DNA of 64,000 bases from a virus: the IMG/VR virus record IMGVR_UViG_3300042564_004498, positions 62,001-126,000 of that record; one strand, 5' to 3'. Of this stretch, positions 1 to 64,000 are shown piece by piece. The position numbers and the translations under genes were made by a program. The notes under the pieces were generated by a model. That model was not told the origin of the DNA. It searched no databases and worked only from the letters and a program-made list of their open reading frames with translations. Every line of letters begins with the position of its first letter. The stretch's first letter is position 1.

Positions 1-11
1 TGTCATATTAT

Positions 12-1001
12 TTATTGTTTTAAATGTTTAAATCTAAATTCTATCTTCGCTCCTTTTGGGTCTTCCGCCTTCCATCTGAATCTCTTACCAATATAGTCTT
101 TAAGTTCTCCCCTCATTTTGATTTTGATTGCGTCTTCCACCTTAGTTGAATCAAGGTTAGGAATCTCCCCCTTTAAATAGTTTTGTGGTGTAGTCACTTG
201 GGTGTTGTTTTCTCTTTTAAGAACATCATATACATCTATGTCCACGAAAGCTTTGTCATCATTCACATCTATATTCTTTACTTGGAACTTTATATTTGTA
301 TTTGGAACCATTTGTTCTGGGTCCCGATTCCAATAGTTGAACGTCTTTGCAGTTTTCTTTCTCTTTTTTAAATCAGGTTCAATATTTTTTAATTTCTGTA
401 CCTTATTCTTCATTATCTCCTCGTGACTATATCCTCTTTCTAATAGTTTCATCTCCTCAGGAGTTAATGTGTACAAATTGTCAAACTCTTTATTGTCCCA
501 CGATACAGGATTGGAATTACTCATTTGTCTACTCGTGGATGAAGAATAATTTGCAGTTACCTCATACCACTTATCATCTTTGAATATGTAAACTGGGTAC
601 CATCCGTATGATGCAACTTTGTAGTATGGAATTCCTTTTGGGTCTTCAGTCCAATAACCCTCTAAGTTTGAACCCCTGAAAGGTAATTGGGCTATTGTGT
701 ATAACTTCGCATTTGGATTTGATATAACTTTACCCTTTTGTTTTCTTGGGTCAACAAAGTTCTCCTTTGTTAGATTTGAATAGTCACCATCTTTTTTAAA
801 GTTTAACACATACAATTCCAAAATATATTGTTCAAACCCTTCAGGTATTCCCATATATGGCGCCATGTGTTTGATGACGGTCAATAAAGATGCTCTCGTT
901 CTATTTTTTTTCTTCTCCTCGTCTAATAACTTGAATAGCTTGGAAACCACTTTTAATGATGGCTCATTGGACTCTTCCGATATTGTGGTAATTGTTTTCA
1001 T
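12..1001 (-). CDS. hypothetical protein with capsid-targeting-like N-terminus
   Basis: 329 aa, no recognised family. It begins MKTITTISEES, where I7-S8-E9 followed by E10 resembles the I-x-E cleavage rule seen in many proteins of this window. Residues ~95-150 are rich in Trp, Tyr and Pro. A Lys-rich stretch lies near residue 210, and the C-terminus contains a second Trp/Lys-rich segment ending FKHLKQ. The ATG start is supported by a TATTTAT box five bases upstream, the arrangement seen before other virion-type genes here. A minor virion or injected protein is possible, but the function is unknown. Confidence 0.8.
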   Translation of the reverse strand: MKTITTISEESNEPSLKVVSKLFKLLDEEKKKNRTRASLLTVIKHMAPYMGIPEGFEQYILELYVLNFKKDGDYSNLTKENFVDPRKQKGKVISNPNAKLYTIAQLPFRGSNLEGYWTEDPKGIPYYKVASYGWYPVYIFKDDKWYEVTANYSSSTSRQMSNSNPVSWDNKEFDNLYTLTPEEMKLLERGYSHEEIMKNKVQKLKNIEPDLKKRKKTAKTFNYWNRDPEQMVPNTNIKFQVKNIDVNDDKAFVDIDVYDVLKRENNTQVTTPQNYLKGEIPNLDSTKVEDAIKIKMRGELKDYIGKRFRWKAEDPKGAKIEFRFKHLKQ

Positions 1002-1006
1002 TATTA

Positions 1007-1013
1007 ATAAATA
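1007..1013 (-). promoter_or_regulatory. TATTTAT box (putative late promoter)
   Basis: TATTTAT in the direction of transcription, five bases before the ATG at 1001. One of fifteen such sites placed just upstream of start codons in the window. Confidence 0.5.
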
Positions 1014-1022
1014 TACGGATAA

Positions 1023-1052
1023 TAAAAAACCCCCACATTTCTGTGAGGGTTA
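1023..1052 (-). terminator. rho-independent terminator
   Basis: A GC-rich hairpin (stem AACCC...GGGTT with a small loop) is followed on the minus strand by a run of six T. It ends the transcript of the small genes to its right, just before the promoter of the gene ending at 12. Confidence 0.75.
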
Positions 1053-1056
1053 TTAT

Positions 1057-1257
1057 TTATTTTACCTCTCCATAAAGGTCAACTTTATATCCTTTTTTGG
1101 TTATGATAGAATCCATATGGTACCAAAGTTTTTCTTTGTTTTCTATTGTCTCAATAACAACCTTCGTTCGGTTTGTTGTTTCTTGATTAGGACTTGTGTC
1201 AATTGTATAAGGAATATTGTTAATTTCCATATACTTAATATATTCATTTGTTTCCAT
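1057..1257 (-). CDS. hypothetical small protein
   Basis: 66 aa, soluble and highly charged, no recognised motif. It is the last gene before the terminator at 1023-1052 and reads in the same direction as the genes up to 4515. The terminator position and coding-like composition support it as real. Confidence 0.55.
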   Translation of the reverse strand: METNEYIKYMEINNIPYTIDTSPNQETTNRTKVVIETIENKEKLWYHMDSIITKKGYKVDLYGEVK

Positions 1258-1280
1258 TACTATTTTTTTATGTCAGACAT

Positions 1281-1463
1281 CTACTTAAGGACCAATTGTG
1301 TTTGGGTCGCTCTTAATTTCTTATTTAAATACTTCTTCACTCCGACCTCCACATACCATTTCCTGTTCTGTCTTCTACGCCTTGAGTGACAGGTAGAGCA
1401 ACTGTCTATCACTAAAGTAATAACCAATAAACATAACCACCACTTAATATTATTTTTTTTCAT
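1281..1463 (-). CDS. putative small lipoprotein
   Basis: 60 aa. A lysine-rich N-terminus and a hydrophobic stretch (WWLCLLVITLVIDSC) end in a lipobox-like sequence with Cys at about residue 22, followed by a strongly basic RRRR segment. This suggests an exported lipoprotein or a membrane-anchored peptide. The start overlaps the end of the upstream gene by 14 nt, typical of this operon. Function unknown. Confidence 0.55.
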   Translation of the reverse strand: MKKNNIKWWLCLLVITLVIDSCSTCHSRRRRQNRKWYVEVGVKKYLNKKLRATQTQLVLK

Positions 1464-2088
1464 TCCTTAATTTTCTTTTTGGCGTTGGTTCATAATACTC
1501 GTTATCAAATTGAGGAATAATTTCAGGGTTATATTCAACGCCTGTCTCATAGTTATTTCCAATCCATATGTTATATCTTTCAATGTAAGTCAACTCTTCA
1601 CAACAATCATCTCCCCATCTTTCGTAGAATTCGTCGTCTGTCAATAATTTGGTTATAAAATCTTCTTTGGTTGGGCATTTAACCAATTGACCCGCCTGAG
1701 AAGATATTAAATCACTATAGTTTTCACTGTTATACGATGGGTTATGAATAAAATTATCATATACATTATCAATAGTGTTAGTGATTGAATGTACGAATTT
1801 GCCAACCTCAACTTGGTAAGACATATATTCAGGATTATGATACCCCGAATTTATTATCTCTATTCTTTTAGGGTTCTCCAAATACCAATAAGCCATTTGG
1901 ATTGATTTAGTCATTGTATTATAAACATCTCCAAACTCATGGTTATCATTATACCATCCCGTCTGTGTTTTATAGTTTCTAAACTCTATGGAAAAATTTA
2001 AGTTACAGCCATTACCGTAATGCTCAGGACTATAATGAAAATATACCCCTAAATCTTCTAATTTCTTGTATTCATCTAAGTTTGTCAT
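1450..2088 (-). CDS. hypothetical protein
   Basis: 212 aa, acidic and rich in Tyr and Asn, with no membrane segment or recognised domain. It lies in a run of minus-strand accessory genes and overlaps the small lipoprotein gene downstream. A lone Cys-Cys pair occurs near residue 155. Function unknown. Confidence 0.75.
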   Translation of the reverse strand: MTNLDEYKKLEDLGVYFHYSPEHYGNGCNLNFSIEFRNYKTQTGWYNDNHEFGDVYNTMTKSIQMAYWYLENPKRIEIINSGYHNPEYMSYQVEVGKFVHSITNTIDNVYDNFIHNPSYNSENYSDLISSQAGQLVKCPTKEDFITKLLTDDEFYERWGDDCCEELTYIERYNIWIGNNYETGVEYNPEIIPQFDNEYYEPTPKRKLRNEKK

Positions 2089-2099
2089 TTTTATTTCCT

Positions 2100-2495
2100 T
2101 TAATCTTCATCAGAAATGAAATCCGAAATTGATGGTTTACTATACCAATTTGAAATCAATCCATTTTCACCAATATGTAAATCAATGTAATCACCGTATT
2201 TGCCAGGAAGTAATGCGTTAGGCACATAATCTTCCTCAATTGACAATATAGTATTCCCTTCTGAATCTAAAAGAAAGTATGAACCTTCATCACAAACTTT
2301 CATACTCAGATGACCTGTTTCACCTTTAGGCCAATCTATTACTCTACCTTCATCAATGTTAATAACTGCGGACCACATATCACCTTTTCTTAATGGAAAA
2401 TTGTTAGGTATGTCTTCTTCATCATACCTTACCGCAACATCAACTTTTACCATTGTAATTTCAACTTCTTTCTCTACTTTAATTTTTACTTTCAT
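2100..2495 (-). CDS. hypothetical acidic protein
   Basis: 131 aa. The N-terminus alternates Lys and Val/Ile (a beta strand), the middle is rich in Gly and Asp, and the C-terminus is very acidic (SDFISDED). It looks like a small beta-sheet protein. No family recognised. It is followed 11 nt downstream by the 212-aa gene. Confidence 0.75.
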   Translation of the reverse strand: MKVKIKVEKEVEITMVKVDVAVRYDEEDIPNNFPLRKGDMWSAVINIDEGRVIDWPKGETGHLSMKVCDEGSYFLLDSEGNTILSIEEDYVPNALLPGKYGDYIDLHIGENGLISNWYSKPSISDFISDED

Positions 2496-2500
2496 TTTGA

Positions 2501-2632
2501 TTATTTCTTTTTAACTTTTGGTGTTAATTCTGTTAATGGTTTCCCACATTTAATACATTTCGCAATTTTATCCGTGTCCCAAACCTCATCCATCTTAAAT
2601 GTGTGATTACATTCCGATTCTTGTTTCTCCAT
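2501..2632 (-). CDS. small zinc-ribbon-like protein
   Basis: 43-codon ORF read directly from the sequence. It begins MEKQESECNH and contains an early Cys-Asn-His and a later C-I-K-C-G-K motif, so four potential zinc ligands are present (C8, H10, and a CxxC near residue 26). The ATG lies three bases beyond the stop of the HAD gene and the stop lies five bases before the next ATG, which fits the tight packing of the operon. Confidence 0.6.
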   Translation of the reverse strand: MEKQESECNHTFKMDEVWDTDKIAKCIKCGKPLTELTPKVKKK

Positions 2633-2635
2633 CTA

Positions 2636-3136
2636 TTATGATTTTAATATTCGTATCGCTCTGTTGGCACATTCATTTGTTAATCCATAACCTATGTCCA
2701 CACAATCAGGGTGATTAATATTATTGGCGGTTCTAACAAAATTCCCTCTTTGGTGTTGTAAGAAATCATTATCATCATCAAAGATAACATATTTTTCCAC
2801 TTCAGGATGTTCATCCAACCAATATTCAACTTCGTGACCTCTTTCAATTTGGTCTAAAAATACAAATGAACCTTCGTTAAATAAGTCATTACAATCCGGT
2901 GTGATATCAATAACCTCACCAGGTAACCCTCTAAACTCCCACATATCTTTCATTCTCTGTAATCCGCCAAATCTCCAAGTTGAGGATATCACAATTTTTG
3001 CACCTGTTTCTTCGATAACTCTTTTAAGATTATCAACTAAATGTTGATGGAAGGTACCACCATATTCGTCGTGACCTTGAGAATACACATTCAACACTCC
3101 ATCTATATCTAAAAATATAACCTTAATCTTTTCCAT
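2636..3136 (-). CDS. HAD-superfamily phosphatase-like protein
   Basis: 166 aa. HAD hydrolase motif I is DIDGVL (residues ~10-15), motif II is SSTWR (~51-55) and the acidic motif IV is DDDND (~118-122). The short, cap-poor layout matches the HAD domains found beside RNA/DNA repair enzymes (the Swiss Army Knife type). It probably acts on a phosphomonoester such as a nucleotide or a nucleic-acid 3' end, though the substrate is not visible. It overlaps the upstream gene by 14 nt and is followed by the zinc-ribbon gene. Confidence 0.85.
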   Translation of the reverse strand: MEKIKVIFLDIDGVLNVYSQGHDEYGGTFHQHLVDNLKRVIEETGAKIVISSTWRFGGLQRMKDMWEFRGLPGEVIDITPDCNDLFNEGSFVFLDQIERGHEVEYWLDEHPEVEKYVIFDDDNDFLQHQRGNFVRTANNINHPDCVDIGYGLTNECANRAIRILKS

Positions 3137-3419
3137 CTTTTTTAAACTTTAAATATTGTTTATTATGTTCTTCTTCTAATTGGTTAGGAGCAAACTCTTC
3201 CCAATGTTCTACAATTCTTTGAGCACATACTTTGTGTAATTCTTCTAAAAATGCCACACAGTGATGGTCTTCTAAAGCATCAATATATTGATTGGCTTGT
3301 TCTTCGTAGTTTGGTATACTCCATGTTTCACTTGATATAACAGCCTCTTCTAATGTTACATTTATCTCATGTAAAAACACATGAACATATGTACTATTTC
3401 CTAATCTAATTGATTTCAT
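3123..3419 (-). CDS. hypothetical protein
   Basis: 98 aa, soluble, rich in Glu and His, no recognised motif. It overlaps the HAD gene by 14 nt, so the two are probably co-translated. Its own ATG lies inside the broken small reading frame at 3406-3546. Confidence 0.7.
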   Translation of the reverse strand: MKSIRLGNSTYVHVFLHEINVTLEEAVISSETWSIPNYEEQANQYIDALEDHHCVAFLEELHKVCAQRIVEHWEEFAPNQLEEEHNKQYLKFKKDGKD

Positions 3420-3546
3420 TTTTCTTCTTTGGTATTTCGTAATTTTCTTCTAACCACTCAAATAATTCGTTGGGTAATATACATGGGTAAAAATCTATAA
3501 AATCAAATAAGATTTCTTCCTAATCGTTTTCATTATTTTCTTCCAT
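3406..3546 (-). pseudogene. small gene interrupted by an in-frame TAG
   Basis: An ATG at 3546 opens MEENNEND, then codon 9 is TAG. The same frame continues for 37 codons of protein-like sequence (EEILFDF...LPNELFEWLEENYE) to another TAG at 3406. The continuation resembles the end of the 69-aa protein at 4069-4278 (LPSDVKNWFEQLKNK). It is either a small paralog broken by one nonsense change or a suppressed amber codon. TAG is used as a normal stop elsewhere in the window, so breakage is more likely. Confidence 0.45.
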
Positions 3547-3558
3547 ACAATATGTTTC

Positions 3559-4065
3559 TTAATCTTTATTTAATTGTTCAATAATATATTGAATACCTTT
3601 TTCAGTTAATTTATAACCATCAGGAAATTCACCATGACCGTCACTTACCCTAAATAAATGAATAGGGTTGATTAAACTTAAACCTTTTAGAACTTTGTGT
3701 TGTCGAATCACTCTTTTAGCACCTTCTCTTTTCTCATCGTTGAAAATGTCCTCAATTTTAATTTCTTCTTTTGGATATTGAGCCATTGGTACTTCCATCA
3801 TTAAATCTTCTTTTTCAACTAAATAAGGTCTAGCATGCCATATACATTTTGAGTGGTTTTGACCTGAATTATTTGGGTCAACTTCTCTTCCCATAGGATT
3901 AACCAATACTTCAGTAAACTCAACCTCATCTCCATCATAAACCGCAACACCACTAATCCAAACATAATCAGTCATTGTAACAAAATTTGAATGCAATGGT
4001 AACGCTCCTAAAATATCGTACTGAATGAACCAACTACCGTAAAGTTTTACTAATTTACCTTTCAT
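3559..4065 (-). CDS. hypothetical protein
   Basis: 168 aa, soluble. The N-terminal half (VKLYGSWFIQY, WISGVAVYDGDEVEF) reads like a beta-rich phage protein. It carries single Cys and His residues near 74-77, and the C-terminus is a helical segment ending YIIEQLNKD. No family recognised. It lies three bases after the 69-aa gene. Confidence 0.75.
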   Translation of the reverse strand: MKGKLVKLYGSWFIQYDILGALPLHSNFVTMTDYVWISGVAVYDGDEVEFTEVLVNPMGREVDPNNSGQNHSKCIWHARPYLVEKEDLMMEVPMAQYPKEEIKIEDIFNDEKREGAKRVIRQHKVLKGLSLINPIHLFRVSDGHGEFPDGYKLTEKGIQYIIEQLNKD

Positions 4066-4068
4066 AAT

Positions 4069-4278
4069 CTATTTGTTTTTTAATTGTTCAAACCAATTTT
4101 TTACGTCACTTGGAAGTACATAAGGACACCTAATTAATAATTTTAATACTTCTTCCTTACTATAACTTCTTTCTTGTTGAGAAAATAAACTTGGTAGTAT
4201 TTCATTAACTAATATTTCAACATCAATTGAGTTACCTTTATTGTAACCCCACTTTGCTAGTTCTGTTATAAAGTCCAT
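4069..4278 (-). CDS. hypothetical small protein
   Basis: 69 aa, helical. The C-terminal segment YVLPSDVKNWFEQLKNK resembles the broken frame at 3406-3546, so the two are probably paralogs. It lies between a membrane-peptide gene and a soluble hypothetical, all driven by the promoter at 4537-4567. Confidence 0.7.
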   Translation of the reverse strand: MDFITELAKWGYNKGNSIDVEILVNEILPSLFSQQERSYSKEEVLKLLIRCPYVLPSDVKNWFEQLKNK

Positions 4279-4281
4279 ATC

Positions 4282-4515
4282 TTATTTCTTTTTAAATTTA
4301 AAAATCTTGTCTAATCCGACCCCTAAATAAATAAGAATAAGATATGCAGGAGGAGACAAAATCAAAGAAGTAAGAAGTACAACTGGAGATACAGGTGTAA
4401 ATTGATGCCCCGTAATACTATATGATATCAAATCAATAATAGTTATTATTAATCCTAAAATTAATGTACCCATGAAACCGATTGCCGTAATTATTGTTGC
4501 GATTCTTTCAAACAT
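4282..4515 (-). CDS. small membrane protein, two transmembrane segments
   Basis: 77 aa with two long hydrophobic stretches (about residues 5-32 and 42-68), separated by a short polar loop and ending FKFKKK, which suggests a cytoplasmic basic C-terminus. It is the first gene of the minus-strand operon, 21 nt downstream of a TATCTTTG promoter. Function unknown. Confidence 0.7.
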   Translation of the reverse strand: MFERIATIITAIGFMGTLILGLIITIIDLISYSITGHQFTPVSPVVLLTSLILSPPAYLILIYLGVGLDKIFKFKKK

Positions 4516-4536
4516 AACTCATCTTTTTATTAAGTA

Positions 4537-4567
4537 CAAAGATAACATTATTATTTGTCCTAACCAA
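4537..4567 (-). promoter_or_regulatory. host-type promoter (TTG-N20-TATCTTTG)
   Basis: Minus-strand TATCTTTG at 4537-4544 with TTG 20 bases upstream (4565-4567). It drives the genes leading left from 4515. It overlaps the divergent plus-strand promoter at 4555-4584. Confidence 0.7.
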
Positions 4568-4584
4568 ATATTTTATTATCTTTG
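4555..4584 (+). promoter_or_regulatory. host-type promoter (TTG-N19-TATCTTTG)
   Basis: TTG at 4555-4557, 19-base spacer, TATCTTTG at 4577-4584, then only four bases to the ATG at 4589. The mRNA would be leaderless or nearly so. Confidence 0.7.
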
Positions 4585-4588
4585 TCGT

Positions 4589-5092
4589 ATGATATTAGAC
4601 CTTACAAAATACAGCATTGAAGACCTTGTTTCTTTAAAAAATGAAATCAACAATCATTTACACTTTTATGTGGATGGATATCTTTATATTTGTAATGTTC
4701 GTTCATATGGACGACAATGGAAACAGAATGTTAATAACTTACATTCCCTTCAAGAACTTTGTAACCAATACGATGGTTATGATGGTATTGTGGATATCTA
4801 TTCCACAAACCCAAACCTTTCTGAGATTGAGAACTACGGCAATGTAATGTACATTGTCTCTGAGGAAGATTATGAGAAATGGAAACAATATGATTATCTT
4901 ACCTCCACAGTTAGTGATATCAATCATAAGTTGGATGTATGGGAAAGCCGTGAACAAATGTCATTCCGAGACCGACCGACCTTTGCTCCGTATTATAATC
5001 GTGAGGAACTTGCAGGTCTTAAGAAAGAGATTGTTGAATATGATATGTCTTTTGTTGCTCCTGTTAGTGTAAAGAGAGTATATGAGGAGTAA
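4589..5092 (+). CDS. hypothetical protein
   Basis: 167 aa beginning MILDLTKYSIEDL. This start is preferred to an upstream one because the promoter TATCTTTG ends four bases before it. The protein is soluble and acidic, rich in Tyr, with a helix-forming C-terminal half ending VKRVYEE. No family recognised. It is transcribed divergently from the membrane-peptide operon. Confidence 0.75.
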   Translation: MILDLTKYSIEDLVSLKNEINNHLHFYVDGYLYICNVRSYGRQWKQNVNNLHSLQELCNQYDGYDGIVDIYSTNPNLSEIENYGNVMYIVSEEDYEKWKQYDYLTSTVSDINHKLDVWESREQMSFRDRPTFAPYYNREELAGLKKEIVEYDMSFVAPVSVKRVYEE

Positions 5093-5097
5093 AAAAG

Positions 5098-5148
5098 ATT
5101 ATTACCAAAATGTGTAATAATCTCCATTATTACCAAAATGTGTAATAC
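5098..5148. repeat. two copies of a palindromic direct repeat
   Basis: The sequence ATTATTACCAAAATGTGTAA occurs twice, with 28 bases between repeat starts. Each copy is itself an inverted repeat (TTATTAC ... GTAATAA). They lie between the stop of one gene and a convergent gene and could be operator sites or a hairpin element. Confidence 0.6.
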
Positions 5149-5219
5149 CTCATCAAAAACTAATTTTTACACAACACTTTATTATAACTTTCACACAAAA
5201 CAATATTACCTTTCATGGT

Positions 5220-5250
5220 AAGATAAACCTCATAATTTGGGGTTTATCTT
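5220..5250. terminator. hairpin, possible bidirectional terminator
   Basis: Stem AAGATAAACC / GGTTTATCTT around a short loop, located between convergent genes and overlapping the stop codon of the gene at 5244. The U-tract is poor, so termination strength is uncertain. Confidence 0.45.
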
Positions 5251-5618
5251 GTGATGATTGGTAATGTATTATCACAGTTTTTTACTTTTTTAACATAAAT
5301 GTCTGTTGGTTCCCCGACATAACTATAAACTAATTGCCAAATCTCATCAATTATATCATCATACATTTTACGGTCAGCTTGTGTCACAGGAAAATATTTG
5401 GTCCCATGGCCACCAATAACTTTAACATCTATTCTGTAATGTGAGAATCCAAATTCTTGATTTGATGCCAATTCCCTGTTGTGTGGTGCAATAACTTTCA
5501 CACCACAAACAATTCCATCATGTGAGGGTAAAAAATTTGTTTCCAATAACTTGGTTATCATTGGAGATAAATCTTTCTCTGTTTCTTCTTTTATTATTCG
5601 TCTAATAAGTTCTCTCAT
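5244..5618 (-). CDS. hypothetical protein with capsid-targeting-like N-terminus
   Basis: 124 aa beginning MRELIRRIIKEETEK; I9-K10-E11 matches the recurring I-x-E pattern. The remainder is a compact alpha/beta protein with GGHGTKYF near residue 73 and no recognised fold. A TATTTAT box sits exactly five bases before the ATG. By N-terminus and promoter it belongs with the head-cargo candidates; function unknown. Confidence 0.75.
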   Translation of the reverse strand: MRELIRRIIKEETEKDLSPMITKLLETNFLPSHDGIVCGVKVIAPHNRELASNQEFGFSHYRIDVKVIGGHGTKYFPVTQADRKMYDDIIDEIWQLVYSYVGEPTDIYVKKVKNCDNTLPIITR

Positions 5619-5623
5619 CCATT

Positions 5624-5630
5624 ATAAATA
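5624..5630 (-). promoter_or_regulatory. TATTTAT box
   Basis: Five bases upstream of the ATG at 5618. Confidence 0.5.
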
Positions 5631-5645
5631 CCTTAACGCACCTAT

Positions 5646-5676
5646 TTGTCAAATTGATTTTAATTATCTATCTTTG
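5646..5676 (+). promoter_or_regulatory. host-type promoter (TTG-N20-TATCTTTG)
   Basis: TTG at 5646-5648 and TATCTTTG at 5669-5676; the ATG follows after five bases, implying a leaderless transcript. Confidence 0.65.
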
Positions 5677-5681
5677 TAAAT

Positions 5682-6065
5682 ATGACCTCAGAGCTCCTGA
5701 TATTAAATAAATACATGAAGAAACTATTTCCATTTATTTTGGAAGTGGATAGTGTTTATGTTGGTGAGGAACTATATGACCCGTATACATTTAGCCCCAC
5801 AATTAACCATAGTAGTAGTGGTACCTCCCGAAGAGATAAAAACTTATTAAAAATTAACATTTATGTTTCCCCTCTCCATTTCTGTGAACTTATGGATGAT
5901 AGGGTTGAGAAGAAGATTGTTAACCACATAATTGATAATTGTTCTTCTTTACTTAAATCAGTTGTTACTTCTTGGGATGGTAATAAACCACGAATCTTAT
6001 TCTTCCCATCTGTGGGTGAAAAATCAACTATTCTTGAGGGTTTAGAATGGATAGAACAAAATTGA
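5682..6065 (+). CDS. hypothetical protein
   Basis: 127 aa, soluble, beginning MTSELLILNKYMKKLFPF. The start is fixed by the TATCTTTG box five bases upstream. It has a Ser-rich loop near residues 43-50 and ends EGLEWIEQN. It is first in a short plus-strand operon with a glycosyltransferase and a phosphoesterase. Confidence 0.75.
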   Translation: MTSELLILNKYMKKLFPFILEVDSVYVGEELYDPYTFSPTINHSSSGTSRRDKNLLKINIYVSPLHFCELMDDRVEKKIVNHIIDNCSSLLKSVVTSWDGNKPRILFFPSVGEKSTILEGLEWIEQN

Positions 6066-6090
6066 ATCAACCAACTAACTATTTATTATT

Positions 6091-6792
6091 ATGATAAAAG
6101 ACAAATTAACTATTGTAATTCCTGCAAAAAATGAAGCCGATGTAATTGATATTACTTTATCTCATCTTAACAACCAATACGGTATTAAAGGTACTCGTGT
6201 AATCGTTGCAGATTGTTCTGACGATATGACTGTAAACATTGTATTATCAGGAAAGTATAAAAACTTAAACCTTGAAGTTATTGATGGTGGTCTTCCAAGT
6301 GTTGCAAGAAATAATGGAGCTAAACTAGTTAAAACCGATTATGTTTTGTTTTTGGACGCCGACATATTCTTAACTGATAGACACACAATCTATGAAACAC
6401 TTAGAATTACTCAAAACAATCGTCTTCATTTAGTTACAACCAAATTTAGAGTTAAAGGGGTATACTCATTCATTTTTCCTGTGTTTGAATTTTTTAGAAA
6501 CTTAATCGCGTCAAAAGCGCCATGTGCTATTGGAGGTTATATGTTGTTTAAACTATCAGAATTTAATAAAGTTGGTGGATTTGTTAATGAAGATAAATTT
6601 GGTGAGGATTTCCATCTTAGTATGAAGATAGACCCTCGTCGTTTCTCAGTTGCTCCACATAAAATATACACAACCGATAGAAGATTCAGAAATAAAGGAT
6701 TGTTGTATATGATGAAGATGGCATTCTTAGGTTACATAAACAGAAATAACGATAACTTCTTTAGAAATGACCACAACTACTGGAAAATATAA
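6091..6792 (+). CDS. family 2 glycosyltransferase
   Basis: 233 aa. The GT-A fold start is LTIVIPAKNEADVI (residues ~6-19), the nucleotide-sugar Asp region is ADCSDD (~45-50), and the metal-binding DxD-type motif is FLDADI (~89-94), preceded by ARNNGAKLVKTDY. A second conserved region is GEDFHLSMK. It would transfer a sugar from a nucleotide donor. There is no long membrane segment, only a hydrophobic stretch near residue 130. It overlaps the LpxH-like gene by 26 nt, so the products may act on one surface-glycan or lipid pathway. Confidence 0.85.
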   Translation: MIKDKLTIVIPAKNEADVIDITLSHLNNQYGIKGTRVIVADCSDDMTVNIVLSGKYKNLNLEVIDGGLPSVARNNGAKLVKTDYVLFLDADIFLTDRHTIYETLRITQNNRLHLVTTKFRVKGVYSFIFPVFEFFRNLIASKAPCAIGGYMLFKLSEFNKVGGFVNEDKFGEDFHLSMKIDPRRFSVAPHKIYTTDRRFRNKGLLYMMKMAFLGYINRNNDNFFRNDHNYWKI

Positions 6793-7510
6793 ATGTGTAA
6801 TCCTTTCCGATTTACATTTGGGAATGGCAGATTGTAAACCTAAAAAGATTCTTAAGTTCCTTGAATCCATAAAGACAGAGACGTTAATCCTGAATGGTGA
6901 TATAATTGATATCGACGCTCTTCGTCGTGGTTCCAAGTGGAAAGGTAAACACATGAAAGTTGTTATCAAACTATTGGAGATGTCCAAAGATACAGAGATT
7001 ATCTATATCAGAGGGAATCATGATAATGATGTTAAGGATTTATACCATACATTTCTTGGTAATATTAAATTTGTGGAAGATTATATCTATACCGTTAACG
7101 ATAAAAAGTATTTTATATTTCATGGTGATAGGATAGATGTTACAACCAAATATAAATTACTTACTCAAATTGGTTCCATAGGTTATGACTTCGCCCTTAG
7201 ACTTAATACTTGGTATAACAAATACCGAGAACTCACAGGAAAACCATACTACAGTATCTCTAAAATCATTAAAGAAAACTTTAAGAAAGCATTATCGTTC
7301 ATTAATGACTTTGAAGTTAATGCTTGTGATTACGCTAAAACCCTTAATTGTGATGGCGTAATCTGTGGACACATCCATATCCCATCTGTTAAAGTGATTA
7401 ACGGTATTGAATATTACAACTCAGGTGATTGGGTTGAGAACTTCTCCGCACTTGTTTTAACAAAAAATAATAAGTGGGAATTAAAGGTTTTTGAGTACCC
7501 AAATTCATAG
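6767..7510 (+). CDS. metallophosphoesterase, LpxH-like
   Basis: 247 aa calcineurin-type phosphoesterase. Motifs in order: SDLHLG (~14-19), NGDIID (~44-49), RGNHD (~85-89), FHGD (~122-125) and CGHIHIP (~203-209), the full dinuclear-metal site. The layout and length are those of the UDP-2,3-diacylglucosamine pyrophosphatase branch, which cleaves UDP-diacylglucosamine in lipid A synthesis. Whether the phage enzyme keeps that substrate cannot be seen. The start lies inside the glycosyltransferase gene, so the two are translationally coupled. Confidence 0.88.
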   Translation: MTTTTGKYKCVILSDLHLGMADCKPKKILKFLESIKTETLILNGDIIDIDALRRGSKWKGKHMKVVIKLLEMSKDTEIIYIRGNHDNDVKDLYHTFLGNIKFVEDYIYTVNDKKYFIFHGDRIDVTTKYKLLTQIGSIGYDFALRLNTWYNKYRELTGKPYYSISKIIKENFKKALSFINDFEVNACDYAKTLNCDGVICGHIHIPSVKVINGIEYYNSGDWVENFSALVLTKNNKWELKVFEYPNS

Positions 7511-7529
7511 ATAATTTATTCTATTATCG

Positions 7530-7537
7530 TATCTTTG
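7530..7537 (+). promoter_or_regulatory. TATCTTTG box
   Basis: TATCTTTG five bases before the ATG at 7543. No clear TTG is seen at the expected upstream distance, so this is weaker than the other host-type promoters. Confidence 0.5.
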
Positions 7538-7542
7538 TATCT

Positions 7543-7806
7543 ATGACAACAATAGAAAAACACGTAGTTAAATTCATTGAGGATAAATTCGCATTCCCAT
7601 ACCTTTATTACGATAAAGTGGAACAAACATGGGCAAATGAATTCTTTTTATTCGATATTAAATCAGGTACAATGTATGTTAGTGATGAGGTTAAAGACTC
7701 CTTGTATAAAAAATATGGTAAAGGATATATTTCTCAGGTTCTCCTTAAAGTCGTTGACGCTTGGTTCTTCAAAACTTATAAATTGACAGTTAATACAATT
7801 GAATAG
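7543..7806 (+). CDS. hypothetical protein
   Basis: 87 aa, aromatic-rich, beginning MTTIEKHVVKFIEDKF. Its C-terminal region (VVDAWFFKTYKLTVNTI) has the same shape as the C-termini of the paralog array that follows (W-F-x(3-5)-K/F-x-L/G-x-x-V), so it may be a divergent relative lacking the N-terminal peptide. Confidence 0.7.
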   Translation: MTTIEKHVVKFIEDKFAFPYLYYDKVEQTWANEFFLFDIKSGTMYVSDEVKDSLYKKYGKGYISQVLLKVVDAWFFKTYKLTVNTIE

Positions 7807-7824
7807 ATTAGTTGTATTACATTA

Positions 7825-7831
7825 TATTTAT
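7825..7831 (+). promoter_or_regulatory. TATTTAT box of the paralog array
   Basis: Five bases upstream of the ATG at 7837, ahead of the first of eight consecutive genes with the shared N-terminal peptide. Confidence 0.5.
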
Positions 7832-7836
7832 AAAAT

Positions 7837-8115
7837 ATGAATAAGTACATTATAACTGAACAGCAGAATGACAAATTGATGGAATTGATGAAAAAATTTG
7901 CCAATCAATATATTGAAGAACGAGTAATTCAAACTGATGTTGAAATTGAATATTCAAATGAAAAAGGTGCTTATATTCTATATCCTGTTTTTTATGTTAA
8001 AAATAAAGAAAATTTCCCACATCATATTTATAAACATATTTTAGCACAACGAGTTGAAGATATGTTTGGTGTTCCTGTTCATTCCTCATCCGCACGAGTT
8101 AAAGTAATTGATTAA
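7837..8115 (+). CDS. array protein 1, MNKYIITE N-terminus
   Basis: 92 aa. The N-terminus MNKYIITEQQ (I6-T7-E8) is the family peptide, followed by an amphipathic helix. The C-terminus contains EDMFGVPV, the conserved FG segment of this family, but the terminal W-F-E helix is missing. It is first in the operon, behind a TATTTAT box. Proposed as a head-packaged cargo protein of unknown activity. Confidence 0.8.
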   Translation: MNKYIITEQQNDKLMELMKKFANQYIEERVIQTDVEIEYSNEKGAYILYPVFYVKNKENFPHHIYKHILAQRVEDMFGVPVHSSSARVKVID

Positions 8116-8120
8116 AACAT

Positions 8121-8999
8121 ATGAGATATATTATAACTGAATCACAATATCAAAAATTACAAGAACAACGAGTTAAAGGTGAAGAAATTACACCAGGAAA
8201 ATATGTTGTTCATACTTCTAACCCTTTAAATAGAGATAACATTTCTACCACAGGTCTTCAAGTATCTTTGGGTGAATGTTATTTAATTTATGCCGATAGT
8301 AATTACGGTGAAGATGAAGAATGTGTTCCCGCAGTATTTGCCACAAATAGTATAAAGAAAAAAGATATGTTTGATTCAACATATGATGATGACATATGGA
8401 TTATTGATACAGAAATCGCGGGAGTCCAATGGTATAAAGACGCTCATTTTGAGGGTGGTGATACTAAACATATTGTTACCTTTGAAGATATCCCTGTCGA
8501 AGCAATTAAATTAGTTCAGGAAGGAACAGGTGGAGACACTTGGAATCACCATAATGATGAAACTGAGTTAACATTAACAGAAATGATTAAGTTAGATATC
8601 AAAGTTGGTGACACTCTAATGGGCGGAAAATTTAAGAATAAAAAAATTGTTGTTAAGACAATAGATAAGAATGATAAAGGTGATATAACAATCAATGGTA
8701 AACCTCTTTTAAGATTTAGGATATTAAAAGAAGATAAGTATCGATTACTTAGAAGAGAAGGTGATATGAAACATAGAATTGATAATCAACTTATGATGTC
8801 TAAACTTCAAAATGATTTATATTTTGTACCGTTAGAACATTTAATTTTACACATTGCAGATAATGTAGCAATTGAGATGTCTAACGAATCTAACTTAGGT
8901 GATGATGAGTATATCACATTCAGGAATCAAATAAAACAATATATTCGTAATAACTTTTATGAACATATTAAAAAGTTTTGGGAATCAAATCAATTATGA
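8121..8999 (+). CDS. array protein 2, ADP-ribosyltransferase-like region
   Basis: 292 aa. N-terminal peptide MRYIITESQYQKLQEQ (I5-T6-E7 then S8, an exact fit to the T4 prohead protease rule). Residues ~28-75 read KYVVHTSNP...ISTTGLQVS...VPAVFATN. This has the order of ART-superfamily elements (His-x-Thr/Ser, then Ile...Gly-Leu, then a Phe-Ala-Thr strand) seen in DarT/RNA 2'-phosphotransferase-like folds. The C-terminal ~150 residues are unassigned. T4 Alt is a precedent for an injected head-borne ADP-ribosyltransferase, but catalytic assignment here is tentative. The stop overlaps the next start (ATGA). Confidence 0.8.
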   Translation: MRYIITESQYQKLQEQRVKGEEITPGKYVVHTSNPLNRDNISTTGLQVSLGECYLIYADSNYGEDEECVPAVFATNSIKKKDMFDSTYDDDIWIIDTEIAGVQWYKDAHFEGGDTKHIVTFEDIPVEAIKLVQEGTGGDTWNHHNDETELTLTEMIKLDIKVGDTLMGGKFKNKKIVVKTIDKNDKGDITINGKPLLRFRILKEDKYRLLRREGDMKHRIDNQLMMSKLQNDLYFVPLEHLILHIADNVAIEMSNESNLGDDEYITFRNQIKQYIRNNFYEHIKKFWESNQL

Positions 9000-9370
9000 A
9001 ATACGTAATACCTGAAAACAGGATGAAAAATCTTGTTATAAATTATTTGGATAGTATTGATTGGAGGATTTTAGAATCAACCGATGAATCATATCCTCTT
9101 GAGGTATATGAACATACTACGGATAAAGGTCCAACATTTATAGTAAATTGTTTTAAATATAAGTTTGGAGAAACCTGTAATTTACTAATTAGTTCACTTT
9201 TTCACAAAAAGTTAATAAGTCTGTTTGGTAAAGAGACTGTTAGTGGCGGTGAAGATGGTGAACCAAATGTTTTAATTATGGATTGGTTTAACGAATACTT
9301 TAAAACTAATGTTCACGATTATCGATATGTAGATAGCGATAACTACGCAATAAATAATGATGAATATTAG
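8996..9370 (+). CDS. array protein 3, MKYVIPE N-terminus
   Basis: 124 aa, starting at the ATG in the ATGA overlap with the previous gene rather than 18 nt upstream, because this puts MKYVIPENRM at the N-terminus as in its neighbours. I5-P6-E7 is followed by N8. The C-terminal part has LISLFG, then LIMDWFNEYFKTNVHDY, the family W-F helix. Function unknown. Confidence 0.8.
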   Translation: MKYVIPENRMKNLVINYLDSIDWRILESTDESYPLEVYEHTTDKGPTFIVNCFKYKFGETCNLLISSLFHKKLISLFGKETVSGGEDGEPNVLIMDWFNEYFKTNVHDYRYVDSDNYAINNDEY

Positions 9371-9371
9371 T

Positions 9372-9683
9372 ATGAAATATATTATAACAGAAAGTAGATT
9401 GAATGGTATCGCCAATACATGGTTGGATGATAGATATGGCGATTTACGAAAGCGTAAATTCCAAGGTTACCCAAATGATGAGTTTTTATCAACAAATGAG
9501 GGAATGTTCTTCATGAATTATCATAAAAACACTAAAATCATTGAGGTTAAACATAAAATCTCCGATGAACTTGAGGATATGTTTGGTTTTGACCAACAAA
9601 TGTCTCGTGAAATACTGATACCTTGGGTAGAAAATAAGTATGGTTACAAAATTAAACGAATGGTATTTCATACTGATGTGTAA
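9372..9683 (+). CDS. array protein 4, MKYIITES N-terminus
   Basis: 103 aa, taking the ATG one base after the previous stop so that the product begins MKYIITESRL. Conserved C-terminal elements are EDMFGFD and ILIPWVENKYGYKIKRM. Only the two ends are similar to other members; the middle differs. Confidence 0.8.
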   Translation: MKYIITESRLNGIANTWLDDRYGDLRKRKFQGYPNDEFLSTNEGMFFMNYHKNTKIIEVKHKISDELEDMFGFDQQMSREILIPWVENKYGYKIKRMVFHTDV

Positions 9684-9686
9684 ATT

Positions 9687-10079
9687 ATGAAATACATTAT
9701 AACAGAAAGTAGATTGGAGAAAGCAATCATAGAATATTTGGATAAAGAATTTATTCCTGATTACGGATGGTATGAAAATGGCCGGAAAGCTGGCACTTAC
9801 CAAGATGATGTTGATAAATGGGGCGACCTTGTTTTTTTCATAGATGATGTTGATTCTTACATTTATTTTGGCTGTAATGCAAACAATGGTCCAGAAGATG
9901 AATTCTTCGCGGATTACGGTCATTTACATAATTATGAATGTCCTTTATTACTAGTATATCCTGCAGTTAGTCAACAATTGAGTAACTATTTTGGCGATAT
10001 GTGGAAACCCATATTTAAAAAATGGTTTGAAGAAAACACAGGATTAACTGTAAACCAAATAACTGACGATTACATTTAA
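9687..10079 (+). CDS. array protein 5, MKYIITES N-terminus
   Basis: 130 aa. MKYIITESRLEKAII at the N-terminus, an acidic Asp/Tyr-rich middle, and a C-terminus with LSNYFGDMWKP and KKWFEENTGLTV, the fullest form of the family's FG and W-F-E blocks. It is closest to array protein 7 in the C-terminal half. Confidence 0.82.
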   Translation: MKYIITESRLEKAIIEYLDKEFIPDYGWYENGRKAGTYQDDVDKWGDLVFFIDDVDSYIYFGCNANNGPEDEFFADYGHLHNYECPLLLVYPAVSQQLSNYFGDMWKPIFKKWFEENTGLTVNQITDDYI

Positions 10080-10080
10080 A

Positions 10081-10716
10081 ATGAAATATATTATAACCGA
10101 AAATAGAATTAATAATTTAATTGAGAGATTTATTCTTGAGAGATACCCTATGGTTAAAAGGGTTACATTCTCAACAATGGCCAAAGGTTATACTTGGGGT
10201 TATAACAATGATAAAGTCACATCTGAAGAGAATCCAATTCATAAAAATGTAATTACTGTTGAACTTATTAGTGGTAAATTAACACATAGTCCAAGTTATA
10301 CCTTAAAAAAAATTAAAAATAATATCAATCCTATGTTTGGTCTTGATATTGGTAAACAAGATTCAGATTGGGGAATTGATTATAAAAATGTTCTTGATGA
10401 GTCAATAACATTGAAACAAATTATAAAAGAGAACAAACTAAATGATTTTATGACCCAATATTTGGATAGTTGGTTGTCAACAAAACACTCATATGATTTT
10501 GACCAATTCATTATAATTGAAGATACAATTGAAACTCATGGTGGAAGCTCTGGTATTATTATGGAACATGATAATGAAGATGGTAGATTATGGTTTGATA
10601 CAGATTTCAGAAAGAACCTTATAGATTTATTTAATAAAAGTGCAGAAGAAATTAATCACTTTATTAAAGAATGGTTTGAACATAAATTTGGTGTTGAAGT
10701 AAAATATGTTGACTAA
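10081..10716 (+). CDS. array protein 6, fused double unit
   Basis: 211 aa. The N-terminus is MKYIITENRINNLIERF. Near residue 117 a second copy of the same kind of peptide appears internally (IIKENKLNDFMTQYLDSW), and the C-terminus ends IKEWFEHKFGVEVKYV. This looks like two array proteins fused in frame: the first unit keeps its FG block (NPMFGLDIG) and the second keeps the W-F-E block. If the peptide is a protease site, the product could be cut into two domains. Confidence 0.8.
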   Translation: MKYIITENRINNLIERFILERYPMVKRVTFSTMAKGYTWGYNNDKVTSEENPIHKNVITVELISGKLTHSPSYTLKKIKNNINPMFGLDIGKQDSDWGIDYKNVLDESITLKQIIKENKLNDFMTQYLDSWLSTKHSYDFDQFIIIEDTIETHGGSSGIIMEHDNEDGRLWFDTDFRKNLIDLFNKSAEEINHFIKEWFEHKFGVEVKYVD

Positions 10717-11112
10717 ATGAAAGTATTAATTAAAGAAAATAAATTATTCAATCCAATATATCAATATATTGATGATACCTACGATTTATCAACAATTGAT
10801 TATTTTCATCCAACCACTTGGAATGATGATGAACATGATGACAGGGAAAATCCATACATACGAGAGTATTTTTATAAGGATTATATTGGGGATTACGATG
10901 AAAATGGAATTGCTTTCATCTATATTGAAAAAGAATACTATAACGATAGTCCTTCCGACAGTAGTTGGAAAAGTAATGCCCCTACATTAATTGTTGGTGG
11001 TCACGAATATCAACTATTTAGTAGTATGTTTGGTAGTTATTGGAAAGAACCAATGAGAAAATGGTTTGAAGACAAATTTGGATTACCTGTTAAAACAATA
11101 ACGATAGATTAA
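10717..11112 (+). CDS. array protein 7, MKVLIKEN N-terminus
   Basis: 131 aa, its ATG directly abutting the previous stop (TAAATG). The N-terminus MKVLIKENKLF resembles the internal peptide of the fused neighbour more than the MKYIITES form, suggesting recent duplication of that half. The C-terminus has FGSYWKEPMRKWFEDKFGLPVKTI. Confidence 0.8.
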   Translation: MKVLIKENKLFNPIYQYIDDTYDLSTIDYFHPTTWNDDEHDDRENPYIREYFYKDYIGDYDENGIAFIYIEKEYYNDSPSDSSWKSNAPTLIVGGHEYQLFSSMFGSYWKEPMRKWFEDKFGLPVKTITID

Positions 11113-11114
11113 TC

Positions 11115-11534
11115 ATGAAATACATTATAAAAGAATCACAATATGATAGATTATTGGAGAATAAATCCAATAAAATGGAAATATTCCAAGACTTAATTAA
11201 TGGTAAGTTAGAATATATTAAAAAACATTGCGACGAATATAATGCTGATAATTATCCAAACGATATCTCATTTGATTCTTGTGATGAAGTTTCAACAATT
11301 GAAAATATTAGAGTTGTTAACTTTGAGTATGCCACTTCTAACCATCACCCTTACAATGATTCCACAAAAACAACATCAATCATATTACATCTTATAATTG
11401 AATATGATTTTATGAAATATAAGTCTTATGATAATGTTATTGAGGATATTAAACAAATGTTAATGAAATCAACAGGTCTACCAATTAGTATACAGTTTGA
11501 CACCAATAATATTAGAAAAGATTTTAATTGGTAA
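11115..11534 (+). CDS. array protein 8, MKYIIKES N-terminus
   Basis: 139 aa. N-terminus MKYIIKESQYDRLLE (I5-K6-E7 then S8). The C-terminus (MLMKSTGLPISIQFD) keeps the G-L-P-x-x-I strand but not the Trp of the W-F-E helix. Last gene of the array, convergent with the nucleotidyltransferase gene and separated from it by two bases. Confidence 0.8.
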   Translation: MKYIIKESQYDRLLENKSNKMEIFQDLINGKLEYIKKHCDEYNADNYPNDISFDSCDEVSTIENIRVVNFEYATSNHHPYNDSTKTTSIILHLIIEYDFMKYKSYDNVIEDIKQMLMKSTGLPISIQFDTNNIRKDFNW

Positions 11535-11536
11535 TC

Positions 11537-11944
11537 CTAAACATTTTTAATTCTTTCTCTCAACTCTGTTGAACTATACCCGTGAGTTCTTTTATTATAA
11601 TGGTATTCCATATGTAATTCCCTACCCGTAAAGATTTTATGTTCATATTCATCACCTAATATTCTAATATCAATATTGTAATTCTGTAAGATAGTCAGTA
11701 ATTCACTCTCACTACTATAAGGTATTACCTCATCCACATATTTCACCGAAGATAACTGAACCCATCTTTCATAAAACGATTGAACTGGTTGGTTTTTAGT
11801 TGGTCTATCAATTGTTGGGTCAACCTGTAACGCAACAATAAGATAATCACAAACCGATTTTGCCTCTTTCAACATTAAGATATGACCTGCGTGTAATAAA
11901 TCAAATGTACTAGCAGTTATACCTCTTTTAACCTTATTATCCAT
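11537..11944 (-). CDS. cytidylyltransferase-like nucleotidyltransferase
   Basis: 135 aa. The N-terminal motif TFDLLHAGHILML is the HxGH signature of the nucleotidylyltransferase superfamily, and YSSTELRERI at the C-terminus is its second conserved block. Length and arrangement match glycerol-3-phosphate cytidylyltransferase-type enzymes, which join CTP to a phosphorylated alcohol. It overlaps the membrane-protein gene upstream by 8 nt. The substrate is not predictable from sequence alone. Confidence 0.85.
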   Translation of the reverse strand: MDNKVKRGITASTFDLLHAGHILMLKEAKSVCDYLIVALQVDPTIDRPTKNQPVQSFYERWVQLSSVKYVDEVIPYSSESELLTILQNYNIDIRILGDEYEHKIFTGRELHMEYHYNKRTHGYSSTELRERIKNV

Positions 11945-12323
11945 TGTGAGATTCTATTTTTGAATTTTTGAAGATTAATATACATCCAATTATTAATAAA
12001 ACTAAACCACCAACTTTACCAACCGTTTCTTTCTCAACAAATTGATTTAATACCTGTAATGTGATTAGACTTATAGTATAAACAGTTGCGTTTTCTCCAA
12101 ACAAAGCGTTACATCTTTTATAGATGGTTGTGAAGTTAAACCAAAATGTTGGAGCCAAAATCACCAAACCTAAAGTTAATAAACCCATGTTATTTGTACC
12201 TATACCGTAACCCAAAGTAAATCCGCCCAAGTAAGCGATAACTGATGCTAATAATATTCTAAGGAAATAATTTAACCCAGAAATTGTTCCACTAAACTCA
12301 AAAAACTTTTTTATTTTTTCCAT
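11937..12323 (-). CDS. membrane protein, DUF805-like
   Basis: 128 aa with four hydrophobic segments (about 20-40, 46-66, 82-95, 104-120) and a basic Y-K-R-C motif after the second pair. The pattern F-x-F-x-G at the start and K-R before a loop resembles DUF805 inner-membrane proteins, although the match is weak. It is co-transcribed with the nucleotidyltransferase. Confidence 0.65.
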   Translation of the reverse strand: MEKIKKFFEFSGTISGLNYFLRILLASVIAYLGGFTLGYGIGTNNMGLLTLGLVILAPTFWFNFTTIYKRCNALFGENATVYTISLITLQVLNQFVEKETVGKVGGLVLLIIGCILIFKNSKIESHNG

Positions 12324-12377
12324 CTTTTTTTTTATAAAAATAGATAGAATAAATCACATTGTAAAATGTTAACAGGA

Positions 12378-13346
12378 TTAAATTTTACCGATTAGAACTT
12401 TTGGAGTAATCCCTAAAGCCGCTGCTGTTGAAAGTCTTGTGTTACCGGCCACTAAATGATACCTATCCCCAAACTGTAATATCATAGGAGAGTCGTAATC
12501 ACCACTAAGAAGTGCCTTTTTAAGTTTTAATGGTGATGTTTTATTGTATTTTAATGCAAGAGCATTAACTTTTTTGATATCACCTTTTTTAAACTTATTA
12601 GATTCGGTGTTCTCAAGTTTAGACCATATATCTTTTGTTAAATCAACTTTTTTGGCTTTAGTAAATGCAGATACAACATCTTTAACTGTAGTCTCAATAT
12701 CACCATCTCTACTTAAGTCTTGTACTGCTCTTTCAATCTCATCCATCTCACCGTCAATGTACTTATCTTTTTTCTTATGAATCTCGTTTAATTCATTTTT
12801 AAGTTCTAAAAACTCTTCATTAGTACCTGTGATAACATAGTCCTCTAATCTATCAAAGTTTTTAAACCCTAATTCATTCATGACATCAGGATTTTCTTTC
12901 ATTAATTTTAGAAACCCTTTTGTTCCATTGGACTTTGATAAAATAGATTCATTGTAAACAACTTTATTTAAATCAGGATATGTCTTTTGAAATTGTTTCA
13001 TGAATATACCTGACAATACATTAGACATATTCTCTTCAGGACCACCGATATCTTGGATTTTATCGGTATCTTTATACCCCATCTTTTGATGTTGGTACTC
13101 ATGTACCCATTCATGTGAGATAGTCCTTAAGATGTCAATTAATAGTCTTCCTTTGGATAATACATGAATGGTATGATTAGGTAATCTAACACCTGTAGTC
13201 ATGCCATTATTACGCTTATCAACAAAGACAAATTTGACATCATCAGTTAATGATAATTTGTTCTGTAAAAAATTAAGAAACTTCTTTATGGTAGAAGTAC
13301 TTTTTTCATCTAAAGACTTATCTGTTTTTTTTATGGATACTTTCAT
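12378..13346 (-). CDS. putative zinc metallopeptidase fused to a ParB-like domain
   Basis: 322 aa. Residues ~70-95 contain SHEWVHEYQHQ, an HExxH zinc-peptidase core with a preceding helix, as in small phage metallopeptidases. The C-terminal ~70 residues (SPLKLKKALLSGDYDSP, then HLVAGNTRLSTAAALG) have the G-N-x-R-L form of the ParB/sulfiredoxin-like domain, where a related G-x-x-R motif binds nucleotide. The centre is charged and helical. A TATTTAT box lies five bases before the ATG, so it groups with the virion/cargo genes, although the N-terminus MKVSIKKTD is not a clear targeting peptide. Confidence 0.75.
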   Translation of the reverse strand: MKVSIKKTDKSLDEKSTSTIKKFLNFLQNKLSLTDDVKFVFVDKRNNGMTTGVRLPNHTIHVLSKGRLLIDILRTISHEWVHEYQHQKMGYKDTDKIQDIGGPEENMSNVLSGIFMKQFQKTYPDLNKVVYNESILSKSNGTKGFLKLMKENPDVMNELGFKNFDRLEDYVITGTNEEFLELKNELNEIHKKKDKYIDGEMDEIERAVQDLSRDGDIETTVKDVVSAFTKAKKVDLTKDIWSKLENTESNKFKKGDIKKVNALALKYNKTSPLKLKKALLSGDYDSPMILQFGDRYHLVAGNTRLSTAAALGITPKVLIGKI

Positions 13347-13351
13347 TATTT

Positions 13352-13358
13352 ATAAATA
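13352..13358 (-). promoter_or_regulatory. TATTTAT box
   Basis: Five bases upstream of the ATG at 13346 and immediately downstream of the terminator at 13360-13388. Confidence 0.5.
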
Positions 13359-13359
13359 T

Positions 13360-13388
13360 AACAAAACCCCCGATTTCTCGAGGGTTTC
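13360..13388 (-). terminator. rho-independent terminator
   Basis: Stem AAACCC...GGGTTT, followed on the minus strand by TTTTGTTAT. It separates the transcript from the right from the metallopeptidase gene. Confidence 0.65.
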
Positions 13389-13393
13389 TATAG

Positions 13394-13492
13394 TCAGGTT
13401 GGAAGTTCAATAAGTAAATCAAAAAGAGTTTTAAGTTTTGACAAATTAATTTTGAACTGCTGAGTGTTGAGGTTTGAGTACTTTATCATCAT
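13394..13492 (-). CDS. possible small ORF, start uncertain
   Basis: A 32-codon frame from ATGATG with protein-like helical sequence (FKINLSKLKTLFDLLIELPT). The frame stays open upstream for about 19 more codons (including YLQTINRVLDVL) but has no ATG there. An upstream GGAGG is followed by ATG-TAA in another phase. Either a small gene with an unusual start or a remnant. The rest of the 190-base gap to 13578 shows nothing clear. Confidence 0.3.
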   Translation of the reverse strand: MMIKYSNLNTQQFKINLSKLKTLFDLLIELPT

Positions 13493-13577
13493 CAAAACGT
13501 CGAGGACTCTGTTAATAGTTTGTAGGTAATACGGAATAGTCCATATACATTACATTATATTCCTCCCGAACGCCGAA

Positions 13578-13766
13578 CTATACTTTAGGAACCCCACACT
13601 CGAAACAAGTTCTAACAATGATGAAATATCCACCTTCGTTATACAACTTCAAATATTCCTCAGGGTTTTCCGGCTTAACATATTTGGTTGGTCTTAGATA
13701 AGTTCTCTCAATCGGTTTTTCTATATGACAAAAATCACATTCGTCAAACTCCACATCACCACTCAT
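13578..13766 (-). CDS. small zinc-finger-like protein
   Basis: 62 aa from the ATG beginning MSGDVEFDECDFC, chosen because it starts one base after the upstream stop; the longer frame runs into that gene. Two CxxC pairs (CDFC near residue 10, CFEC near the end) could bind one zinc. Function unknown. Confidence 0.65.
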   Translation of the reverse strand: MSGDVEFDECDFCHIEKPIERTYLRPTKYVKPENPEEYLKLYNEGGYFIIVRTCFECGVPKV

Positions 13767-13767
13767 A

Positions 13768-14205
13768 TTATATTTCGGTGATTTGGTTATGGTAATCCAA
13801 AATATCTTGAATTTCTTCAATTTGTCCTTCCATATGTTTAACCATCTCGTCTCTTTCAACAATTGAGATTTCCGTCTCTTTCACCGCAGGTGTCTCACGA
13901 TTTCTTGAGTAGTAATCTTGAACAATCCCCTCATTACAATCCAAGTTTTTAATTCTCGCAATCATAGACTTCAATTCCGACAATCTAAAAATGTGTTGAT
14001 ACACTGGACCATTTGCTCTGTGGATGTTTGTTTTAAGTTCCACTAACTCATTACTCTTTTGATTAAGTAATTCCATTGATTCTTTTGCCGAATATGGTCT
14101 AACATTACCAACCTCAACCGAGTTGTATGTTGCCACTCTAGTGTGTAAATCTAAAATCTCTTTAACCAATCGGTTTTTCTCTTTTAACGCCTTTTTAATA
14201 TTCAT
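13768..14205 (-). CDS. coiled-coil protein, DIP1984/DUF6847-like
   Basis: 145 aa, helical throughout. An N-terminal leucine-rich helix is followed by a Glu/Ser segment, then ELKTNIHRANGPVY and a long charged helix. The order (helix, L-x-x-L, I-x-R-A/T-N, second helix) resembles the DIP1984 family of uncharacterised coiled-coil proteins. It lies between a tail-anchored protein gene and the zinc-finger gene. Confidence 0.6.
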   Translation of the reverse strand: MNIKKALKEKNRLVKEILDLHTRVATYNSVEVGNVRPYSAKESMELLNQKSNELVELKTNIHRANGPVYQHIFRLSELKSMIARIKNLDCNEGIVQDYYSRNRETPAVKETEISIVERDEMVKHMEGQIEEIQDILDYHNQITEI

Positions 14206-14215
14206 ATTTTATTTT

Positions 14216-14704
14216 TTAATTTATTAAATTAATAACTATAAAAGTCGCAACTACTCCTAAAATTAATCCAATTGTAAATGCCTTAATCGAATCGTTTGAT
14301 TTAACCGGCTCTTCAATCACCTCAACAGGTTTTGGTTTATTGTATCTCTTTTTATAGTATGGTTTTTTCTTTTTAACAGGAGCAGAATACTCACCATTCT
14401 CAGTGATGTTTTTAACTATTTTTGTTTTTGATTCTTCTGATAAAAAATCTTTAGAATCTTTTACAATTTTAGGTGTGTTTCTTTTTTCTTTGTTGAATAA
14501 TTCTTCTTCAACGTGTTCGCTTAATTTTCTTGAACTCATTTCTTTTGTTTTTTTTATTAAATTTAATGGTGGTAGTGGTATCAATTTACTTCCTCCTTTG
14601 GACGGTTTTAAAAAACTCCAATAGTTCTTTTGGAAATTAACCAATTGTTCTCTGTAATCCTCTATTGATTGTCCTGGATATGGTACAGGTAATAATTTCC
14701 CCAT
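14216..14704 (-). CDS. tail-anchored membrane protein
   Basis: 162 aa from ATG (MGKLLPVPYPGQSIE); an alternative TTG start lies eight codons upstream. Pro-rich N-terminus, Lys-rich low-complexity centre (KKKKPYYKKRYNKPKP), and a single C-terminal hydrophobic helix of ~22 residues ending NLIN. The topology suggests a cytoplasmic domain anchored by its C-terminus. Function unknown. Confidence 0.65.
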   Translation of the reverse strand: MGKLLPVPYPGQSIEDYREQLVNFQKNYWSFLKPSKGGSKLIPLPPLNLIKKTKEMSSRKLSEHVEEELFNKEKRNTPKIVKDSKDFLSEESKTKIVKNITENGEYSAPVKKKKPYYKKRYNKPKPVEVIEEPVKSNDSIKAFTIGLILGVVATFIVINLIN

Positions 14705-14763
14705 TGAATTTTCTAACTTACTATTCAATAATAAAACAATAAATTGTATTTGTCAAATATTAT

Positions 14764-15105
14764 TTAATCATCCCCATCAGAATCCCATTCAGTTAACACA
14801 AATTCCAACCTAACACCTTCAATATGACCGTAACGATTTTTCCATGCCGTTGCTTTAAGTCCTCCACTTGAACTGTGATACTCACAATCAGCAGCAACTT
14901 TATTTTCCTTATCTTTAACACCATCTATTGCACTCCTAAGTCTATTAACCGCAGAACTTTTTAACATCTCTATAGTTGGTACTCCATCACCTCTCCATTG
15001 CCAATTAAGAACCTTCATGACCCCATAACATTTGAAAAAATCAAAGTTTTCTATTATTTCATCAATCATTTTATTTTCTTTCAAATATGGTGAAATTTTT
15101 GTCAT
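14764..15105 (-). CDS. hypothetical protein
   Basis: 113 aa. Contains FFKCYGVMKVLNWQWRGDG and a small beta-rich C-terminal half with a Gly/Ser loop (YHSSSGGLKATAW), ending WDSDGDD. It looks like a small conserved phage protein but I cannot name a family. No regulatory site is visible directly upstream. Confidence 0.7.
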   Translation of the reverse strand: MTKISPYLKENKMIDEIIENFDFFKCYGVMKVLNWQWRGDGVPTIEMLKSSAVNRLRSAIDGVKDKENKVAADCEYHSSSGGLKATAWKNRYGHIEGVRLEFVLTEWDSDGDD

Positions 15106-15134
15106 CTGTTTATTAAAGTTAAAATTATTAATCT

Positions 15135-15162
15135 AAAAAAAGGGGAGTTAAACTCCCCTTTT
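15135..15162 (-). terminator. rho-independent terminator
   Basis: Perfect stem AAGGGGAGTT / AACTCCCCTT with a one-base loop, followed by a T-run on the minus strand. It ends the transcript of the gene at 15166-15744. Confidence 0.85.
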
Positions 15163-15165
15163 GAA

Positions 15166-15744
15166 TTACATTGTTCTCACAATGGCTTCAGTCATACCTT
15201 CCCATTTTTTGATTTGACTTTTTGGGATGGTAAATTCCATCACTCCAATCTCCTCAACTCTTTTTAGGTAATCCTCACGAAAACGAGTAGCTTCAGACGC
15301 ATCTTTGATATACTCTACTTTCATGTGTTTAGCACAAGTCTTACCCATACCTGTTAACATTGAAAACTCATCAGTCAAGTCTCTCATACAAGAAGTACAA
15401 ATTTTACCTCTTTTAATTGTCATTTTTCCTGCGAATTTGACTTCTCTTGGTCCAACACCTAATAAACGGGTGATGTCAATTAAAGTTGGGTTAAATTCCA
15501 ATCCGTAGGTCTCTTTCAATTGTTGACCAATTCTACGACCAATAATTACAGTTTCACCTGGCGTTGGCCAATTCACTTGGATTGTTCTTTCGTTCGCTTC
15601 TTTTTCAAGAATCCTAACAACCGCCGCGTCTTGGTTTGGTGTTAAACCACCGTACTTTGTAATAACATCGTTCATTTTAACAATGAATGAATTAGTACCT
15701 TTGTAATTTTTAACTTTGTCTGATGTAGTAGTAGTCTGTGTCAT
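15166..15744 (-). CDS. DUF6011-like zinc-ribbon protein
   Basis: 192 aa. Residues ~115-140 contain C-T-S-C-x-R-x-L and G-M-G-K-T-C-x-x-H, the Cys/His arrangement of the small DUF6011 zinc ribbon common in phages. The N-terminus is Thr-rich and the rest is helical. It has its own promoter, and its leader is almost identical to that of the 150-aa gene at 16712-17164, so the two are probably co-regulated. Confidence 0.7.
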   Translation of the reverse strand: MTQTTTTSDKVKNYKGTNSFIVKMNDVITKYGGLTPNQDAAVVRILEKEANERTIQVNWPTPGETVIIGRRIGQQLKETYGLEFNPTLIDITRLLGVGPREVKFAGKMTIKRGKICTSCMRDLTDEFSMLTGMGKTCAKHMKVEYIKDASEATRFREDYLKRVEEIGVMEFTIPKSQIKKWEGMTEAIVRTM

Positions 15745-15774
15745 AGTCTTATCGTTTTTGTGAATACAAAGATA
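15745..15774 (-). promoter_or_regulatory. TATCTTTG box and leader, copy A
   Basis: TATCTTTG (15767-15774) plus a 22-base leader to the ATG. The 30 bases match copy B at 17165-17194 with one difference. No TTG is seen at the usual upstream distance. Confidence 0.55.
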
Positions 15775-15805
15775 ATCTTTTTTCTAAACTACTCCTAATT
15801 TATTT

Positions 15806-15898
15806 TTATTTTTTTCCACCTTTTTTTAAGTCTCCAAAGACTCTCTCTCTTACCGCTCCAAACACAAATCCGATAAAAAACACTACAATATACATCAT
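15806..15898 (-). CDS. 30-aa single-span membrane peptide
   Basis: Short ORF read from the sequence: MMYIVVFFIGFVFGAVRERV, then a Lys/Gly-rich tail ending GGKK. One transmembrane helix with a basic cytoplasmic end. It starts six bases after the stop of the 73-aa gene, as part of the same operon. Confidence 0.55.
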   Translation of the reverse strand: MMYIVVFFIGFVFGAVRERVFGDLKKGGKK

Positions 15899-15904
15899 AC
15901 TCTA

Positions 15905-16126
15905 CTATTGAATTAAATCGTCAAAGGCTAATCCGTATTCACCCATTATTTCGGATACTTTTTCTCTAATTTCTTGAGCCATTTCATTATCTTTATACTT
16001 GGACTCACTTCTAAGATATTGGTCAATATCCCAAAGTGCCAATGATAAATCCAAAGCCTTAACACATCTTTTGTGAGCTGTTACATCATCAGGCTCGTTC
16101 AAATCAAACTCTAATATTCCTTTCAT
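15905..16126 (-). CDS. hypothetical protein
   Basis: 73 aa. MKGILEFDLNEPDD, then a helical section with KALDLSLALWDIDQYLRS and a charged C-terminal helix. This layout (short strand, two helices, W-D-x-D-Q-Y-L-R) is one I associate with widespread small phage proteins of unknown role. It begins four bases after the stop of the HD gene. Confidence 0.75.
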   Translation of the reverse strand: MKGILEFDLNEPDDVTAHKRCVKALDLSLALWDIDQYLRSESKYKDNEMAQEIREKVSEIMGEYGLAFDDLIQ

Positions 16127-16130
16127 ATTT

Positions 16131-16700
16131 TTAGTCTTTAAATAAATTATTCAAATATCTAAACATTTCACCATATGGGTGATTCTCTTTTCTATCCCAT
16201 CCTAACTGAACGATGAAATTATCATTCTCATTTTTATACATCTCAAACATACGAGATTTAGTCATCTTTGAATACTGCACATTTGCAATACGGTCACAAA
16301 GTTTGACGAACACCGCACCTGATGTGTTTCTAATACCTTCGTAATATTTGTCTCCCGCTCTTTCTTTACGGTTCTTACCTTTGTCGTTAGTCACCGCAAA
16401 GACAATATCTGCAGCTTCCTGTCCAATTTGGTTCATAACATCATTGTAAGACACTCTACAGTCCTCTATAAGGTCATGACCCCAAATGGCTCTCATACAA
16501 GCAGCTCTTAAAGTAATTTGGTCTTGTAATGGACCACGAAACGGCTCTCCCGTAAAATAGTCCAAAGTACCATCCAAAAGATGTTTGAACTCTTTACCAA
16601 CTTCATTAACCATTCGTAAGTGTATCTCATATGGAAGATAGGTATCGTACATATGATTTGTTTTTCGGTGTTGTTCAATACACCATTGTTGCATATCCAT
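16131..16700 (-). CDS. HD-domain phosphohydrolase, (p)ppGpp hydrolase-like
   Basis: 189 aa. An early His in EQHRKTNHMY, then GHDLIED (residues ~74-80) as the HD motif and KLCDRIANV (~131-139) as the C-terminal Asp-containing motif. This order of metal-binding residues is that of SpoT/MESH1-type hydrolases. It may remove alarmone or another 3'-pyrophosphate nucleotide in the infected cell. The phage copy is compact and lacks a synthetase domain. Confidence 0.8.
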   Translation of the reverse strand: MDMQQWCIEQHRKTNHMYDTYLPYEIHLRMVNEVGKEFKHLLDGTLDYFTGEPFRGPLQDQITLRAACMRAIWGHDLIEDCRVSYNDVMNQIGQEAADIVFAVTNDKGKNRKERAGDKYYEGIRNTSGAVFVKLCDRIANVQYSKMTKSRMFEMYKNENDNFIVQLGWDRKENHPYGEMFRYLNNLFKD

Positions 16701-16711
16701 AATCTTATTTA

Positions 16712-17164
16712 TTAATTTTGGGCGAATGCTTTATCCGCCCAAGTTTTAGCTCCCATTCTACCCCATAATTCCATGTCACACATGTCAGGGAATGATTCTC
16801 TCATTGTTCCTACGGTTAACACATTCAAAAACCCTTTGTCAATTGAGTACCATTTACCGCTTTTAGTTGTGTAAACATTCATCCAATGACCGTACTCATT
16901 TTTTACTTGGATGTTAACTAAAGAATTTTTTCCGTATCCTCTGATAACTTCAGATGCAGTTCCTTTAGTATCGTGGATATTGATGAACCCCGCTTGACAT
17001 TTATTTGCAATACGGAATTCGTAGTCTTTGTCTTGGTCTTTGATGTGGTTAGAAACCATTACAGAAACTCTTTTGTTTTTTACTGTAGTGTTGAAAGTGC
17101 CGTAGAATACATCTCCAGCTAATGTTCCTTCTGTTACTTTGATGATGGTGTTTGTAGTTGTCAT
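16712..17164 (-). CDS. hypothetical protein
   Basis: 150 aa, beta-rich and Thr-rich at the N-terminus (MTTTNTIIKVTEGTL), with a C-terminal helix. No recognised motif. First gene of the run leading left from 17164, behind leader copy B. Confidence 0.7.
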   Translation of the reverse strand: MTTTNTIIKVTEGTLAGDVFYGTFNTTVKNKRVSVMVSNHIKDQDKDYEFRIANKCQAGFINIHDTKGTASEVIRGYGKNSLVNIQVKNEYGHWMNVYTTKSGKWYSIDKGFLNVLTVGTMRESFPDMCDMELWGRMGAKTWADKAFAQN

Positions 17165-17216
17165 AGTCTTATCGTTTTTGTGTATACAAAGATAAGGTTT
17201 AATTCCGAACTACCAA
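17165..17216 (-). promoter_or_regulatory. host-type promoter and leader, copy B
   Basis: TTG (17214-17216), 19-base spacer, TATCTTTG (17187-17194) and a 22-base leader almost identical to that at 15745-15774. Confidence 0.65.
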
Positions 17217-17221
17217 AACTT

Positions 17222-17470
17222 TTATTTATTTTTACAAATATGTTCTTGGTAACAACCTTGACCAGCACCTTCAAGATAACCATCCCTCAAGTCTATGTGT
17301 GTAGATATTAAATAAGGCGTATCTTTACCGCATATTACACATTTATCATATTGTGGTTGTTCAGAGTTTCTCTTTGCCTCCCAATATTTATTTCGGACTT
17401 TTTCACCAAGCATCTCATTATTTGGTGTTTCCAAAATTTCTTTTTCTGTTAAAGTAACTAATATTTCCAT
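17222..17470 (-). CDS. small Cys-containing protein
   Basis: 82 aa. A helical, charged N-terminal half, then KCVICGKDTPYL and a later GCYQEHICKNK, giving four Cys (two in CxxC) plus His that could bind zinc. The TATTTAT box 17 bases upstream is shared back to back with the next plus-strand gene. Confidence 0.65.
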   Translation of the reverse strand: MEILVTLTEKEILETPNNEMLGEKVRNKYWEAKRNSEQPQYDKCVICGKDTPYLISTHIDLRDGYLEGAGQGCYQEHICKNK

Positions 17471-17487
17471 AGTGATAATATTTTTTT

Positions 17488-17494
17488 ATAAATA
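17488..17494 (-). promoter_or_regulatory. TATTTAT box
   Basis: 17 bases upstream of the ATG at 17470, divergent from the box at 17522. Confidence 0.4.
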
Positions 17495-17521
17495 TAGAAA
17501 TTAACTATTAGAAAACAAAGG

Positions 17522-17528
17522 TATTTAT
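17522..17528 (+). promoter_or_regulatory. TATTTAT box
   Basis: Four bases upstream of the ATG at 17533. Confidence 0.5.
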
Positions 17529-17532
17529 TAAT

Positions 17533-17922
17533 ATGATTAATGAAGAAATTTTAACAGAAAAAATTAAATATATTATAATCTCTGAATCAGGAAAAGAATT
17601 TGAGATTATGGATGTCTCATTAGAAATGGATTATTTATCTAACGACAAATTAACAATTGAATCGTATCGTGTTTTTGTTAAATTTGATTATAATAATGCT
17701 ATTGACCCTGATTTACATTATTTCACTAAAGATATTACAAGAATGTCTGAAAAAATGCGTAATATTATTAGCAAATATGTGATAGACTCCAAAGGTAAAT
17801 TAATACAAGGAGGTGAAAATACTTCCATAAGTGAAGGTGATATTTGGACATTAGATTTCGCTGCAGATGAAAGACATATTTTTGATATGTCTTACCTAAT
17901 TGTACCAAATAAAGAAGATTAA
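17533..17922 (+). CDS. hypothetical protein with two I-x-E-like N-terminal sites
   Basis: 129 aa beginning MINEEILTEKIKYIIISESG. Two candidate peptides follow each other: I-L-T-E then I-S-E followed by S, like the MKYIITES array. The body is acidic. First of three plus-strand genes behind a TATTTAT box. Candidate head cargo, function unknown. Confidence 0.75.
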   Translation: MINEEILTEKIKYIIISESGKEFEIMDVSLEMDYLSNDKLTIESYRVFVKFDYNNAIDPDLHYFTKDITRMSEKMRNIISKYVIDSKGKLIQGGENTSISEGDIWTLDFAADERHIFDMSYLIVPNKED

Positions 17923-17924
17923 TT

Positions 17925-18776
17925 ATGAGCGAAAAATTACAAAGACTATCAATAAAAATGGCGGAATTATTCCCCAAAGATGCTTCATCACCTCAAGTAT
18001 ATTATGATTTATTTAAAGACATATACAAACAACAAAAAGACTATTTTTTTAATTTTGACCCATCAGATATTATTAAATTAATATTCTACATATACTCTTA
18101 CAACAAAACAAATAATTTTAAGTTAGCCGATTTAATGTTAAACAAAATAGGGTTTGCTAGTTTATTTATAACTCAAGGAGATAATTACCTTGAAACTTGT
18201 TCAGATTGTGGTGGTAATGGTGAAGTGGATTGTAGTAGTTGTGACGGGTCAGGGGAAGTAGAATGTGATGAATGTTATGGTACAGGAGAAGTAGAATGTG
18301 ATGAATGTCTTGGTAGTGGGGTAGATAGCAATAACCCAGAAGAACAATGTTCTGAATGTAATGGTTCAGGTGTTAGAACATGTGGTTCATGTCACGGAGA
18401 TGCTGAGTTAGATTGTGACAATTGTAATGACGGAAAAGAACTTTGTTATAGTTGTGATTCAACAGGTGAGATTGAAACCGATAAATTATTATATGACTAT
18501 TATGTTATTTGTACTTGGGACACATTTATTAAGGACCGATGTGAATTAAGAGCTGAGACCCTTGAACCAGCTTTATCTGAATATGATTTTGATAGATTAA
18601 GAGACGATTTTATTGTATTAGGATATCAAGAATCTTATCAAAGATTTATTGACGGAATACAAACTAACGAAGTTTATTGTTCCAACTATAGTGATGAACC
18701 AGAATTACATAAAAGTTATTCATCAGATTATAAAATTTGGATGGATGATAGTGATATGATACGATACGAAGGATAA
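17925..18776 (+). CDS. DnaJ-type cysteine-rich zinc protein without a J domain
   Basis: 283 aa. Residues ~85-185 hold at least eight CxxC pairs, several in the C-x-x-C-x-G-x-G form (CSDCGGNGE, CDGSGEVEC, CDECYGTGE, CSECNGSG, CGSCHGD, CYSCDSTG). This is the zinc-binding repeat of type I DnaJ, here expanded beyond the usual four. No J domain or HPD motif is present. The N-terminal helical part and the acidic C-terminal part are unassigned. It may bind unfolded protein or nucleic acid. It follows the previous gene by two bases. Confidence 0.8.
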   Translation: MSEKLQRLSIKMAELFPKDASSPQVYYDLFKDIYKQQKDYFFNFDPSDIIKLIFYIYSYNKTNNFKLADLMLNKIGFASLFITQGDNYLETCSDCGGNGEVDCSSCDGSGEVECDECYGTGEVECDECLGSGVDSNNPEEQCSECNGSGVRTCGSCHGDAELDCDNCNDGKELCYSCDSTGEIETDKLLYDYYVICTWDTFIKDRCELRAETLEPALSEYDFDRLRDDFIVLGYQESYQRFIDGIQTNEVYCSNYSDEPELHKSYSSDYKIWMDDSDMIRYEG

Positions 18777-18778
18777 TT

Positions 18779-19276
18779 ATGAGTAATATAAAAACATTTT
18801 TAAAAGTCTTAAATAAAGTTGGTTACCCAAATCCTGACTTAGATTCTATTTTCAGAATGGTAGATTACGACTTATATGATTTATTACCTGACTTAGTTAA
18901 TGAGGTTGGTGAAGATGGTGCCAATGACTTTATTGAAAGGGCTATAAGTAAAGTTTATAATGGTGGTAAAGGAATTAGAGTTACCGTTAATGATGGAGAC
19001 TATGGTGAATATGCATACATTAAACTTGAAAACCCTCATGTTTCTTTAGAGAATGACGACACAACAGTACTTTCAAGATGGAGTTGGGGAGAAACTAAAT
19101 TATTAACCTCAGACGAGGATGGTAATGAAATTTACAAAACCATGGACCAAATATCTGAAGAGACTGACATGGGAGATTGGGGAGAATATGAAGAACTTGT
19201 TGAATACATAAAAACTCAATGTAATGATTTTATGTATAGAAATTGTGGGTTTGGCATTTGGTGGGATGAACAATAA
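18779..19276 (+). CDS. acidic hypothetical protein
   Basis: 165 aa, strongly acidic, Tyr- and Trp-containing, ending FGIWWDEQ. No recognised domain. Third gene of the plus-strand operon, two bases after the zinc protein, and followed directly by a terminator. Confidence 0.75.
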   Translation: MSNIKTFLKVLNKVGYPNPDLDSIFRMVDYDLYDLLPDLVNEVGEDGANDFIERAISKVYNGGKGIRVTVNDGDYGEYAYIKLENPHVSLENDDTTVLSRWSWGETKLLTSDEDGNEIYKTMDQISEETDMGDWGEYEELVEYIKTQCNDFMYRNCGFGIWWDEQ

Positions 19277-19277
19277 A

Positions 19278-19303
19278 AAAGAGAGACCGAAGTCTCTCTT
19301 TAG
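19278..19303. terminator. bidirectional terminator
   Basis: Stem AAAGAGAGAC / GTCTCTCTTT with a four-base loop, A-run on the left and a short T-run on the right. It lies between a plus-strand operon and convergent minus-strand genes and can serve both. Confidence 0.8.
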
Positions 19304-19340
19304 GGCCGTACCGTTTTAGTACAGATTCCACCACCAAGTT

Positions 19341-19637
19341 TTATCTAACTTGGAAATCATTATCTCTAAAAATTTGATTCACTAATTCTTCTAATCTTTT
19401 ACCCGACATGTAACCAGCAACCTCTCCATCATCAGGACAAAAGAAATTAGTCATAAATTCACCCGTTTCCAAATTAATAATTGCTAATTCAAATGTATTA
19501 ATAAAATCCCCATATAATCCTTGACAACCACCTACAATAGAAAACTTAATAACATCGTTACTAATAACCGTAATTCGCCCTTTCTCTCTTACAGGATGTT
19601 GTTTTGACCAATCAATTATATTTTGAATTGTTATCAT
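19341..19637 (-). CDS. hypothetical protein
   Basis: 98 aa, alpha/beta, starting MITIQNIIDWSKQHP and ending NDFQVR. Contains GGCQGLYGDF and FFCPDDGEVAGYMSG. No family recognised. Last of three overlapping minus-strand genes (4-base overlaps). Confidence 0.7.
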   Translation of the reverse strand: MITIQNIIDWSKQHPVREKGRITVISNDVIKFSIVGGCQGLYGDFINTFELAIINLETGEFMTNFFCPDDGEVAGYMSGKRLEELVNQIFRDNDFQVR

Positions 19638-19927
19638 TTTTGATTTCTAATTTGTTTTAACTTAACCTCTAATAAATCAATATTAAATCTGTCGTTTTTA
19701 CTTTTGTTTGGTTTATTTCGTAACTCCTTAATAAGCTCAATAACAGTTTCTTCCTCTGTTTTTTCTTTAACTTCCTCCTTAATCACATCCAAAGGAATGA
19801 TTGGTTCAGGAATATTTTTTTTGATTTGTTTGTTAGCATGACTCTCACCAAGTTTATATGCTCCGTATAGAAGAGCTCCCGCTCCTGCGATTTTAAGGAT
19901 TCCTCCTAATAATGTGTCTCTACTCAT
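19634..19927 (-). CDS. membrane-anchored charged protein
   Basis: 97 aa. One hydrophobic Gly/Ala-rich helix near residues 8-24 (ILKIAGAGALLYGAY), then a long Lys/Glu-rich helical tail. It would sit in the inner membrane with a soluble coiled tail. Overlaps both neighbours by four bases. Confidence 0.65.
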   Translation of the reverse strand: MSRDTLLGGILKIAGAGALLYGAYKLGESHANKQIKKNIPEPIIPLDVIKEEVKEKTEEETVIELIKELRNKPNKSKNDRFNIDLLEVKLKQIRNQK

Positions 19928-20205
19928 TTTGTTTCTAACGCCTCCATTTTAGATTTATTAATAAGATGTTCTGCCAGTGTGTAATTATCAACATTAGTTG
20001 TGATAATTGAATTAACCAAGTGTTTGTGAGGAACATGAACTAAAAAATCAGTTCCGTTAAAGAATGTTAAATCATTCTTAAGTTCAATACAACCTTGAAC
20101 CATTTTCAAAAACAGTTTGAATTGAGTCGCGTTTACAAATGTTTCGCTCAAAAGTACACCGAATGTTTCGTGTTGAATCTTAATGTTATGTGAGTTCATG
20201 TTCAT
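19924..20205 (-). CDS. hypothetical protein
   Basis: 93 aa, beginning MNMNSHNIKIQHETFGVLL. Compact soluble protein with no recognised motif. First gene of the operon, 18 bases after a TATCTTTG box. Confidence 0.7.
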   Translation of the reverse strand: MNMNSHNIKIQHETFGVLLSETFVNATQFKLFLKMVQGCIELKNDLTFFNGTDFLVHVPHKHLVNSIITTNVDNYTLAEHLINKSKMEALETK

Positions 20206-20223
20206 ATCCCTTTGTTTAGATTA

Positions 20224-20231
20224 CAAAGATA
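20224..20231 (-). promoter_or_regulatory. TATCTTTG box
   Basis: TATCTTTG upstream of the ATG at 20205, placed just downstream of the terminator of the large RNA. No matching TTG is obvious. Confidence 0.5.
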
Positions 20232-20264
20232 AACATTATTTCTTTAGTAAAAAAATAATTAAAC

Positions 20265-20296
20265 AAAAAAAGGTGTTACATCACTGTAACACCTTC
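20265..20296 (-). terminator. strong terminator of the large RNA
   Basis: Eleven-base perfect stem AAGGTGTTACA / TGTAACACCTT with a four-base loop, followed on the minus strand by seven T. It marks the 3' end of the transcript coming from 21253. Confidence 0.9.
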
Positions 20297-21253
20297 TTGG
20301 CTAATACGATGAGAATACTCGTCTTATTGAGAATCTTTAGAAGGATTATTGTTTCCCTTCGTTTCCACTATCTTTTGGATAGTAATCCTCATTGCCGATT
20401 AGTTAGACTAATCACTCCTTAAGGTAATAACCACTCTCTTACTACTCTACTCTCTTCAACCTTGCGAGCTAACTCAGGATTCGACTCCTTAGAGGTTTTT
20501 GGTAAAAATACGATTGAACTTGGGATTCTTTCGTGCCACGGACCGCCCGTGACTGTGTAGGCAACTTTCGTTATCACCTGACGAACACTTTTCCGTTTTT
20601 CTGTTAGTTTTTCACCTATTGAAAAGTTTGGTTTGTGTTGTGGATGAGTCCAAGTAGAGGTCCGTCTTAGGCTTCGTTATCTTTTGAACAACAAAATACC
20701 TGTCTACTCGGTGAGATATCCCTATCTCCATATTTTAAGATTACTTCAAACGAACACCTTGGTAGATGTTTTGTAAGGTTAGTAGCGACACCACTCGTTC
20801 TCTAACTTACCTTTCGGTTTTAAGTCCCCTCTCATATTGGAGTCCGCAATAATATTGTTGGAACAATATTTTTTGCTTGACCCCTGTGACTTATTCTTAT
20901 TGTTTTTCCAAACTCAGTTCAGGAACCCACATTCCCAAACCATCCAACCACTTTCCCTAAAGCGTCGCCCTCAATACTCAAGGTCGGATGATATGTCACT
21001 TGTATACTCGAGTTCCATTTCTGAAACCGCAATCCTGTTAACACAACAGGTTCACTTTATCCCCCTTTCGAGGTTTATTTGACGACCATATACAGCCGAT
21101 TATCGTTTATTAAATTAGTCTCAATGTCAACCCGAAGGTCTTGATATCAACATCTAAATGGATAATAATATTTTCAAAGAACGTAATTCATATTAATGAA
21201 GGAAAGGTCAACCTTACCGAAGTGGGATTTTAACCCTTCCTTCATTTCAATTG
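20266..21253 (-). ncRNA. giant structured non-coding RNA (~0.99 kb), GOLLD/ROOL-like by context
   Basis: No convincing ORF on either strand and visibly less AT-rich than its surroundings. Many local hairpins are visible, for example at 21193-21245 (AATGAAGGAA / TTCCTTCATT enclosing two smaller stems), CCTGTT / AACAGG near 21027, AATATTGTT / AACAATATT near 20850, CACGG / CCGTG near 20537, GATTAG / CTAATC near 20396, ACTATC / GATAGT near 20370 and GATGAG / CTCGTC near 20310. A promoter (21259-21289) and a strong terminator (20265-20296) define a minus-strand transcript. Large ornate RNAs of the GOLLD and ROOL classes are known from phages, often beside tRNAs, as here. Membership is not proven; a new class is equally possible. 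Confidence 0.8.
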
Positions 21254-21258
21254 TTTTA

Positions 21259-21289
21259 CAAAGGTAGATGAAAGTTTTGACACTGTCAA
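21259..21289 (-). promoter_or_regulatory. promoter P1 of the large RNA
   Basis: Minus-strand TTG (21287-21289), 20-base spacer, TACCTTTG (21259-21266). Transcription would begin near 21253, right at the first long hairpin. Confidence 0.7.
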
Positions 21290-21388
21290 ATTTTTATAAA
21301 ACTTTTTTCTAACAATCTTACTCTGTTACTACCGATAGTGAGATTTGATTTCGGTGATTGTTAAAGACCAAATAGTGTTACCCGTTTG
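21290..21388 (-). ncRNA. possible small structured RNA from promoter P2
   Basis: Between P2 and P1 the minus strand can fold with AACCAAA / TTTGGT, AACAATC / GATTGTT and ACCGA / TCGGT stems. There is no clear terminator before P1, so it could be a separate small RNA or a leader of the large RNA. Confidence 0.35.
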
Positions 21389-21393
21389 GTTTA

Positions 21394-21424
21394 CAAAGAT
21401 AAGAAAGTTTTTTTGAACTGTCAA
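21394..21424 (-). promoter_or_regulatory. promoter P2
   Basis: TTG-N20-TATCTTTG on the minus strand (TATCTTTG at 21394-21401). The ~35-base sequence around it is nearly repeated at P4. Confidence 0.65.
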
Positions 21425-21531
21425 ATCTTTTTTTAGAAATTTTGTGTTTATTTTTTTAATGACCAAAGTCAAAAACCATATTTTATAACACACCCTCTTT
21501 CATGGTCTTGGGGTTATCTCCAATTGTTTTA

Positions 21532-21562
21532 CAAAGATATGAATAACTTTTCAATTAATCAA
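21532..21562 (-). promoter_or_regulatory. promoter P3
   Basis: TTG-N20-TATCTTTG on the minus strand (21532-21539), downstream of the tRNA genes. The ~100 bases that follow to P2 contain no ORF. Confidence 0.65.
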
Positions 21563-21590
21563 ACACTTTTTAAAACTTTTTTTTAATTAG

Positions 21591-21663
21591 TAGCGGGAGA
21601 AGGACTCGAACCTCCGACCTTATGGTTATGAGCCACACGAGCTGCCAACTGCTCTATCCCACG
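21591..21663 (-). tRNA. tRNA, anticodon CAU, initiator-like
   Basis: 73 nt cloverleaf on the minus strand: acceptor CGTGGGA / TCCCGCT with an unpaired first base, D arm GAGCAGTTGGCAGCTC, anticodon loop CTCATAA, T arm GGAGGTTCGAGTCCTTC. The unpaired 1-72 position and the D arm resemble initiator tRNA-fMet, but only two of the usual three G-C pairs close the anticodon stem. The 3' CCA is not encoded. Confidence 0.85.
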
Positions 21664-21678
21664 ATGTTTGTTGTTAGT

Positions 21679-21749
21679 TGCGTAGGGCCGGAAACGAACC
21701 GACTTGGACTGGCTTATGAGACCAGTGAGATACCTTACCTCCCCCTCGC
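21679..21749 (-). tRNA. tRNA, anticodon CAU (elongator Met or Ile2)
   Basis: 71 nt on the minus strand: acceptor GCGAGGG / CCTACGC with one mismatch, D arm GAGG...TCTC, anticodon stem CTGGT / GCCAG with loop CTCATAA, T stem GTCGG / CCGGC with TTCG. Anticodon CAU: Met, or Ile if the C is modified to lysidine. CCA not encoded. Upstream of the initiator-like tRNA in the same transcript. Confidence 0.85.
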
Positions 21750-21782
21750 GATATATCATTATTTTAAAGAACTTCAGATAAA

Positions 21783-21831
21783 AAATCCCACAAGCTACAA
21801 GGGTTTTCTCAAACTCACACTTGCGGGATTT
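21783..21831 (-). promoter_or_regulatory. leader hairpin with U-tract before the tRNAs
   Basis: Stem AAATCCCGCAAG / CTTGTGGGATTT (one G-U) followed by TTTTT on the minus strand, just downstream of P4. It could terminate, attenuate or process the tRNA transcript. Confidence 0.5.
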
Positions 21832-21837
21832 GTTTCA

Positions 21838-21868
21838 CAAAGATAGGAAAGTTTTTTTGAACTGTCAA
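21838..21868 (-). promoter_or_regulatory. promoter P4 of the tRNA transcript
   Basis: TTG-N20-TATCTTTG on the minus strand (21838-21845). Confidence 0.65.
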
Positions 21869-21904
21869 ATCTTTTTTTAACCGCGAAACATTTTCTGGGG
21901 TGTT

Positions 21905-21946
21905 TGTCCTTTCGGACATGAACATATAAATATGTCCTTTTTTTTA
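21905..21946 (+). terminator. plus-strand terminator with an alternative hairpin
   Basis: GGACAT ... ATGTCC stem followed by eight or more T. The same GGACA can instead pair with an upstream TGTCC, so two exclusive hairpins are possible, as in attenuators. No coding transcript is seen to its left on this strand. Confidence 0.5.
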
Positions 21947-22008
21947 AAAATACAATAATATTATTGAAATGTCAAATAAAAATTCAAATACTATTATGTT
22001 TTCTAAAG

Positions 22009-22015
22009 TATTTAT
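22009..22015 (+). promoter_or_regulatory. TATTTAT box
   Basis: Five bases upstream of the ATG at 22021. Confidence 0.5.
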
Positions 22016-22020
22016 TTGAT

Positions 22021-22374
22021 ATGAAGGTAAGAATTAACGATAACAGTTTTAATGTAAAAACATTAATTGATAGAGAATCCCAATCAATTGGGATGATGGG
22101 TAAAGCATTTGATGGAACTTTTAATGGATTGTTATTCTTAATGGATGGTAAGAAACAATGTTTTTGGATGAAGGGTTGTGTAATTCCATTAGACATAATC
22201 ATTATAAAGAACAATGTGATTGTAAATATACATCACGATTGTCCTCCATGTAATAATGAATTTGATTGTCCTTCCTATTGTGGAAACGGTAATATTGTAT
22301 TAGAACTTGAGGGTGGTTCTTGTGAAATCCTCAACATTCAACCGGGTGATAGTATCACTTACGACTTATCTTAA
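22021..22374 (+). CDS. DUF192 family protein
   Basis: 117 aa from the ATG five bases after the TATTTAT box. It has the DUF192 core: R-x-x-Q-S-I-G-M-M-G-K, then GLLFLM and CFWMKGCVIPLDIIII, and the closing L-x-x-G-x-x-x-x-x-x-I-x-x-G-D-S pattern. The extra CPPCNNEFDCPSYCGNGN insertion adds Cys residues not usual in the family. DUF192 proteins are small beta-barrel-like proteins, often exported, of unknown biochemical role; no signal peptide is visible here. Its stop overlaps the convergent DHH gene by four bases. Confidence 0.85.
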   Translation: MKVRINDNSFNVKTLIDRESQSIGMMGKAFDGTFNGLLFLMDGKKQCFWMKGCVIPLDIIIIKNNVIVNIHHDCPPCNNEFDCPSYCGNGNIVLELEGGSCEILNIQPGDSITYDLS

Positions 22375-23783
22375 TCCTCCGAAGAATTTTTAGACTCCTC
22401 AATTTTTTTCTTTAATACTTTTTGAAATTCAGTAGCAATCATTTTTGTAAACTTAACTGATGGTGAATCATCTTTCTCAGAATCATACTTATACTTACCT
22501 TGTGGTGGTCTTTTACCTCTACCTAAATAATTAAGTCCTGAGATATTGGTAATACATTTGTGACCACCAGAATTAGACTGAATTAAATCCCAAGCATTAA
22601 TACCAATTTTATCCATCAATTCAAGTTCTTGTTCAGATAATTCATTGAATGGTTTTTCCATCATTCTTTCAATTTTTCCTAAGGCTTCTTCTCCACCGTC
22701 CATGAATACAAATTTTCCACCGTAAAGAGCGTCAAAGTCTTTAAAAGTAAAACCAACACTTTCAGGTCCAGCACTTGTTTCACTAACCCATTTCATAGTT
22801 GACAAAGGAATTTTCCTATCCTTTAATTGAGATTCCCATCTAACCAAAACTTCTTGAGCTATCTCCCCAAGATTAACCCCTTTAAGTTCTCTTTCTTTTT
22901 TAAACGGATTACAAGATGCTTGAACAAGACCCATCGGCCAAGCCATGATAAGAAAATCCGCCTCAGGATTATTTCTGAATGGTGTATATCTGTCGTAAGA
23001 CCCAGGCTTAAACATACTACCCCCACCGTATTGAAAAATAATGTTATCAGACACTGTTGGATAGTCTGCCATTTTGTCTGCATAATCTTGTGCATTTTTT
23101 TGTAAGTCTTCAGGTTTGGCGGCATTTGTTTTTGTCATCCAAGCTCTAATGTTATTTAGTATAGACAATAAAGAAGGTTCAGAATCCATAACCAATCCTT
23201 CTAAAAATCCTGGTTTGTTTTTAAAAGCTAAAAGTAATTTGTTTATTACTAAACCTAATAACATTTTATTCTTTTGTAATGAAGAGTCTTTATCTATTCT
23301 GTAGATATAATTAACCACTTCTTTTGGTGTAATATCATGTTTTGCATAATCCGCAGAATCCACGGTATTAATCAATAATATATCAGATGATGGGAATAAA
23401 TCTGTTGGTGAAACTACTTGAGAAATAGTCTCAACATTTGAACGAGCCCCTCTAAATTGTTTGGAGGTACCCTTTTCAACACCAACTTGTTTATCGTGAT
23501 GGTCTGTGTGAATCACAAACATTGGTTTACCATGAGCAAAATCTACTAGAACAGGCATTGTATCCCCTTGAGCGTCATTCTTTTTAACCGAGAACTCCTT
23601 ATCACCATATTGTATAATATGGGCACCAACAACATCAATACCGTTGTCTTCAAGGTATTTTTTCATCGCAATCGCTGTTGTTACCCCATCAAGGTCTTGG
23701 TGAAAATAAATCTCAGCTTTTTGATATCTTTTCTTTAAGGCGTTGATATTTCTCAACCCTGATTCTGATATAATTCTTTTCAT
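22371..23783 (-). CDS. DHH-family phosphoesterase with capsid-targeting-like N-terminus
   Basis: 470 aa. N-terminus MKRIISESGLRNINAL (I5-S6-E7 then S8). DHH motif I is HQDLDGVTTA (~28-37), a VDFAHG segment follows, and the name-giving HTDHHDK is near residue 97. GGHKCITNISG near 410 could belong to the DHHA1-type substrate-binding domain. The DHH family includes RecJ exonuclease and nanoRNase/pAp phosphatases with two metal ions. The combination with the shared N-terminal peptide suggests a nuclease or phosphatase carried in the head. Confidence 0.85.
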   Translation of the reverse strand: MKRIISESGLRNINALKKRYQKAEIYFHQDLDGVTTAIAMKKYLEDNGIDVVGAHIIQYGDKEFSVKKNDAQGDTMPVLVDFAHGKPMFVIHTDHHDKQVGVEKGTSKQFRGARSNVETISQVVSPTDLFPSSDILLINTVDSADYAKHDITPKEVVNYIYRIDKDSSLQKNKMLLGLVINKLLLAFKNKPGFLEGLVMDSEPSLLSILNNIRAWMTKTNAAKPEDLQKNAQDYADKMADYPTVSDNIIFQYGGGSMFKPGSYDRYTPFRNNPEADFLIMAWPMGLVQASCNPFKKERELKGVNLGEIAQEVLVRWESQLKDRKIPLSTMKWVSETSAGPESVGFTFKDFDALYGGKFVFMDGGEEALGKIERMMEKPFNELSEQELELMDKIGINAWDLIQSNSGGHKCITNISGLNYLGRGKRPPQGKYKYDSEKDDSPSVKFTKMIATEFQKVLKKKIEESKNSSED

Positions 23784-23786
23784 AAA

Positions 23787-24134
23787 TTAAAATAATTTAC
23801 TTATCCAAGCAACAGCTTTATCAATAATGTCTTGGTCCAATCCTAATTTATGTAATGCTGTATATGTGTCAGGTCCTGGAATTCCGTCAGGGTTAATATT
23901 CTCTTTTTCTTGGAATTTTTTAAGAGCGTTAACCGTAGTTGGTCCCCATTTTTCATCCACAGGTATTTGGAATAATTTACCATTCACCCCAACTTTTTTC
24001 ATTTTAAAATAATCATTAAGAGCCGTTTGTAATTCAAACACTTCTTGACTACTTAGTTGATTTTGTTCTTTAATAACTCTTCTAACTAATTTAGTTAAAT
24101 CTGATTCTGTTAATCTTATAATTCTTTTTGCCAT
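23787..24134 (-). CDS. peptidoglycan-binding protein (PG_binding_1) with targeting-like N-terminus
   Basis: 115 aa. The N-terminus carries IIRLTESDLTKLV, giving L-T-E then S, followed by RRVIKEQ. Residues ~30-110 form one PG_binding_1 module (LQTALNDYF, W-G-P-T-T-V-N-A-L-K-K-F-Q, G-I-P-G-P-D-T). It probably binds peptidoglycan during entry or lysis. No catalytic domain is attached. Between the DHH gene and the 354-aa gene. Confidence 0.85.
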   Translation of the reverse strand: MAKRIIRLTESDLTKLVRRVIKEQNQLSSQEVFELQTALNDYFKMKKVGVNGKLFQIPVDEKWGPTTVNALKKFQEKENINPDGIPGPDTYTALHKLGLDQDIIDKAVAWISKLF

Positions 24135-24157
24135 TTTATTTTTTAATTTGTATTAAT

Positions 24158-25222
24158 TTACATTCCAGGGATTGGATTTACTTGTCCCGTGAATAAACCT
24201 CTTAAGAATTTAGCGAATGGGTCACCTGTGACATTGTCACTTGACACACTCTGTGATATATCATCTGCGGTATTTTTGATAGGGTCTACTGGTGAGTTTC
24301 CTTCTTTAAACGATTGATTAAAATATTCTTTAGATTCGGGAGTTTTCTGATAATCTTCCATTGACTTAATCATTTCATTTTCACTACCTAATTTTTTAAT
24401 AACTTCTTCCGCTCCTACCCAATTTCCAATACCAATATAATCCAAGAACCCTAACCACCATTTGGTTTGCTGCATCATAATCTTTAATCTTCTACCTTCA
24501 GGGCTTCGGAACACTCTTGGAATTCCTCCGAAGAATGTTTGACTCAAAAATCCAGGTTTAGATAGTGCCGCAACATCAAATACTTTACTATCTTTCATCA
24601 AATCTTTAAGTGCCTGAATATCATGAATTTTAGCTTTACCTAACTTCATGTCGGCTTCTAATGATTTTGCCAAACCACTAACACCTTTACTTTTAGTACC
24701 CGCTCTACCCAATAAAGTGAAATAATCCATAATAGTGTTCTTCATACCTTTGAATGGTCCCACAGGAAGTTCTTTTAAAAAACTATTAACTTTTTCTGCC
24801 CATCCACCAGTACCACCAGCACTTTGTAAGAATTTACCAACAGGTCCTGGGTCTTTAGCAAGACTTGAAATCATTTCAGTTGCTTTTGCAGGATTAGTTT
24901 TAGATAGTTTTATTGCCGCTTCTAATTCTTTTGTTGCTTTGGAGCCAATTTTCATTGCTCCCATAACAGGCTTAGCGACAATGTCACCAACAAAAAATGG
25001 AACCGCAGCTACTAAACTTAAGACACCAAAAAGGGTATCTCCTTGTATAAAATAAGAAATAGCATTGATTGAATCGGTGATTGGTGTTGGGTCTATGATA
25101 CCGACAATATCCATCACATTGTTATACCACGCCTCATTAATTGTTTTCTCACCATTTTTATCTTTAATGATGGATTCTTTAATTAATTTTAATTGGTGTT
25201 CAGTAATTATAATTTCACTCAT
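24158..25222 (-). CDS. putative injected/virion protein with hydrophobic segments
   Basis: 354 aa. MSEIIITEHQLKLIKE at the N-terminus (I-T-E then H). Residues ~35-90 contain DIVGIIDPTPITDSINAISY and a Gly/Val-rich hydrophobic stretch (LVAAVPFFVGDIVAKPVMG). This pattern resembles the hydrophobic pre-toxin regions of secreted Bacteroidota proteins, though I cannot name a family. The remainder is helical and Lys-rich, ending FTGQVNPIPGM. Together with the next two genes it forms a run with targeting-like N-termini behind one TATTTAT box. Confidence 0.75.
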   Translation of the reverse strand: MSEIIITEHQLKLIKESIIKDKNGEKTINEAWYNNVMDIVGIIDPTPITDSINAISYFIQGDTLFGVLSLVAAVPFFVGDIVAKPVMGAMKIGSKATKELEAAIKLSKTNPAKATEMISSLAKDPGPVGKFLQSAGGTGGWAEKVNSFLKELPVGPFKGMKNTIMDYFTLLGRAGTKSKGVSGLAKSLEADMKLGKAKIHDIQALKDLMKDSKVFDVAALSKPGFLSQTFFGGIPRVFRSPEGRRLKIMMQQTKWWLGFLDYIGIGNWVGAEEVIKKLGSENEMIKSMEDYQKTPESKEYFNQSFKEGNSPVDPIKNTADDISQSVSSDNVTGDPFAKFLRGLFTGQVNPIPGM

Positions 25223-25236
25223 TTAATCTTTTATTA

Positions 25237-25243
25237 ATAAATA
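25237..25243 (-). promoter_or_regulatory. TATTTAT box
   Basis: 14 bases upstream of the ATG at 25222, ahead of three consecutive genes with I/L-x-E N-termini. Confidence 0.5.
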
Positions 25244-25257
25244 TTCGTAGAAACAAA

Positions 25258-25280
25258 AAAAAGGGTCAATGACCCTTTTA
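25258..25280 (-). terminator. rho-independent terminator
   Basis: Stem AAGGGTCA / TGACCCTT with minimal loop and eight T on the minus strand. It ends the transcript of the methyltransferase operon. Confidence 0.85.
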
Positions 25281-26129
25281 TTATAAATCTAATTCTATTT
25301 GTTTGTTTTTATCTATAAAGTGTTGAACTCTATCAGTGGCCACTTTGGTATAATTCTCACTTAATTCAATCCCTATCCATCGTCTTCCACTTACTTCAGC
25401 AGCAACTAAACTAGTACCACTACCTGTGAATGGGTCCAAAACAATATCATTCCTATATGTTAATATTTTGATTGCCTTTAATGGTATATCCATTGAGAAT
25501 GTCGCTTTGGTTTGTTGTTTAGTATCTGCAAAATATTCCCATTGTCCATATACTAAACTCATAAACTCTTTCTTATCCTCATCTTGATACATCATCTTTT
25601 GTTTAATAGTACCATCCTCTTGTTCTAAATCAACCAATTCTCCTTTCCATTGTGATTCACCCTTAACCTTTTTAATACGGTCTTTCTTATAGGCCAATAC
25701 TACACACTCTTTTGGATTATAAATGTATGGACTACTTGGTGACATCCATGAACCCCAAGCTGTGGTTTTACTTCTGTGTGGTGAGTTCTCATCAAGGTCT
25801 ACAAGCCCATAGAATTTAAATCCAACTTTCTTCATCACCGCCCAAAATTCAGACATAAATAATACTCTACCACCTCTATCTTGTACATTTACTTCATAAG
25901 GTATGTTTATTGCAACTCTACCATCATCTTTTATTAACCGATATGCCTGTGTCAACCATTGTTCTGTAAATTCCCAATACTCATCCATCATCATTCTATC
26001 GTCATGACTATCATAATCAATACCAACATTATATGGTGGAGAGGTTACAATTAAATCAATAGTTGACTCAGGAAGTTTAGCCATCTCAACAATACAATCT
26101 CCTTGAATAATTCTTTTTGTTTCTAACAT
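25281..26129 (-). CDS. DNA methyltransferase (TSPPY class)
   Basis: 282 aa. Catalytic motif IV is TSPPYNVG (~30-37) and the AdoMet-binding motif I DPFTGSGTSLVAAE comes after it (~235-248), the beta-class order of N4-cytosine or N6-adenine methyltransferases. The first residues before motif IV, GDCIVEMAKLPESTIDLI, also match the family. It modifies phage DNA, probably against host restriction. No cognate endonuclease is adjacent. The start overlaps the end of the upstream gene by one base. Confidence 0.9.
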   Translation of the reverse strand: MLETKRIIQGDCIVEMAKLPESTIDLIVTSPPYNVGIDYDSHDDRMMMDEYWEFTEQWLTQAYRLIKDDGRVAINIPYEVNVQDRGGRVLFMSEFWAVMKKVGFKFYGLVDLDENSPHRSKTTAWGSWMSPSSPYIYNPKECVVLAYKKDRIKKVKGESQWKGELVDLEQEDGTIKQKMMYQDEDKKEFMSLVYGQWEYFADTKQQTKATFSMDIPLKAIKILTYRNDIVLDPFTGSGTSLVAAEVSGRRWIGIELSENYTKVATDRVQHFIDKNKQIELDL

Positions 26130-26530
26130 TATAATTTACCTTCTTGTTTTAATTGTTCTCTTATTTTGGTGGCTGAGATATCACTCACTTCTTGAGGTGG
26201 TAAATGCTCTATTATATCGTAACCAACTCCTCTTCCAAAATTTACCGATTCAACATCAGGGATTACCATAACCTTAACTCTTCCCTCAATAATTAAATCA
26301 TATAACTTGATAAGGATATTTTCATAAACTTCTTGTGCTGTGAATGGGTTCTGTTCGTTAGGTTCTATGTCTCTAACACAGATTAAAACATTCTTACCTT
26401 GTTCAAGTCTTTGGTCTATCAACCATCTGTGCCCATCGTGCCATGGTTGCCATCTTCCAATAAACATTGAGAATTGTTTACCAGGGTTATTTTTTAATTT
26501 TGGGTCTCCTTCTATGTGTATCTTTTCCAT
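26129..26530 (-). CDS. nucleotidylyltransferase (adenylyltransferase-like)
   Basis: 133 aa starting MEKIHIEG, one base after the upstream stop; a longer frame reads into that gene. FIGRWQPWHDGHRWLI is the H-x-G-H nucleotidyltransferase signature in the G-R-x-Q-P-x-H form of NMN/ATP-sulfurylase-type adenylyltransferases, and ISATKIREQL is the matching C-terminal block. It would transfer AMP (or CMP) to a phosphate or sulfate group. The direct partner upstream is APS-kinase-like. Confidence 0.82.
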   Translation of the reverse strand: MEKIHIEGDPKLKNNPGKQFSMFIGRWQPWHDGHRWLIDQRLEQGKNVLICVRDIEPNEQNPFTAQEVYENILIKLYDLIIEGRVKVMVIPDVESVNFGRGVGYDIIEHLPPQEVSDISATKIREQLKQEGKL

Positions 26531-26531
26531 A

Positions 26532-26963
26532 TTATTTTTTAAATATTTTTTCAACACATTCGGCAACAGTGATGTTGTCGGTGCACATGTCAATGTAATT
26601 TTCTGTTGGTGGTTCATAGTCTTGAACAAAGAATTGTTCCCTACCTCTTACCTCTGAAGTATAAACATAAACTTCTTTTATTGCATTTTCAAGTTTCTCT
26701 TTGAATGCATCTCTTTGTCCTTTGTAAGGAGACACTAATGATACTAAAACATTTTGTCCTTTGGAGTGAAGATATTGAGCCAAATGTTGAGCTAATTGTA
26801 TATTCTTCATTCGTCCTTCTTTTGAATAATCTTTATTATCAAATAATTCTCTAATATCATCACCATCAATATGGTACCAATTATTGAAGTACCTTAACTC
26901 CATAATTGATTTTGCCAATGTTGTCTTACCTGCACCAGGTTGTCCTGTTAACCAATAAATCAT
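26532..26963 (-). CDS. APS-kinase-like P-loop kinase
   Basis: 143 aa. Walker A GQPGAGKTTLA (residues 7-17), then YHIDGDDIRE, the D-G-D-x-x-R motif of adenylylsulfate kinase, and SLVSPYKGQRD in place of the family's A-x-I-S-P-x-x-x-x-R. C-terminal NITVAECVEKI also matches CysC. It lies next to a nucleotidylyltransferase, so the two could carry out consecutive activation steps, though not necessarily on sulfate. Confidence 0.85.
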   Translation of the reverse strand: MIYWLTGQPGAGKTTLAKSIMELRYFNNWYHIDGDDIRELFDNKDYSKEGRMKNIQLAQHLAQYLHSKGQNVLVSLVSPYKGQRDAFKEKLENAIKEVYVYTSEVRGREQFFVQDYEPPTENYIDMCTDNITVAECVEKIFKK

Positions 26964-27190
26964 TTTTCTAAGTTTTTAATTTTTCTCTCCAAATACCATA
27001 AAGCTTTCTTTAAATCTTGGAGTTCTTTATCCGAGTCTTTTTTACCCGCTCTCGCAACATACTTAACAACATTGAAGATGTAAGCATCTTTATCAAGCCC
27101 CCAAGCCTCGCAAACTTTTACAACTTCATATGGATTATCCTGACCACCGTAATGTTCTGGGTGGTTAACCATTTCTTTATTTTTACTCAT
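26960..27190 (-). CDS. DUF3310 protein
   Basis: 76 aa: VNHPEHYGGQDNPYEVVKVC, then FNVVKYVARAGKKD and DLKKALWYLERKI. This is the DUF3310 (SaV-like) family found in many phages, in which T7 gp1.7 is a related nucleotide kinase; a nucleotide-metabolism role is therefore likely but unproven. Overlaps the kinase gene by four bases. Confidence 0.88.
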   Translation of the reverse strand: MSKNKEMVNHPEHYGGQDNPYEVVKVCEAWGLDKDAYIFNVVKYVARAGKKDSDKELQDLKKALWYLERKIKNLEK

Positions 27191-27408
27191 AATTTCACTA
27201 TGTAATATTTCCCCAATTTAAGAGACTTTTTATGGCCATTTCTAACAGAAAACAATGGTTTTGTGGTCACATTAATTCCAAACCCATTATTAAATCTAAT
27301 AGACCATCCTGATGGTGAAGTACTAAATAAAATAGAATAATCAAATACTCTAATCACAGTTTGACTACAACCACTACCAATATAATATGTTTTCTTAGAT
27401 ATACACAT
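27187..27408 (-). CDS. hypothetical small protein
   Basis: 73 aa, beta-rich, Ser/Gly-rich (YYIGSGCSQTVIRVFDY, FSTSPSGWSIRF), ending KLGKYYIVKL. No membrane segment or motif. Overlaps the DUF3310 start by four bases. Confidence 0.6.
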   Translation of the reverse strand: MCISKKTYYIGSGCSQTVIRVFDYSILFSTSPSGWSIRFNNGFGINVTTKPLFSVRNGHKKSLKLGKYYIVKL

Positions 27409-27413
27409 AATGA

Positions 27414-27641
27414 TTATTGGTTATCACTTCGTTTTCCTCTCTTAGTCGGTACTTGGTCGGTTACTTGGTCGGTTACTTGGTCGGTCTTTTTAACTTTACC
27501 TCTGTATTCTTTCCAATCTGATTTTGGTGTGTAAGCCCAGTTACCACCTTTTACTCTAATTCCAGCGTCATAGTCGGTAGTTCTCATAACTTCCCCTAAT
27601 TCTCTACCTTTTGTTTGTCTAATTAATTTAATGCACTTCAT
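27414..27641 (-). CDS. hypothetical small protein with DQVT repeats
   Basis: 75 aa. The C-terminal part holds three short repeats (DQVT, DQVT, DQVP), encoded by a 12-base DNA repeat (near 27446-27486), and ends in a basic RGKRSDNQ tail. Copy number of the repeat may vary between relatives. No known fold. Confidence 0.65.
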   Translation of the reverse strand: MKCIKLIRQTKGRELGEVMRTTDYDAGIRVKGGNWAYTPKSDWKEYRGKVKKTDQVTDQVTDQVPTKRGKRSDNQ

Positions 27642-27843
27642 TGTTTCCTCCGTGTTTTTTATTGTTAATAATTATAAGAATTTCTTTATCTGACTTACCT
27701 TTACAATATAACTTATGAATAAAATCACCCATCTTATCTTCAAAGATTAAAGCATCACTCTTACCATAATATTGTTTTAGCCTACCATTGTTTAAAGCAT
27801 TAATACTTCCTTCAAGAGTAACCCATCGTTTATTAAATCCCAT
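27628..27843 (-). CDS. hypothetical small protein
   Basis: 71 aa, charged, starting MGFNKRWVTLEGSINALNN. Ends in a His/Lys-rich tail (NNKKHGGNNEVH). Overlaps the DQVT-repeat gene by 14 nt. Function unknown. Confidence 0.6.
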   Translation of the reverse strand: MGFNKRWVTLEGSINALNNGRLKQYYGKSDALIFEDKMGDFIHKLYCKGKSDKEILIIINNKKHGGNNEVH

Positions 27844-27860
27844 AAGTAATTATAAGAAAC

Positions 27861-28640
27861 TTATTTTTCAGAGTCAAAGGAATTCATCTTTTCAAGGTTA
27901 ACAATTTGAAAAATGTATGCCATTAGTTTTCTTTTCATGATTGGAATCATGGTTTGTTCCATTGGTAGTTTTTGAGAACATTTCATCTCAAATATTGGAA
28001 GGTCTTTATAAGAATCTGTATGATTCCATTTTGTGAAAGTATTGATAACACTAGTTAGTGTCATCCCATTCAAAGTATTATCGTAAATTAAATTAATATA
28101 AGTTTTATTATTATGAGTATCCCCTTTTGGTTTTTTTATTTCATATTCCCAAACCATTAATTTTTCATTTTCTTTATCAAAATAAAACATATAACCCATA
28201 CCAGAGATTAATCCTTTTTTGTTTTTTTTAAGAAAAATGTCTGTACTATCATAGGCTAAATTCCATATTGATTTTGCAATATTAAACGCATCAAATAATT
28301 TTCCACCTGAAAATGTAAGAGTCTTATCTAACTCACTTTCTTCATCATTTGATAATTGTCTTGGTTTTTTTGAAATAAGTTCTTTAACAAGGATTTCATC
28401 ATCACACGACTCAAATTTTTTATTAGTCAGTAATAATGTATTTTCTTTAACAATAGATTGTAAGTTCGCCAAATGTAGCGACAATTCAACAAAGTCAGGA
28501 TATATTTCCAACTTATCAAATCCTTTTTCACATTTTTGTAAGTAATCTAATAAAGTATATTTGTTATATTCAAAATCAATAGGCTCTTTGAACATCCACT
28601 CAGGATTTAACTTAAATGATATTTTTTTCTTTCTTCCCAT
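27861..28640 (-). CDS. hypothetical protein
   Basis: 259 aa beginning MGRKKKISFKLNPEWMFKEPID. Helical N-terminal half and mixed C-terminal half with VWEYEIKKP and NGMTLTSVINTFTKW; no motif recognised. It lies between the 590-aa WCT protein and the small-gene cluster, on the same strand. Confidence 0.75.
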   Translation of the reverse strand: MGRKKKISFKLNPEWMFKEPIDFEYNKYTLLDYLQKCEKGFDKLEIYPDFVELSLHLANLQSIVKENTLLLTNKKFESCDDEILVKELISKKPRQLSNDEESELDKTLTFSGGKLFDAFNIAKSIWNLAYDSTDIFLKKNKKGLISGMGYMFYFDKENEKLMVWEYEIKKPKGDTHNNKTYINLIYDNTLNGMTLTSVINTFTKWNHTDSYKDLPIFEMKCSQKLPMEQTMIPIMKRKLMAYIFQIVNLEKMNSFDSEK

Positions 28641-28666
28641 TTTTCAATAATACAATTAATGATAAA

Positions 28667-30439
28667 TTAATCAATTCTGATTACATAAAATAACTCATCT
28701 TTCACATAAATCTCATCAGCACTACCATCATAACTACTTATAGTTGCACCATACCCATCAGCATTTATCACTCCTTGGATAAAATCATCTTTGTCAATAT
28801 AATTCTCCCAATCTAACCCATAATTTTGCATGAATTCTTCCGGGTCATAATTAACATCACGAACTAACTCATTAATCTTATCTTCAATCATATCCTCAGG
28901 GAAGTCTCCGTCAGGATTGGTTTCTATTTCTTCAATCTCTTCTTTAAATTCTTCAATAAGTTCATTTAATTCATCAATCTTGTCTTGAATACTTTCATCT
29001 CCTTCACCACCATCCATATGACTTTCCATGTCATTAATATGGTTTTCAAGTTTTTCAATTTTATTATTCAAGATTTCAATTTTTTCTTCTTGGTCTTCAG
29101 ATAACATTCTATCCTCATCACTAAAATAAGATTCAGGACTATCTCTCACATCATTTTCATAAACATCTTCCGCTTCTTTAACAATAGCTTCGGTGTCCAA
29201 ATACCCTTGAGCAAATCCTGAGTTAAATCCTGTATAACCAATATCATCAATTAAATTATCCACGTAGTCATAACAACTTTTTTGCATATCATCATCATCA
29301 CCAACCCCATATCTTCTACCATCTAAATCAGCATCAATAACTTCAAATTCAGTTAAGTCATAATGTTGTCCCACAGGAACAATGTTGTACACATCAATAT
29401 GTCCATCATAAGTTGTTAATTCATCCTCAAGAGCTTCAATTTCATCTAATATTTCAACATTTTCATCAGGTTCTCCTTCTCTTTCATCATCATCATATCT
29501 TCTTTTAAGTACCTCTATCTCATTATTAATTCTTAGAATATCCGCCCTGTCATCATTAGTTAATACACTAACATCTGAATTTTCAACAAGAAAGTTTAGT
29601 AATGCATGGGCCTCTAATCCTTCATCAGGACAATCACCATTCAAATCCCATTCCTCATCTTCTCTTCTCTCTTGAGCGTCTTCCCTCATTCCTTGAACTC
29701 TCTGTTGTTCTCTTAATCTTTCAAGTCTTTCTTTTTCTTTTTTGGCAGAAGCAATATCAGAATATATTTTAAGTTGTTCTCCGTATTCTTGTTGTAAATA
29801 AGAATCAACTGAAGATATTATTTCATTAATTTTGTTTGTGTTGAGTATCCATCCATTTTTAATTGCCTCATCTTTCGCGTCATAATAAATTGTACCCCCA
29901 TCAAATTTTCTTAATAACGCAACTTTATACAATGGGTCACTGGTTGCTTTAGTTCTATCTAAAATGTAGAATAACTTTCCATCTTCATTATATCTTTTGA
30001 ATTGGTAATCAGATTCTGCCGCAGTACACCACTTGGTACCTTTACCATAATAACACGAAGCGTCATGTGTTAATGGATTAACAACAAAAAACTTTCCATC
30101 ATCATAAACAACATTACCACCCTCAACTTTTTTAACATCTCTCCGAGCCCTATTATGATAGTTCACAATTGAGTTTATTAATTCATCAGCATTTTGATAT
30201 TGTGTAATATCAGTTTTTGGTAGGTTTGTTGAAATCTTATCAAACCTTTCAAGAGCATCTACTAATTTGGTAAAGTTCTCATCAAAGTTAATGTTGTCAG
30301 ATACCTTGCCTACCCACTCAAAATATTTTTGTGGTACTTTCTCAATAATTTTGTTCAAATTTTCAGGTGAAAATTTCTTTCCATACTTGGATTTAAAGTC
30401 ATCAACTCTTCCTTCTTGTATTAATTTTAAAAAATCCAT
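28667..30439 (-). CDS. WCT-motif protein, large acidic form
   Basis: 590 aa. N-terminus MDFLKLIQEGRV gives I-Q-E then G, an exact fit to the prohead protease rule. Residues ~105-190 form a domain with GGNVVYDDGKFFVV, then CYYGKGTKWCTAAESDY and KLFYILDR, also present in the 439-aa protein at 36214-37533. The long middle and C-terminal parts are very acidic (Asp/Glu-rich, coiled-coil-forming) and end AEDVYENDVRDS...YVIRID. The acidic part could bind a basic partner or DNA-like surface. Possibly packed in the head; no catalytic residues can be assigned. Confidence 0.8.
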   Translation of the reverse strand: MDFLKLIQEGRVDDFKSKYGKKFSPENLNKIIEKVPQKYFEWVGKVSDNINFDENFTKLVDALERFDKISTNLPKTDITQYQNADELINSIVNYHNRARRDVKKVEGGNVVYDDGKFFVVNPLTHDASCYYGKGTKWCTAAESDYQFKRYNEDGKLFYILDRTKATSDPLYKVALLRKFDGGTIYYDAKDEAIKNGWILNTNKINEIISSVDSYLQQEYGEQLKIYSDIASAKKEKERLERLREQQRVQGMREDAQERREDEEWDLNGDCPDEGLEAHALLNFLVENSDVSVLTNDDRADILRINNEIEVLKRRYDDDEREGEPDENVEILDEIEALEDELTTYDGHIDVYNIVPVGQHYDLTEFEVIDADLDGRRYGVGDDDDMQKSCYDYVDNLIDDIGYTGFNSGFAQGYLDTEAIVKEAEDVYENDVRDSPESYFSDEDRMLSEDQEEKIEILNNKIEKLENHINDMESHMDGGEGDESIQDKIDELNELIEEFKEEIEEIETNPDGDFPEDMIEDKINELVRDVNYDPEEFMQNYGLDWENYIDKDDFIQGVINADGYGATISSYDGSADEIYVKDELFYVIRID

Positions 30440-30453
30440 TAATCTTTTATTTA

Positions 30454-30460
30454 ATAAATA
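30454..30460 (-). promoter_or_regulatory. TATTTAT box
   Basis: 14 bases upstream of the ATG at 30439. Confidence 0.5.
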
Positions 30461-30492
30461 TCATTTTTATATTATAATTAAACCATAATCAC

Positions 30493-30499
30493 TATTTAT
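30493..30499 (+). promoter_or_regulatory. TATTTAT box
   Basis: Upstream of the GIY-YIG gene (ATG at 30522), back to back with the box at 30454. Confidence 0.4.
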
Positions 30500-30521
30500 A
30501 GTAATAAAGTTATTGTTTAAT

Positions 30522-31112
30522 ATGGTAGGAGGGATTTACAAGATAGAAAATTTAATTGATGGTAAAGTTTATATCGGAAGTTCTATTAATATTATTAGCC
30601 GAAAACAAAAACATTTTTGGATGTTAAAAAAAGGGATTCACGATAATTGTCATCTCCAACATAGTTACAATAAATTTGGTGAGGATTCATTTATATTTGA
30701 AGTATTAGAAGAATGTAATAATAAAGATTTAATAATTAAAGAAAATTATCATATTTTTAAATATAAATCTAACAATAGCGAGTTTGGTTATAATTTGGCA
30801 ACCGTAAATGAATTTAGAAGAAATACATATAATAATGAAGTTAAAGTTAAATTGTCTAAATATAATTTAACCAAGAATGGTAATTTTAATACATATTCAC
30901 TAACTAATATTCAAACTAATAAAGAACACACATTTAATACATTAGTTGACGGCGCCAATTATTTAATTCAAAATGGATTTGCAAAAGGGAAATCTCGGAA
31001 TGTGAGAATGAAATTATCAAACTCGCTTAGGGGGATTAAAGTTAACAATGGAAGTAAAACAGAAACAATAAGAAAAACTTGTTATAAACATAATTTTAAT
31101 ATAATAAACTAA
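30522..31112 (+). CDS. GIY-YIG homing endonuclease
   Basis: 196 aa from the ATG giving MVGGIYKIENLIDGKVYIGSS, which matches the GIY...YIG catalytic signature (G-I-Y and Y-I-G, residues ~4-18). Then R-x-x-x-H and the catalytic Glu region FIFEVLEECNN, followed by an Asn/Lys-rich DNA-binding region with short modular motifs. A free-standing homing endonuclease that cuts a related phage site and spreads by repair. It sits alone on the plus strand between two unrelated genes, which is typical of such mobile genes. Confidence 0.88.
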   Translation: MVGGIYKIENLIDGKVYIGSSINIISRKQKHFWMLKKGIHDNCHLQHSYNKFGEDSFIFEVLEECNNKDLIIKENYHIFKYKSNNSEFGYNLATVNEFRRNTYNNEVKVKLSKYNLTKNGNFNTYSLTNIQTNKEHTFNTLVDGANYLIQNGFAKGKSRNVRMKLSNSLRGIKVNNGSKTETIRKTCYKHNFNIIN

Positions 31113-31127
31113 AAAAAACGAATCACT

Positions 31128-31289
31128 ATGTCGTGTGGATGCAAAAATAAGCAAAATCAAACACCTGAGCAACAAACCGCTCAAGTTCAACAGGCACAAG
31201 CTGTTAAACAACAACAAACTGAAAGCATTAAACAAGCTATCAAGAAAACTGTTGAGAAGTACTACAATGTAAATAAAACCTCTAACTAA
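31128..31289 (+). CDS. small Cys/Gln-rich protein
   Basis: 53-aa ORF below the usual size cut-off: starts MSCGCKNKQNQ, then a Gln-rich stretch and a helix (SIKQAIKKTVEKYYNV). The C-x-C near the N-terminus is the only metal-binding candidate. It is followed directly by a terminator, which supports it as a complete gene. Confidence 0.65.
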   Translation: MSCGCKNKQNQTPEQQTAQVQQAQAVKQQQTESIKQAIKKTVEKYYNVNKTSN

Positions 31290-31309
31290 GGAATTTTACA
31301 TAAATTAAC

Positions 31310-31340
31310 AGAGGGACAATGAAAATTGCCCCTTTTTTTG
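31310..31340 (+). terminator. plus-strand terminator
   Basis: AGGGaCAAT / ATTGcCCCT stem followed by seven T. It ends the small gene at 31128-31289. The next gene's TATTTAT box overlaps its tail. Confidence 0.7.
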
Positions 31341-31347
31341 TATTTAT
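31341..31347 (+). promoter_or_regulatory. TATTTAT box
   Basis: Four bases upstream of the ATG at 31352. Confidence 0.5.
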
Positions 31348-31351
31348 ACAT

Positions 31352-32344
31352 ATGGATTTTAATGATATAGTAGAAAAATTTAATAATGGAGATTTAGATG
31401 TTGAAAAATATTTTAACGACTATGAGACTTTCTTCAGTGTATTAAAGAAAAGAGGTTTAATGAGTGAAATAGACCCAAATAATGCCACTGATGGTGACCA
31501 ATGGCAAAATGAATATTTGTTATGGTTATACCATAATGATAAAACCGCCTTTAACAAATGGGTACCACCTCTATTGAATGATGTTATTTTTAAAGACGGT
31601 GTTTATTATTTGGATGTTGATGATAGAGGTGAGTTAAGTAAATTATTTTGTGATGGTAGAAATGATATCTCACGAAGTACTATTGAAGGTATTCTTAGCG
31701 GTGAAAGTGATTGGGACCCTTATTGGAACACAACCGATGATGTTTACAGAGATGTTGTTGAAGAGCTTAATGAAGACAATTTAAAACTTCTTGGTGAATA
31801 CATTGTATCTAATCTTGAGGGTAAAGAAATTGAACCAGAAACCGAACTTTTGTCTGACATTGCAACATCCCAAGGAACTGAAAATCCAATCATTAATTAT
31901 GAGAATGTTACTCAAATAATTAGAGACGAAGAAACATTAAAATATTTGTGGGACACTGGATTACCAGAACTACACGGAGAATTGTATAGTATTCATAGTC
32001 AATCATATAATAATGCGTATGAAGATACTGTTTGGGAAGAAGTTTGGAATGAACTTAGTACTTACTTTATAGGTCATGGCGAATGGGTATCAAGACCTCA
32101 CAGATATAAAAAAGATACCGAAGTTCAACACTTTGTCATACCAATAGCCAATTTTGAATCCGATATTGTTAAATTTTTAGAAGATAATAAAGGTTACGGT
32201 AATTCAGGTACTTTAGAGTATTGGGGTAGTTACGTAGATGTTTTAAAAGAATGGGCTGATTGTTTGGGTGTTCGCTCACCAGATTACCCTGATTTTCAAA
32301 AAGTAGATAAAAATATAAATGAATTATTTCCTGATTATATTTAA
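31352..32344 (+). CDS. hypothetical acidic protein
   Basis: 330 aa from the ATG after the TATTTAT box (MDFNDIVEKFNNGD). The earlier in-frame ATG at 31319 lies inside the terminator of the previous gene and is rejected. Strongly acidic, rich in Trp, Tyr and Asn, no recognised fold. By promoter class it belongs with the virion-type genes. Confidence 0.75.
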   Translation: MDFNDIVEKFNNGDLDVEKYFNDYETFFSVLKKRGLMSEIDPNNATDGDQWQNEYLLWLYHNDKTAFNKWVPPLLNDVIFKDGVYYLDVDDRGELSKLFCDGRNDISRSTIEGILSGESDWDPYWNTTDDVYRDVVEELNEDNLKLLGEYIVSNLEGKEIEPETELLSDIATSQGTENPIINYENVTQIIRDEETLKYLWDTGLPELHGELYSIHSQSYNNAYEDTVWEEVWNELSTYFIGHGEWVSRPHRYKKDTEVQHFVIPIANFESDIVKFLEDNKGYGNSGTLEYWGSYVDVLKEWADCLGVRSPDYPDFQKVDKNINELFPDYI

Positions 32345-32421
32345 TATTTTTATAATCTTCTATTCGTTTTATTTTTTAAAATCCCTATTATTCACTCAAT
32401 AAATAATAATTTAACTTATTG

Positions 32422-33177
32422 ATGAATTTAAAGAAAATCGGAAGTAATATCTTTGCAACAAATTTATTTGCAGATTTCATATTATCTAAAATACCAAAAG
32501 AAGAACAGTCTATCATAAAAGTGATTGATTGTACCAACTTCTTTGTAATTAAAGGAAAAACAACTTATAATGAAGTTTTAGACATTTCAACTTTAACTTC
32601 AGAATTTGAAAAAAAATACAAATCAATAATTAAAGATGTTAAAATAAGTCACTCGATTGACTTAATTGAATATGGTGTTGATATGTCATCTACATCAGAG
32701 ATTACTCACACTTATTATTTTACCGACAATTGTGCTTATAATCAAAAACAAATTGATTTATTTAAGTCTGAGGATTGTACATACACTAATGAATATGTCC
32801 CTAAAAAAATAACCAATGAAGAATTGGTTACTGTATCTGAATTTCCTCATGGATATTCTCTCGGCCAAGGTAGATTATTATATTACTACGGTAAACACAT
32901 ATTTTATAGTATTCCGTCAGATTATTCAACACAATCATTAACATTCAATTTAACCACATTAAAAGATGAAGATGGTGATAACCTACTTAAAGTGTTTAAC
33001 CCATATCTTGGAACCAATGACGATAGATTAGTTTCCGCAATTTTAGATGTTTTTGATTTTGATATGTCTTGGTTAAGTACTGAAATGAAAAAAGTGGATT
33101 GGAGTATAGAACTCACAAATCCACTTAAAGAATATTCTGTAATTAAAGAAAAAAATAAAGATTTAATTTTATTCTAA
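32422..33177 (+). CDS. hypothetical protein
   Basis: 251 aa, starting MNLKKIGSNIF; the TTG three bases earlier is less likely. Mixed alpha/beta, with paired Thr/Ser-rich strands in the centre and a C-terminal LFVFNPY-type region. No motif recognised. Its end overlaps the convergent glutaredoxin gene by four bases. Confidence 0.75.
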   Translation: MNLKKIGSNIFATNLFADFILSKIPKEEQSIIKVIDCTNFFVIKGKTTYNEVLDISTLTSEFEKKYKSIIKDVKISHSIDLIEYGVDMSSTSEITHTYYFTDNCAYNQKQIDLFKSEDCTYTNEYVPKKITNEELVTVSEFPHGYSLGQGRLLYYYGKHIFYSIPSDYSTQSLTFNLTTLKDEDGDNLLKVFNPYLGTNDDRLVSAILDVFDFDMSWLSTEMKKVDWSIELTNPLKEYSVIKEKNKDLILF

Positions 33178-33473
33178 ATAATTCCTACGTTTTTTCTATG
33201 TTGATTAACAATATCAACCGCTTCTGTAAGTTCATAATAATTTTTATCAGGAACATATAAAAAAGATTCATGGTTTTCACCATCACCTTCAATAATTAAT
33301 AATGCAGGAATCATATCGTTTTCAGTTATTTGACTGAATGTGTCATATTCATCCTTATAGACCTCAATATCTCTATCAAAAAATTCAACACCTTCTTTAG
33401 TTAATAACTCTTTGAACTCTGTACAAAATGGACAACCTTGCATCGTGTACACAATAACATTTAAATCTTTCAT
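33174..33473 (-). CDS. glutaredoxin-like protein
   Basis: 99 aa. MQGCPFCTEFKELLT carries the CPFC redox motif after the first strand, as in glutaredoxins, and DMIPALLI holds the cis-Pro loop. It probably supplies electrons for ribonucleotide reduction or other thiol-disulfide exchange. Located next to a thioredoxin, so both would be expressed together. Confidence 0.85.
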   Translation of the reverse strand: MKDLNVIVYTMQGCPFCTEFKELLTKEGVEFFDRDIEVYKDEYDTFSQITENDMIPALLIIEGDGENHESFLYVPDKNYYELTEAVDIVNQHRKNVGII

Positions 33474-33478
33474 TTTAA

Positions 33479-33799
33479 TTAGTTTAACAAAGCAAGTACT
33501 TGGTCTGGTTGTAAAATCCCCGCTTGGGAGAATGTTTGCATTCCTTCCTTGAAGACTTTTATTGTTGGGACGCTTCTGATTCCTAACTCTCTCATATAAT
33601 CCATATCACTTTCGATATCAAATTTATACACCCCATATGTAGGTGTTCCTGTAGATTCTTTAATTAACGATTCATTAACTTTTTCTAAGTTAACTAACAT
33701 TACTTTACATGGGCCACACCATGTTGCGAATAAATCTAATACAAAACTTTCTTTGTTAATAATTTTTTGTTTTAATTCTTCAGATGTTATTTGTTGCAT
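33479..33799 (-). CDS. thioredoxin
   Basis: 106 aa. WCGPCKVM active site (residues ~26-33), VPTIKVFKEG with the cis-Pro loop, and the family's usual length. Function is reduction of disulfides; phage thioredoxins can also be processivity factors or ribonucleotide reductase partners. Overlaps the 115-aa gene upstream by 20 bases and lies five bases before the glutaredoxin gene. Confidence 0.92.
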   Translation of the reverse strand: MQQITSEELKQKIINKESFVLDLFATWCGPCKVMLVNLEKVNESLIKESTGTPTYGVYKFDIESDMDYMRELGIRSVPTIKVFKEGMQTFSQAGILQPDQVLALLN

Positions 33800-34127
33800 T
33801 TTTAAATTGTTTTAATACTTGACCAATAAATAAGTCAAATTCGTTTGATTGTTCTTGTTTATAGTGAATAGTTACTTCAATCATTTGTTGTTGACCAGTA
33901 ATGTATTCATGTTCTCTAAATAAATAAATATAAAACCCTTGTGTTGTTTTATACAATTTTTCTTTATAAATTCTTTTACCATCTGTATCCATAGTAAAAT
34001 GACTATGAATTATGATTACCTTTTTACCTCCAATAAATACATCAAATTCAATTGGTAGTGATAGAGTCATTGTTGAGAATATTTCTCCTTTCTCCTCAAG
34101 TTTTAATATGTACTTAGATATATTCAT
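33780..34127 (-). CDS. hypothetical protein
   Basis: 115 aa from MNISKYILKLEEKG, the ATG in the TAATG overlap with the upstream PcfJ-like gene. Beta-rich central part (VDVFIGGKKVIIIHSHF), helical end. No recognised motif. Co-transcribed with thioredoxin and glutaredoxin. Confidence 0.75.
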   Translation of the reverse strand: MNISKYILKLEEKGEIFSTMTLSLPIEFDVFIGGKKVIIIHSHFTMDTDGKRIYKEKLYKTTQGFYIYLFREHEYITGQQQMIEVTIHYKQEQSNEFDLFIGQVLKQFKNATNNI

Positions 34128-35791
34128 TAGAAAAGGTCCCACATAGATTTTTCTGCGCCATCAATATTTTTATAAGACCATTTTAATTCATTGTTTTCCC
34201 AATATGAATCAGAATTAAGTTTTATACCATTCTTACATTCCTTATCAATTTTAACCGTTTTGAATCTTTTGTCCTTTAAACAAGATAATACAACATCATC
34301 TAATTTAAATAGAATATCATTCCATTCTTCCCCTAATTTATTATTAAATCTACCTAAACTTTGGATTCGTTTAATCTTAACTTTATCATCTTGTTTAGTA
34401 ATATAATACTCAATAGTCGCTCTTTCGTAATTAGACTCATTTCTGAGAGATATAATGAACGAACTCGCCTTTCCAATGTATGCCTTCACACAGTTTGATT
34501 GCGTTGAGCTTTCCTCGTTATATTCGTAACTGTTGGTTAATAAGATTGGAGCGTATTCACCAATCTTATTTTGTATTTTATTCACAAAATATTCAGGGTA
34601 ATTTCTTTGATAAAACCCTTGTTTATAAAACTGAGCCTTATCCGTCCAATCCAAGTGTTCTCGTCTGAATTCATCTCTATTGTTTTCTGACAACCATCTT
34701 AAATCTCTCTCCCCGAATAATTTTAATTCAGTGTACATTCTTATGTGGTCTTGAAAGGAATATGAATCCATCACCCCATCAACATAGACTCTTTTAAAAA
34801 TAGAATAGACTCTTTTTAATTCATCATTAGATATTAGTGTTTTAAATTCCACAGGAATATATGCATTATATTCTACTTTTGAACCTAACAATTTAGTAAT
34901 TACGTCTCCATCTTGATTTAACCAATCATCACCAAACATATCTTTAGCGTGCCGGTACAATCCAACATTCAAACTTTTACAAGTATGTAGAGCGGTCTTT
35001 AGTTTTTTACCTGATAATCCCTCACTAATCATAAACGACTCAACAAGTTTATTACCATTTTTCTTTAATACTTTTCTTATTTTTGGACCAACAAGAATTG
35101 TTGAATAACAATCAAAGTTATTAGGATATTTTATTTGTCTTTTATCTAAATAAAATTTAAATAATCTTTGACTAAAATCCATATCTCCAAAATCTTCTCT
35201 ACCATCTAATTCAAACATGAATTTAGAAATGGCTTGGATAACAATATCATTATTACTATTACCAAAAATCATTGATAGACTGTTTTTAATCTTTGACTTC
35301 ATTAAATTAATTGGGTCGTTACCAAAATAATTTCTATTAATTTTTTTAGAACACTTTATTTTATTTTGATAATTGTGAATAAATCCAGTATAAACATCAC
35401 CAGTTCTTGTATTAACACTTATGTAATCAATGTTTCTTGAAATCTTAAACCAAGTTTTACCCACTCTTCTATGTCTAAAACCATTGAAGAATTTTAAGGC
35501 AAGTTTATCCCCATTTTTTTCAACCACAACCATTGCGGTATATTTTGTTATTTCATACATTGGATTACCATAATTCTCAACATATGTTTCCTCATCTTTT
35601 GTGGTTTTTTCAACAATAAATAATGGGTGTTTTGAAGTAGGTGGATTAAACTGATTAAAAGAAATTTCATCGTTTAACCAATCATCACTTGACGCAAGTT
35701 TTTTGTCCCCTCTCCAATTGATAGGTGATATGGATTTGTGTAAGACATTGGTATAAACTTGGTAACTTTGTTTGAATAGTTCTACTTTCAT
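34127..35791 (-). CDS. PcfJ-like protein
   Basis: 554 aa starting MKVELFKQSYQVY, with TATCTTTG four bases upstream. The C-terminal region contains SSTQSNCVKAYIGKASSFIISLR and TIEYYITKQDDKVKIKRIQ, then a G-R-F-N-N motif: the Asn-Cys-Val, Ser-Ile-x-Ser-Leu-Arg and Ile-Glu-Tyr blocks of the PcfJ family. PcfJ is known from conjugative plasmids, with uncertain function; relatives also occur in phages. The N-terminal half is not assigned. Transcribed from its own host-type promoter after a strong terminator. Confidence 0.75.
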   Translation of the reverse strand: MKVELFKQSYQVYTNVLHKSISPINWRGDKKLASSDDWLNDEISFNQFNPPTSKHPLFIVEKTTKDEETYVENYGNPMYEITKYTAMVVVEKNGDKLALKFFNGFRHRRVGKTWFKISRNIDYISVNTRTGDVYTGFIHNYQNKIKCSKKINRNYFGNDPINLMKSKIKNSLSMIFGNSNNDIVIQAISKFMFELDGREDFGDMDFSQRLFKFYLDKRQIKYPNNFDCYSTILVGPKIRKVLKKNGNKLVESFMISEGLSGKKLKTALHTCKSLNVGLYRHAKDMFGDDWLNQDGDVITKLLGSKVEYNAYIPVEFKTLISNDELKRVYSIFKRVYVDGVMDSYSFQDHIRMYTELKLFGERDLRWLSENNRDEFRREHLDWTDKAQFYKQGFYQRNYPEYFVNKIQNKIGEYAPILLTNSYEYNEESSTQSNCVKAYIGKASSFIISLRNESNYERATIEYYITKQDDKVKIKRIQSLGRFNNKLGEEWNDILFKLDDVVLSCLKDKRFKTVKIDKECKNGIKLNSDSYWENNELKWSYKNIDGAEKSMWDLF

Positions 35792-35795
35792 ACCA

Positions 35796-35803
35796 CAAAG
35801 ATA
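35796..35803 (-). promoter_or_regulatory. TATCTTTG box, leaderless gene
   Basis: TATCTTTG four bases before the ATG at 35791, with CAA-derived TTG 21 bases upstream. Confidence 0.6.
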
Positions 35804-35812
35804 ATGAAAAAT

Positions 35813-35845
35813 AAAAAAGGAGAACAAATTTTGCTCTCCTTTTTT
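35813..35845 (-). terminator. rho-independent terminator
   Basis: Stem AAAGGAGAgCAAA / tTTTGtTCTCCTTT followed by T-runs on the minus strand; ends the operon from 36187 before the PcfJ-like gene. Confidence 0.8.
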
Positions 35846-35851
35846 AATATT

Positions 35852-36187
35852 TTAAGACATTTTTTTTATTTCGTCTCTTATTCTTGCAGCTTCTTCATAA
35901 TCTTCATTCTCAATTGCCGTATTCAGTCTATCAGTTAAGTCATAAACCGTTTCAGTATTTGAACTTTCAAGTCTTTTTTTCTCATTTAACTGAACACATA
36001 TTTCAAGAATTTGTTTTCTAGTTAAAACATAGTCGTCCCCTTTTTTATAATTTTCAAATGAGAACTCTTTTAACATACGATAAAAATCTCGTTCCTTATC
36101 CTTTGGGACTAAACTAAGTAAGTCTTTTGGATTTTCTTTGAAAAATTTGACGAGTCCGCTTATGTAAACTTCAACATCAACATTCAT
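35852..36187 (-). CDS. UVR-motif protein
   Basis: 111 aa. The C-terminal helices (LTDRLNTAIENEDYEEAARI, then RDEIKKM) match the UVR motif found in UvrB, UvrC and ClpC-associated proteins, which mediates protein-protein contact. No nuclease or ATPase part is present. It may bind a host UVR-domain partner. It starts 26 bases after the stop of the LRR gene. Confidence 0.8.
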   Translation of the reverse strand: MNVDVEVYISGLVKFFKENPKDLLSLVPKDKERDFYRMLKEFSFENYKKGDDYVLTRKQILEICVQLNEKKRLESSNTETVYDLTDRLNTAIENEDYEEAARIRDEIKKMS

Positions 36188-36213
36188 ATTATTTTAATTT
36201 AAAAGTTAAACAA

Positions 36214-37533
36214 TTAGTCTTGAAGGTCCCACATTCCTCCACCCATGTCAGTTCCTTTCGCTTTGATTGCTTCAGGTACCTCAACATTATTACTTCCTTT
36301 TAAGTTTAAGAAATATAAGTTTGGTAAATTTACAATACATTCAGGAATTGTTCTTAATTCAGGATTGTTAATCAAAGCCAAGAATCTTAATTTAGGTAGT
36401 GTACAGATTGAATCCGGTATAGATGTTACACAATTATCCAATAAAATCATATTCAAATCTTTGAATCTTCCAATTTCTTCAGGAATTGTAATTACAATAC
36501 CATTACCTTTATTATCTCTATTTTGGATTTGAAACTCTTTTAATGTATCTGGTAAATTACCAATCAAATCATCTAATCCGTAAAGAGCAATAAACTTACC
36601 AATTGCCCCGTGACTGAAACTATCAATAACTAATTTCTCTCCACCCACAGTAAGACCTTTTGCAAATTCAGGTTTAAAGAAGTCTTTTAATTCTTGCATT
36701 GGTCCGTTTAATAACGCAACCAAATCTTGTTGACGGTCATCTTTATCCATAAACTGAGCGTCAGGGAAATGGAATTGATATCTATTCTTAGGTAAACCTG
36801 TCATTGGGCTTACATCAGTATCATTAGGATTAAAAATAACATATAACGGACCCTTACTAATATATCTATCGAACCATGATGCGCCAGGAGCTGATGTACA
36901 CCATCTTGTTTCTTGGTTATTACCACCATAAAAACATGCTGCTTCTTTACCTACTGCGCCCTTATCATTAATTTCAATAACTCTCCAATCATCACCATCA
37001 AAAACAAGTTTACCACCAGGGTGAACTTCCGCTTGTTTTCTTTCAGACTTAGTTGTTGTTGCCAATGTTAAGTCAAAATCTTTAACAGCATCGTATAATT
37101 GGTCAATGGTCATCTTATTGATGTCTTTCTCTCCTTTAATTCTTGCTTTAAATCTGTCAAACTTTTTAAGGTCATCAGTAACTTTATAAAGGTCTTCCAT
37201 AAAGGTTGACTTTACTTGTGCCACTTCTCTATCGTATCCGTTATCACCAGGTTGTCTTTCTGTTGATGGTGTTAAATAATTTTTAATTAACCATTGAACA
37301 TACTTACCAGCTTTTACTTTAGATAGGTCTTCAGATTTTGCGGTATCAATATCTACATTATTTAATTTAGTTGTAGGGTCAGCTTTAACTAAATCAATAA
37401 ATTCTTTTTTACTTAATCGAGGCTTACTTTTAACCCCACCTTTATTTTCTCCTGGTTTTGTCAAAGCATTAAATAATACTTCAAATCTTGATTGCTCGGA
37501 TATAATAGTTCTTAATAACGACGTAAATTTCAT
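36214..37533 (-). CDS. WCT-motif protein with C-terminal leucine-rich repeats
   Basis: 439 aa. MKFTSLLRTIISEQS (I-S-E then Q) is targeting-like. Residues ~175-235 share the WCT domain with the 590-aa protein (GGKLVFDGDDWRVIE, ACFYGGNNQETRWCTSAPG, PLYVIFNP). From ~325, about four leucine-rich repeats follow (L-K-E-F-x-I, I-P-E-E-I-G-R-F-K-D-L, I-P-D-S-I-C-T-L-P-K-L, I-P-E-C-I-V-N-L-P-N-L). LRRs usually bind proteins, so this may be an effector-like cargo protein. TATTTAT box 16 bases upstream. Confidence 0.82.
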   Translation of the reverse strand: MKFTSLLRTIISEQSRFEVLFNALTKPGENKGGVKSKPRLSKKEFIDLVKADPTTKLNNVDIDTAKSEDLSKVKAGKYVQWLIKNYLTPSTERQPGDNGYDREVAQVKSTFMEDLYKVTDDLKKFDRFKARIKGEKDINKMTIDQLYDAVKDFDLTLATTTKSERKQAEVHPGGKLVFDGDDWRVIEINDKGAVGKEAACFYGGNNQETRWCTSAPGASWFDRYISKGPLYVIFNPNDTDVSPMTGLPKNRYQFHFPDAQFMDKDDRQQDLVALLNGPMQELKDFFKPEFAKGLTVGGEKLVIDSFSHGAIGKFIALYGLDDLIGNLPDTLKEFQIQNRDNKGNGIVITIPEEIGRFKDLNMILLDNCVTSIPDSICTLPKLRFLALINNPELRTIPECIVNLPNLYFLNLKGSNNVEVPEAIKAKGTDMGGGMWDLQD

Positions 37534-37549
37534 CTATTTTGATTTATTA

Positions 37550-37556
37550 ATAAATA
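37550..37556 (-). promoter_or_regulatory. TATTTAT box
   Basis: 16 bases upstream of the ATG at 37533. Confidence 0.5.
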
Positions 37557-37577
37557 TATTGTGATTGCAAAAATATG

Positions 37578-38420
37578 CTAATAATTTAAGATTAACAACT
37601 CTTCCCCCATATTTTGTGTTTTTCCTTTTTTTGCCGCCGCAGCTTTAGCAAACTCTTTCTTTTCCCATCTGTATTGAATCTGAGGAAACCAAGTGTGTAA
37701 TTGAGGAAAATCATAATAAGATAAAGAGAATTTTCCTTTAATATCTTTTAAACAATCTGCTAATCTCTCGTGGTCTGTGGTATCAAAGTCGTGGTTGTTA
37801 TAGTAGTTCTCTGTTTTCCAATATGGAGGGTCAGCATAAACATAAGTTGATGGACTATCATATTTCTGAATAACCTCTTGGAAGTCCATATTTTCCACTT
37901 TAGTAATCTTCAAGAAATGTTCTACCCATTCAGGTTTAGATAACTTATCTCTAAATGTAAGGTACTTTGATTTGTACTTCCCTTTTAAGTCAATAAACGA
38001 ACTTGTTTCAGGTTTAGACCCCGAGAATACTTGAGCTAACACATAAGCATATTTAGCTGCAACAACGTAATCGTAAGCTTGTACGCTGAAATTGGTTCCA
38101 AATATTTCAGCTTGAAACCTGATAAATTGTTCTTTATAGATGTCAGGTGTTGGAAACTCGTCCCTTTGTTGACAAGGAATATTATTCACTTCCTCCAATA
38201 ATCTTTCAGGATTTTGAAGACATTGGAATAAATTGTAATTAAGTGGATTAAAGTCGTTATAGACAACTTCTTTTAAATTTGGGTACTTGGCTAGGTCCAT
38301 GTTAAAGAACACCCAAAACATACCTGAAAATGGTTCTACATATGTTTCAATGTCTTGAGGTATGAATGGGACAATCCATTTACCTATTTTAGATTTCCCT
38401 CCGATGTATGATAACGCCAT
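37578..38420 (-). CDS. dam: Dam-type DNA N6-adenine methyltransferase
   Basis: 280 aa starting MALSYIGGKSKIGKWIVPFI. The first block is the AdoMet-binding Y-x-G-G-K-x-K of D12 (Dam) enzymes, followed by VEPFSGMFWVFFN (motif I) and YADPPYW (motif IV, DPPY). Length and order match phage Dam methylases, which methylate GATC-like sites. Upstream codons extend to 38447, but the ATG at 38420 aligns with the family N-terminus. With the TSPPY methyltransferase this gives the phage two DNA modification activities. Confidence 0.9.
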   Translation of the reverse strand: MALSYIGGKSKIGKWIVPFIPQDIETYVEPFSGMFWVFFNMDLAKYPNLKEVVYNDFNPLNYNLFQCLQNPERLLEEVNNIPCQQRDEFPTPDIYKEQFIRFQAEIFGTNFSVQAYDYVVAAKYAYVLAQVFSGSKPETSSFIDLKGKYKSKYLTFRDKLSKPEWVEHFLKITKVENMDFQEVIQKYDSPSTYVYADPPYWKTENYYNNHDFDTTDHERLADCLKDIKGKFSLSYYDFPQLHTWFPQIQYRWEKKEFAKAAAAKKGKTQNMGEELLILNY

Positions 38421-38509
38421 AATTTTGTTTTTTTTAAAGTATAACAAATAAAAAATAAAAAAGCAAGTTTCTCTTTCAAATATTTTTTATTATATTTTAA
38501 GTAAATTAA

Positions 38510-38516
38510 TATTTAT
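38510..38516 (+). promoter_or_regulatory. TATTTAT box
   Basis: Four bases upstream of the ATG at 38521. Confidence 0.45.
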
Positions 38517-38520
38517 CACT

Positions 38521-38697
38521 ATGGAAACAGTTGAAGGACAAATTATCGAAGAACAACCTAAAGAAGGATGTAAAAAATGTAATCAAAAACCAACATCAAG
38601 AAGACAGTATGCAACAATTGCTTTAGGATTTTATTTATTAAGTTCTGCAGTATATGGCACAATCGTTATGATTAAAAATTTAATTTCTCTTTTTTAA
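38521..38697 (+). CDS. small single-span membrane protein with CxxC
   Basis: 58-aa ORF below the size cut-off. Starts METVEGQIIEEQPKEGCKKC (CxxC), then a positively charged stretch, and a hydrophobic helix (TIALGFYLLSSAVYGTIV). Its last codons overlap the stop of the DnaJ gene on the other strand. Leaderless behind a TATTTAT box. Confidence 0.6.
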   Translation: METVEGQIIEEQPKEGCKKCNQKPTSRRQYATIALGFYLLSSAVYGTIVMIKNLISLF

Positions 38698-39632
38698 TCA
38701 ACTCGTTCAAACTTAACATTTAATTTAACATACATATCACCACCATTATATCCTTTATTTTTAAGTCTTAATGGTTTTGATGTGTCAAATAATTTAGGCG
38801 ACGCCATCTGTAAATCACCATCAGGATGTGGTATTAAAAATTTGTCTTTTTGAACTTCTTCTAAGTTGAGGTATAGATTATAAATTAAATCATTATTTAT
38901 TTTTTCATACCCGTCTTTTGGTACCATTTGTATTTGAAGAATCAAATCCCCATACTCACCATTTTTAAAATCTCCGGCATTGGCAACTTTTAAATATTGT
39001 CCATCATCAACCCCTTTAGGTAATGTCACATTAATTTCATTTGCCACAGATTTTATACCATTTCCACTACAATTATAACATTTATGTATTAGGGTGTATC
39101 CTCTTCCAGCACATGTTGGGCATGTTTGTCTAACTTGTTGTGTCATAAATCCAGTACCAAAAACTTTAACTTGGAACCCTTGTCCTTTACAAGTTCCGCA
39201 AGTTTGTTGGTCACCACCTTTTCCATTACAAGGTTGACAATGATTATCCTTAACATAACGAATAGTTTTTTGAATACCTTTGTAAGACTCTATTGGAGAC
39301 ACCATCACCTTAACAATTTTGTCAGGAGCGTTTTTTCTCATAGGTTGTTGTCTAGATTGTTGAGATGCCCCTCCAAACATTTGGTTAAACATATCCTGAA
39401 ATGACGAACCACCCCCGCCGCCAGCAAATGGATTATTTTTGGCTTGGTCGTATTGTGTTCGTTTACCCTCATTACCTAAGGTGTCGTAAGCTTCCGCAAT
39501 ATCTTTAAATTGTTCAGCGCCTTCAGGATTTATATCCGGGTGATATTTCTTAGAGAGGGTTCTGTATGATTTTTTAATCTCATTTGCAGACGATTTCTCT
39601 TCAACTTCTAAAATTTTATAGTAATCTTTCAT
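38694..39632 (-). CDS. dnaJ: DnaJ molecular chaperone
   Basis: 312 aa. J domain with MKDYYKILEVEEKSS and YHPDINPEG (the HPD motif that stimulates DnaK), a Gly-rich linker (GGGGGSSF), four C-x-x-C-x-G-x-G repeats (CQPCNGKGG, CGTCKGQGF, CPTCAGRGY, CYNCSGNG), and the C-terminal substrate-binding domain (LPKGVDDGQ, GDLILQIQM). A type I DnaJ slightly shorter than the bacterial ~370 aa form. It would work with host DnaK to fold phage proteins. Phage-encoded DnaJ with all domains is uncommon. Confidence 0.92.
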   Translation of the reverse strand: MKDYYKILEVEEKSSANEIKKSYRTLSKKYHPDINPEGAEQFKDIAEAYDTLGNEGKRTQYDQAKNNPFAGGGGGSSFQDMFNQMFGGASQQSRQQPMRKNAPDKIVKVMVSPIESYKGIQKTIRYVKDNHCQPCNGKGGDQQTCGTCKGQGFQVKVFGTGFMTQQVRQTCPTCAGRGYTLIHKCYNCSGNGIKSVANEINVTLPKGVDDGQYLKVANAGDFKNGEYGDLILQIQMVPKDGYEKINNDLIYNLYLNLEEVQKDKFLIPHPDGDLQMASPKLFDTSKPLRLKNKGYNGGDMYVKLNVKFERVD

Positions 39633-39634
39633 AT

Positions 39635-40279
39635 ATGGAGAACTACCTTGTAGTCTTGTTCAAAAATAAGACAAAGAAAAAAATAATAAATAAGTTCATC
39701 ACTTATAATAGAGCTAAATTATTTTATAATAAACTTGTTAAAGAATCTCAAGACATAATATTTGATGTTGAAGTTGAGTCGGGTAAGGAATGCAAATATG
39801 AGATTGGTATCATTGAGATGAGTGGTAGACAACTCGTACCTGTGTATATGACCGATGAGTATGGTAGAAGTATTAAAGTAAAATTAAATGAAGATGGTAT
39901 GACTCTTTTTGAAATATCCCCATACAAAAAAGATGAACTCATTTACGACATTAAAGAAGGTAAAAAAATTACAACCCAAGAATTAATTAAAAAATATCTT
40001 AAGGGTGATGGTATGAAAATGATTTCCGTATTAAACAATAAAATTGTTGTACAACAAGAAGAAAAGTTTTATTTATTTACATTAAAAACAGAACAAGAAT
40101 CCGCAAGATTTGTTAATTGTTTATCTTCTTACTTTTTTAAAATAAAAAGAGGAGATTGTCTTTTTGTGAAAGACTACTCCTCGGCTCAAAGAAAATACCT
40201 TTATGGTATTTTAGAATCTAATGGTTTTGATAAGAAAGTACTTTATAGAAAATTTACTTCTCTACCTCAGTCAAAATAA
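39635..40279 (+). CDS. hypothetical protein
   Basis: 214 aa starting MENYLVVLFKNKTKKK, the ATG just after the divergent DnaJ start. Lys-rich N-terminus, EIGIIEMSGRQLVPVYMTDE in the middle and an alpha/beta C-terminal part. No family recognised. It overlaps the convergent minus-strand gene at 40254 by 26 bases. Confidence 0.75.
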   Translation: MENYLVVLFKNKTKKKIINKFITYNRAKLFYNKLVKESQDIIFDVEVESGKECKYEIGIIEMSGRQLVPVYMTDEYGRSIKVKLNEDGMTLFEISPYKKDELIYDIKEGKKITTQELIKKYLKGDGMKMISVLNNKIVVQQEEKFYLFTLKTEQESARFVNCLSSYFFKIKRGDCLFVKDYSSAQRKYLYGILESNGFDKKVLYRKFTSLPQSK

Positions 40280-40484
40280 AATGAAAATCAGTTCCTGAAA
40301 TATCAATTGTAAATTGTTTGTGATGTCTATCAACTTCTCTAAAGTGATTAATAACACTGGTGTATTCACCTTTAGGTAATTCAAAAACTATAGTCGCCTT
40401 ACCACTAAAAATGGTTTGACAAGATTCAGCAATTAATGCTAATTTTTCTAATTCCCCAAAAGGATGATTTTTATTCTCTTCCAT
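40254..40484 (-). CDS. hypothetical small protein
   Basis: 76 aa beginning MEENKNHPFGELEKLALIAE. Soluble alpha/beta with a charged C-terminus (FHFILTEVEK). No motif. Last of a cascade of small overlapping minus-strand genes (40254-41417). Confidence 0.65.
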   Translation of the reverse strand: MEENKNHPFGELEKLALIAESCQTIFSGKATIVFELPKGEYTSVINHFREVDRHHKQFTIDISGTDFHFILTEVEK

Positions 40485-40642
40485 AAACTTATTTTTTTTG
40501 GTATAGGAAACATTTCTTCCTTCTTTAATTTAGTAATTTGTGAGATGTAATCCTGTTTAATTTTCTCAACTTGTTGTGAATCTTTTCGTTCCTCACTCTC
40601 TATCATTCTCAACAGTCTCTGTGATTGGTCTGTCTTGCTCAT
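40448..40642 (-). CDS. hypothetical small basic protein
   Basis: 64 aa, strongly charged, Lys- and Glu-rich coiled-coil type, with a short hydrophobic C-terminal stretch (LWKRIKIILLGN). Overlaps both neighbours by ~40 nt, so the start is uncertain. Confidence 0.45.
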   Translation of the reverse strand: MSKTDQSQRLLRMIESEERKDSQQVEKIKQDYISQITKLKKEEMFPIPKKISLWKRIKIILLGN

Positions 40643-41057
40643 ATGTTTCTAAATTTGGTTCTTCCTCCTTAATCTCTAAACTTGTGTCCCCTTCATCAAA
40701 ATCAAAATATAGGTTTTGAAGTCTATCTAAATCAGTTTTTTCAAATGTTTGTTTTAATTGGTCAACAGTTTGTTTAAACAGTCGTTCTTTTAATTCCCTT
40801 TCTTTATTTAACTTAATAATTTTGGCAATCTTTGTCAAAGTTATTGAAACATTATTTTCATTAATCTCGGAAACAAACGAAATACCTTTTAAATTTTGGT
40901 CATCTGAATCAAACCCAACGATTTGTCCCTCATCAATAATACTTTTTGGTAATGCCCATTTAGTTGGGAATAACATGTCAAAACTCAAATAAGTCTTTAA
41001 TTTTCTTATTGAGTGTATGTATTCAACAAACGGTGCTAATTCTTTATAAAAACTCAT
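40593..41057 (-). CDS. hypothetical protein
   Basis: 154 aa. N-terminal helical part (YKELAPFVEYIHSIRKLKTYL), a beta-rich middle, then an acidic C-terminus with many Glu and Asp. No recognised domain. Four-base overlap with the upstream membrane-peptide gene. Confidence 0.7.
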   Translation of the reverse strand: MSFYKELAPFVEYIHSIRKLKTYLSFDMLFPTKWALPKSIIDEGQIVGFDSDDQNLKGISFVSEINENNVSITLTKIAKIIKLNKERELKERLFKQTVDQLKQTFEKTDLDRLQNLYFDFDEGDTSLEIKEEEPNLETYEQDRPITETVENDRE

Positions 41058-41242
41058 TTTGCGTATAGATATGTGATTATGTAACTAATTGATAATGCAA
41101 TGTAAATAAGTTCCCTGTTACTATAAACCAATGGTTTTGGTTCTCTAGATAACAGGGCTCCTATGAATTTTGTAACATTTTTCAATGATACTAATATTGT
41201 AAAAACAAATATAAAAAAATATATTGTGTCAATATTATGCAT
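41054..41242 (-). CDS. small membrane protein
   Basis: 62 aa with two hydrophobic segments (about 6-26 and 42-60) around a polar loop with basic residues. Overlaps both neighbours (4 and 8 nt). Confidence 0.65.
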   Translation of the reverse strand: MHNIDTIYFFIFVFTILVSLKNVTKFIGALLSREPKPLVYSNRELIYIALSISYIITYLYAK

Positions 41243-41417
41243 TCTTTTCTGATTTGCTATGTTCTAAAATTTCTTTTCTGAATTGTTGAAGAGCGTCTTT
41301 CAACTCTTGAGCAGTTTTTCTAGTTCTAGTTCCCGCGCTTTTATTTCCTTTATAGAATTTAGTAGCATCAACTGATAGTAACTCAGTTAGTTCTTTAATT
41401 TTTTCTAATGTTTCCAT
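41235..41417 (-). CDS. histone H1-like (Hc1-type) protein
   Basis: 60 aa. The block KFYKGNKSAGTRTRKTAQEL and the following FRKEIL helix match the Bacteroidota histone H1-like Hc1 family (F-Y-x-K-G-N-K-x-A-G-T-R). The family's longer basic C-terminal tail is absent here; the protein ends SKSEKNA. Likely DNA binding or nucleoid packing. First gene of the small-gene cascade. Confidence 0.75.
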   Translation of the reverse strand: METLEKIKELTELLSVDATKFYKGNKSAGTRTRKTAQELKDALQQFRKEILEHSKSEKNA

Positions 41418-41498
41418 TTTTAATTTATAAATTAGTTTATTGTTTATTTTAGAATATTAACTTTTCTTACTCTGGTGTAAATAGAATTAAGGTTTTTT

Positions 41499-41972
41499 TT
41501 AACTAACACTTTTTTCCAACATCTTATAAATTTGTGTTAATATGTCTAAATCAGATTTACTAAATGGTTTATAAACATCAAAAACTTCAAATAAAAAATT
41601 AGGGATAGACTCTTTTACACCCTTATCAGGATGATTATAAAATGTGTCAATAAAAAATGATTTGAAATATTCTCGGTGTTCTCCCGATTCTTTAATAATG
41701 ATATCTTCTTTTTTAAAGTCATTTATAACTTTGCCCCAACACCAATCAAAATGTGATTCATTATCTTCTTGAGTGAGTAGTATTTTAGTCTCATAACTAC
41801 TACTTGTATTACCCATGTAAGTGTCCGCGACAATATGATTCAAAGACTTGAATATATCACCGTACAACTCAATTTTTTCATAATTCATGTTATGAATATT
41901 AAACCAAATTGTTACTTCATCATTGGGGATTACCTTAGACATCCAATTAAAAAAATTCTCCATAGAGTTCAT
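41499..41972 (-). CDS. hypothetical protein, start uncertain
   Basis: 157 aa from MNSMENFFNWMSKV, but this ATG sits in the loop of a perfect 12-bp hairpin followed by T7, which is a terminator structure. Translation may instead begin at M11 (MSKVIPNDEV, at 41942, 147 aa). Aromatic-rich, with no recognised fold. Downstream, 41418-41498 shows no gene or site. Confidence 0.65.
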   Translation of the reverse strand: MNSMENFFNWMSKVIPNDEVTIWFNIHNMNYEKIELYGDIFKSLNHIVADTYMGNTSSSYETKILLTQEDNESHFDWCWGKVINDFKKEDIIIKESGEHREYFKSFFIDTFYNHPDKGVKESIPNFLFEVFDVYKPFSKSDLDILTQIYKMLEKSVS

Positions 41973-41983
41973 CTATGGAGAAT
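41949..41983 (-). terminator. perfect hairpin with U-tract over a start codon
   Basis: 12-bp stem ATTCTCCATAGA / TCTATGGAGAAT with a five-base loop, followed by seven T on the minus strand. It would terminate the transcript of the gene ending at 42012, yet it includes the ATG of the next gene. Confidence 0.8.
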
Positions 41984-42011
41984 ATAATAAAATGATATTA
42001 AATGTGAATTT

Positions 42012-43319
42012 TTATTGAGTTTTTCTGTCGTAAGAAATTAGATTTTTCATCTTATTCATTTCTTCAGATACTATTTTTAACTTTTTATCTTCAACAGATT
42101 CAAGTTTGTTCATAATATTTTGAGCCTTAGCCGTAGAACTTTTACTACCTCTTTTGCTTTGTAATGAACCTGATTCCGTATTTTCCCCTGCAACATCAAC
42201 AGGTTGTGATTGTCTTTTATAAGAAACATTCATTTGTTCAGCACCATATAGATTCTCATCATAATTCTTTTTGAATTTATCTCCAAGTTTACTTTTACCT
42301 ACATTACCTAATGCCTTTCCATCTTTATCAGTAACCGCATTACCCGTTGTTGAATCCCCTTTTAAGTATTTATCTATTTTCTTATCGTCGGGTTTAATTT
42401 CGTCATAAACTAAATTAGTCATACCAGGATAACTAAAAGCATCAATATACTCATCAACCGCCTCTGATGGATTATATTTCATCACTTTAGCGTCTTTATC
42501 CATTTGGTAATTACTTTGTGGGAAATCGTCAGGATTTTCGTTGTACTCGCCACCACCCATGAACATATCCTTCATATAATCTTTCATTTTCTTAACAACC
42601 TCTTTAGAATAGTCATCATTTTCTTTTTTGTCTAAATCTAAAACTTTGTTAGTTTTTTTAAGACCTTGAGGTTCTTTAACTGAAATATTGTTTTTCTCTG
42701 CTATGTCTTTAATTTTTTGTTCAATCACTAAAGTCTCAATCATATCAATTAATTCTTCTTCAGTTAATTTTAAAGATTTTGTACTTTCCTTAACACTTTT
42801 AAGTGTTAATGCTAAATTAACTTGTTTCAACAATGTAGAATCAGATGCCGATAATTTTTTATCTCCCTCACTTTTTTTCATTAATTCCTTTTTTAACGAT
42901 TGTAATTTAGCGTTAGGGATTTTGTCACCTTCAGGTATTCCTAATTTTTTATGTAAAGCCCCTTTATTCATTTTAGTTTTTTGAATCCAATTTTTATCTT
43001 CCTTAGACTCATACATTTCGTCACCGCACTCATTACACTCATCCTCATCTATATCGTTATTATCAAAGAAAAATTCTTCAACTTCTTTCTTATGAGATTT
43101 AGCATCTCTTAATTTTTTGAAATCCGCAGCAGTGATTTTACCTTTTGGTTCGGCAACATCTATCTTTTTTTGACCACCTTTAAGTTCTTCTCCCATTTCA
43201 ATTTCAGTCCATTCACCTTCATTGATAGTTTTTGATAATTCTTTAACTTTACTCTCAATTTCTTCGTTTAGAATTCTTGAAACAAGTTTGTCAATATTTT
43301 TGTTAAAATTACTCATCAT
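42012..43319 (-). CDS. acidic, Lys-rich virion-type protein with targeting-like N-terminus
   Basis: 435 aa (MMSNFNKN...). LVSRILNEEIESK near residue 12 gives L-N-E then E, similar to the I-x-E pattern. The rest is highly charged, rich in Lys, Glu and Asp, with a CNECGDEM motif (~96) and low-complexity Ser/Gly tail segments. Neighbour 43342-44199 has the same style. Candidate head-core or scaffold-like protein; no enzyme motif. TATTTAT box 12 bases upstream. Confidence 0.7.
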   Translation of the reverse strand: MMSNFNKNIDKLVSRILNEEIESKVKELSKTINEGEWTEIEMGEELKGGQKKIDVAEPKGKITAADFKKLRDAKSHKKEVEEFFFDNNDIDEDECNECGDEMYESKEDKNWIQKTKMNKGALHKKLGIPEGDKIPNAKLQSLKKELMKKSEGDKKLSASDSTLLKQVNLALTLKSVKESTKSLKLTEEELIDMIETLVIEQKIKDIAEKNNISVKEPQGLKKTNKVLDLDKKENDDYSKEVVKKMKDYMKDMFMGGGEYNENPDDFPQSNYQMDKDAKVMKYNPSEAVDEYIDAFSYPGMTNLVYDEIKPDDKKIDKYLKGDSTTGNAVTDKDGKALGNVGKSKLGDKFKKNYDENLYGAEQMNVSYKRQSQPVDVAGENTESGSLQSKRGSKSSTAKAQNIMNKLESVEDKKLKIVSEEMNKMKNLISYDRKTQ

Positions 43320-43331
43320 TATTGTTTTCTT

Positions 43332-43338
43332 ATAAATA
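43332..43338 (-). promoter_or_regulatory. TATTTAT box
   Basis: 12 bases upstream of the ATG at 43319. Confidence 0.5.
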
Positions 43339-43341
43339 TAT

Positions 43342-44199
43342 TTAATTGTGTCTTTTATTCATTTTTTCGTATTCATGTTCCAAAATAGTCTTAATAACAT
43401 TCTCACTGATACCAATTTTACTAGAAACATTCTTGATTGCCTCTTTAACTGATTCGTTTTTACTAATTTTTACATTATTAATATCACCTTGATTACAATA
43501 CGGGAATTTAGTACACTTCTTTTTTATCTTAACAAATCCCCCACCAGGTATTTGAGTTTTTCTACTTGGACCCCAATCTTTCTTTTTAGTTGATTTAGCC
43601 CACATAGATGGTGATTCATACGCTCCACTTGAACCTGTAGTTGTGGCTTCTTTCGCCTCTACTTTTTCAACATCACTCTCTTTTAATTTTGGAGTTTCTC
43701 TTCTACTTCTTTCCCAAAATTCATCGTTACCTCCAAATACTGGTCCTGAATATGCACCTGAAGAACCTGAACCTGTGGCTTCCTTAGTTTCTTTTTTCTT
43801 ACCGTCACAATGCGCTTTTTGACTAAAACCTTTTGGGTTTGAACAATTTATGGATTTTTTATATTTTTCACTCCACTTCTCGGTAACCTCGTTTTTATCA
43901 CTTTTCATCCCTTTACCCATATTTGTTAATATAGTGTTTAAAACATCTGTAGTTAAACCAGGCGTTTTACCTCCAGGATAATATTTTGAATGACCTGTTT
44001 CGTCTTTAGTCTCTTTCTTTTTATTAAGTAAAAATTTCTTAATACTTCTTCTAATCATTGGTGTTTCATCTTCTGTTTCATCTTCTTTAACACCTTGTCT
44101 ATAAGATGCATAATCAGTCATAGTTCCCTGATTAAGATTAACACTTGTATATGCTTTATCTAACCCGTCTTTGAATACTTCTTGTGCTGTTTTTGGCAT
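43342..44199 (-). CDS. charged low-complexity virion-type protein
   Basis: 285 aa. Contains a segmental duplication: KEATGSGSSGAYSGPVF (~140) and KEATTTGSSGAYESPSM (~183), with Cys-containing basic segments between and after. No enzyme motif. Similar T/G/S-x-S-S-G-A-Y elements occur, as I recall, in marine phage structural proteins, but I cannot name a family with certainty. Next to the 435-aa acidic protein. Confidence 0.65.
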   Translation of the reverse strand: MPKTAQEVFKDGLDKAYTSVNLNQGTMTDYASYRQGVKEDETEDETPMIRRSIKKFLLNKKKETKDETGHSKYYPGGKTPGLTTDVLNTILTNMGKGMKSDKNEVTEKWSEKYKKSINCSNPKGFSQKAHCDGKKKETKEATGSGSSGAYSGPVFGGNDEFWERSRRETPKLKESDVEKVEAKEATTTGSSGAYESPSMWAKSTKKKDWGPSRKTQIPGGGFVKIKKKCTKFPYCNQGDINNVKISKNESVKEAIKNVSSKIGISENVIKTILEHEYEKMNKRHN

Positions 44200-44201
44200 A
44201 G

Positions 44202-44447
44202 TTATGCGTTTTTAAGTCTTGGTTCCCAATAACTTCTATTCATCCACATAAATTGGTAGAACTCTCGGAACATTCTTAATGTGATGTCTTTAACATCACC
44301 TTCTAATTTACCTCTTTTGATTTCTTTACCGATTCTATCCAGTAATTTATCTTCAAATTGTTTAAGAGTATTATTTTCCATAAAGCTTTTTATTTCTTTA
44401 CGAATTAATACTTCCATCTCTTTAACTTCAGAACTAGTTAACGCCAT
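44202..44447 (-). CDS. hypothetical helical protein
   Basis: 81 aa, helical and charged (VKEMEVLIRKEIKSFMEN...), ending WMNRSYWEPRLKNA. No recognised motif. Two bases before the next gene, in the operon leading to the lysis genes. Confidence 0.7.
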   Translation of the reverse strand: MALTSSEVKEMEVLIRKEIKSFMENNTLKQFEDKLLDRIGKEIKRGKLEGDVKDITLRMFREFYQFMWMNRSYWEPRLKNA

Positions 44448-44847
44448 TATTTAGTATTAGATATGTTGTTGATATTATTCCAGCAAAAGTTCCAACTTTC
44501 CATAAAAAAGTTTTAGTTCTTTGACTTTTTAATTCTTTATGTAAACTATTAGTTAACTCTTCAGACACTTTTAATTGTTCATTTTTTTTTACAATCATGA
44601 ATTGATTATTTTTATCTTTAGTTGTTAATAAATTAATAATCGTGTCTTTTTGAGAGTCTTTCTCATTAAGTTTAAAAATTTTATCATTTAATAATTTTAC
44701 TTCTTCTTTATACCCATCAAATTTCAATAAATCTTTATAGATTAATCTGGCTGTTTTGGTTGGGAGTATTACTTTAGTTGTATCTTGCTGTGAGTAACTG
44801 CTCCAGCTCAACATTACCAAAGTTATTAACATTATTAACTTTCTCAT
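44434..44847 (-). CDS. exported coiled-coil protein with C-terminal membrane segment
   Basis: 137 aa. N-terminal signal peptide (MRKLIMLITLVMLSWSSYSQ), a long coiled-coil region, and a C-terminal hydrophobic stretch (VGTFAGIISTTYLIL). It overlaps the upstream gene by 74 nt in another frame, as Rz/Rz1 spanin genes do. It has no lipobox, so it is not a classic o-spanin. Lysis-related role is likely from the context. Confidence 0.65.
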   Translation of the reverse strand: MRKLIMLITLVMLSWSSYSQQDTTKVILPTKTARLIYKDLLKFDGYKEEVKLLNDKIFKLNEKDSQKDTIINLLTTKDKNNQFMIVKKNEQLKVSEELTNSLHKELKSQRTKTFLWKVGTFAGIISTTYLILNNGVN

Positions 44848-45109
44848 TTGTTTTTTCTTTTACTATTGTTAAATTATTATCAATGTGATGAATTTCTTTT
44901 GTAATATTATTTACATTTTCTTTCACCTCAAAAACTTTATCCTCAATTTTTTTATTTACAACCTGAACAGAGTCTACCTCTATTTGGATGTTTTCTATTT
45001 TTTCCTTGTAAGACTTAACATCAGTTTTAATACTATTTGTATTAAAAATGTTCCAAGCGACCAATACAATAACGATGATTAATAAAATGGTTTCTTTATT
45101 ATCTTTCAT
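44774..45109 (-). CDS. i-spanin-like protein
   Basis: 111 aa from the ATG giving MKDNKETILLIIVIVLVAWN: one N-terminal membrane anchor and a periplasmic coiled coil rich in Lys, Glu and Asn, the layout of an inner-membrane spanin (Rz-like). Overlaps the downstream exported protein gene. The frame extends upstream to 45157 but that start is less likely. Lies next to the endolysin operon. Confidence 0.65.
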   Translation of the reverse strand: MKDNKETILLIIVIVLVAWNIFNTNSIKTDVKSYKEKIENIQIEVDSVQVVNKKIEDKVFEVKENVNNITKEIHHIDNNLTIVKEKTNEKVNNVNNFGNVELEQLLTARYN

Positions 45110-45119
45110 AATTAATAAA

Positions 45120-45686
45120 TTATTGTGGTGATTCTTTAGTTTTCTTTCTATTAGCAAGTACTTTACCCCACTTAGATTTAAATTTTTGGTAAAATTGTTG
45201 TAATTTATTTAATGTGGTTAAAAAATCTTCATCAACTTTAATCATGGTTCCATTGATGTATATTCCACTATTCTCACCTATTGATAAACTAAATTCAATG
45301 TCATCATCTATAAGCTTACCTGACCACTCTACATTATTTTGGTAAACATTTAATGTATTAAAATCTGCTAAGTCAGAAACCTCATTAACAAACTCGTCCA
45401 TAGTTTCTTGGAATGCAATTTTTTCATCAGATGTAATATCTAATTCACTTCTATCTTTACCATGTAAAGCTAGTATACCACCAGAAATTCTGTATTTTTG
45501 GGTTTTATCTTTTTGAGTTGGATTCTCACCATTCTCAACTTCTTTGTCGGCTGTTTCATATTCGGCATCTTGTTGTATTCTACTTTCAACATCCGCGCCA
45601 ACATTAACTTGTTGTTCAAACAATAATTTAGACCTCTTTAATAGAGATTTAATTTCATCGTATCTTTCGTTATGCAAATTGCTCAT
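45120..45686 (-). CDS. hypothetical acidic protein
   Basis: 188 aa. N-terminus MSNLHNERYDEIKSLLKRSK, then LLFEQQVNVGADVE, where L-F-E then Q loosely fits the cargo-peptide pattern. The middle is acidic and the C-terminus basic (KKTKESPQ). No known fold. It overlaps the amidase gene by 17 nt. Confidence 0.7.
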   Translation of the reverse strand: MSNLHNERYDEIKSLLKRSKLLFEQQVNVGADVESRIQQDAEYETADKEVENGENPTQKDKTQKYRISGGILALHGKDRSELDITSDEKIAFQETMDEFVNEVSDLADFNTLNVYQNNVEWSGKLIDDDIEFSLSIGENSGIYINGTMIKVDEDFLTTLNKLQQFYQKFKSKWGKVLANRKKTKESPQ

Positions 45687-46275
45687 TTTCTAAAAATTTT
45701 CTAAAGGTTTCAAAATTAAATGATGGGTTTAGGTCAGTAAAGTTTGAATTAAAATTACTTCTTGTAACAATCCCTTCAAACTCGGAAATACCGTCAATTT
45801 TTACATTATGACCAATACATCTTTTATCTATTTTATAATCACTAATTAATTGGTTACACAAATCCGCAGTTGATTTAATCTGTAAATCTGTATAGGGTTG
45901 CCAAAAAAAGTAATCTCTCCATTTTTTCTCGTAAACCTGTTGATTATAAATACTTCCTTTCCAGTTAATATAATAGTTGGTTAAAGGTTTCTTTTCTAAC
46001 CATCCTAAATTCTCTAAACATATAATTATAGAATTCCTGTTAATGTTAGATTCTTGAAAAAAATTGGTGTGTGAATCGTCAGAGAGTAGTTGTAAAATTT
46101 TACCTTCTCTTGTAATAATGTAATTGGGTATCTTATCAAATTTCCCATTATACCTAAGTTTAAGGGAAGTTAAATATTCTTTAACCTCCCTTGATGTATG
46201 ACATAGGATTATTTGTTTTTTTTTCTTTTGTTTACCCGTAGGTTTGAAGTTTCCATATTTTTGGATATCAATCAT
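45670..46275 (-). CDS. N-acetylmuramoyl-L-alanine amidase-like endolysin
   Basis: 201 aa. Amidase_2-like order: IILCHTSRE (first zinc-ligand position), NYIITREGKILQLL, SIIICLENLGWL and IGHNVKI (second His). Divergent from typical members (C before the His), so catalysis is likely but not certain. It would cut peptidoglycan at lysis. Surrounded by the membrane protein and spanin-like genes, which supports the role. Confidence 0.75.
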   Translation of the reverse strand: MIDIQKYGNFKPTGKQKKKKQIILCHTSREVKEYLTSLKLRYNGKFDKIPNYIITREGKILQLLSDDSHTNFFQESNINRNSIIICLENLGWLEKKPLTNYYINWKGSIYNQQVYEKKWRDYFFWQPYTDLQIKSTADLCNQLISDYKIDKRCIGHNVKIDGISEFEGIVTRSNFNSNFTDLNPSFNFETFRKFLENEQFA

Positions 46276-47002
46276 TTCTTTTTGAATAACTCAAGACTTT
46301 TTTTTCAGTCCCATTTATTTCTTCTGAAGTGGTTAATGTTGAATCATCGGGTCCATCGTTCCCTATGGGACCTTCAAGCGAACCAAACTTTTGTTGGTTT
46401 AATTTCACTAACTCTTCCTCAAGTCTTTTTAAATCATCCTCAGTTGGTGTATACTTTTGGTTTTCAATTTCTCCTTCCATTTTTCCCGCTTGGAGACTTA
46501 GAGCTTCAATATCTATTGTTGGAGTTTCTATCGGTAATTTTTTTTTATCTTCTTCTTCAAATTTAACTAACATGTGTAAGAATGAAAGTGAAATTAAAGG
46601 TAACATTCCCCCTGAAAATAACGCTAAAAATCTTTTGTGCCCCGAAATATCTCCAACTCCAAGAAAACTAACTAGTGGGTCAACTAAATCAACCCAATCT
46701 TTAAACGCTTGACTATTAATATCAATATATTGGTATGCAAAAAATATATTACCTATAAATTGGATTAAAGTAACAATACCAAATGGGAAATACACTTTTT
46801 TCCCCATCTGAGCAGATATTGCGGCCAATGCTGACAACGCAGCAATTTCAATACCAATTGATAAGTAAATTGCCCAACTAAAAGGATTAGATAATCCATA
46901 CCATTTCGTTACATGGGAAATTGACACAAACGCAACGGTCAATATTGGAACCAAGAATGAAATGTATATTATTGTTTTAAAATTCCTTTGGAACCAATTC
47001 AT
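46268..47002 (-). CDS. polytopic membrane protein, possible holin-related
   Basis: 244 aa. Four hydrophobic segments (~10-30, 40-64, 72-92, 128-146), then a cytoplasmic acidic C-terminal tail ending GTEKKVLSYSKRND. Too large for a classic holin, but it overlaps the endolysin gene by eight bases, and a helper or holin-like role is plausible. No family recognised. Confidence 0.65.
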   Translation of the reverse strand: MNWFQRNFKTIIYISFLVPILTVAFVSISHVTKWYGLSNPFSWAIYLSIGIEIAALSALAAISAQMGKKVYFPFGIVTLIQFIGNIFFAYQYIDINSQAFKDWVDLVDPLVSFLGVGDISGHKRFLALFSGGMLPLISLSFLHMLVKFEEEDKKKLPIETPTIDIEALSLQAGKMEGEIENQKYTPTEDDLKRLEEELVKLNQQKFGSLEGPIGNDGPDDSTLTTSEEINGTEKKVLSYSKRND

Positions 47003-47286
47003 TATTTTTTTGTGTTTAATTTTTTTATTTCATTCTCAATTTCAGTTTGTCTTCTAACATCAATAAGTTTTCTATCAGTAGCCTGAATCATTCTTTTTTC
47101 CGCCTCAAGTCCTGATATTTGTAATTGAATGTTTAATTCTTGTTTGGTGTATGTTGAATCTTTGATTGCCTCAATTTCTTTTTTAATTGATTTTATTTCT
47201 CTTGAATCTCCGCAACTTTTGAAGAATCCTAATACGGCAATCACTAAAATAATTACTGTGAAGTTGTTTTCTAAAAATTTTTTCAT
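47002..47286 (-). CDS. membrane-anchored coiled-coil protein (spanin-like)
   Basis: 94 aa. One N-terminal hydrophobic anchor (FTVIILVIAVLGFFKSCG, with a Cys after it) and a charged coiled-coil tail. Could be a second spanin-type protein. Its ATG is one base past the stop of the sigma-factor operon terminator region; it shares a base with the next gene. Confidence 0.65.
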   Translation of the reverse strand: MKKFLENNFTVIILVIAVLGFFKSCGDSREIKSIKKEIEAIKDSTYTKQELNIQLQISGLEAEKRMIQATDRKLIDVRRQTEIENEIKKLNTKK

Positions 47287-47316
47287 ATTAATTTGATTTA
47301 AATTTATTATTAAAAT

Positions 47317-47348
47317 ATAAAAGGTGTATTAAATAAATACACCCTTTA
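47317..47348 (-). terminator. rho-independent terminator
   Basis: AAAGGTGTATT / AATACACCCTTT stem and a short T-run on the minus strand; ends the sigma-factor transcript. Confidence 0.7.
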
Positions 47349-47355
47349 CATCAAT

Positions 47356-48153
47356 TTATAAGTAGTCAAATAAAATTGCCGTCTCATTTCTTAATTTTCT
47401 GAGAGCTTTTTCTTTAATCTGCCGAACTCTTTCTTTAGTTAAATCAAAATCATTCCCAATATCTTCCAATGTTCTTGTTGAACCCGATAACCCAAAATAG
47501 TCTTGAATTATCAATTTTTCTCGTCCATCTAAAACATCTAACATAGAAAACAGTTTATCTTTTAAAGTATCTTCACTAGATAATCCAGCATCTGCCAATT
47601 CAGCATTAGGGTTGTTTAATATATCCAACAATGTATCTCCATCTTCATTCAATGGATTATCTAAATTAACGGTATATGGTAAATTCACAAACTTTTCAGG
47701 TAATTCAATACCAGCCCTTTCCAAATCTTTTTTGGCCCTATGAAGTTCTTGAACCACATTAACAGGTAGACGAATAGTTCTAGCATTTTCATTTAATGAT
47801 TGTAAAATAGATTGTCTAACCCACCAAACAGCATAAGAAATAAATCTCAGTCTTTTAGACCAATCAAAATTCTCAATTGCTTTCATTAATCCAAGATTAC
47901 CTTCGGCAATTAAATCAGATAGTTCTAACCCTTGATTTTGATATTGTTTACTCACAGTAATTACAAAACGTAAATTACCCTCTAACAACTCTTTTTGAAT
48001 CTCTTTTGTTTGTTTTTCGGTTACATTTTCCGATAGCATTATTTCTGCTAACTCTCTTTCTCTTTCAGGTGTCATAACTCTTAATTTCCTAAGGTCTTTA
48101 AGATAGTGACTAATTTCTTCTTGATTAATTGGAATTGACGATTTTTCTTTCAT
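47356..48153 (-). CDS. RNA polymerase sigma factor (RpoD/SigA-like)
   Basis: 265 aa. Region 2 (LLEGNLRFVITVSKQYQNQG, then LIAEGNLGLMKAIENFD and FISYAVWWVRQSI), region 3 with IRLPVNVVQELHRAKKDLE, and region 4 (LGREKLIIQDYFGL-type helix, then TLEDIGNDFDLTKERVRQIK) are intact. Group-2-like length; it lacks the long N-terminal region 1.1. Candidate late or middle sigma factor for the TATTTAT boxes, replacing the T4 gp55 role. Three bases before the next gene. Confidence 0.9.
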   Translation of the reverse strand: MKEKSSIPINQEEISHYLKDLRKLRVMTPERERELAEIMLSENVTEKQTKEIQKELLEGNLRFVITVSKQYQNQGLELSDLIAEGNLGLMKAIENFDWSKRLRFISYAVWWVRQSILQSLNENARTIRLPVNVVQELHRAKKDLERAGIELPEKFVNLPYTVNLDNPLNEDGDTLLDILNNPNAELADAGLSSEDTLKDKLFSMLDVLDGREKLIIQDYFGLSGSTRTLEDIGNDFDLTKERVRQIKEKALRKLRNETAILFDYL

Positions 48154-48156
48154 ATT

Positions 48157-48684
48157 TTATTTTTTACTGTATGTTTCTAAAATTTCTTTTTCAAACGCTG
48201 TTAATGAACTTACACCATCACAACATATCTTATCTAATATTTGGTCTAAAGACGGTTCTTTAAGTTTGTCTTTTAAATTTAACCAAAATTGTGCCATAAC
48301 TTCTTCATCTTCCTCTTCTTCAAATTCTTCCATAAAATCCAAATTATTTTTAATACGAGACATCTCTAATCTCATATTAACATCCCCTGTAGGACTCTCC
48401 AAGTCAAATAAATTTTTTTTCGCCTCCTCAGGTAACGACACTGACACTTTGTCAGACATCTCTGTTAAAATAAATGAATCCGAAATACCATATAACACAC
48501 CTGTTATGTAGTCAAACAATTCAATTTTAGCAACCTCAGACGCAAAGTGATATAACATAACACCTTTAGAATACTGAAATTTTAAATTAGGGGAATCTAC
48601 AATTGGTGTAATTGATAGAGCAATTTGTCTACAATCTTGTTCTGATTCAAAAAAACCGATTACGGTTAATAAGTAGTTAGTCAT
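48157..48684 (-). CDS. hypothetical acidic protein
   Basis: 175 aa. The N-terminal part (LLTVIGFFESEQDCRQIAL) is an alpha/beta fold; the C-terminal part is a run of Glu and Asp followed by a helix. No recognised motif. It directly precedes the sigma-factor gene and may influence it, but this is only positional. Confidence 0.7.
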   Translation of the reverse strand: MTNYLLTVIGFFESEQDCRQIALSITPIVDSPNLKFQYSKGVMLYHFASEVAKIELFDYITGVLYGISDSFILTEMSDKVSVSLPEEAKKNLFDLESPTGDVNMRLEMSRIKNNLDFMEEFEEEEDEEVMAQFWLNLKDKLKEPSLDQILDKICCDGVSSLTAFEKEILETYSKK

Positions 48685-48704
48685 ATTAATTATTATAATT
48701 TATA

Positions 48705-48712
48705 CAAAGATA
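48705..48712 (-). promoter_or_regulatory. TATCTTTG box
   Basis: TATCTTTG upstream of the ATG at 48684; no clear TTG at the usual distance. Confidence 0.5.
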
Positions 48713-48728
48713 TGAATAATTTTTGAAA

Positions 48729-49220
48729 TTATCTTAACGAATAAACAATTTCACAATTATCTTTAACCCATTTTTCACTGAATGAAATGTGATTTGAAGA
48801 TTTACTCATATTTTCAATTTTAACCTTAGCCTCTTCCAACACTATACTTGTTTCACATTTCCATATTTTTTCACAAACAAGTCCACTTTCTTTATTGAAT
48901 GATGCGAAAAAAAACTCATCGTTTCTTTCAATACGATGAAGATTATCTTTGTGGATTCTGTCTAATTGGAAACTACCACCTTGTTTACAAGACAAGTATT
49001 CATATTTTTTATCACCCTCTAACGAAGTTGCGTCAGGACCATGTTTAGTCTTATGACATCTATGCCCTAAAATCTCAGAGATTATCCATTCTTTTAAAAA
49101 TCCTGGTGTTAAAACATCTTGGGTAAACCCATTATCATTCTTTAATTGATTAATCAACCCCAATAAAACATTCAACGGATTGTCCATTGTTTTAATCTCT
49201 TCATATATTCTTTCTTCCAT
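48729..49220 (-). CDS. possible PD-(D/E)XK nuclease-like protein
   Basis: 163 aa. GHRCHKTKHGPDATSLEGDK, then KYEYLSCKQGG: a P-D followed ~11 residues later by E-Y-L-S-C-K, which could be a PD-(D/E)xK nuclease core. This is weak evidence. Helical N-terminus (NVLLGLINQLKNDN). Transcribed from its own host-type promoter. Alternative: hypothetical. Confidence 0.6.
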   Translation of the reverse strand: MEERIYEEIKTMDNPLNVLLGLINQLKNDNGFTQDVLTPGFLKEWIISEILGHRCHKTKHGPDATSLEGDKKYEYLSCKQGGSFQLDRIHKDNLHRIERNDEFFFASFNKESGLVCEKIWKCETSIVLEEAKVKIENMSKSSNHISFSEKWVKDNCEIVYSLR

Positions 49221-49238
49221 AGTCTATTGTTATACGAG

Positions 49239-49269
49239 CAAAGATAAGACAATGTTTCATAATATCCAA
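49239..49269 (-). promoter_or_regulatory. host-type promoter (TTG-N20-TATCTTTG)
   Basis: TATCTTTG at 49239-49246 with TTG 20 bases upstream; drives the gene at 48729-49220. Confidence 0.65.
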
Positions 49270-49300
49270 AAAAAAAGTCCCACATTATTGTGAGACTTTT
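49268..49300 (-). terminator. rho-independent terminator
   Basis: AAAGTCCCAC / GTGaGACTTT stem with nine A/T tail on the minus strand, overlapping the stop of the gp46-like gene. Confidence 0.75.
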
Positions 49301-51663
49301 GAAATGTTATCGGTCTTATTAATTTTAACCACATTATCAGCCCAATTTGAAATTAGTGGGTTATGACTAATCACAAATATTTTTTCAAAATAGTCTTTAA
49401 GTTTCATAAAGAAATCCCCAACCATTTCAAGATTATCATTAGATACTTTACCCCAAGTCTCATCATACACTGATATGTTTGGTTTTGGTAATGAACATAC
49501 TTTTGATAGTACCGCTCTAATGGCAAGTGCTCCAATTGTTTTTTCATACCCTGAACCTGCGGTCATTGGTTTTTCAACACCAGTACCATTATCAATCATT
49601 ATGAAGTCAACCTCATTCTTATCGTTGATACGAATCTCCAAGTTAAAGAAACAAGAGTCCTGAAGTAACCTTTGAAGTTCAGAGTTGATTAATGGCATCA
49701 TAGTTTTCATAATGATTTTACTAATCCCGTTCTTACCATAGATGTCCACATAGATTTTATAAATCTTTTCTCTTTCAAACTCCTCGGCAATCTTAAGAAT
49801 AACACTATTGTTTTTCTCAATACGTGCTTCAAGATTTTCAATTTGAGTTGAGTTGGTATTTTGAATTTTCTCATACCCTCTTTTCTCTCCAATCAATTCA
49901 TCAATACGCAAACCAGCTTTAATTAATTGACCATCAATCTCATTGTTCTTTTTGATTTTGTCCTGAACTTCTTGATACCTTCTAAGTTTGTCCTTAACCT
50001 GTTCAAGTTTTAAGTCATTTGCTTCTAAAGATAGTTCGTGTTTCTCCTTAATAAGTTTGTTTCTTTCATACTCATCAAAGTCTTTCTTAAGATTAACAAA
50101 TCCTTGTTCTTTGCTGGTTAAGTCACGCATTAACCCCTCTAATTGTCCTTTATGCGTGATAAAACCGGCAAGCTCACCTATTTTTGCGTTGGTTATTGCT
50201 GCATTCATCAGTTCAATACCACAATGTTCGCATTTGATTCCACCATCAACCGAACTTTTAAGTTCTTCAATAGTTTTAATCTTTGCGTTGTTCTCCGCTT
50301 GTTTGGTAATCAACTCCTTAATCTCCTGTTTTACCTCATCGTGTTTGTCTTCGTGGTAAAATTCAGATGGTTCAACAACTTTAATCTCTTTGATTTGTCC
50401 TTTAATTCTATCACTTGAAGTTTCAAGGTCTGAGATATCTGACTGAAGTTTAATTGGATTTAAAATAATCAACTCTTGGTCTAAATCCGCAAACTTAGAA
50501 TTAAGTAAATTGTCTTTGTAATCTTGACCTTTCTTAAGTCTTTCATCAACATCTCCAATGTTTTTGGTCATCTCTTTAATTTCATCCTTTTTTTGGATAA
50601 TCTCTTCACCAGAAGTTTCATTGTCTTGTTTCAAAGACTCTGTGTTATAAACATTGGACATCATTCCTTTAGAAAATTCAGAATAAATTTCTTTACCTGT
50701 TTCTTCTTTCTTTTTAAGAAACTCTAATCCCAAAAATCTACTCAATACTTGACCACGAGCGGTTGGTTTTGATTCCAATAAGTCCTCAAGGTTGGATGCT
50801 GTTGTTACGATTGTCATTAAGAAGTCATCCATTGTTCCAATAGATTTCTTCATAAAGTCTTCCGTTTCTCTTCGTTGTTCTCCTGTAAAGTTTTGAAGTT
50901 GACCATCGGCAAGTTTCTTGAAGAACTCAAGTTCTGTTTTAACATTCCATTCACCAGCCTTGGACTTCTTTCGTTCAATCTGACGAGCAATAATGTATTC
51001 CTCACCGTCAATTACGATGTCACCCTTAACACTAACTTTGTTAGAGTCTGTAAACCTATTAAAGATTTCTTCTGCTTTCTGGGTCTTCGTAGTGGTGTTA
51101 AAAAACAAGAACAATAGTAAGTCCACCGTAAGTACAGTCTTACCACCAAAATTAGGTGGGTCTGACTCAACAACAGTAATACCATTACATTTCTCAAAAT
51201 CAATTACTTGGTTATCACCATAAGATAAAAAGTTACTGAACTCAATCTTTTTGATATACCATCTTTTGAATGGAGTAACCTCAACTTCGTTGGCCGCCAT
51301 TCTGTTCTCCACCGCAAGGTCAATGTTCATAACTTGGTCTAAATGTTGTTCTTGCCCTTTAGACTCAAGTAATGATTTAATCAATTCCTTTTGATAATTT
51401 TTATCCATGATGTTTACAGAAACATCAACAGTTTGTTGGGTCTCATCAGTTGTCTTCACCTTAGTGATAACATTGATGTTAGAGGAGTTATACTTCTTTA
51501 TGAAGTATTGCTTTACCGACTTAATTCTCTCTTGGGTAAAGTTTTCAGGAGTATCCTCCCAAATGACTTGGATGTAGGGATTCTCCAAAGCAGATACATC
51601 TATTTTGGTGCTCATATGGTTATAATTAAATGTTGGTTGTGGATTGAATAAATCCCATGTCAT
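49285..51663 (-). CDS. gp46/SbcC/Rad50-like recombination ATPase
   Basis: 792 aa. Degenerate Walker A with DPPNFGGKTVLTVDLL (~165-180), two long coiled coils around a CEHCG zinc hook (~480), a signature GSGYEKTIGALAIR (~690), and the Walker B/D-loop SVYDETWGKVSND. This is the SMC-like ATPase that works with the gp47/SbcD-like nuclease (53587-54366) in recombination-dependent replication and DNA end processing. The start at 51663 is one base after the previous stop; a later ATG (M17) is possible. Confidence 0.92.
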   Translation of the reverse strand: MTWDLFNPQPTFNYNHMSTKIDVSALENPYIQVIWEDTPENFTQERIKSVKQYFIKKYNSSNINVITKVKTTDETQQTVDVSVNIMDKNYQKELIKSLLESKGQEQHLDQVMNIDLAVENRMAANEVEVTPFKRWYIKKIEFSNFLSYGDNQVIDFEKCNGITVVESDPPNFGGKTVLTVDLLLFLFFNTTTKTQKAEEIFNRFTDSNKVSVKGDIVIDGEEYIIARQIERKKSKAGEWNVKTELEFFKKLADGQLQNFTGEQRRETEDFMKKSIGTMDDFLMTIVTTASNLEDLLESKPTARGQVLSRFLGLEFLKKKEETGKEIYSEFSKGMMSNVYNTESLKQDNETSGEEIIQKKDEIKEMTKNIGDVDERLKKGQDYKDNLLNSKFADLDQELIILNPIKLQSDISDLETSSDRIKGQIKEIKVVEPSEFYHEDKHDEVKQEIKELITKQAENNAKIKTIEELKSSVDGGIKCEHCGIELMNAAITNAKIGELAGFITHKGQLEGLMRDLTSKEQGFVNLKKDFDEYERNKLIKEKHELSLEANDLKLEQVKDKLRRYQEVQDKIKKNNEIDGQLIKAGLRIDELIGEKRGYEKIQNTNSTQIENLEARIEKNNSVILKIAEEFEREKIYKIYVDIYGKNGISKIIMKTMMPLINSELQRLLQDSCFFNLEIRINDKNEVDFIMIDNGTGVEKPMTAGSGYEKTIGALAIRAVLSKVCSLPKPNISVYDETWGKVSNDNLEMVGDFFMKLKDYFEKIFVISHNPLISNWADNVVKINKTDNISKVSQ

Positions 51664-51664
51664 T

Positions 51665-51853
51665 TTATACGGTTGGAATTTGTTCTTTTAGTTTATCCTC
51701 GTCGTATTTCTTTTTTAACTCCTCCATTTGTTCCTGCATTGACTTTTTAAATAAGTTTTGCATTGCGGTTTTTTCAGCATTAATTTTTTGGGTTCTTGCT
51801 GCCACTTTTTTTGCGTGAGCTTTATCTCCGCCTCTTTTTTTAGATTTTGCCAT
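51665..51853 (-). CDS. small basic protein
   Basis: 62 aa, Lys-, Ala- and Glu-rich, starting MAKSKKRGGDKAHAKKVA. A positively charged N-terminus and a helical charged tail suggest nucleic-acid binding or a partner of the gp46-like protein. No known fold. One base from the next gene. Confidence 0.65.
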   Translation of the reverse strand: MAKSKKRGGDKAHAKKVAARTQKINAEKTAMQNLFKKSMQEQMEELKKKYDEDKLKEQIPTV

Positions 51854-51859
51854 AGTTAT

Positions 51860-52366
51860 TTAATTGTTATTTAATTCGTTATTCATTTCTTCTTGTATTT
51901 CTTCAATTGTCGGTGTTAGTTCGTTTTCAACTTGGTCTTGAAGTTTTTGAATAATCATGTCGTTAATTCGTTGGTATTGGTTATGATTATCTTCTCGTAT
52001 TTCATTCTCGTTAGGTTCCTCTTCATCATCCATATAGGAATTTAACCATTGAGGTCTCTCAGGAACTTTAATTGAATCTATTTTTTCAATCATCAGTTGA
52101 ACTTCAGTCTTACTTCCTCTCAACATTTTACCCATTTTAACTTTATTCTCAAGTCGAGTAAAATCTTTATAAAACGCATCCCCACCAATAAAATTAATAT
52201 CAATTTCGTTATTCTCCAAATACTCAATAATATCAATCATGAGTTCATCATCATCAAGAATTCCCATATTATTACATAATGTAAATAAGTCAGTTGCCTT
52301 AATAATCCATCTTTGAACTTTCTTATCATTAAGTTGTTTAACGATAAATTCATTTAATTTTTCCAC
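51860..52366 (-). CDS. hypothetical protein (GTG start)
   Basis: 168 aa starting at a GTG (MEKLNEFIVKQLN...), one base after the previous stop. Helical, with a C-terminal acidic helical end (ELTPTIEEIQEEMNNELNNN). No known family. Confidence 0.7.
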   Translation of the reverse strand: MEKLNEFIVKQLNDKKVQRWIIKATDLFTLCNNMGILDDDELMIDIIEYLENNEIDINFIGGDAFYKDFTRLENKVKMGKMLRGSKTEVQLMIEKIDSIKVPERPQWLNSYMDDEEEPNENEIREDNHNQYQRINDMIIQKLQDQVENELTPTIEEIQEEMNNELNNN

Positions 52367-52367
52367 C

Positions 52368-52565
52368 CTACAATCCTTTTGCGATTATTTTAATTTGTTC
52401 AGTTATTACTTTACCATCAGGGTCAAACATTTTCCCATTCAAGTATTTTTTTAATTGTTTTTTTCCTAATTCAATAATTTTTGTATTAACATCGGTTTCA
52501 TCTGAAGTCCACATTAAGTCTTCAATTTTCACTGATACCACATACTCCGCAGATACTCTTTGCAT
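52368..52565 (-). CDS. hypothetical small protein
   Basis: 65 aa starting MQRVSAEYVVSVK, the ATG one base after the upstream stop; a longer frame is less likely. Alpha/beta, ending IKIIAKGL. Function unknown. Confidence 0.65.
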   Translation of the reverse strand: MQRVSAEYVVSVKIEDLMWTSDETDVNTKIIELGKKQLKKYLNGKMFDPDGKVITEQIKIIAKGL

Positions 52566-52566
52566 A

Positions 52567-52920
52567 TTATCCTTTTTTTGGTCGGTTTTCTTCATACCAT
52601 TCAACAATTGCATTAATTGCCCATACTGAACCTGAACCTAACATCCCGTCAAAGAACCATGATGCCCATGAACTAACTCCAAGCATTTCGTGTACTGGTG
52701 AATATAAGAAAATTCCAAATAAGAATCCAACCCATACCGACGCACACATCATACATTTAATCATATCACTCACAAATATAAAGAACCCTCTGAAAGGAAA
52801 ATGTGGTGTGTTTGATGCTTTATTAATGGAGTTTCTTGGTCCATTAAAGATACTTCCGTAAACGATTATGTTGGTCATCCCATACGCCATAATCATCCAT
52901 AATAATAGTTGTGTAATCAT
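52567..52920 (-). CDS. membrane protein, DUF1360-like
   Basis: 117 aa with two or three hydrophobic segments and the motif IKCMMCASVWVGF (C-x-x-C followed by a Trp), typical of DUF1360 membrane proteins found in T4-like phages. Second half has GVSSWASWFFDGMLG. Role unknown. Confidence 0.7.
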   Translation of the reverse strand: MITQLLLWMIMAYGMTNIIVYGSIFNGPRNSINKASNTPHFPFRGFFIFVSDMIKCMMCASVWVGFLFGIFLYSPVHEMLGVSSWASWFFDGMLGSGSVWAINAIVEWYEENRPKKG

Positions 52921-52928
52921 ATTTATTT

Positions 52929-53585
52929 TTATTTATAAAGTTTATCGTCTAAATTAGACCCTTTTAAGAACATCGCTCTTTTATCGTCATTAAACTTTTG
53001 AATGTCTTCAATCGTTTTTTCGTATTCTTTAATCTTTTTGTCTTTGTCAATGTTATCTTGTTTCAACTTTTGAACTGTATTTTGAAGGGCATCAAGTTTT
53101 GGTTTTAAACTATTATCAGTTGTCTCCTTTTCTACGACAACTTCTTTTATCACCTCTTTCTCTACAATGACTTCCTTAATAATTGGTTCTTGATTTTCCA
53201 ACTGTTGTATTTTTAACAACAGTTCATTTACTTTAGTTTCGTCCCAAATATTGTCTAAATTTGGGACAGACACTTCTTTAATTACTTCAACAACTTTTTC
53301 TACTATAACTTCCTTAATGACTTCAATAGGTTTTTCAACATCAACATATTCAATCCTAATAACCTCTTTCTCCTCAACCACAGGAATCTCAACATACTTA
53401 ATAATTTCTTTGATAACTTCTTTTTCAATAACTTCTTGGCCAGTATTCAAAAGTCCATATCTTTCTATATTAAATCCAACTGTAAAGGAATCCTTGACAA
53501 CTGAACTAATCAGTAAATCATTTAGATTACAATAAGACAATAAATCTTTATGTTCAGTAGTTGAGAGATTAAGTTTTACTTCCAT
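52929..53585 (-). CDS. coiled-coil protein with Val/Glu-Lys repeats
   Basis: 218 aa. After a short N-terminal domain, long degenerate V-x-K-E-V/I and I-E-K-V-V-E repeats (residues ~55-150) are followed by a charged coiled coil. It looks like an extended structural or protein-interaction protein. Sits between the DUF1360 protein and the gp47-like nuclease. Confidence 0.7.
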   Translation of the reverse strand: MEVKLNLSTTEHKDLLSYCNLNDLLISSVVKDSFTVGFNIERYGLLNTGQEVIEKEVIKEIIKYVEIPVVEEKEVIRIEYVDVEKPIEVIKEVIVEKVVEVIKEVSVPNLDNIWDETKVNELLLKIQQLENQEPIIKEVIVEKEVIKEVVVEKETTDNSLKPKLDALQNTVQKLKQDNIDKDKKIKEYEKTIEDIQKFNDDKRAMFLKGSNLDDKLYK

Positions 53586-53586
53586 A

Positions 53587-54366
53587 TTAATAGTTAACTA
53601 ATTTCTCAGTCCCTTCAATTAAACAATCAATTGAGTTAATGTAGAACGATAAAAATGGTTTAGGGTTTGGTAAATCAACAAAATCATATTCATCTTTTTC
53701 AATATCATACACACCGTACCCATGTTTAGTTATTTTCTCCCCAAAGTTCTGTTGGATAGTAGAGCCAATCATATACGCTTTCTTTTCACCAGGTATATCA
53801 AACACTTGTCTCTTATGAATATCTCCACATAAAACAAGGTCACATCCTTTAAATTTACTGGTGTCAAACCCATCTTCAAATTTATATCCAATATCAGTAT
53901 AAAGACCTTGTATTGGTCCATGGAATAATCCAATATTTTTGTTTGTTGATTTTTGAACATCAGGTGGAATGTTATGTTCCATTAATGAGAATACACACCA
54001 ATTAACATTGTCATCCTCATACACTCCTCTGTTCTTTAAATAGACAATGTTATCATTGTTAAGTGAATCAATGATTGGAGTTAAGGCATCAAGTCTGGTG
54101 TTGTTGTTCTCAAGGAAATCGTGATTACCAATTATAACAATAGTCTTTGCAATTTTGGCACATTCTGTTAATATCCAAGCAACAAACTCAATAAGTTCGG
54201 GTGTCATTTGATTTTTAGAATGAACTAAATCACCAGTAAAAACAATTCTATCAGGTTGAAGTGTTTTCCATTCTTTTAATGCGGACTCAAGTATTCCACG
54301 ATATAAGTCGTGGTCTTTAAATAACCTAACATGTAAGTCTGAAAAATGAACTAATCTATTAATCAT
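53587..54366 (-). CDS. gp47/SbcD-like DNA exonuclease
   Basis: 259 aa metallophosphoesterase: FSDLHVR (~8-14), FTGDLVHS (~42-49), IGNHDFLE (~77-84), LFHGP and LCGDIHKRQ (~169-177). This is the Mre11/SbcD/gp47 motif set with its usual spacing. It pairs with the gp46-like ATPase at 49285-51663. The cap and C-terminal part are shortened relative to cellular SbcD. Confidence 0.92.
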   Translation of the reverse strand: MINRLVHFSDLHVRLFKDHDLYRGILESALKEWKTLQPDRIVFTGDLVHSKNQMTPELIEFVAWILTECAKIAKTIVIIGNHDFLENNNTRLDALTPIIDSLNNDNIVYLKNRGVYEDDNVNWCVFSLMEHNIPPDVQKSTNKNIGLFHGPIQGLYTDIGYKFEDGFDTSKFKGCDLVLCGDIHKRQVFDIPGEKKAYMIGSTIQQNFGEKITKHGYGVYDIEKDEYDFVDLPNPKPFLSFYINSIDCLIEGTEKLVNY

Positions 54367-54598
54367 TAATTAATGTTTTTTCGTTTTCATCAAATGGATT
54401 AAATCCTTTATTTACATGACCGCAAGATTCACATTTATAAATCGGGAATGGTACCGTAGTATCTTCTGATGAACCAGTCATAAGTGCGGGAACTCTTTTA
54501 AGATAGATTACCTCATTGAAGTAAATCCCTTCACATTTTTCACATTTAATTGTCGGGCAATCTCTTAAATTAATTTTTGGTTGCTGTAATTCGCTCAT
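54359..54598 (-). CDS. small zinc-ribbon protein
   Basis: 79 aa. CPTIKCEKCEGIYF and YKCESCGHVNKG give two CxxC pairs, a zinc ribbon. Overlaps the gp47-like gene by eight nt. Possibly a partner of the recombination proteins or a transcription-factor-like element. Confidence 0.75.
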   Translation of the reverse strand: MSELQQPKINLRDCPTIKCEKCEGIYFNEVIYLKRVPALMTGSSEDTTVPFPIYKCESCGHVNKGFNPFDENEKTLIND

Positions 54599-54625
54599 AT
54601 TTTTTCTTTTAAATTTAGTTATTTT

Positions 54626-55471
54626 TTACTTCTTTGTCAAATATTTTTTCATATCCATACTTAAAATCATATTGATAACCTCTTGAGGTACTTTATACTC
54701 GTCGTACTCACCATCATCTTTCAAATGGGATATAACACAACCAAGTAGTTTGATATCTTCATATTTGGTCCCTTTTAACATCTTTATAAGTAATTTACCA
54801 TAGAATGGTAATTGAAGGTAGTAGTGCCCTAATGCGGTGTCAGGGAACTTATTAAATGGGACTTTCAATCTTTTGGTATAACTGGTCTCTTGGAAATTCT
54901 TTTTCTTATTTGTTTTCCAATCCGTAATAACCAATCCAAATCCTGTTTTGTCTTTGTTCATCATTAACCATACCTTATCGGGTTGACCTGTATAACCTAA
55001 TTCAGGGTCTCCTAAAACCATCTCCGTATCTAATAACACAGCCCCTCTTTCTTCCATCAATTTAATATATTTATCCCCCGCACTAATCATCGCATCTCCT
55101 TTCATAATTTGAACCGCGTCACATTCAAAGATAGGTTGTCTAACTTCTTTGTAATTTCCATTACGTTCAATAATGTTTTTCTCCAATACAAAATGGACCC
55201 TACTACCCATATTTGTGGAGTAAGTTCCTGCCGCCGCCCACTCTTCAATTAACTCTTGTTGTCTTTGCGGGTCACCACCAGCTTTATTATAAGATGCTTG
55301 TTCTAACGGAAATTCTGTGTAAAATTTCTTAAGTACTTTTGACACAGAAGGATAATCATTCCTACCATTCATTGTGTATATGTGGTCTGCCTCTTCAAAA
55401 GTTAACCCAAGTTCATTTTGTCTTTGAGATATTAATTCTCTTATCTCTTCGACAATTTTATTTAATTTCAT
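54626..55471 (-). CDS. PD-(D/E)XK nuclease, RecB-family-like
   Basis: 281 aa from ATG (MKLNKIVEEIREL); a TTG start 15 nt upstream is possible. GSRVHFVLEKN, then TEMVLGDPELGYTGQPDKVW and LVITDWKTNKKK hold the P-D...D-x-K nuclease core, and HYYLQLPFYGKLL the Q-x-x-x-Y motif of RecB/Cas4-type nucleases. It probably processes DNA ends with the gp46/47 pair. No Cys cluster is visible. Overlaps the primase gene by 14 nt. Confidence 0.85.
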   Translation of the reverse strand: MKLNKIVEEIRELISQRQNELGLTFEEADHIYTMNGRNDYPSVSKVLKKFYTEFPLEQASYNKAGGDPQRQQELIEEWAAAGTYSTNMGSRVHFVLEKNIIERNGNYKEVRQPIFECDAVQIMKGDAMISAGDKYIKLMEERGAVLLDTEMVLGDPELGYTGQPDKVWLMMNKDKTGFGLVITDWKTNKKKNFQETSYTKRLKVPFNKFPDTALGHYYLQLPFYGKLLIKMLKGTKYEDIKLLGCVISHLKDDGEYDEYKVPQEVINMILSMDMKKYLTKK

Positions 55472-56372
55472 AATAATATTCTTCAATTTGACCTTTTAAA
55501 TCACAGATGTCTTTGTCACCAGGTAATTTAATAATCTTTATTTTATTGTATAACCTACCACCATTTAATTCATGGTATAATTTTAATCCGTCAGCCCAAG
55601 CATCACCGTCAACACAGATGATAATATTTCTTAACGCCTTTTCATATAAAGTTTCAAATAACAAAGCACTCATTTTCTTACCCAACATAACAATTGAGTT
55701 ATTTAAGAAAAACCCATCAAACGCACCTTCAACCAAATAAACATCTTCAAACCAATCAATAAGACCTTCATTAAATATGATTTCATCTTTAGGTACTGTT
55801 GGGTTTTTGTATTTCATTTTGTTTGCTACCCACGCTCTTGCAACAAAATAGTTAAGAGCCCCTTCTGTATTAAATGATGGTACTATAATTCTATAGGCGA
55901 AGTCACCAGATACGGTGTATCCAATTTTATACTTTTCAATAATTTCTTCAGTAATACCTCTTGAGGTAAGATACCTCATGGCCTCAATGTGTGGAATAAA
56001 TCTTGCGTTGGAATCCTTGAAGGTGGTGTATCCTTCGGGTAATCTTAATTTAGGTCGTTTAAGTTCTTCTTTCTTTAACTCCTCAGGTTTGATTAAATTA
56101 TAAAGTTTCTTTTGTGCTTTGGTTCCATGTTTGTCAAATAGTTTACCAAGAGGTCCTTGAGTTCCGAATGTTTCCCCACAAGACCAACATTTATAAACAT
56201 GTTTTCCATAATTAATCTCAAGGTTACCTTTACCATCACCCCCATCTAACCCTTTTTCATCAGCACACACAGGACAGTCAAAAGATATTTGACCTTTAGA
56301 TTCGTAATGTTGTTTGGGTCTTCCCAATACATCCGTAAGTAACTCAACTAATACCTCAATTTCGTCTGACAT
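55458..56372 (-). CDS. DnaG-type primase
   Basis: 304 aa. Zinc ribbon CPVCADEKGLDGG...YKCWSCGETFG (residues ~28-72), then the TOPRIM core with VYLVEGAFDGFFL (~203-215) and NIIICVDGDAW (~245-255). Short compared with cellular DnaG, in the range of phage primases such as T4 gp61; no helicase domain. It makes RNA primers for lagging-strand synthesis. A TATATTTG box four bases before the ATG supports this start. Confidence 0.9.
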   Translation of the reverse strand: MSDEIEVLVELLTDVLGRPKQHYESKGQISFDCPVCADEKGLDGGDGKGNLEINYGKHVYKCWSCGETFGTQGPLGKLFDKHGTKAQKKLYNLIKPEELKKEELKRPKLRLPEGYTTFKDSNARFIPHIEAMRYLTSRGITEEIIEKYKIGYTVSGDFAYRIIVPSFNTEGALNYFVARAWVANKMKYKNPTVPKDEIIFNEGLIDWFEDVYLVEGAFDGFFLNNSIVMLGKKMSALLFETLYEKALRNIIICVDGDAWADGLKLYHELNGGRLYNKIKIIKLPGDKDICDLKGQIEEYYYEIK

Positions 56373-56376
56373 ATTA

Positions 56377-56384
56377 CAAATATA
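56377..56384 (-). promoter_or_regulatory. TATATTTG box, leaderless primase gene
   Basis: TAnnTTTG-type box four bases before the ATG at 56372. Confidence 0.5.
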
Positions 56385-56389
56385 GTAAA

Positions 56390-56554
56390 TTATTTAGGAT
56401 TGTCATCTTTTTTAGTAACACCCACAATATGTTTTCTCCACCATTTCATAACAGAACTATCTTCATCAAAATATTTCTCAATTGTAAATGCTCCGAACAC
56501 AAAAAGAATTGTGACGAAAGCCAAAAATAACCAAATAAATAAAACTATTCCCAT
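56390..56554 (-). CDS. small single-span membrane protein
   Basis: 54-aa ORF read from the sequence: MGIVLFIWLFLAFVTILFVF, then a charged tail (EKYFDEDSS..KWWRKH) ending TKKDDNPK. One transmembrane helix with a cytoplasmic tail. It overlaps the stop of the neighbouring gene by ten nt. Confidence 0.6.
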   Translation of the reverse strand: MGIVLFIWLFLAFVTILFVFGAFTIEKYFDEDSSVMKWWRKHIVGVTKKDDNPK

Positions 56555-56910
56555 CCTACTTTATTTATAAATCCGTAATCTTTTATATCAACATTAAAAT
56601 AATACATTCTGTTTTTTACTTCCCATAACATATTTTTTCTTAAAAATCTATTTAATTTAATTTTAGATACTCTATATCCCTTATGTTCAAGAATGGATGT
56701 GTCATACCATGTTTTATTTCCATTAACAATCTTTACAAAAATCTTACCTTCAAAAACAACATCTATTTCATCTCGTGATGTATATTTACGATAGTTTTTA
56801 ATTTTTATAATACCATCAAGATTTCCATCACAAATAGGGATTTCACCCAATTTTGGAAGTAACTTCTTAATTGATTTAGTTTCGGAATTAACAATGGTGT
56901 ATCTTGACAT
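56545..56910 (-). CDS. hypothetical protein
   Basis: 121 aa starting MSRYTIVNSETKS, the ATG four bases after a TATCTTTG box; the frame also extends five codons upstream. Beta-rich, Lys-containing, ending DYGFINKVGWE. No recognised family. Transcribed separately from the RuvC-like gene. Confidence 0.7.
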   Translation of the reverse strand: MSRYTIVNSETKSIKKLLPKLGEIPICDGNLDGIIKIKNYRKYTSRDEIDVVFEGKIFVKIVNGNKTWYDTSILEHKGYRVSKIKLNRFLRKNMLWEVKNRMYYFNVDIKDYGFINKVGWE

Positions 56911-56914
56911 AAAA

Positions 56915-56945
56915 CAAAGATACAAAAAAGATTTTAATCTACCAA
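56915..56945 (-). promoter_or_regulatory. host-type promoter (TTG-N20-TATCTTTG)
   Basis: TATCTTTG (56915-56922) and TTG 20 bases upstream; the ATG at 56910 follows after four bases, so the mRNA is leaderless. Confidence 0.65.
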
Positions 56946-57547
56946 ATTTCTTTCATCTTCATATAACCTAAAGCGGCACTATAAGCATCTGAAGAGTCAA
57001 AATTTTCTTTTTTAAGTGTATTGTTTCTGGTATAATTCCAAACAATTTGAGGTTCTCGTTTGGAGACTTGTTCCCATATTACGACTTTTTTATCAATGTC
57101 TTTTGGTAGACCACCGAATAAAACATATTTTCCTTTGTCGTTGGGTTGTACTAAGTGTGGGAAGGCAAATTTTCTTGAATTGTAAGTAGAAATGAATTCT
57201 GGCACAACACCTAATATATCATATACTTCTTTACAAACAAGGGTATTAAATCTTAATAGTGTTCCAACGGTATAAACATTATTTGAGTTTAAAAGTGGCT
57301 CCTCAATAATAACATAGGTGATTCCCATACCGACGTACGCCAAAAGTTTTTCTCTGAAGATGTTACTTTTTAACATTAACTCTTCAATCTTATTTTCAAC
57401 TTTAGGTTTTGGTGTTGGAGAAACATGAGTAAGTTCCAATAATTGTTGTGATTGAATATCAAATAACGCAAACCCAATTGTTTTTGTTGAAACATCTAAC
57501 CCCAATACTTTTGGAGTATTTAATTCAATTTGTTGTCTATTTGTCAT
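56939..57547 (-). CDS. RuvC-like Holliday-junction resolvase
   Basis: 202 aa. KVLGLDVSTKTIGFALFD (first Asp of the RNase H-fold, residue ~17), YVIIEEPLLNSNN with the second acidic residue (~85), and DSSDAYSAALGY at the C-terminus with the last Asp. This matches the RuvC family in layout and length. It resolves recombination branches, complementing gp46/47 and the nuclease upstream. The 3' end overlaps the promoter of the next gene. Confidence 0.85.
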   Translation of the reverse strand: MTNRQQIELNTPKVLGLDVSTKTIGFALFDIQSQQLLELTHVSPTPKPKVENKIEELMLKSNIFREKLLAYVGMGITYVIIEEPLLNSNNVYTVGTLLRFNTLVCKEVYDILGVVPEFISTYNSRKFAFPHLVQPNDKGKYVLFGGLPKDIDKKVVIWEQVSKREPQIVWNYTRNNTLKKENFDSSDAYSAALGYMKMKEIW

Positions 57548-57625
57548 AATTAGAAAATTTGGGCTTCTATTATTCTCCCGTATTGATTATAAATTAACAA
57601 AATGAAATTGATTGTAAAGTTCTTA

Positions 57626-59839
57626 TTAAAAGTCTAATTTAACAACAAACTGTTGAATCCCTTGTCTTAACTCAGGAGATTGTAATTTTGAAATGACAAT
57701 AAGGTCATAATTAGAATCATAAAGAGCTATCTCGGTTACATATGATTTTGTCCCTTTTGTCCATGTTGGGTTTGAAGTATTTGTAAATTGGTTACGATTT
57801 AAGTTAATAAGGTAATTCATTTCATAAATTGTTGCGGTGATATCTGTTTCTAAATTCCCATAGAAATAAAACTCATCTCCAAAATTCATTTGACTAGTTT
57901 GTCCATTAAGAGGTAAACTTAATATTGGTCCTAAATTGTAATAAGTTACACCAGTAGTTGGATTATAGTTATTAGTTGTAATTTGGAATGTTGTCCCTGT
58001 TATTGCATCCTGAGTAATATATCCGTTTGTTAAAGTCATACCTGTAGTCACATCAATAACTCTCCAAGCAGTTGGTGATGGTCTTGTATCACCAGTAACT
58101 ATTTGACATAACAATTTCATTGAATTTGCCGAGTATCCTGAAAATTCTACTTGTGATAAAAAATTAAATTCTGCTCCAAATCTAACAGCAACATTTAATG
58201 TGTTAGCAGTAACAGTTACATTAGGTCTAATTAAACTGTAATAGTTACAATGTAATGAGCTTGTTGCTCCTGAATTGGTATCAAATCTATATGTCACCCA
58301 CATTCTTTCATCAGGGTTTGTTAAAACACCTGTTGCAGTTGCATTATCAAAATCACAAGTATTAGGTGTTAATAATGATAATTTTGGGGCTGGTAATGTC
58401 CAGTTTCTATTTGATTTGTATGACATTGCTGCAATTACTTCTTCATCATCAATAACTATAGTTTCTTGGTCAGGGAATACTTTACCAATTCTATTTAAAT
58501 TACCATTATCATCAGGATTTGTATCCCACAAATGATAATATCTAATACCAGGGTCATTCATATCAAGATTTTTTGTGGATTTGATATAATATGGAATACA
58601 TAACCCATTATAACCAGGTGGGTCAATCCAAAATGTTTGCCCAATAGTATTTCCTGAAGATTTATGCCACATTAAAGTAGGGATAGTTAATTTAAAGTGT
58701 CTAGCTAATCCAATATCATTGGTAGGGTTTTGAGGGTCGTAAGGTTGTGTTGCGAATTTTTCCCCATAAACATTATCAATATCTTGATTAGTATAATGAA
58801 TAATTGCAATTGCCTTTTGGTCTTGAGGTCTAACTAACATTGGTTCATCAAATGAATTAAAATAGTAAACTTGACTAGTATCTGTTTGACCACTTGGTTC
58901 TTGGTAACCTAAATATTCTTTAGTTCCAATGTATGTTGCGGAATTATATTGAGTAAAATCTTCATAAGTACTTGCATAAACACCCGCAGGACTTTCACTC
59001 CATGGAATATTCATATTCCAAATTAAAGTGTTTTCACGATTTCTTACATCACAAGGAGATTCAAAATTAAGAGTGTCTGTTTGCCAAAAAGGGGCTGGTG
59101 TTATAAAATCATACAATTGAGTCATACCTGATGGATAAACATAAATCCTAGCGTAATAACTATCAGGAATTAATCCTGTATATGTTGGTAACTTCCTATC
59201 TAATGTTATTGTAAATGTATCACCAGTGGTCCCTGTAACAGGGTTCATCCCTTGAATTTTATAGGTTAAAATTTGATTTGTACCAAAGTTGCCACACCCT
59301 CCGTTACCATCCAAAACAATAGTTACATAATCATTAATTTGAGGAGTTCCTGTTGTTGTTTGATTACAAGTATTAGGGTCAAACTCAATATTAATTGTTG
59401 TTTGTCCTGTCATTGTTGACATATCAATCCAATAATTTGATGTAATTGTATAAGCAGAAGATGTTTCTATTAAAGTAGATGCTGATGTAAAAAACCCTTT
59501 AGGTCCTGCTGCATTATAAACAGATTGTATTTGGTTATCCATAAAAGGAATACCGTAGGTACCTCCATTACTTCCTTCAACATAATAAGGATATTTAACA
59601 TTTTGTTTATTTGATTGTGGTGAACCAGTATCATTTTGAGCGTTAAATGCTGGCATCAAAATATTATTATTTGTTTGGTTATAAGCAGGAGACGCCGACT
59701 TTAATGCGGTGTAATTCACCTCACTATCTCCTATTTGAAAATAAGAAATAGTAAAATTACCTTGAGAGATATTTCTTCTTCCAACGTCGGTTAACCTTGT
59801 ATTAATCAGCCCTGCTGTATTTTTAATAATATATGCCAT
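57626..59839 (-). CDS. large virion structural protein
   Basis: 737 aa. MAYIIKNTAGLINTRLTDVG, then RRNISQGNFTISYFQIGDSE: this N-terminal pattern is one I associate with T4-like structural proteins from marine phages, probably of the tail or baseplate. The middle and C-terminal parts are beta-rich, with many Thr, Asn and Gly, as in receptor-binding or fibre proteins. No catalytic site. TATTTAT box five bases upstream. No gene is seen between 57548 and 57625. Confidence 0.8.
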   Translation of the reverse strand: MAYIIKNTAGLINTRLTDVGRRNISQGNFTISYFQIGDSEVNYTALKSASPAYNQTNNNILMPAFNAQNDTGSPQSNKQNVKYPYYVEGSNGGTYGIPFMDNQIQSVYNAAGPKGFFTSASTLIETSSAYTITSNYWIDMSTMTGQTTINIEFDPNTCNQTTTGTPQINDYVTIVLDGNGGCGNFGTNQILTYKIQGMNPVTGTTGDTFTITLDRKLPTYTGLIPDSYYARIYVYPSGMTQLYDFITPAPFWQTDTLNFESPCDVRNRENTLIWNMNIPWSESPAGVYASTYEDFTQYNSATYIGTKEYLGYQEPSGQTDTSQVYYFNSFDEPMLVRPQDQKAIAIIHYTNQDIDNVYGEKFATQPYDPQNPTNDIGLARHFKLTIPTLMWHKSSGNTIGQTFWIDPPGYNGLCIPYYIKSTKNLDMNDPGIRYYHLWDTNPDDNGNLNRIGKVFPDQETIVIDDEEVIAAMSYKSNRNWTLPAPKLSLLTPNTCDFDNATATGVLTNPDERMWVTYRFDTNSGATSSLHCNYYSLIRPNVTVTANTLNVAVRFGAEFNFLSQVEFSGYSANSMKLLCQIVTGDTRPSPTAWRVIDVTTGMTLTNGYITQDAITGTTFQITTNNYNPTTGVTYYNLGPILSLPLNGQTSQMNFGDEFYFYGNLETDITATIYEMNYLINLNRNQFTNTSNPTWTKGTKSYVTEIALYDSNYDLIVISKLQSPELRQGIQQFVVKLDF

Positions 59840-59844
59840 TGTTA

Positions 59845-59851
59845 ATAAATA
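59845..59851 (-). promoter_or_regulatory. TATTTAT box
   Basis: Five bases upstream of the ATG at 59839. Confidence 0.5.
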
Positions 59852-59865
59852 TTTGTTATATTTTT

Positions 59866-62436
59866 TTATTCTAAAAGACTACAATTGATTACGTCAGAAG
59901 GACAAGGGTCTAATTGAAAAACACATCCTTGACCATAATCACAGTAGTAACCTCCACCATAAGTACAACCAACCTCAACCGCTAAACAAACAACATTTGA
60001 TATGTCATTTTTGTCTCTAATTGCAACATAGTTAAGTCCATTAGGTACTGATGTGTATGTGTTACTTCCTGTAACATCAACAAACGACCCTGCTAAAGCA
60101 GCTCCACATCCGGTGTAATAAGTACTTGTCATTTGATATTCACCTGAACCTCCTACAAAACGATTAAAAACTACTGAAGCTTCTTCAGTGTTTGCACAAT
60201 AGACATTTGATTTTGCATTTACTGATAAAACAATATCATCAGACCCTGGAGTATAATCTAAAGTATTTTCGTTAATTGTTAAGAATTGTGAATCCGCAAC
60301 CACATCACAACAAGAACATCCTAATATTGATGGTGTAATCAATTGTGCATATATCAGTTGTGTTAAATTAGTCAAACAATTATTAGCTTCTTGTCCATCC
60401 ACAATTGACAATGTTGAGGTATCAAGAATAATCACAGGAGATGTTCTACTTACCTTTAAATTATAGGTGTCAGCTTCAGAAATTATTGTTTGTTCATTCG
60501 GACTACAATTAGGTCTTGTTGTTGCCCCATCAGATATTGATTGTGTTAAAGTTGGTGTTTTAACAACACCTCCTTGTGTTACATTGAATGTATCCGTAAT
60601 TGTTCCAGTACCTGGCCCATTATAAGTTTTTTGTGATGATAACACTAATCCAAATTCTATTTCAACACCTATAGGTAATTCAGGAACTGTAATAATTTGT
60701 ACTGTTGTTGTTCTTGAATTAAAGTTTGGTGTTACACTACTAACAACATTGTCAGTATTTGCGCTTACTGTTAATTGGTAAGTTACAGGTATTTCGTCAT
60801 AAGATACTGTAATTGTTTGTGTAACTACGGTACCAAGAGCATCTTGTACTGTTATTGTATAAGATTTAGGGCATAATCCACCAAAATAATTATTACTTTG
60901 ATATGTGTTACCACCATCAATTGAATACAAGTATGGAGCTGCTCCATTAAACGCTGAAACCGTGATTCCACCATTACATTTAGTTCCGGTATTACAACTA
61001 CTATTTTCTGCCATTAATGAAATTTGTAAAGGTATTGTTGTAGGGCAAGTCCCTTTAGTCACTGAGATTGTTCCGATTGCTTTTCCTCCATAATAATTCC
61101 ATGAAGAATTAGGTATTTCAGAAGTATTTGTACTTGCAAGTATACTATCCTGTAATGTAAATAACTCAGTTGTACCAAGAACATAAATTTCCCATCTATT
61201 ATTAGTTAAACTCCATATTATTTCATTTCTACTATCACTCCAAGTAAATTTACCATTTTTATATCCATTACATACAAATTGATAAGGCCCTTCAGTTGCC
61301 AACCCACTACTGTCATAAGTTATTAAACAAAGGTTAACACATTTCAATGGTGACGTAGGTGTTGGAGTTGTCGTAGGTGTTGGAGTTGGAGCATTAGTTG
61401 CCGCCATTAGACTACATATTGTTGTTGCAGTATAATCACCATAGTAATCAACCACCGTTACCTCATAATCACCCTGAGCCATCCCTACCAATGTTTGGCT
61501 TCTTTGCCCACGGGCCCAATTATATGTATAAGGACTTGTCCCTCCTGTCACAATTAAAGATAAAATACCATCTAACGACTTTGAATTACTCGGTTGTACA
61601 ATAGGGTTACAAGTAATTCCCATTTCAAATAAAGTAAAAACATCACAATTATTTTTAAGTTTACGAACTTGACTATTTGTTGGTGTCTGTGTTGGAGTTC
61701 TTGTTAATGTAGGTGTGGTTGTACTTGTTGGTGTTACTGTTGGAGTATTAGTATTAGTTGGTGTTGGTGTTTGAGTTCCTGTTGGTGTTGGTGTTGGACA
61801 ATTTACTGATGCCGGGCTAAATAATTTAGTAACTCCATTAGATGAACTACCATAATTTAATGTAACCAAAATACCTACCTCAGTTCCTTGTATAAAATTC
61901 CCACAACAATCCGTGTAATAGTAATTACCTGTTGTAACACCTTGTCCACATGATATTGGTGTTGTAGATGGTGTTGGGTTAGGTGTTCTTGTATTGGTTG
62001 GAGTACTTGTATTAGTTGGAGTATTAGTTGGTGTTCTAGTTAAAGTTGGCGTTTGAGTTGGTGTTCCTGTGTTAGTTGGAGTTTGAGTTGGTGTTTGAGT
62101 TGGTGATAACGACGGTTCTGGTTCGGGAGGAGACCCATAACAATCAATAAATGTAGTACAATTAGTTTCTAAATTTGTAAATGTTACTGCAGGTACATAA
62201 ACATTTGGACCGGTAAACCCATATCGTGTTGTAGGAGTCAACCCATTACCAACACAAAGATAAAGTGTATATCCATCTGCACCGTCTATTAAAGGAAATG
62301 TGTAAAGACTACTATTAGTGTAAAATCCATTACATTGTAAATACCCAATATACAATGGATTACCACCACTTTGAGCGTCATCTATTGGTACAAAGACTTC
62401 AAAACAATTACAAAATTCTATTGGTACTGCTGCCAT
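59866..62436 (-). CDS. Pro-Thr-repeat surface protein with SprB-like modules
   Basis: 856 aa. N-terminal Cys-rich domain (~1-105), then two arrays of T-P-T / N-T-P repeats (~108-160 and ~215-255). Around 290-345 comes VTGGTSPYTYNWARGQRSQ, then GDYEVTVVDYYGDYT, and near 500 ITVSAFNGAAPYLYSIDGG with SYTITVQDALGT. Both fit the SprB repeat pattern (G-G-t-x-P-Y-x-Y-x-W...G-x-Y-x-V-x-V-x-D-x-x-G), known from the Flavobacterium gliding adhesin SprB. Probably a virion surface or tail protein that contacts the host cell. The Cys-rich end is unusual for a cytosolic-assembled phage protein. Confidence 0.75.
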   Translation of the reverse strand: MAAVPIEFCNCFEVFVPIDDAQSGGNPLYIGYLQCNGFYTNSSLYTFPLIDGADGYTLYLCVGNGLTPTTRYGFTGPNVYVPAVTFTNLETNCTTFIDCYGSPPEPEPSLSPTQTPTQTPTNTGTPTQTPTLTRTPTNTPTNTSTPTNTRTPNPTPSTTPISCGQGVTTGNYYYTDCCGNFIQGTEVGILVTLNYGSSSNGVTKLFSPASVNCPTPTPTGTQTPTPTNTNTPTVTPTSTTTPTLTRTPTQTPTNSQVRKLKNNCDVFTLFEMGITCNPIVQPSNSKSLDGILSLIVTGGTSPYTYNWARGQRSQTLVGMAQGDYEVTVVDYYGDYTATTICSLMAATNAPTPTPTTTPTPTSPLKCVNLCLITYDSSGLATEGPYQFVCNGYKNGKFTWSDSRNEIIWSLTNNRWEIYVLGTTELFTLQDSILASTNTSEIPNSSWNYYGGKAIGTISVTKGTCPTTIPLQISLMAENSSCNTGTKCNGGITVSAFNGAAPYLYSIDGGNTYQSNNYFGGLCPKSYTITVQDALGTVVTQTITVSYDEIPVTYQLTVSANTDNVVSSVTPNFNSRTTTVQIITVPELPIGVEIEFGLVLSSQKTYNGPGTGTITDTFNVTQGGVVKTPTLTQSISDGATTRPNCSPNEQTIISEADTYNLKVSRTSPVIILDTSTLSIVDGQEANNCLTNLTQLIYAQLITPSILGCSCCDVVADSQFLTINENTLDYTPGSDDIVLSVNAKSNVYCANTEEASVVFNRFVGGSGEYQMTSTYYTGCGAALAGSFVDVTGSNTYTSVPNGLNYVAIRDKNDISNVVCLAVEVGCTYGGGYYCDYGQGCVFQLDPCPSDVINCSLLE
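61670..62110 (-). repeat. Pro-Thr coding repeats
   Basis: Low-complexity tandem sequence made of near-identical 6-12 base units (revcomp of GTTGGTGTTTG-like) encoding T-P-T-x-T-P. Array length is likely to vary between related phages. Confidence 0.7.
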
Positions 62437-62497
62437 TATTAATTCCTTTTATTATAAGTATAATCTTTAGTTATTTTATCTGTAGATTTTATTGTTA

Positions 62498-63784
62498 TTA
62501 ACATCCTGATGGGTCTGAAGAAGTGATTTGCCCTAACCCTCCTGTCACAACATATATCGCAGTTCCGTTTGAATAATAACCATTCACTGTAGGGATTGTT
62601 AATCCTGAATTAGAGTATAAATACTCTCCAATATTTGGTCCGATTCCTCCCGAGACTGTTCCATAAATTGTACTTGGTGATGAAATATAATCATTACAAG
62701 CATCAATTTCATTTGCACCAAAACCTAAACTATACACATAATAAGACCTTGTTGGTGTTTGAGTTTGAGTTGGAGTTTCTGTATTTGTAGGTGTATTTGT
62801 AGGAGTATTAGTTGGTGTTTCTGTATTAGTCGGAGTTGAGGTGGGTGTTAATCCTATAGTAACCGAAGGTGTTGGTGTTATTGTTTCAGTTGGTGTTGGT
62901 GTCATTGTTTCGGTTGGTGTTGGTGTCTCTGTATTAGTTGGAGTGTTTGTTGGCGTTTCAGTATTAGTCGGAGTGTTGGTTGGTGTCTCGGTATTAGTCG
63001 GAGTGTTTGTTGATGTTTGAGTATTAGTTGGAGTACTTGTAGATGTTTGAGTTTGGGTAATAGTTGGCGTTGGCGTTTGACCAATAGTTGGAGTATTAGT
63101 CGGTGTTGACGTAATAGTTGGCGTAGGAGTAATTAAATTAGTACAAAGTACATAACTCATAATTTGACCAGATAAGTTTATTTGAACTGCGTAATAAAGA
63201 CCTCCCCAATACATTAGAATAAATCTATCTTGACCATCATATGGTGTGTATAAAACTCCATCATATAAATTTTGATAAACAGTAACTCCAATAACAGGAA
63301 TTAAATTCGCCTCATTTATGTAAGTGTATAATACAGTTAAAGATAATGTATCACTACAAGTGTTTGCCGAAGTGGTAAAAGTATTTTGACCAATAAAATG
63401 TGAAGAAGCAATTGGTGTTACTGAAGGAGTAGGTGTTTGAGTTGCAGTGTTTGTTGGTGTTGCAGTGTTTGTTGTAGTATTTGTTGGTGTTTGAGTTGGT
63501 GTTGATGTGCTAGTTGATGTGACTGTAGGGGTTTGTGTCATCGTAGGTGTAACACTAGCGGTCGGAGTTGGTGTGATATAAACAAATTCACCATCAATAC
63601 ATCCGTTAGTATCAATAATTTTAATTAAATAAGTAGAATTGTCTACAGGGTCAGGAACTTCAAACGTAAATGGTACTACCGAGATTGTTGCAACATATAC
63701 ACAATCTCCGCTAGTAGGCCCGCAATAGTAAATTTCGGCCGGTGTGTTTGCAGTTATTGATGTTATTGTTACTAGTTGTCCCAT
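62498..63784 (-). CDS. Pro-Thr-repeat surface protein, paralog
   Basis: 428 aa. N-terminal domain (VTITSITANTPAEIYYC..., then YLIKIIDTNGC) is followed by a T-P-T array (~75-125), a second domain, a longer T-P-T array (~225-345) and a C-terminal domain with many Gly and Tyr (SNGTAIYVVTGGLG). The N-terminal domain is clearly related to the truncated gene to its right. The ATG overlaps the stop of that gene (TAATG). Likely a tail or fibre-associated surface protein. Confidence 0.72.
   Translation of the reverse strand: MGQLVTITSITANTPAEIYYCGPTSGDCVYVATISVVPFTFEVPDPVDNSTYLIKIIDTNGCIDGEFVYITPTPTASVTPTMTQTPTVTSTSTSTPTQTPTNTTTNTATPTNTATQTPTPSVTPIASSHFIGQNTFTTSANTCSDTLSLTVLYTYINEANLIPVIGVTVYQNLYDGVLYTPYDGQDRFILMYWGGLYYAVQINLSGQIMSYVLCTNLITPTPTITSTPTNTPTIGQTPTPTITQTQTSTSTPTNTQTSTNTPTNTETPTNTPTNTETPTNTPTNTETPTPTETMTPTPTETITPTPSVTIGLTPTSTPTNTETPTNTPTNTPTNTETPTQTQTPTRSYYVYSLGFGANEIDACNDYISSPSTIYGTVSGGIGPNIGEYLYSNSGLTIPTVNGYYSNGTAIYVVTGGLGQITSSDPSGC
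62755..63140 (-). repeat. Pro-Thr coding repeats
   Basis: Long tandem low-complexity run, revcomp encoding T-P-T-N-T-E-T-P and similar units, with a visible period near 12-36 bases; a second, shorter array is at 63415-63560. Confidence 0.7.
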
Positions 63785-64000
63785 TATTGTACTATTGTTG
63801 TTCCTACTATGACACAGTTATTTGAATCGATAACTTTTAACATATACGAAGGTGATGTATTATATGGCGCTGGTATATCAAAAACATATGGTATTACAGA
63901 TGTTGTTGAATAGTAAAAACATCCCGTACCATTTGCTTGACATACGTAGATATCATAAGGTGATTGACCTGTTATTGAACTAATTGTTACCTGTACCGCC
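63784..64000 (-). CDS. paralog of the Pro-Thr protein N-domain, truncated at the window edge
   Basis: The minus-strand frame entering from the right edge reads VQVTISSITGQSPYDIYVC, then VFDIPAPYNTSPSYMLKVID and ends IVQ. It aligns with the N-terminal domain of the 428-aa protein (residues ~1-70), including VTI-x-SIT, Y-x-C and Y-L/M-I/L-K-I/V-I-D. The 5' end lies outside the window. It is a third member of this surface-protein family. Confidence 0.75.
   Translation of the reverse strand, partial: AVQVTISSITGQSPYDIYVCQANGTGCFYYSTTSVIPYVFDIPAPYNTSPSYMLKVIDSNNCVIVGTTIVQ

What the first reader, a model, noticed from the sequence alone, without database searches (positions are those of the whole stretch)
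20266..21253. Giant structured non-coding RNA beside tRNA genes
About 1 kb with no plausible gene, visibly less AT-rich than its surroundings, full of stable hairpins, with a promoter at one end (21259-21289) and a perfect 11-bp terminator at the other (20265-20296). Large ornate RNAs (GOLLD, ROOL) are known in phages and often lie next to tRNAs, as here. I cannot match it to either from memory, so it may be a new or divergent class.
Basis: partly seen in the sequence, partly recalled or inferred. Interest (0 to 1): 0.92.

Follow-up and report, generated by a model that had tools for sequence, protein, structure and literature searches.

The report
GOLLD cage RNA in a phage
The 1-kb gene-free stretch encodes a GOLLD RNA, a known giant phage RNA family whose solved member assembles fourteen copies into a hollow RNA cage, so it is a well-conserved new member of a known family and not a new class.

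Summary
Window 20306-20711 (minus strand) matches Rfam GOLLD (RF02032) end to end: 323 bits against a cut-off of 150, E 9e-92. No ROOL match. The RNA runs from about 21252 to 20266: an unconserved leader, a 5' domain (21098-20713), a 3' domain (20711-20306) and a terminator (20298-20267). Its promoter is of Bacteroidota type, one of four near two CAT tRNAs. Some 64 viral contigs carry homologues; 37 non-redundant full-length ones (58-79% identical to the window) support both domains: 95% of cells paired, 162 of 222 pairs with compensatory change. They also support pseudoknots and two contacts that are intermolecular in the solved GOLLD 14-mer: L20 with J13/15 complementary in 37 of 37, and L21a palindromic (GC or CG) in 37 of 37. 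A cage is strongly implied but not shown. Function is open; action on the translation machinery is my best guess. Side observation: 36 GOLLD-bearing phage contigs carry a tmRNA gene, 33 of them convergent with GOLLD within 3.3 kb; the window's own lineage lacks it.

The parts
20266..21252 (-). Predicted GOLLD primary transcript (about 987 nt)
   Evidence: Promoter, terminator, Rfam match; ends not measured
21259..21289 (-). Bacteroidota-type promoter TTG-N20-TACCTTTG of GOLLD
   Evidence: same element upstream of nearly all relatives
21115..21252 (-). Leader, poorly conserved, with a strong hairpin near its 5' end
   Evidence: Conservation; fold
20713..21098 (-). GOLLD 5' domain (cap domain in env-38), not covered by the Rfam model
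   Evidence: 96.4% of cells paired, 83 of 112 pairs with compensatory change in 37 sequences
20306..20711 (-). GOLLD 3' domain
   Evidence: RF02032, 323.2 bits, model 1-416; 94.2% of cells paired, 78 of 108 pairs compensatory
20595..20639 (-). Variable linker, inside the cage in env-38; no tRNA inserted here
   Evidence: Low conservation, weak hairpin, no tRNA
20593..20594 (-). J13/15 side of bridge B7 (GG)
   Evidence: Complementary to 20523-20522 in 37 of 37 sequences, three classes
20522..20523 (-). L20 side of bridge B7 (CC)
   Evidence: As above
20481..20485 (-). Loop L21a, self-palindrome (CG type here), bridge B8 in env-38
   Evidence: GC in 25, CG in 12 of 37 sequences
20663..20666 (-). 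Pseudoknot strand GACG, pairs with 20583-20580 (CGUC)
   Evidence: 100% paired, all 4 pairs compensatory
20580..20583 (-). Pseudoknot strand CGUC
20560..20564 (-). Pseudoknot strand UUGCC, pairs with 20396-20392 (GGCAA)
   Evidence: 98.4% paired, 3 of 5 pairs compensatory
20392..20396 (-). Pseudoknot strand GGCAA
20267..20298 (-). Intrinsic terminator, 14-pair stem
21394..21424 (-). Further promoter of the same type, upstream of GOLLD
21532..21562 (-). Further promoter of the same type, upstream of GOLLD
21838..21868 (-). Promoter of the same type, upstream of the tRNA pair
21590..21663 (-). tRNA, anticodon CAT
21679..21749 (-). tRNA, anticodon CAT

Best explanation
The stretch encodes a full-length GOLLD RNA of a phage with Bacteroidota-type promoters. 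Shown here: it belongs to the GOLLD family, both domains are under selection for structure, and the bases of two inter-subunit contacts of the solved GOLLD are kept complementary. Inferred from the solved homologue env-38: the RNA is transcribed from host-type promoters during infection and assembles without protein into a hollow homo-oligomer, probably a 14-mer cage, with the variable linker inside. Guess, about 35% likely: the cage acts on the translation machinery (ribosomes, tRNAs or related RNAs) in infected cells by holding or sheltering it.
For: Rfam RF02032, 323.2 bits, all 416 model positions, E 8.8e-92. Every tested relative not cut by its contig end also passes the cut-off. Domain sizes of about 386 + 406 nt match env-38's 420 + 413. 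95.2% of cells paired and 162 of 222 pairs compensatory in 37 sequences. B7 bases complementary in 37 of 37 with three sequence classes; L21a palindromic in 37 of 37 in two classes. tRNA neighbours, host-type tandem promoters. The published 14-mer, rise in expression during lysis, and ribosome pull-down are reported or cited in PMC12286853.
Against: No expression or assembly data for this RNA. The translation role rests on neighbourhood and on a pull-down cited by others.
Confidence: 0.97

Rival explanations
1. A new class of ornate RNA, or an RNA only loosely resembling GOLLD.
For: The Rfam model covers only the 3' 406 nt; the 5' 386 nt have no Rfam label.
Against: Full-length model match at twice the cut-off. 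The 5' domain is always joined to the GOLLD 3' domain in relatives, and a 5' domain of similar size belongs to env-38.
Confidence: 0.02
2. GOLLD serves a non-translational role, such as enclosing a metabolite, a stress protein or a nuclease during lysis, or displaying its linker.
For: The published cage is empty apart from its linker, and its authors list such cargos. The window's lineage has no tmRNA.
Against: Recurrent neighbourhood of tRNA and, in other lineages, tmRNA genes; ribosome pull-down cited in PMC12286853.
Confidence: 0.5
3. The element is a decayed, unexpressed remnant.
For: None beyond the lack of expression data.
Against: Pairing is intact across both domains, with an intact promoter and terminator; 29 of 34 contigs of the same lineage keep GOLLD.
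Confidence: 0.02

Closest known systems
GOLLD env-38 RNA (833 nt, solved 14-mer; PMC12286853)
   Same: Two domains of like size, variable linker, L20-J13/15 and L21a contacts, position downstream of a CAT (Met) tRNA
   Different: L21a carries CG where the Rfam consensus carries GC, and B7 is GG/CC where the Rfam consensus carries GC/GC; a leader of about 140 nt precedes the core; assembly not measured
GOLLD RNAs of Lactobacillales prophages and mycobacterial tRNA clusters (PMC6582537)
   Same: Same family, next to tRNA genes, phage-linked
   Different: There a predicted or pseudo tRNA lies inside the RNA; none here
ROOL RNA
   Same: Large phage RNA near tRNAs whose solved member forms a hollow cage, an octamer
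   Different: Unrelated sequence and structure; no Rfam ROOL match in this stretch even at E up to 1

Membership tests
GOLLD (RF02032) | Covariance-model match above the gathering score | tested here: met
   323.2 bits against 150, full model
GOLLD (RF02032) | Conserved 3' domain joined to a separate 5' domain, 800 nt or more in many members | tested here: met
   Both domains conserved and covarying, core about 793 nt, transcript about 987 nt
GOLLD (RF02032) | Variable linker between the domains' contacts | tested here: met
   20639-20595 is the least conserved part of the core
GOLLD (RF02032) | Phage or prophage origin, near tRNA genes | tested here: met
   Virus record, two tRNAs within 500 bp
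GOLLD (RF02032) | L20 with J13/15 kissing (bridge B7) and L21a palindrome (bridge B8) | tested here: met
   37 of 37 complementary; 37 of 37 palindromic. Mapping onto env-38 numbering is mine
GOLLD (RF02032) | Assembly into a 14-mer cage | not testable with these tools
   Needs biophysics
GOLLD (RF02032) | Expression rises during lysis | not testable with these tools
   Needs RNA-seq
ROOL | Covariance-model match | tested here: not met
   No match at the gathering score or at E up to 1

The most novel reading that the evidence does not exclude
GOLLD is a working part of a phage translation kit: in one set of phages its gene is paired head-on with a phage tmRNA gene, and the cage handles ribosomes or translation RNAs during infection; in the window's lineage tRNAs alone take that place.
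Probability: 0.2. Interest if true: 0.75.

Novelty: new member of a known kind. Interest (0 to 1): 0.33.

Why it matters
GOLLD has a solved cage structure but no known function. A clade of some 64 contigs, with strong covariation in the 5' domain that Rfam lacks and in the inter-subunit contacts, argues that the cage matters in nature and provides an alignment for extending the Rfam model. The convergent tmRNA neighbour in other GOLLD phages is a concrete, testable pointer towards translation.

Tried and rejected
New RNA class: rejected by Rfam. ROOL: no match. tmRNA as an obligate partner: rejected, 0 of 34 contigs of the window's lineage have one and the window's record has none. L21a and L21b loop types as a set chosen to avoid cross-kissing: the types go together in 36 of 37, but largely by descent, L034 breaks the rule, and no mechanism is claimed. 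Bacterial genomes: pattern 1 found nothing, and the six hits of pattern 2 hold no GOLLD. Plasmids: none. Nearest phages by protein: only SbcC-like matches at 22-28% identity and none for a tail-like protein, so the host guess rests on promoter type alone. Small RNAs between the tandem promoters (21532-21430, 21394-21292): I found no conservation outside the promoters except in a near-identical contig. A structured linker: hairpins somewhat more stable than shuffles on average (-3.07 against -2.06, sd of the set mean 0.21), but the sequences are related and the effect is small.

Full report
WHAT IS THERE. The window is bases 62001-126000 of a 145,525-base virus record. The stretch 20266-21253 is richer in GC (38-41%) than its immediate flanks, has no sizeable ORF, and as minus-strand RNA folds 7 standard deviations better than 20 dinucleotide-preserving shuffles. 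It ends in a 14-pair terminator at 20298-20267. Upstream lies TTG-N20-TACCTTTG at 21289-21259, the form of Bacteroidota promoters (my own knowledge, not tested here). Two tRNA genes with anticodon CAT lie further upstream on the same strand.

IDENTITY. cmscan of the whole window gives GOLLD, RF02032, at 20306-20711 minus, 323.2 bits (gathering 150), E 8.8e-92, all 416 model positions; the alignment shows nearly all model pairs kept. No ROOL match appears in this stretch even at E up to 1. The record has one copy. The Rfam model covers only the 3' domain, so about 500 further bases of the transcript carry no label.

RELATIVES. Two conserved motifs found 34 and 33 stretches of viral contigs, three of them shared. 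GOLLD was confirmed in 24 of 24 records and 36 of 41, one copy each; the five misses are contigs that end inside the RNA. Two huge phages (642 and 635 kb) also carry it, as does an Acinetobacter phage within a tRNA cluster, where the RNA is not annotated. Thirty-seven non-redundant full-length sequences, 58-79% identical to the window, align from about 21115 to 20296 with few gaps; the sequence between promoter and 21115 aligns poorly. The conserved core thus has a 5' domain of about 386 nt and a 3' domain of 406 nt; the solved env-38 GOLLD has 420 and 413 (PMC12286853).

STRUCTURE. RNAalifold on the 37 sequences gives about 40 helices. Over 222 nested pairs 95.2% of cells are paired, against 78% when partners are dealt out anew and 39-43% when partners are slid by 1-3 columns; 162 pairs show compensatory change, 83 of 112 in the 5' domain and 78 of 108 in the 3' domain. 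The structure was derived from the same alignment, which inflates the comparison with slid versions, and the sequences are related. A covariation scan for pairs outside that structure found GACG/CGUC (20666-20663/20583-20580), UUGCC/GGCAA (20564-20560/20396-20392), a 5' hairpin 21098-21095/21086-21083 whose loop pairs with 21009-21002, a single contact 20363.20315, and 20593.20523; their counts are.

CONTACTS BETWEEN SUBUNITS. In env-38, L20 kisses J13/15 of another chain (B7), and L21a kisses itself (B8) with a dinucleotide that switches between GC and CG (PMC12286853). I mapped these by position in the Rfam alignment. The B7 bases are complementary in 37 of 37 sequences in three classes: GC/GC 23, GG/CC 12 (the window), UC/GA 2. 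L21a is GC in 25 and CG in 12 (the window), and a tree of the rest of the RNA implies several switches. Adjacent bases of one short loop cannot pair with each other, so this supports a homo-oligomer, with the caveat that the mapping to env-38 numbering is mine.

EXPRESSION. Four TTG-N20-TAnCTTTG sites lie on the minus strand between 21868 and 21259, out of nine on that strand in the whole record; a reversed control pattern matches once. Nearly all relatives have such an element upstream of GOLLD, often two or three in tandem. Inferred: strong expression by host-type RNA polymerase. Not shown.

FUNCTION. Nothing here shows a function. GOLLD is near-universal in the window's lineage: of 34 contigs encoding the neighbouring DHH-like protein, 29 carry GOLLD. 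Genes for a DNA methylase, the DHH-like protein and a DUF192 protein stay near it in many contigs. tRNAs are common neighbours. Other GOLLD contigs carry a full-length tmRNA: 16 of 27 records and 20 of 41. By my reading of those coordinates against, 33 of the 36 tmRNAs lie on the opposite strand, on the 3' side of GOLLD, within 3.3 kb, in several cases with a gap of about 120-155 bp. The sets are not dereplicated. The window's lineage has none (0 of 34), so the pairing is lineage-bound. The held papers with both words report no such pairing in the passages I read. Together with the ribosome pull-down cited in PMC12286853 this tilts me towards an action on translation, at about 35%.

NOVELTY. 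A new member of a known family. What is added: covariation support for the 5' domain of this clade, covariation of inter-subunit contacts in a further set of sequences, the promoter arrangement, and the tmRNA neighbour.

Noticed in passing
L061:1717-2086, L034:5117-5532, and 34 further records: A full-length tmRNA gene lies near GOLLD in 36 viral records, in 33 of them convergent with GOLLD within 3.3 kb. None in the window's own lineage.
   Followed up: partly
L003:2861-2953, L005:1474-1564, L009:2686-2777, L015:5918-6009, L021:2855-2946, L024:147-238, L027:5634-5724, L034:7565-7656: Tightly related 91-93 nt tRNA-like genes with an extra hairpin in the D arm and an odd anticodon loop, 250-1100 nt upstream of GOLLD; ARAGORN calls them Thr, Pro or unknown.
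   Followed up: partly
L036:4760-5143 (PX050566.1): An unannotated GOLLD (207 bits) within the tRNA cluster of Acinetobacter phage vB_AciJM_313.
   Followed up: no
20455-20490 and aligned loops: Loop types L21a and L21b change together in 36 of 37 sequences (CG with CGCAA, GC with GGCA); L034 is the exception.
   Followed up: partly
20639-20595 and aligned linkers: The linker, disordered in the solved cage, tends to hold a short hairpin about 12-14 nt from its start, with changing sequence.
   Followed up: partly
17925-18776: A 283-aa protein with many CxxC repeats weakly resembling the DnaJ zinc domain, with no J-domain match; a full DnaJ-like ORF lies at 38694-39632.
   Followed up: no
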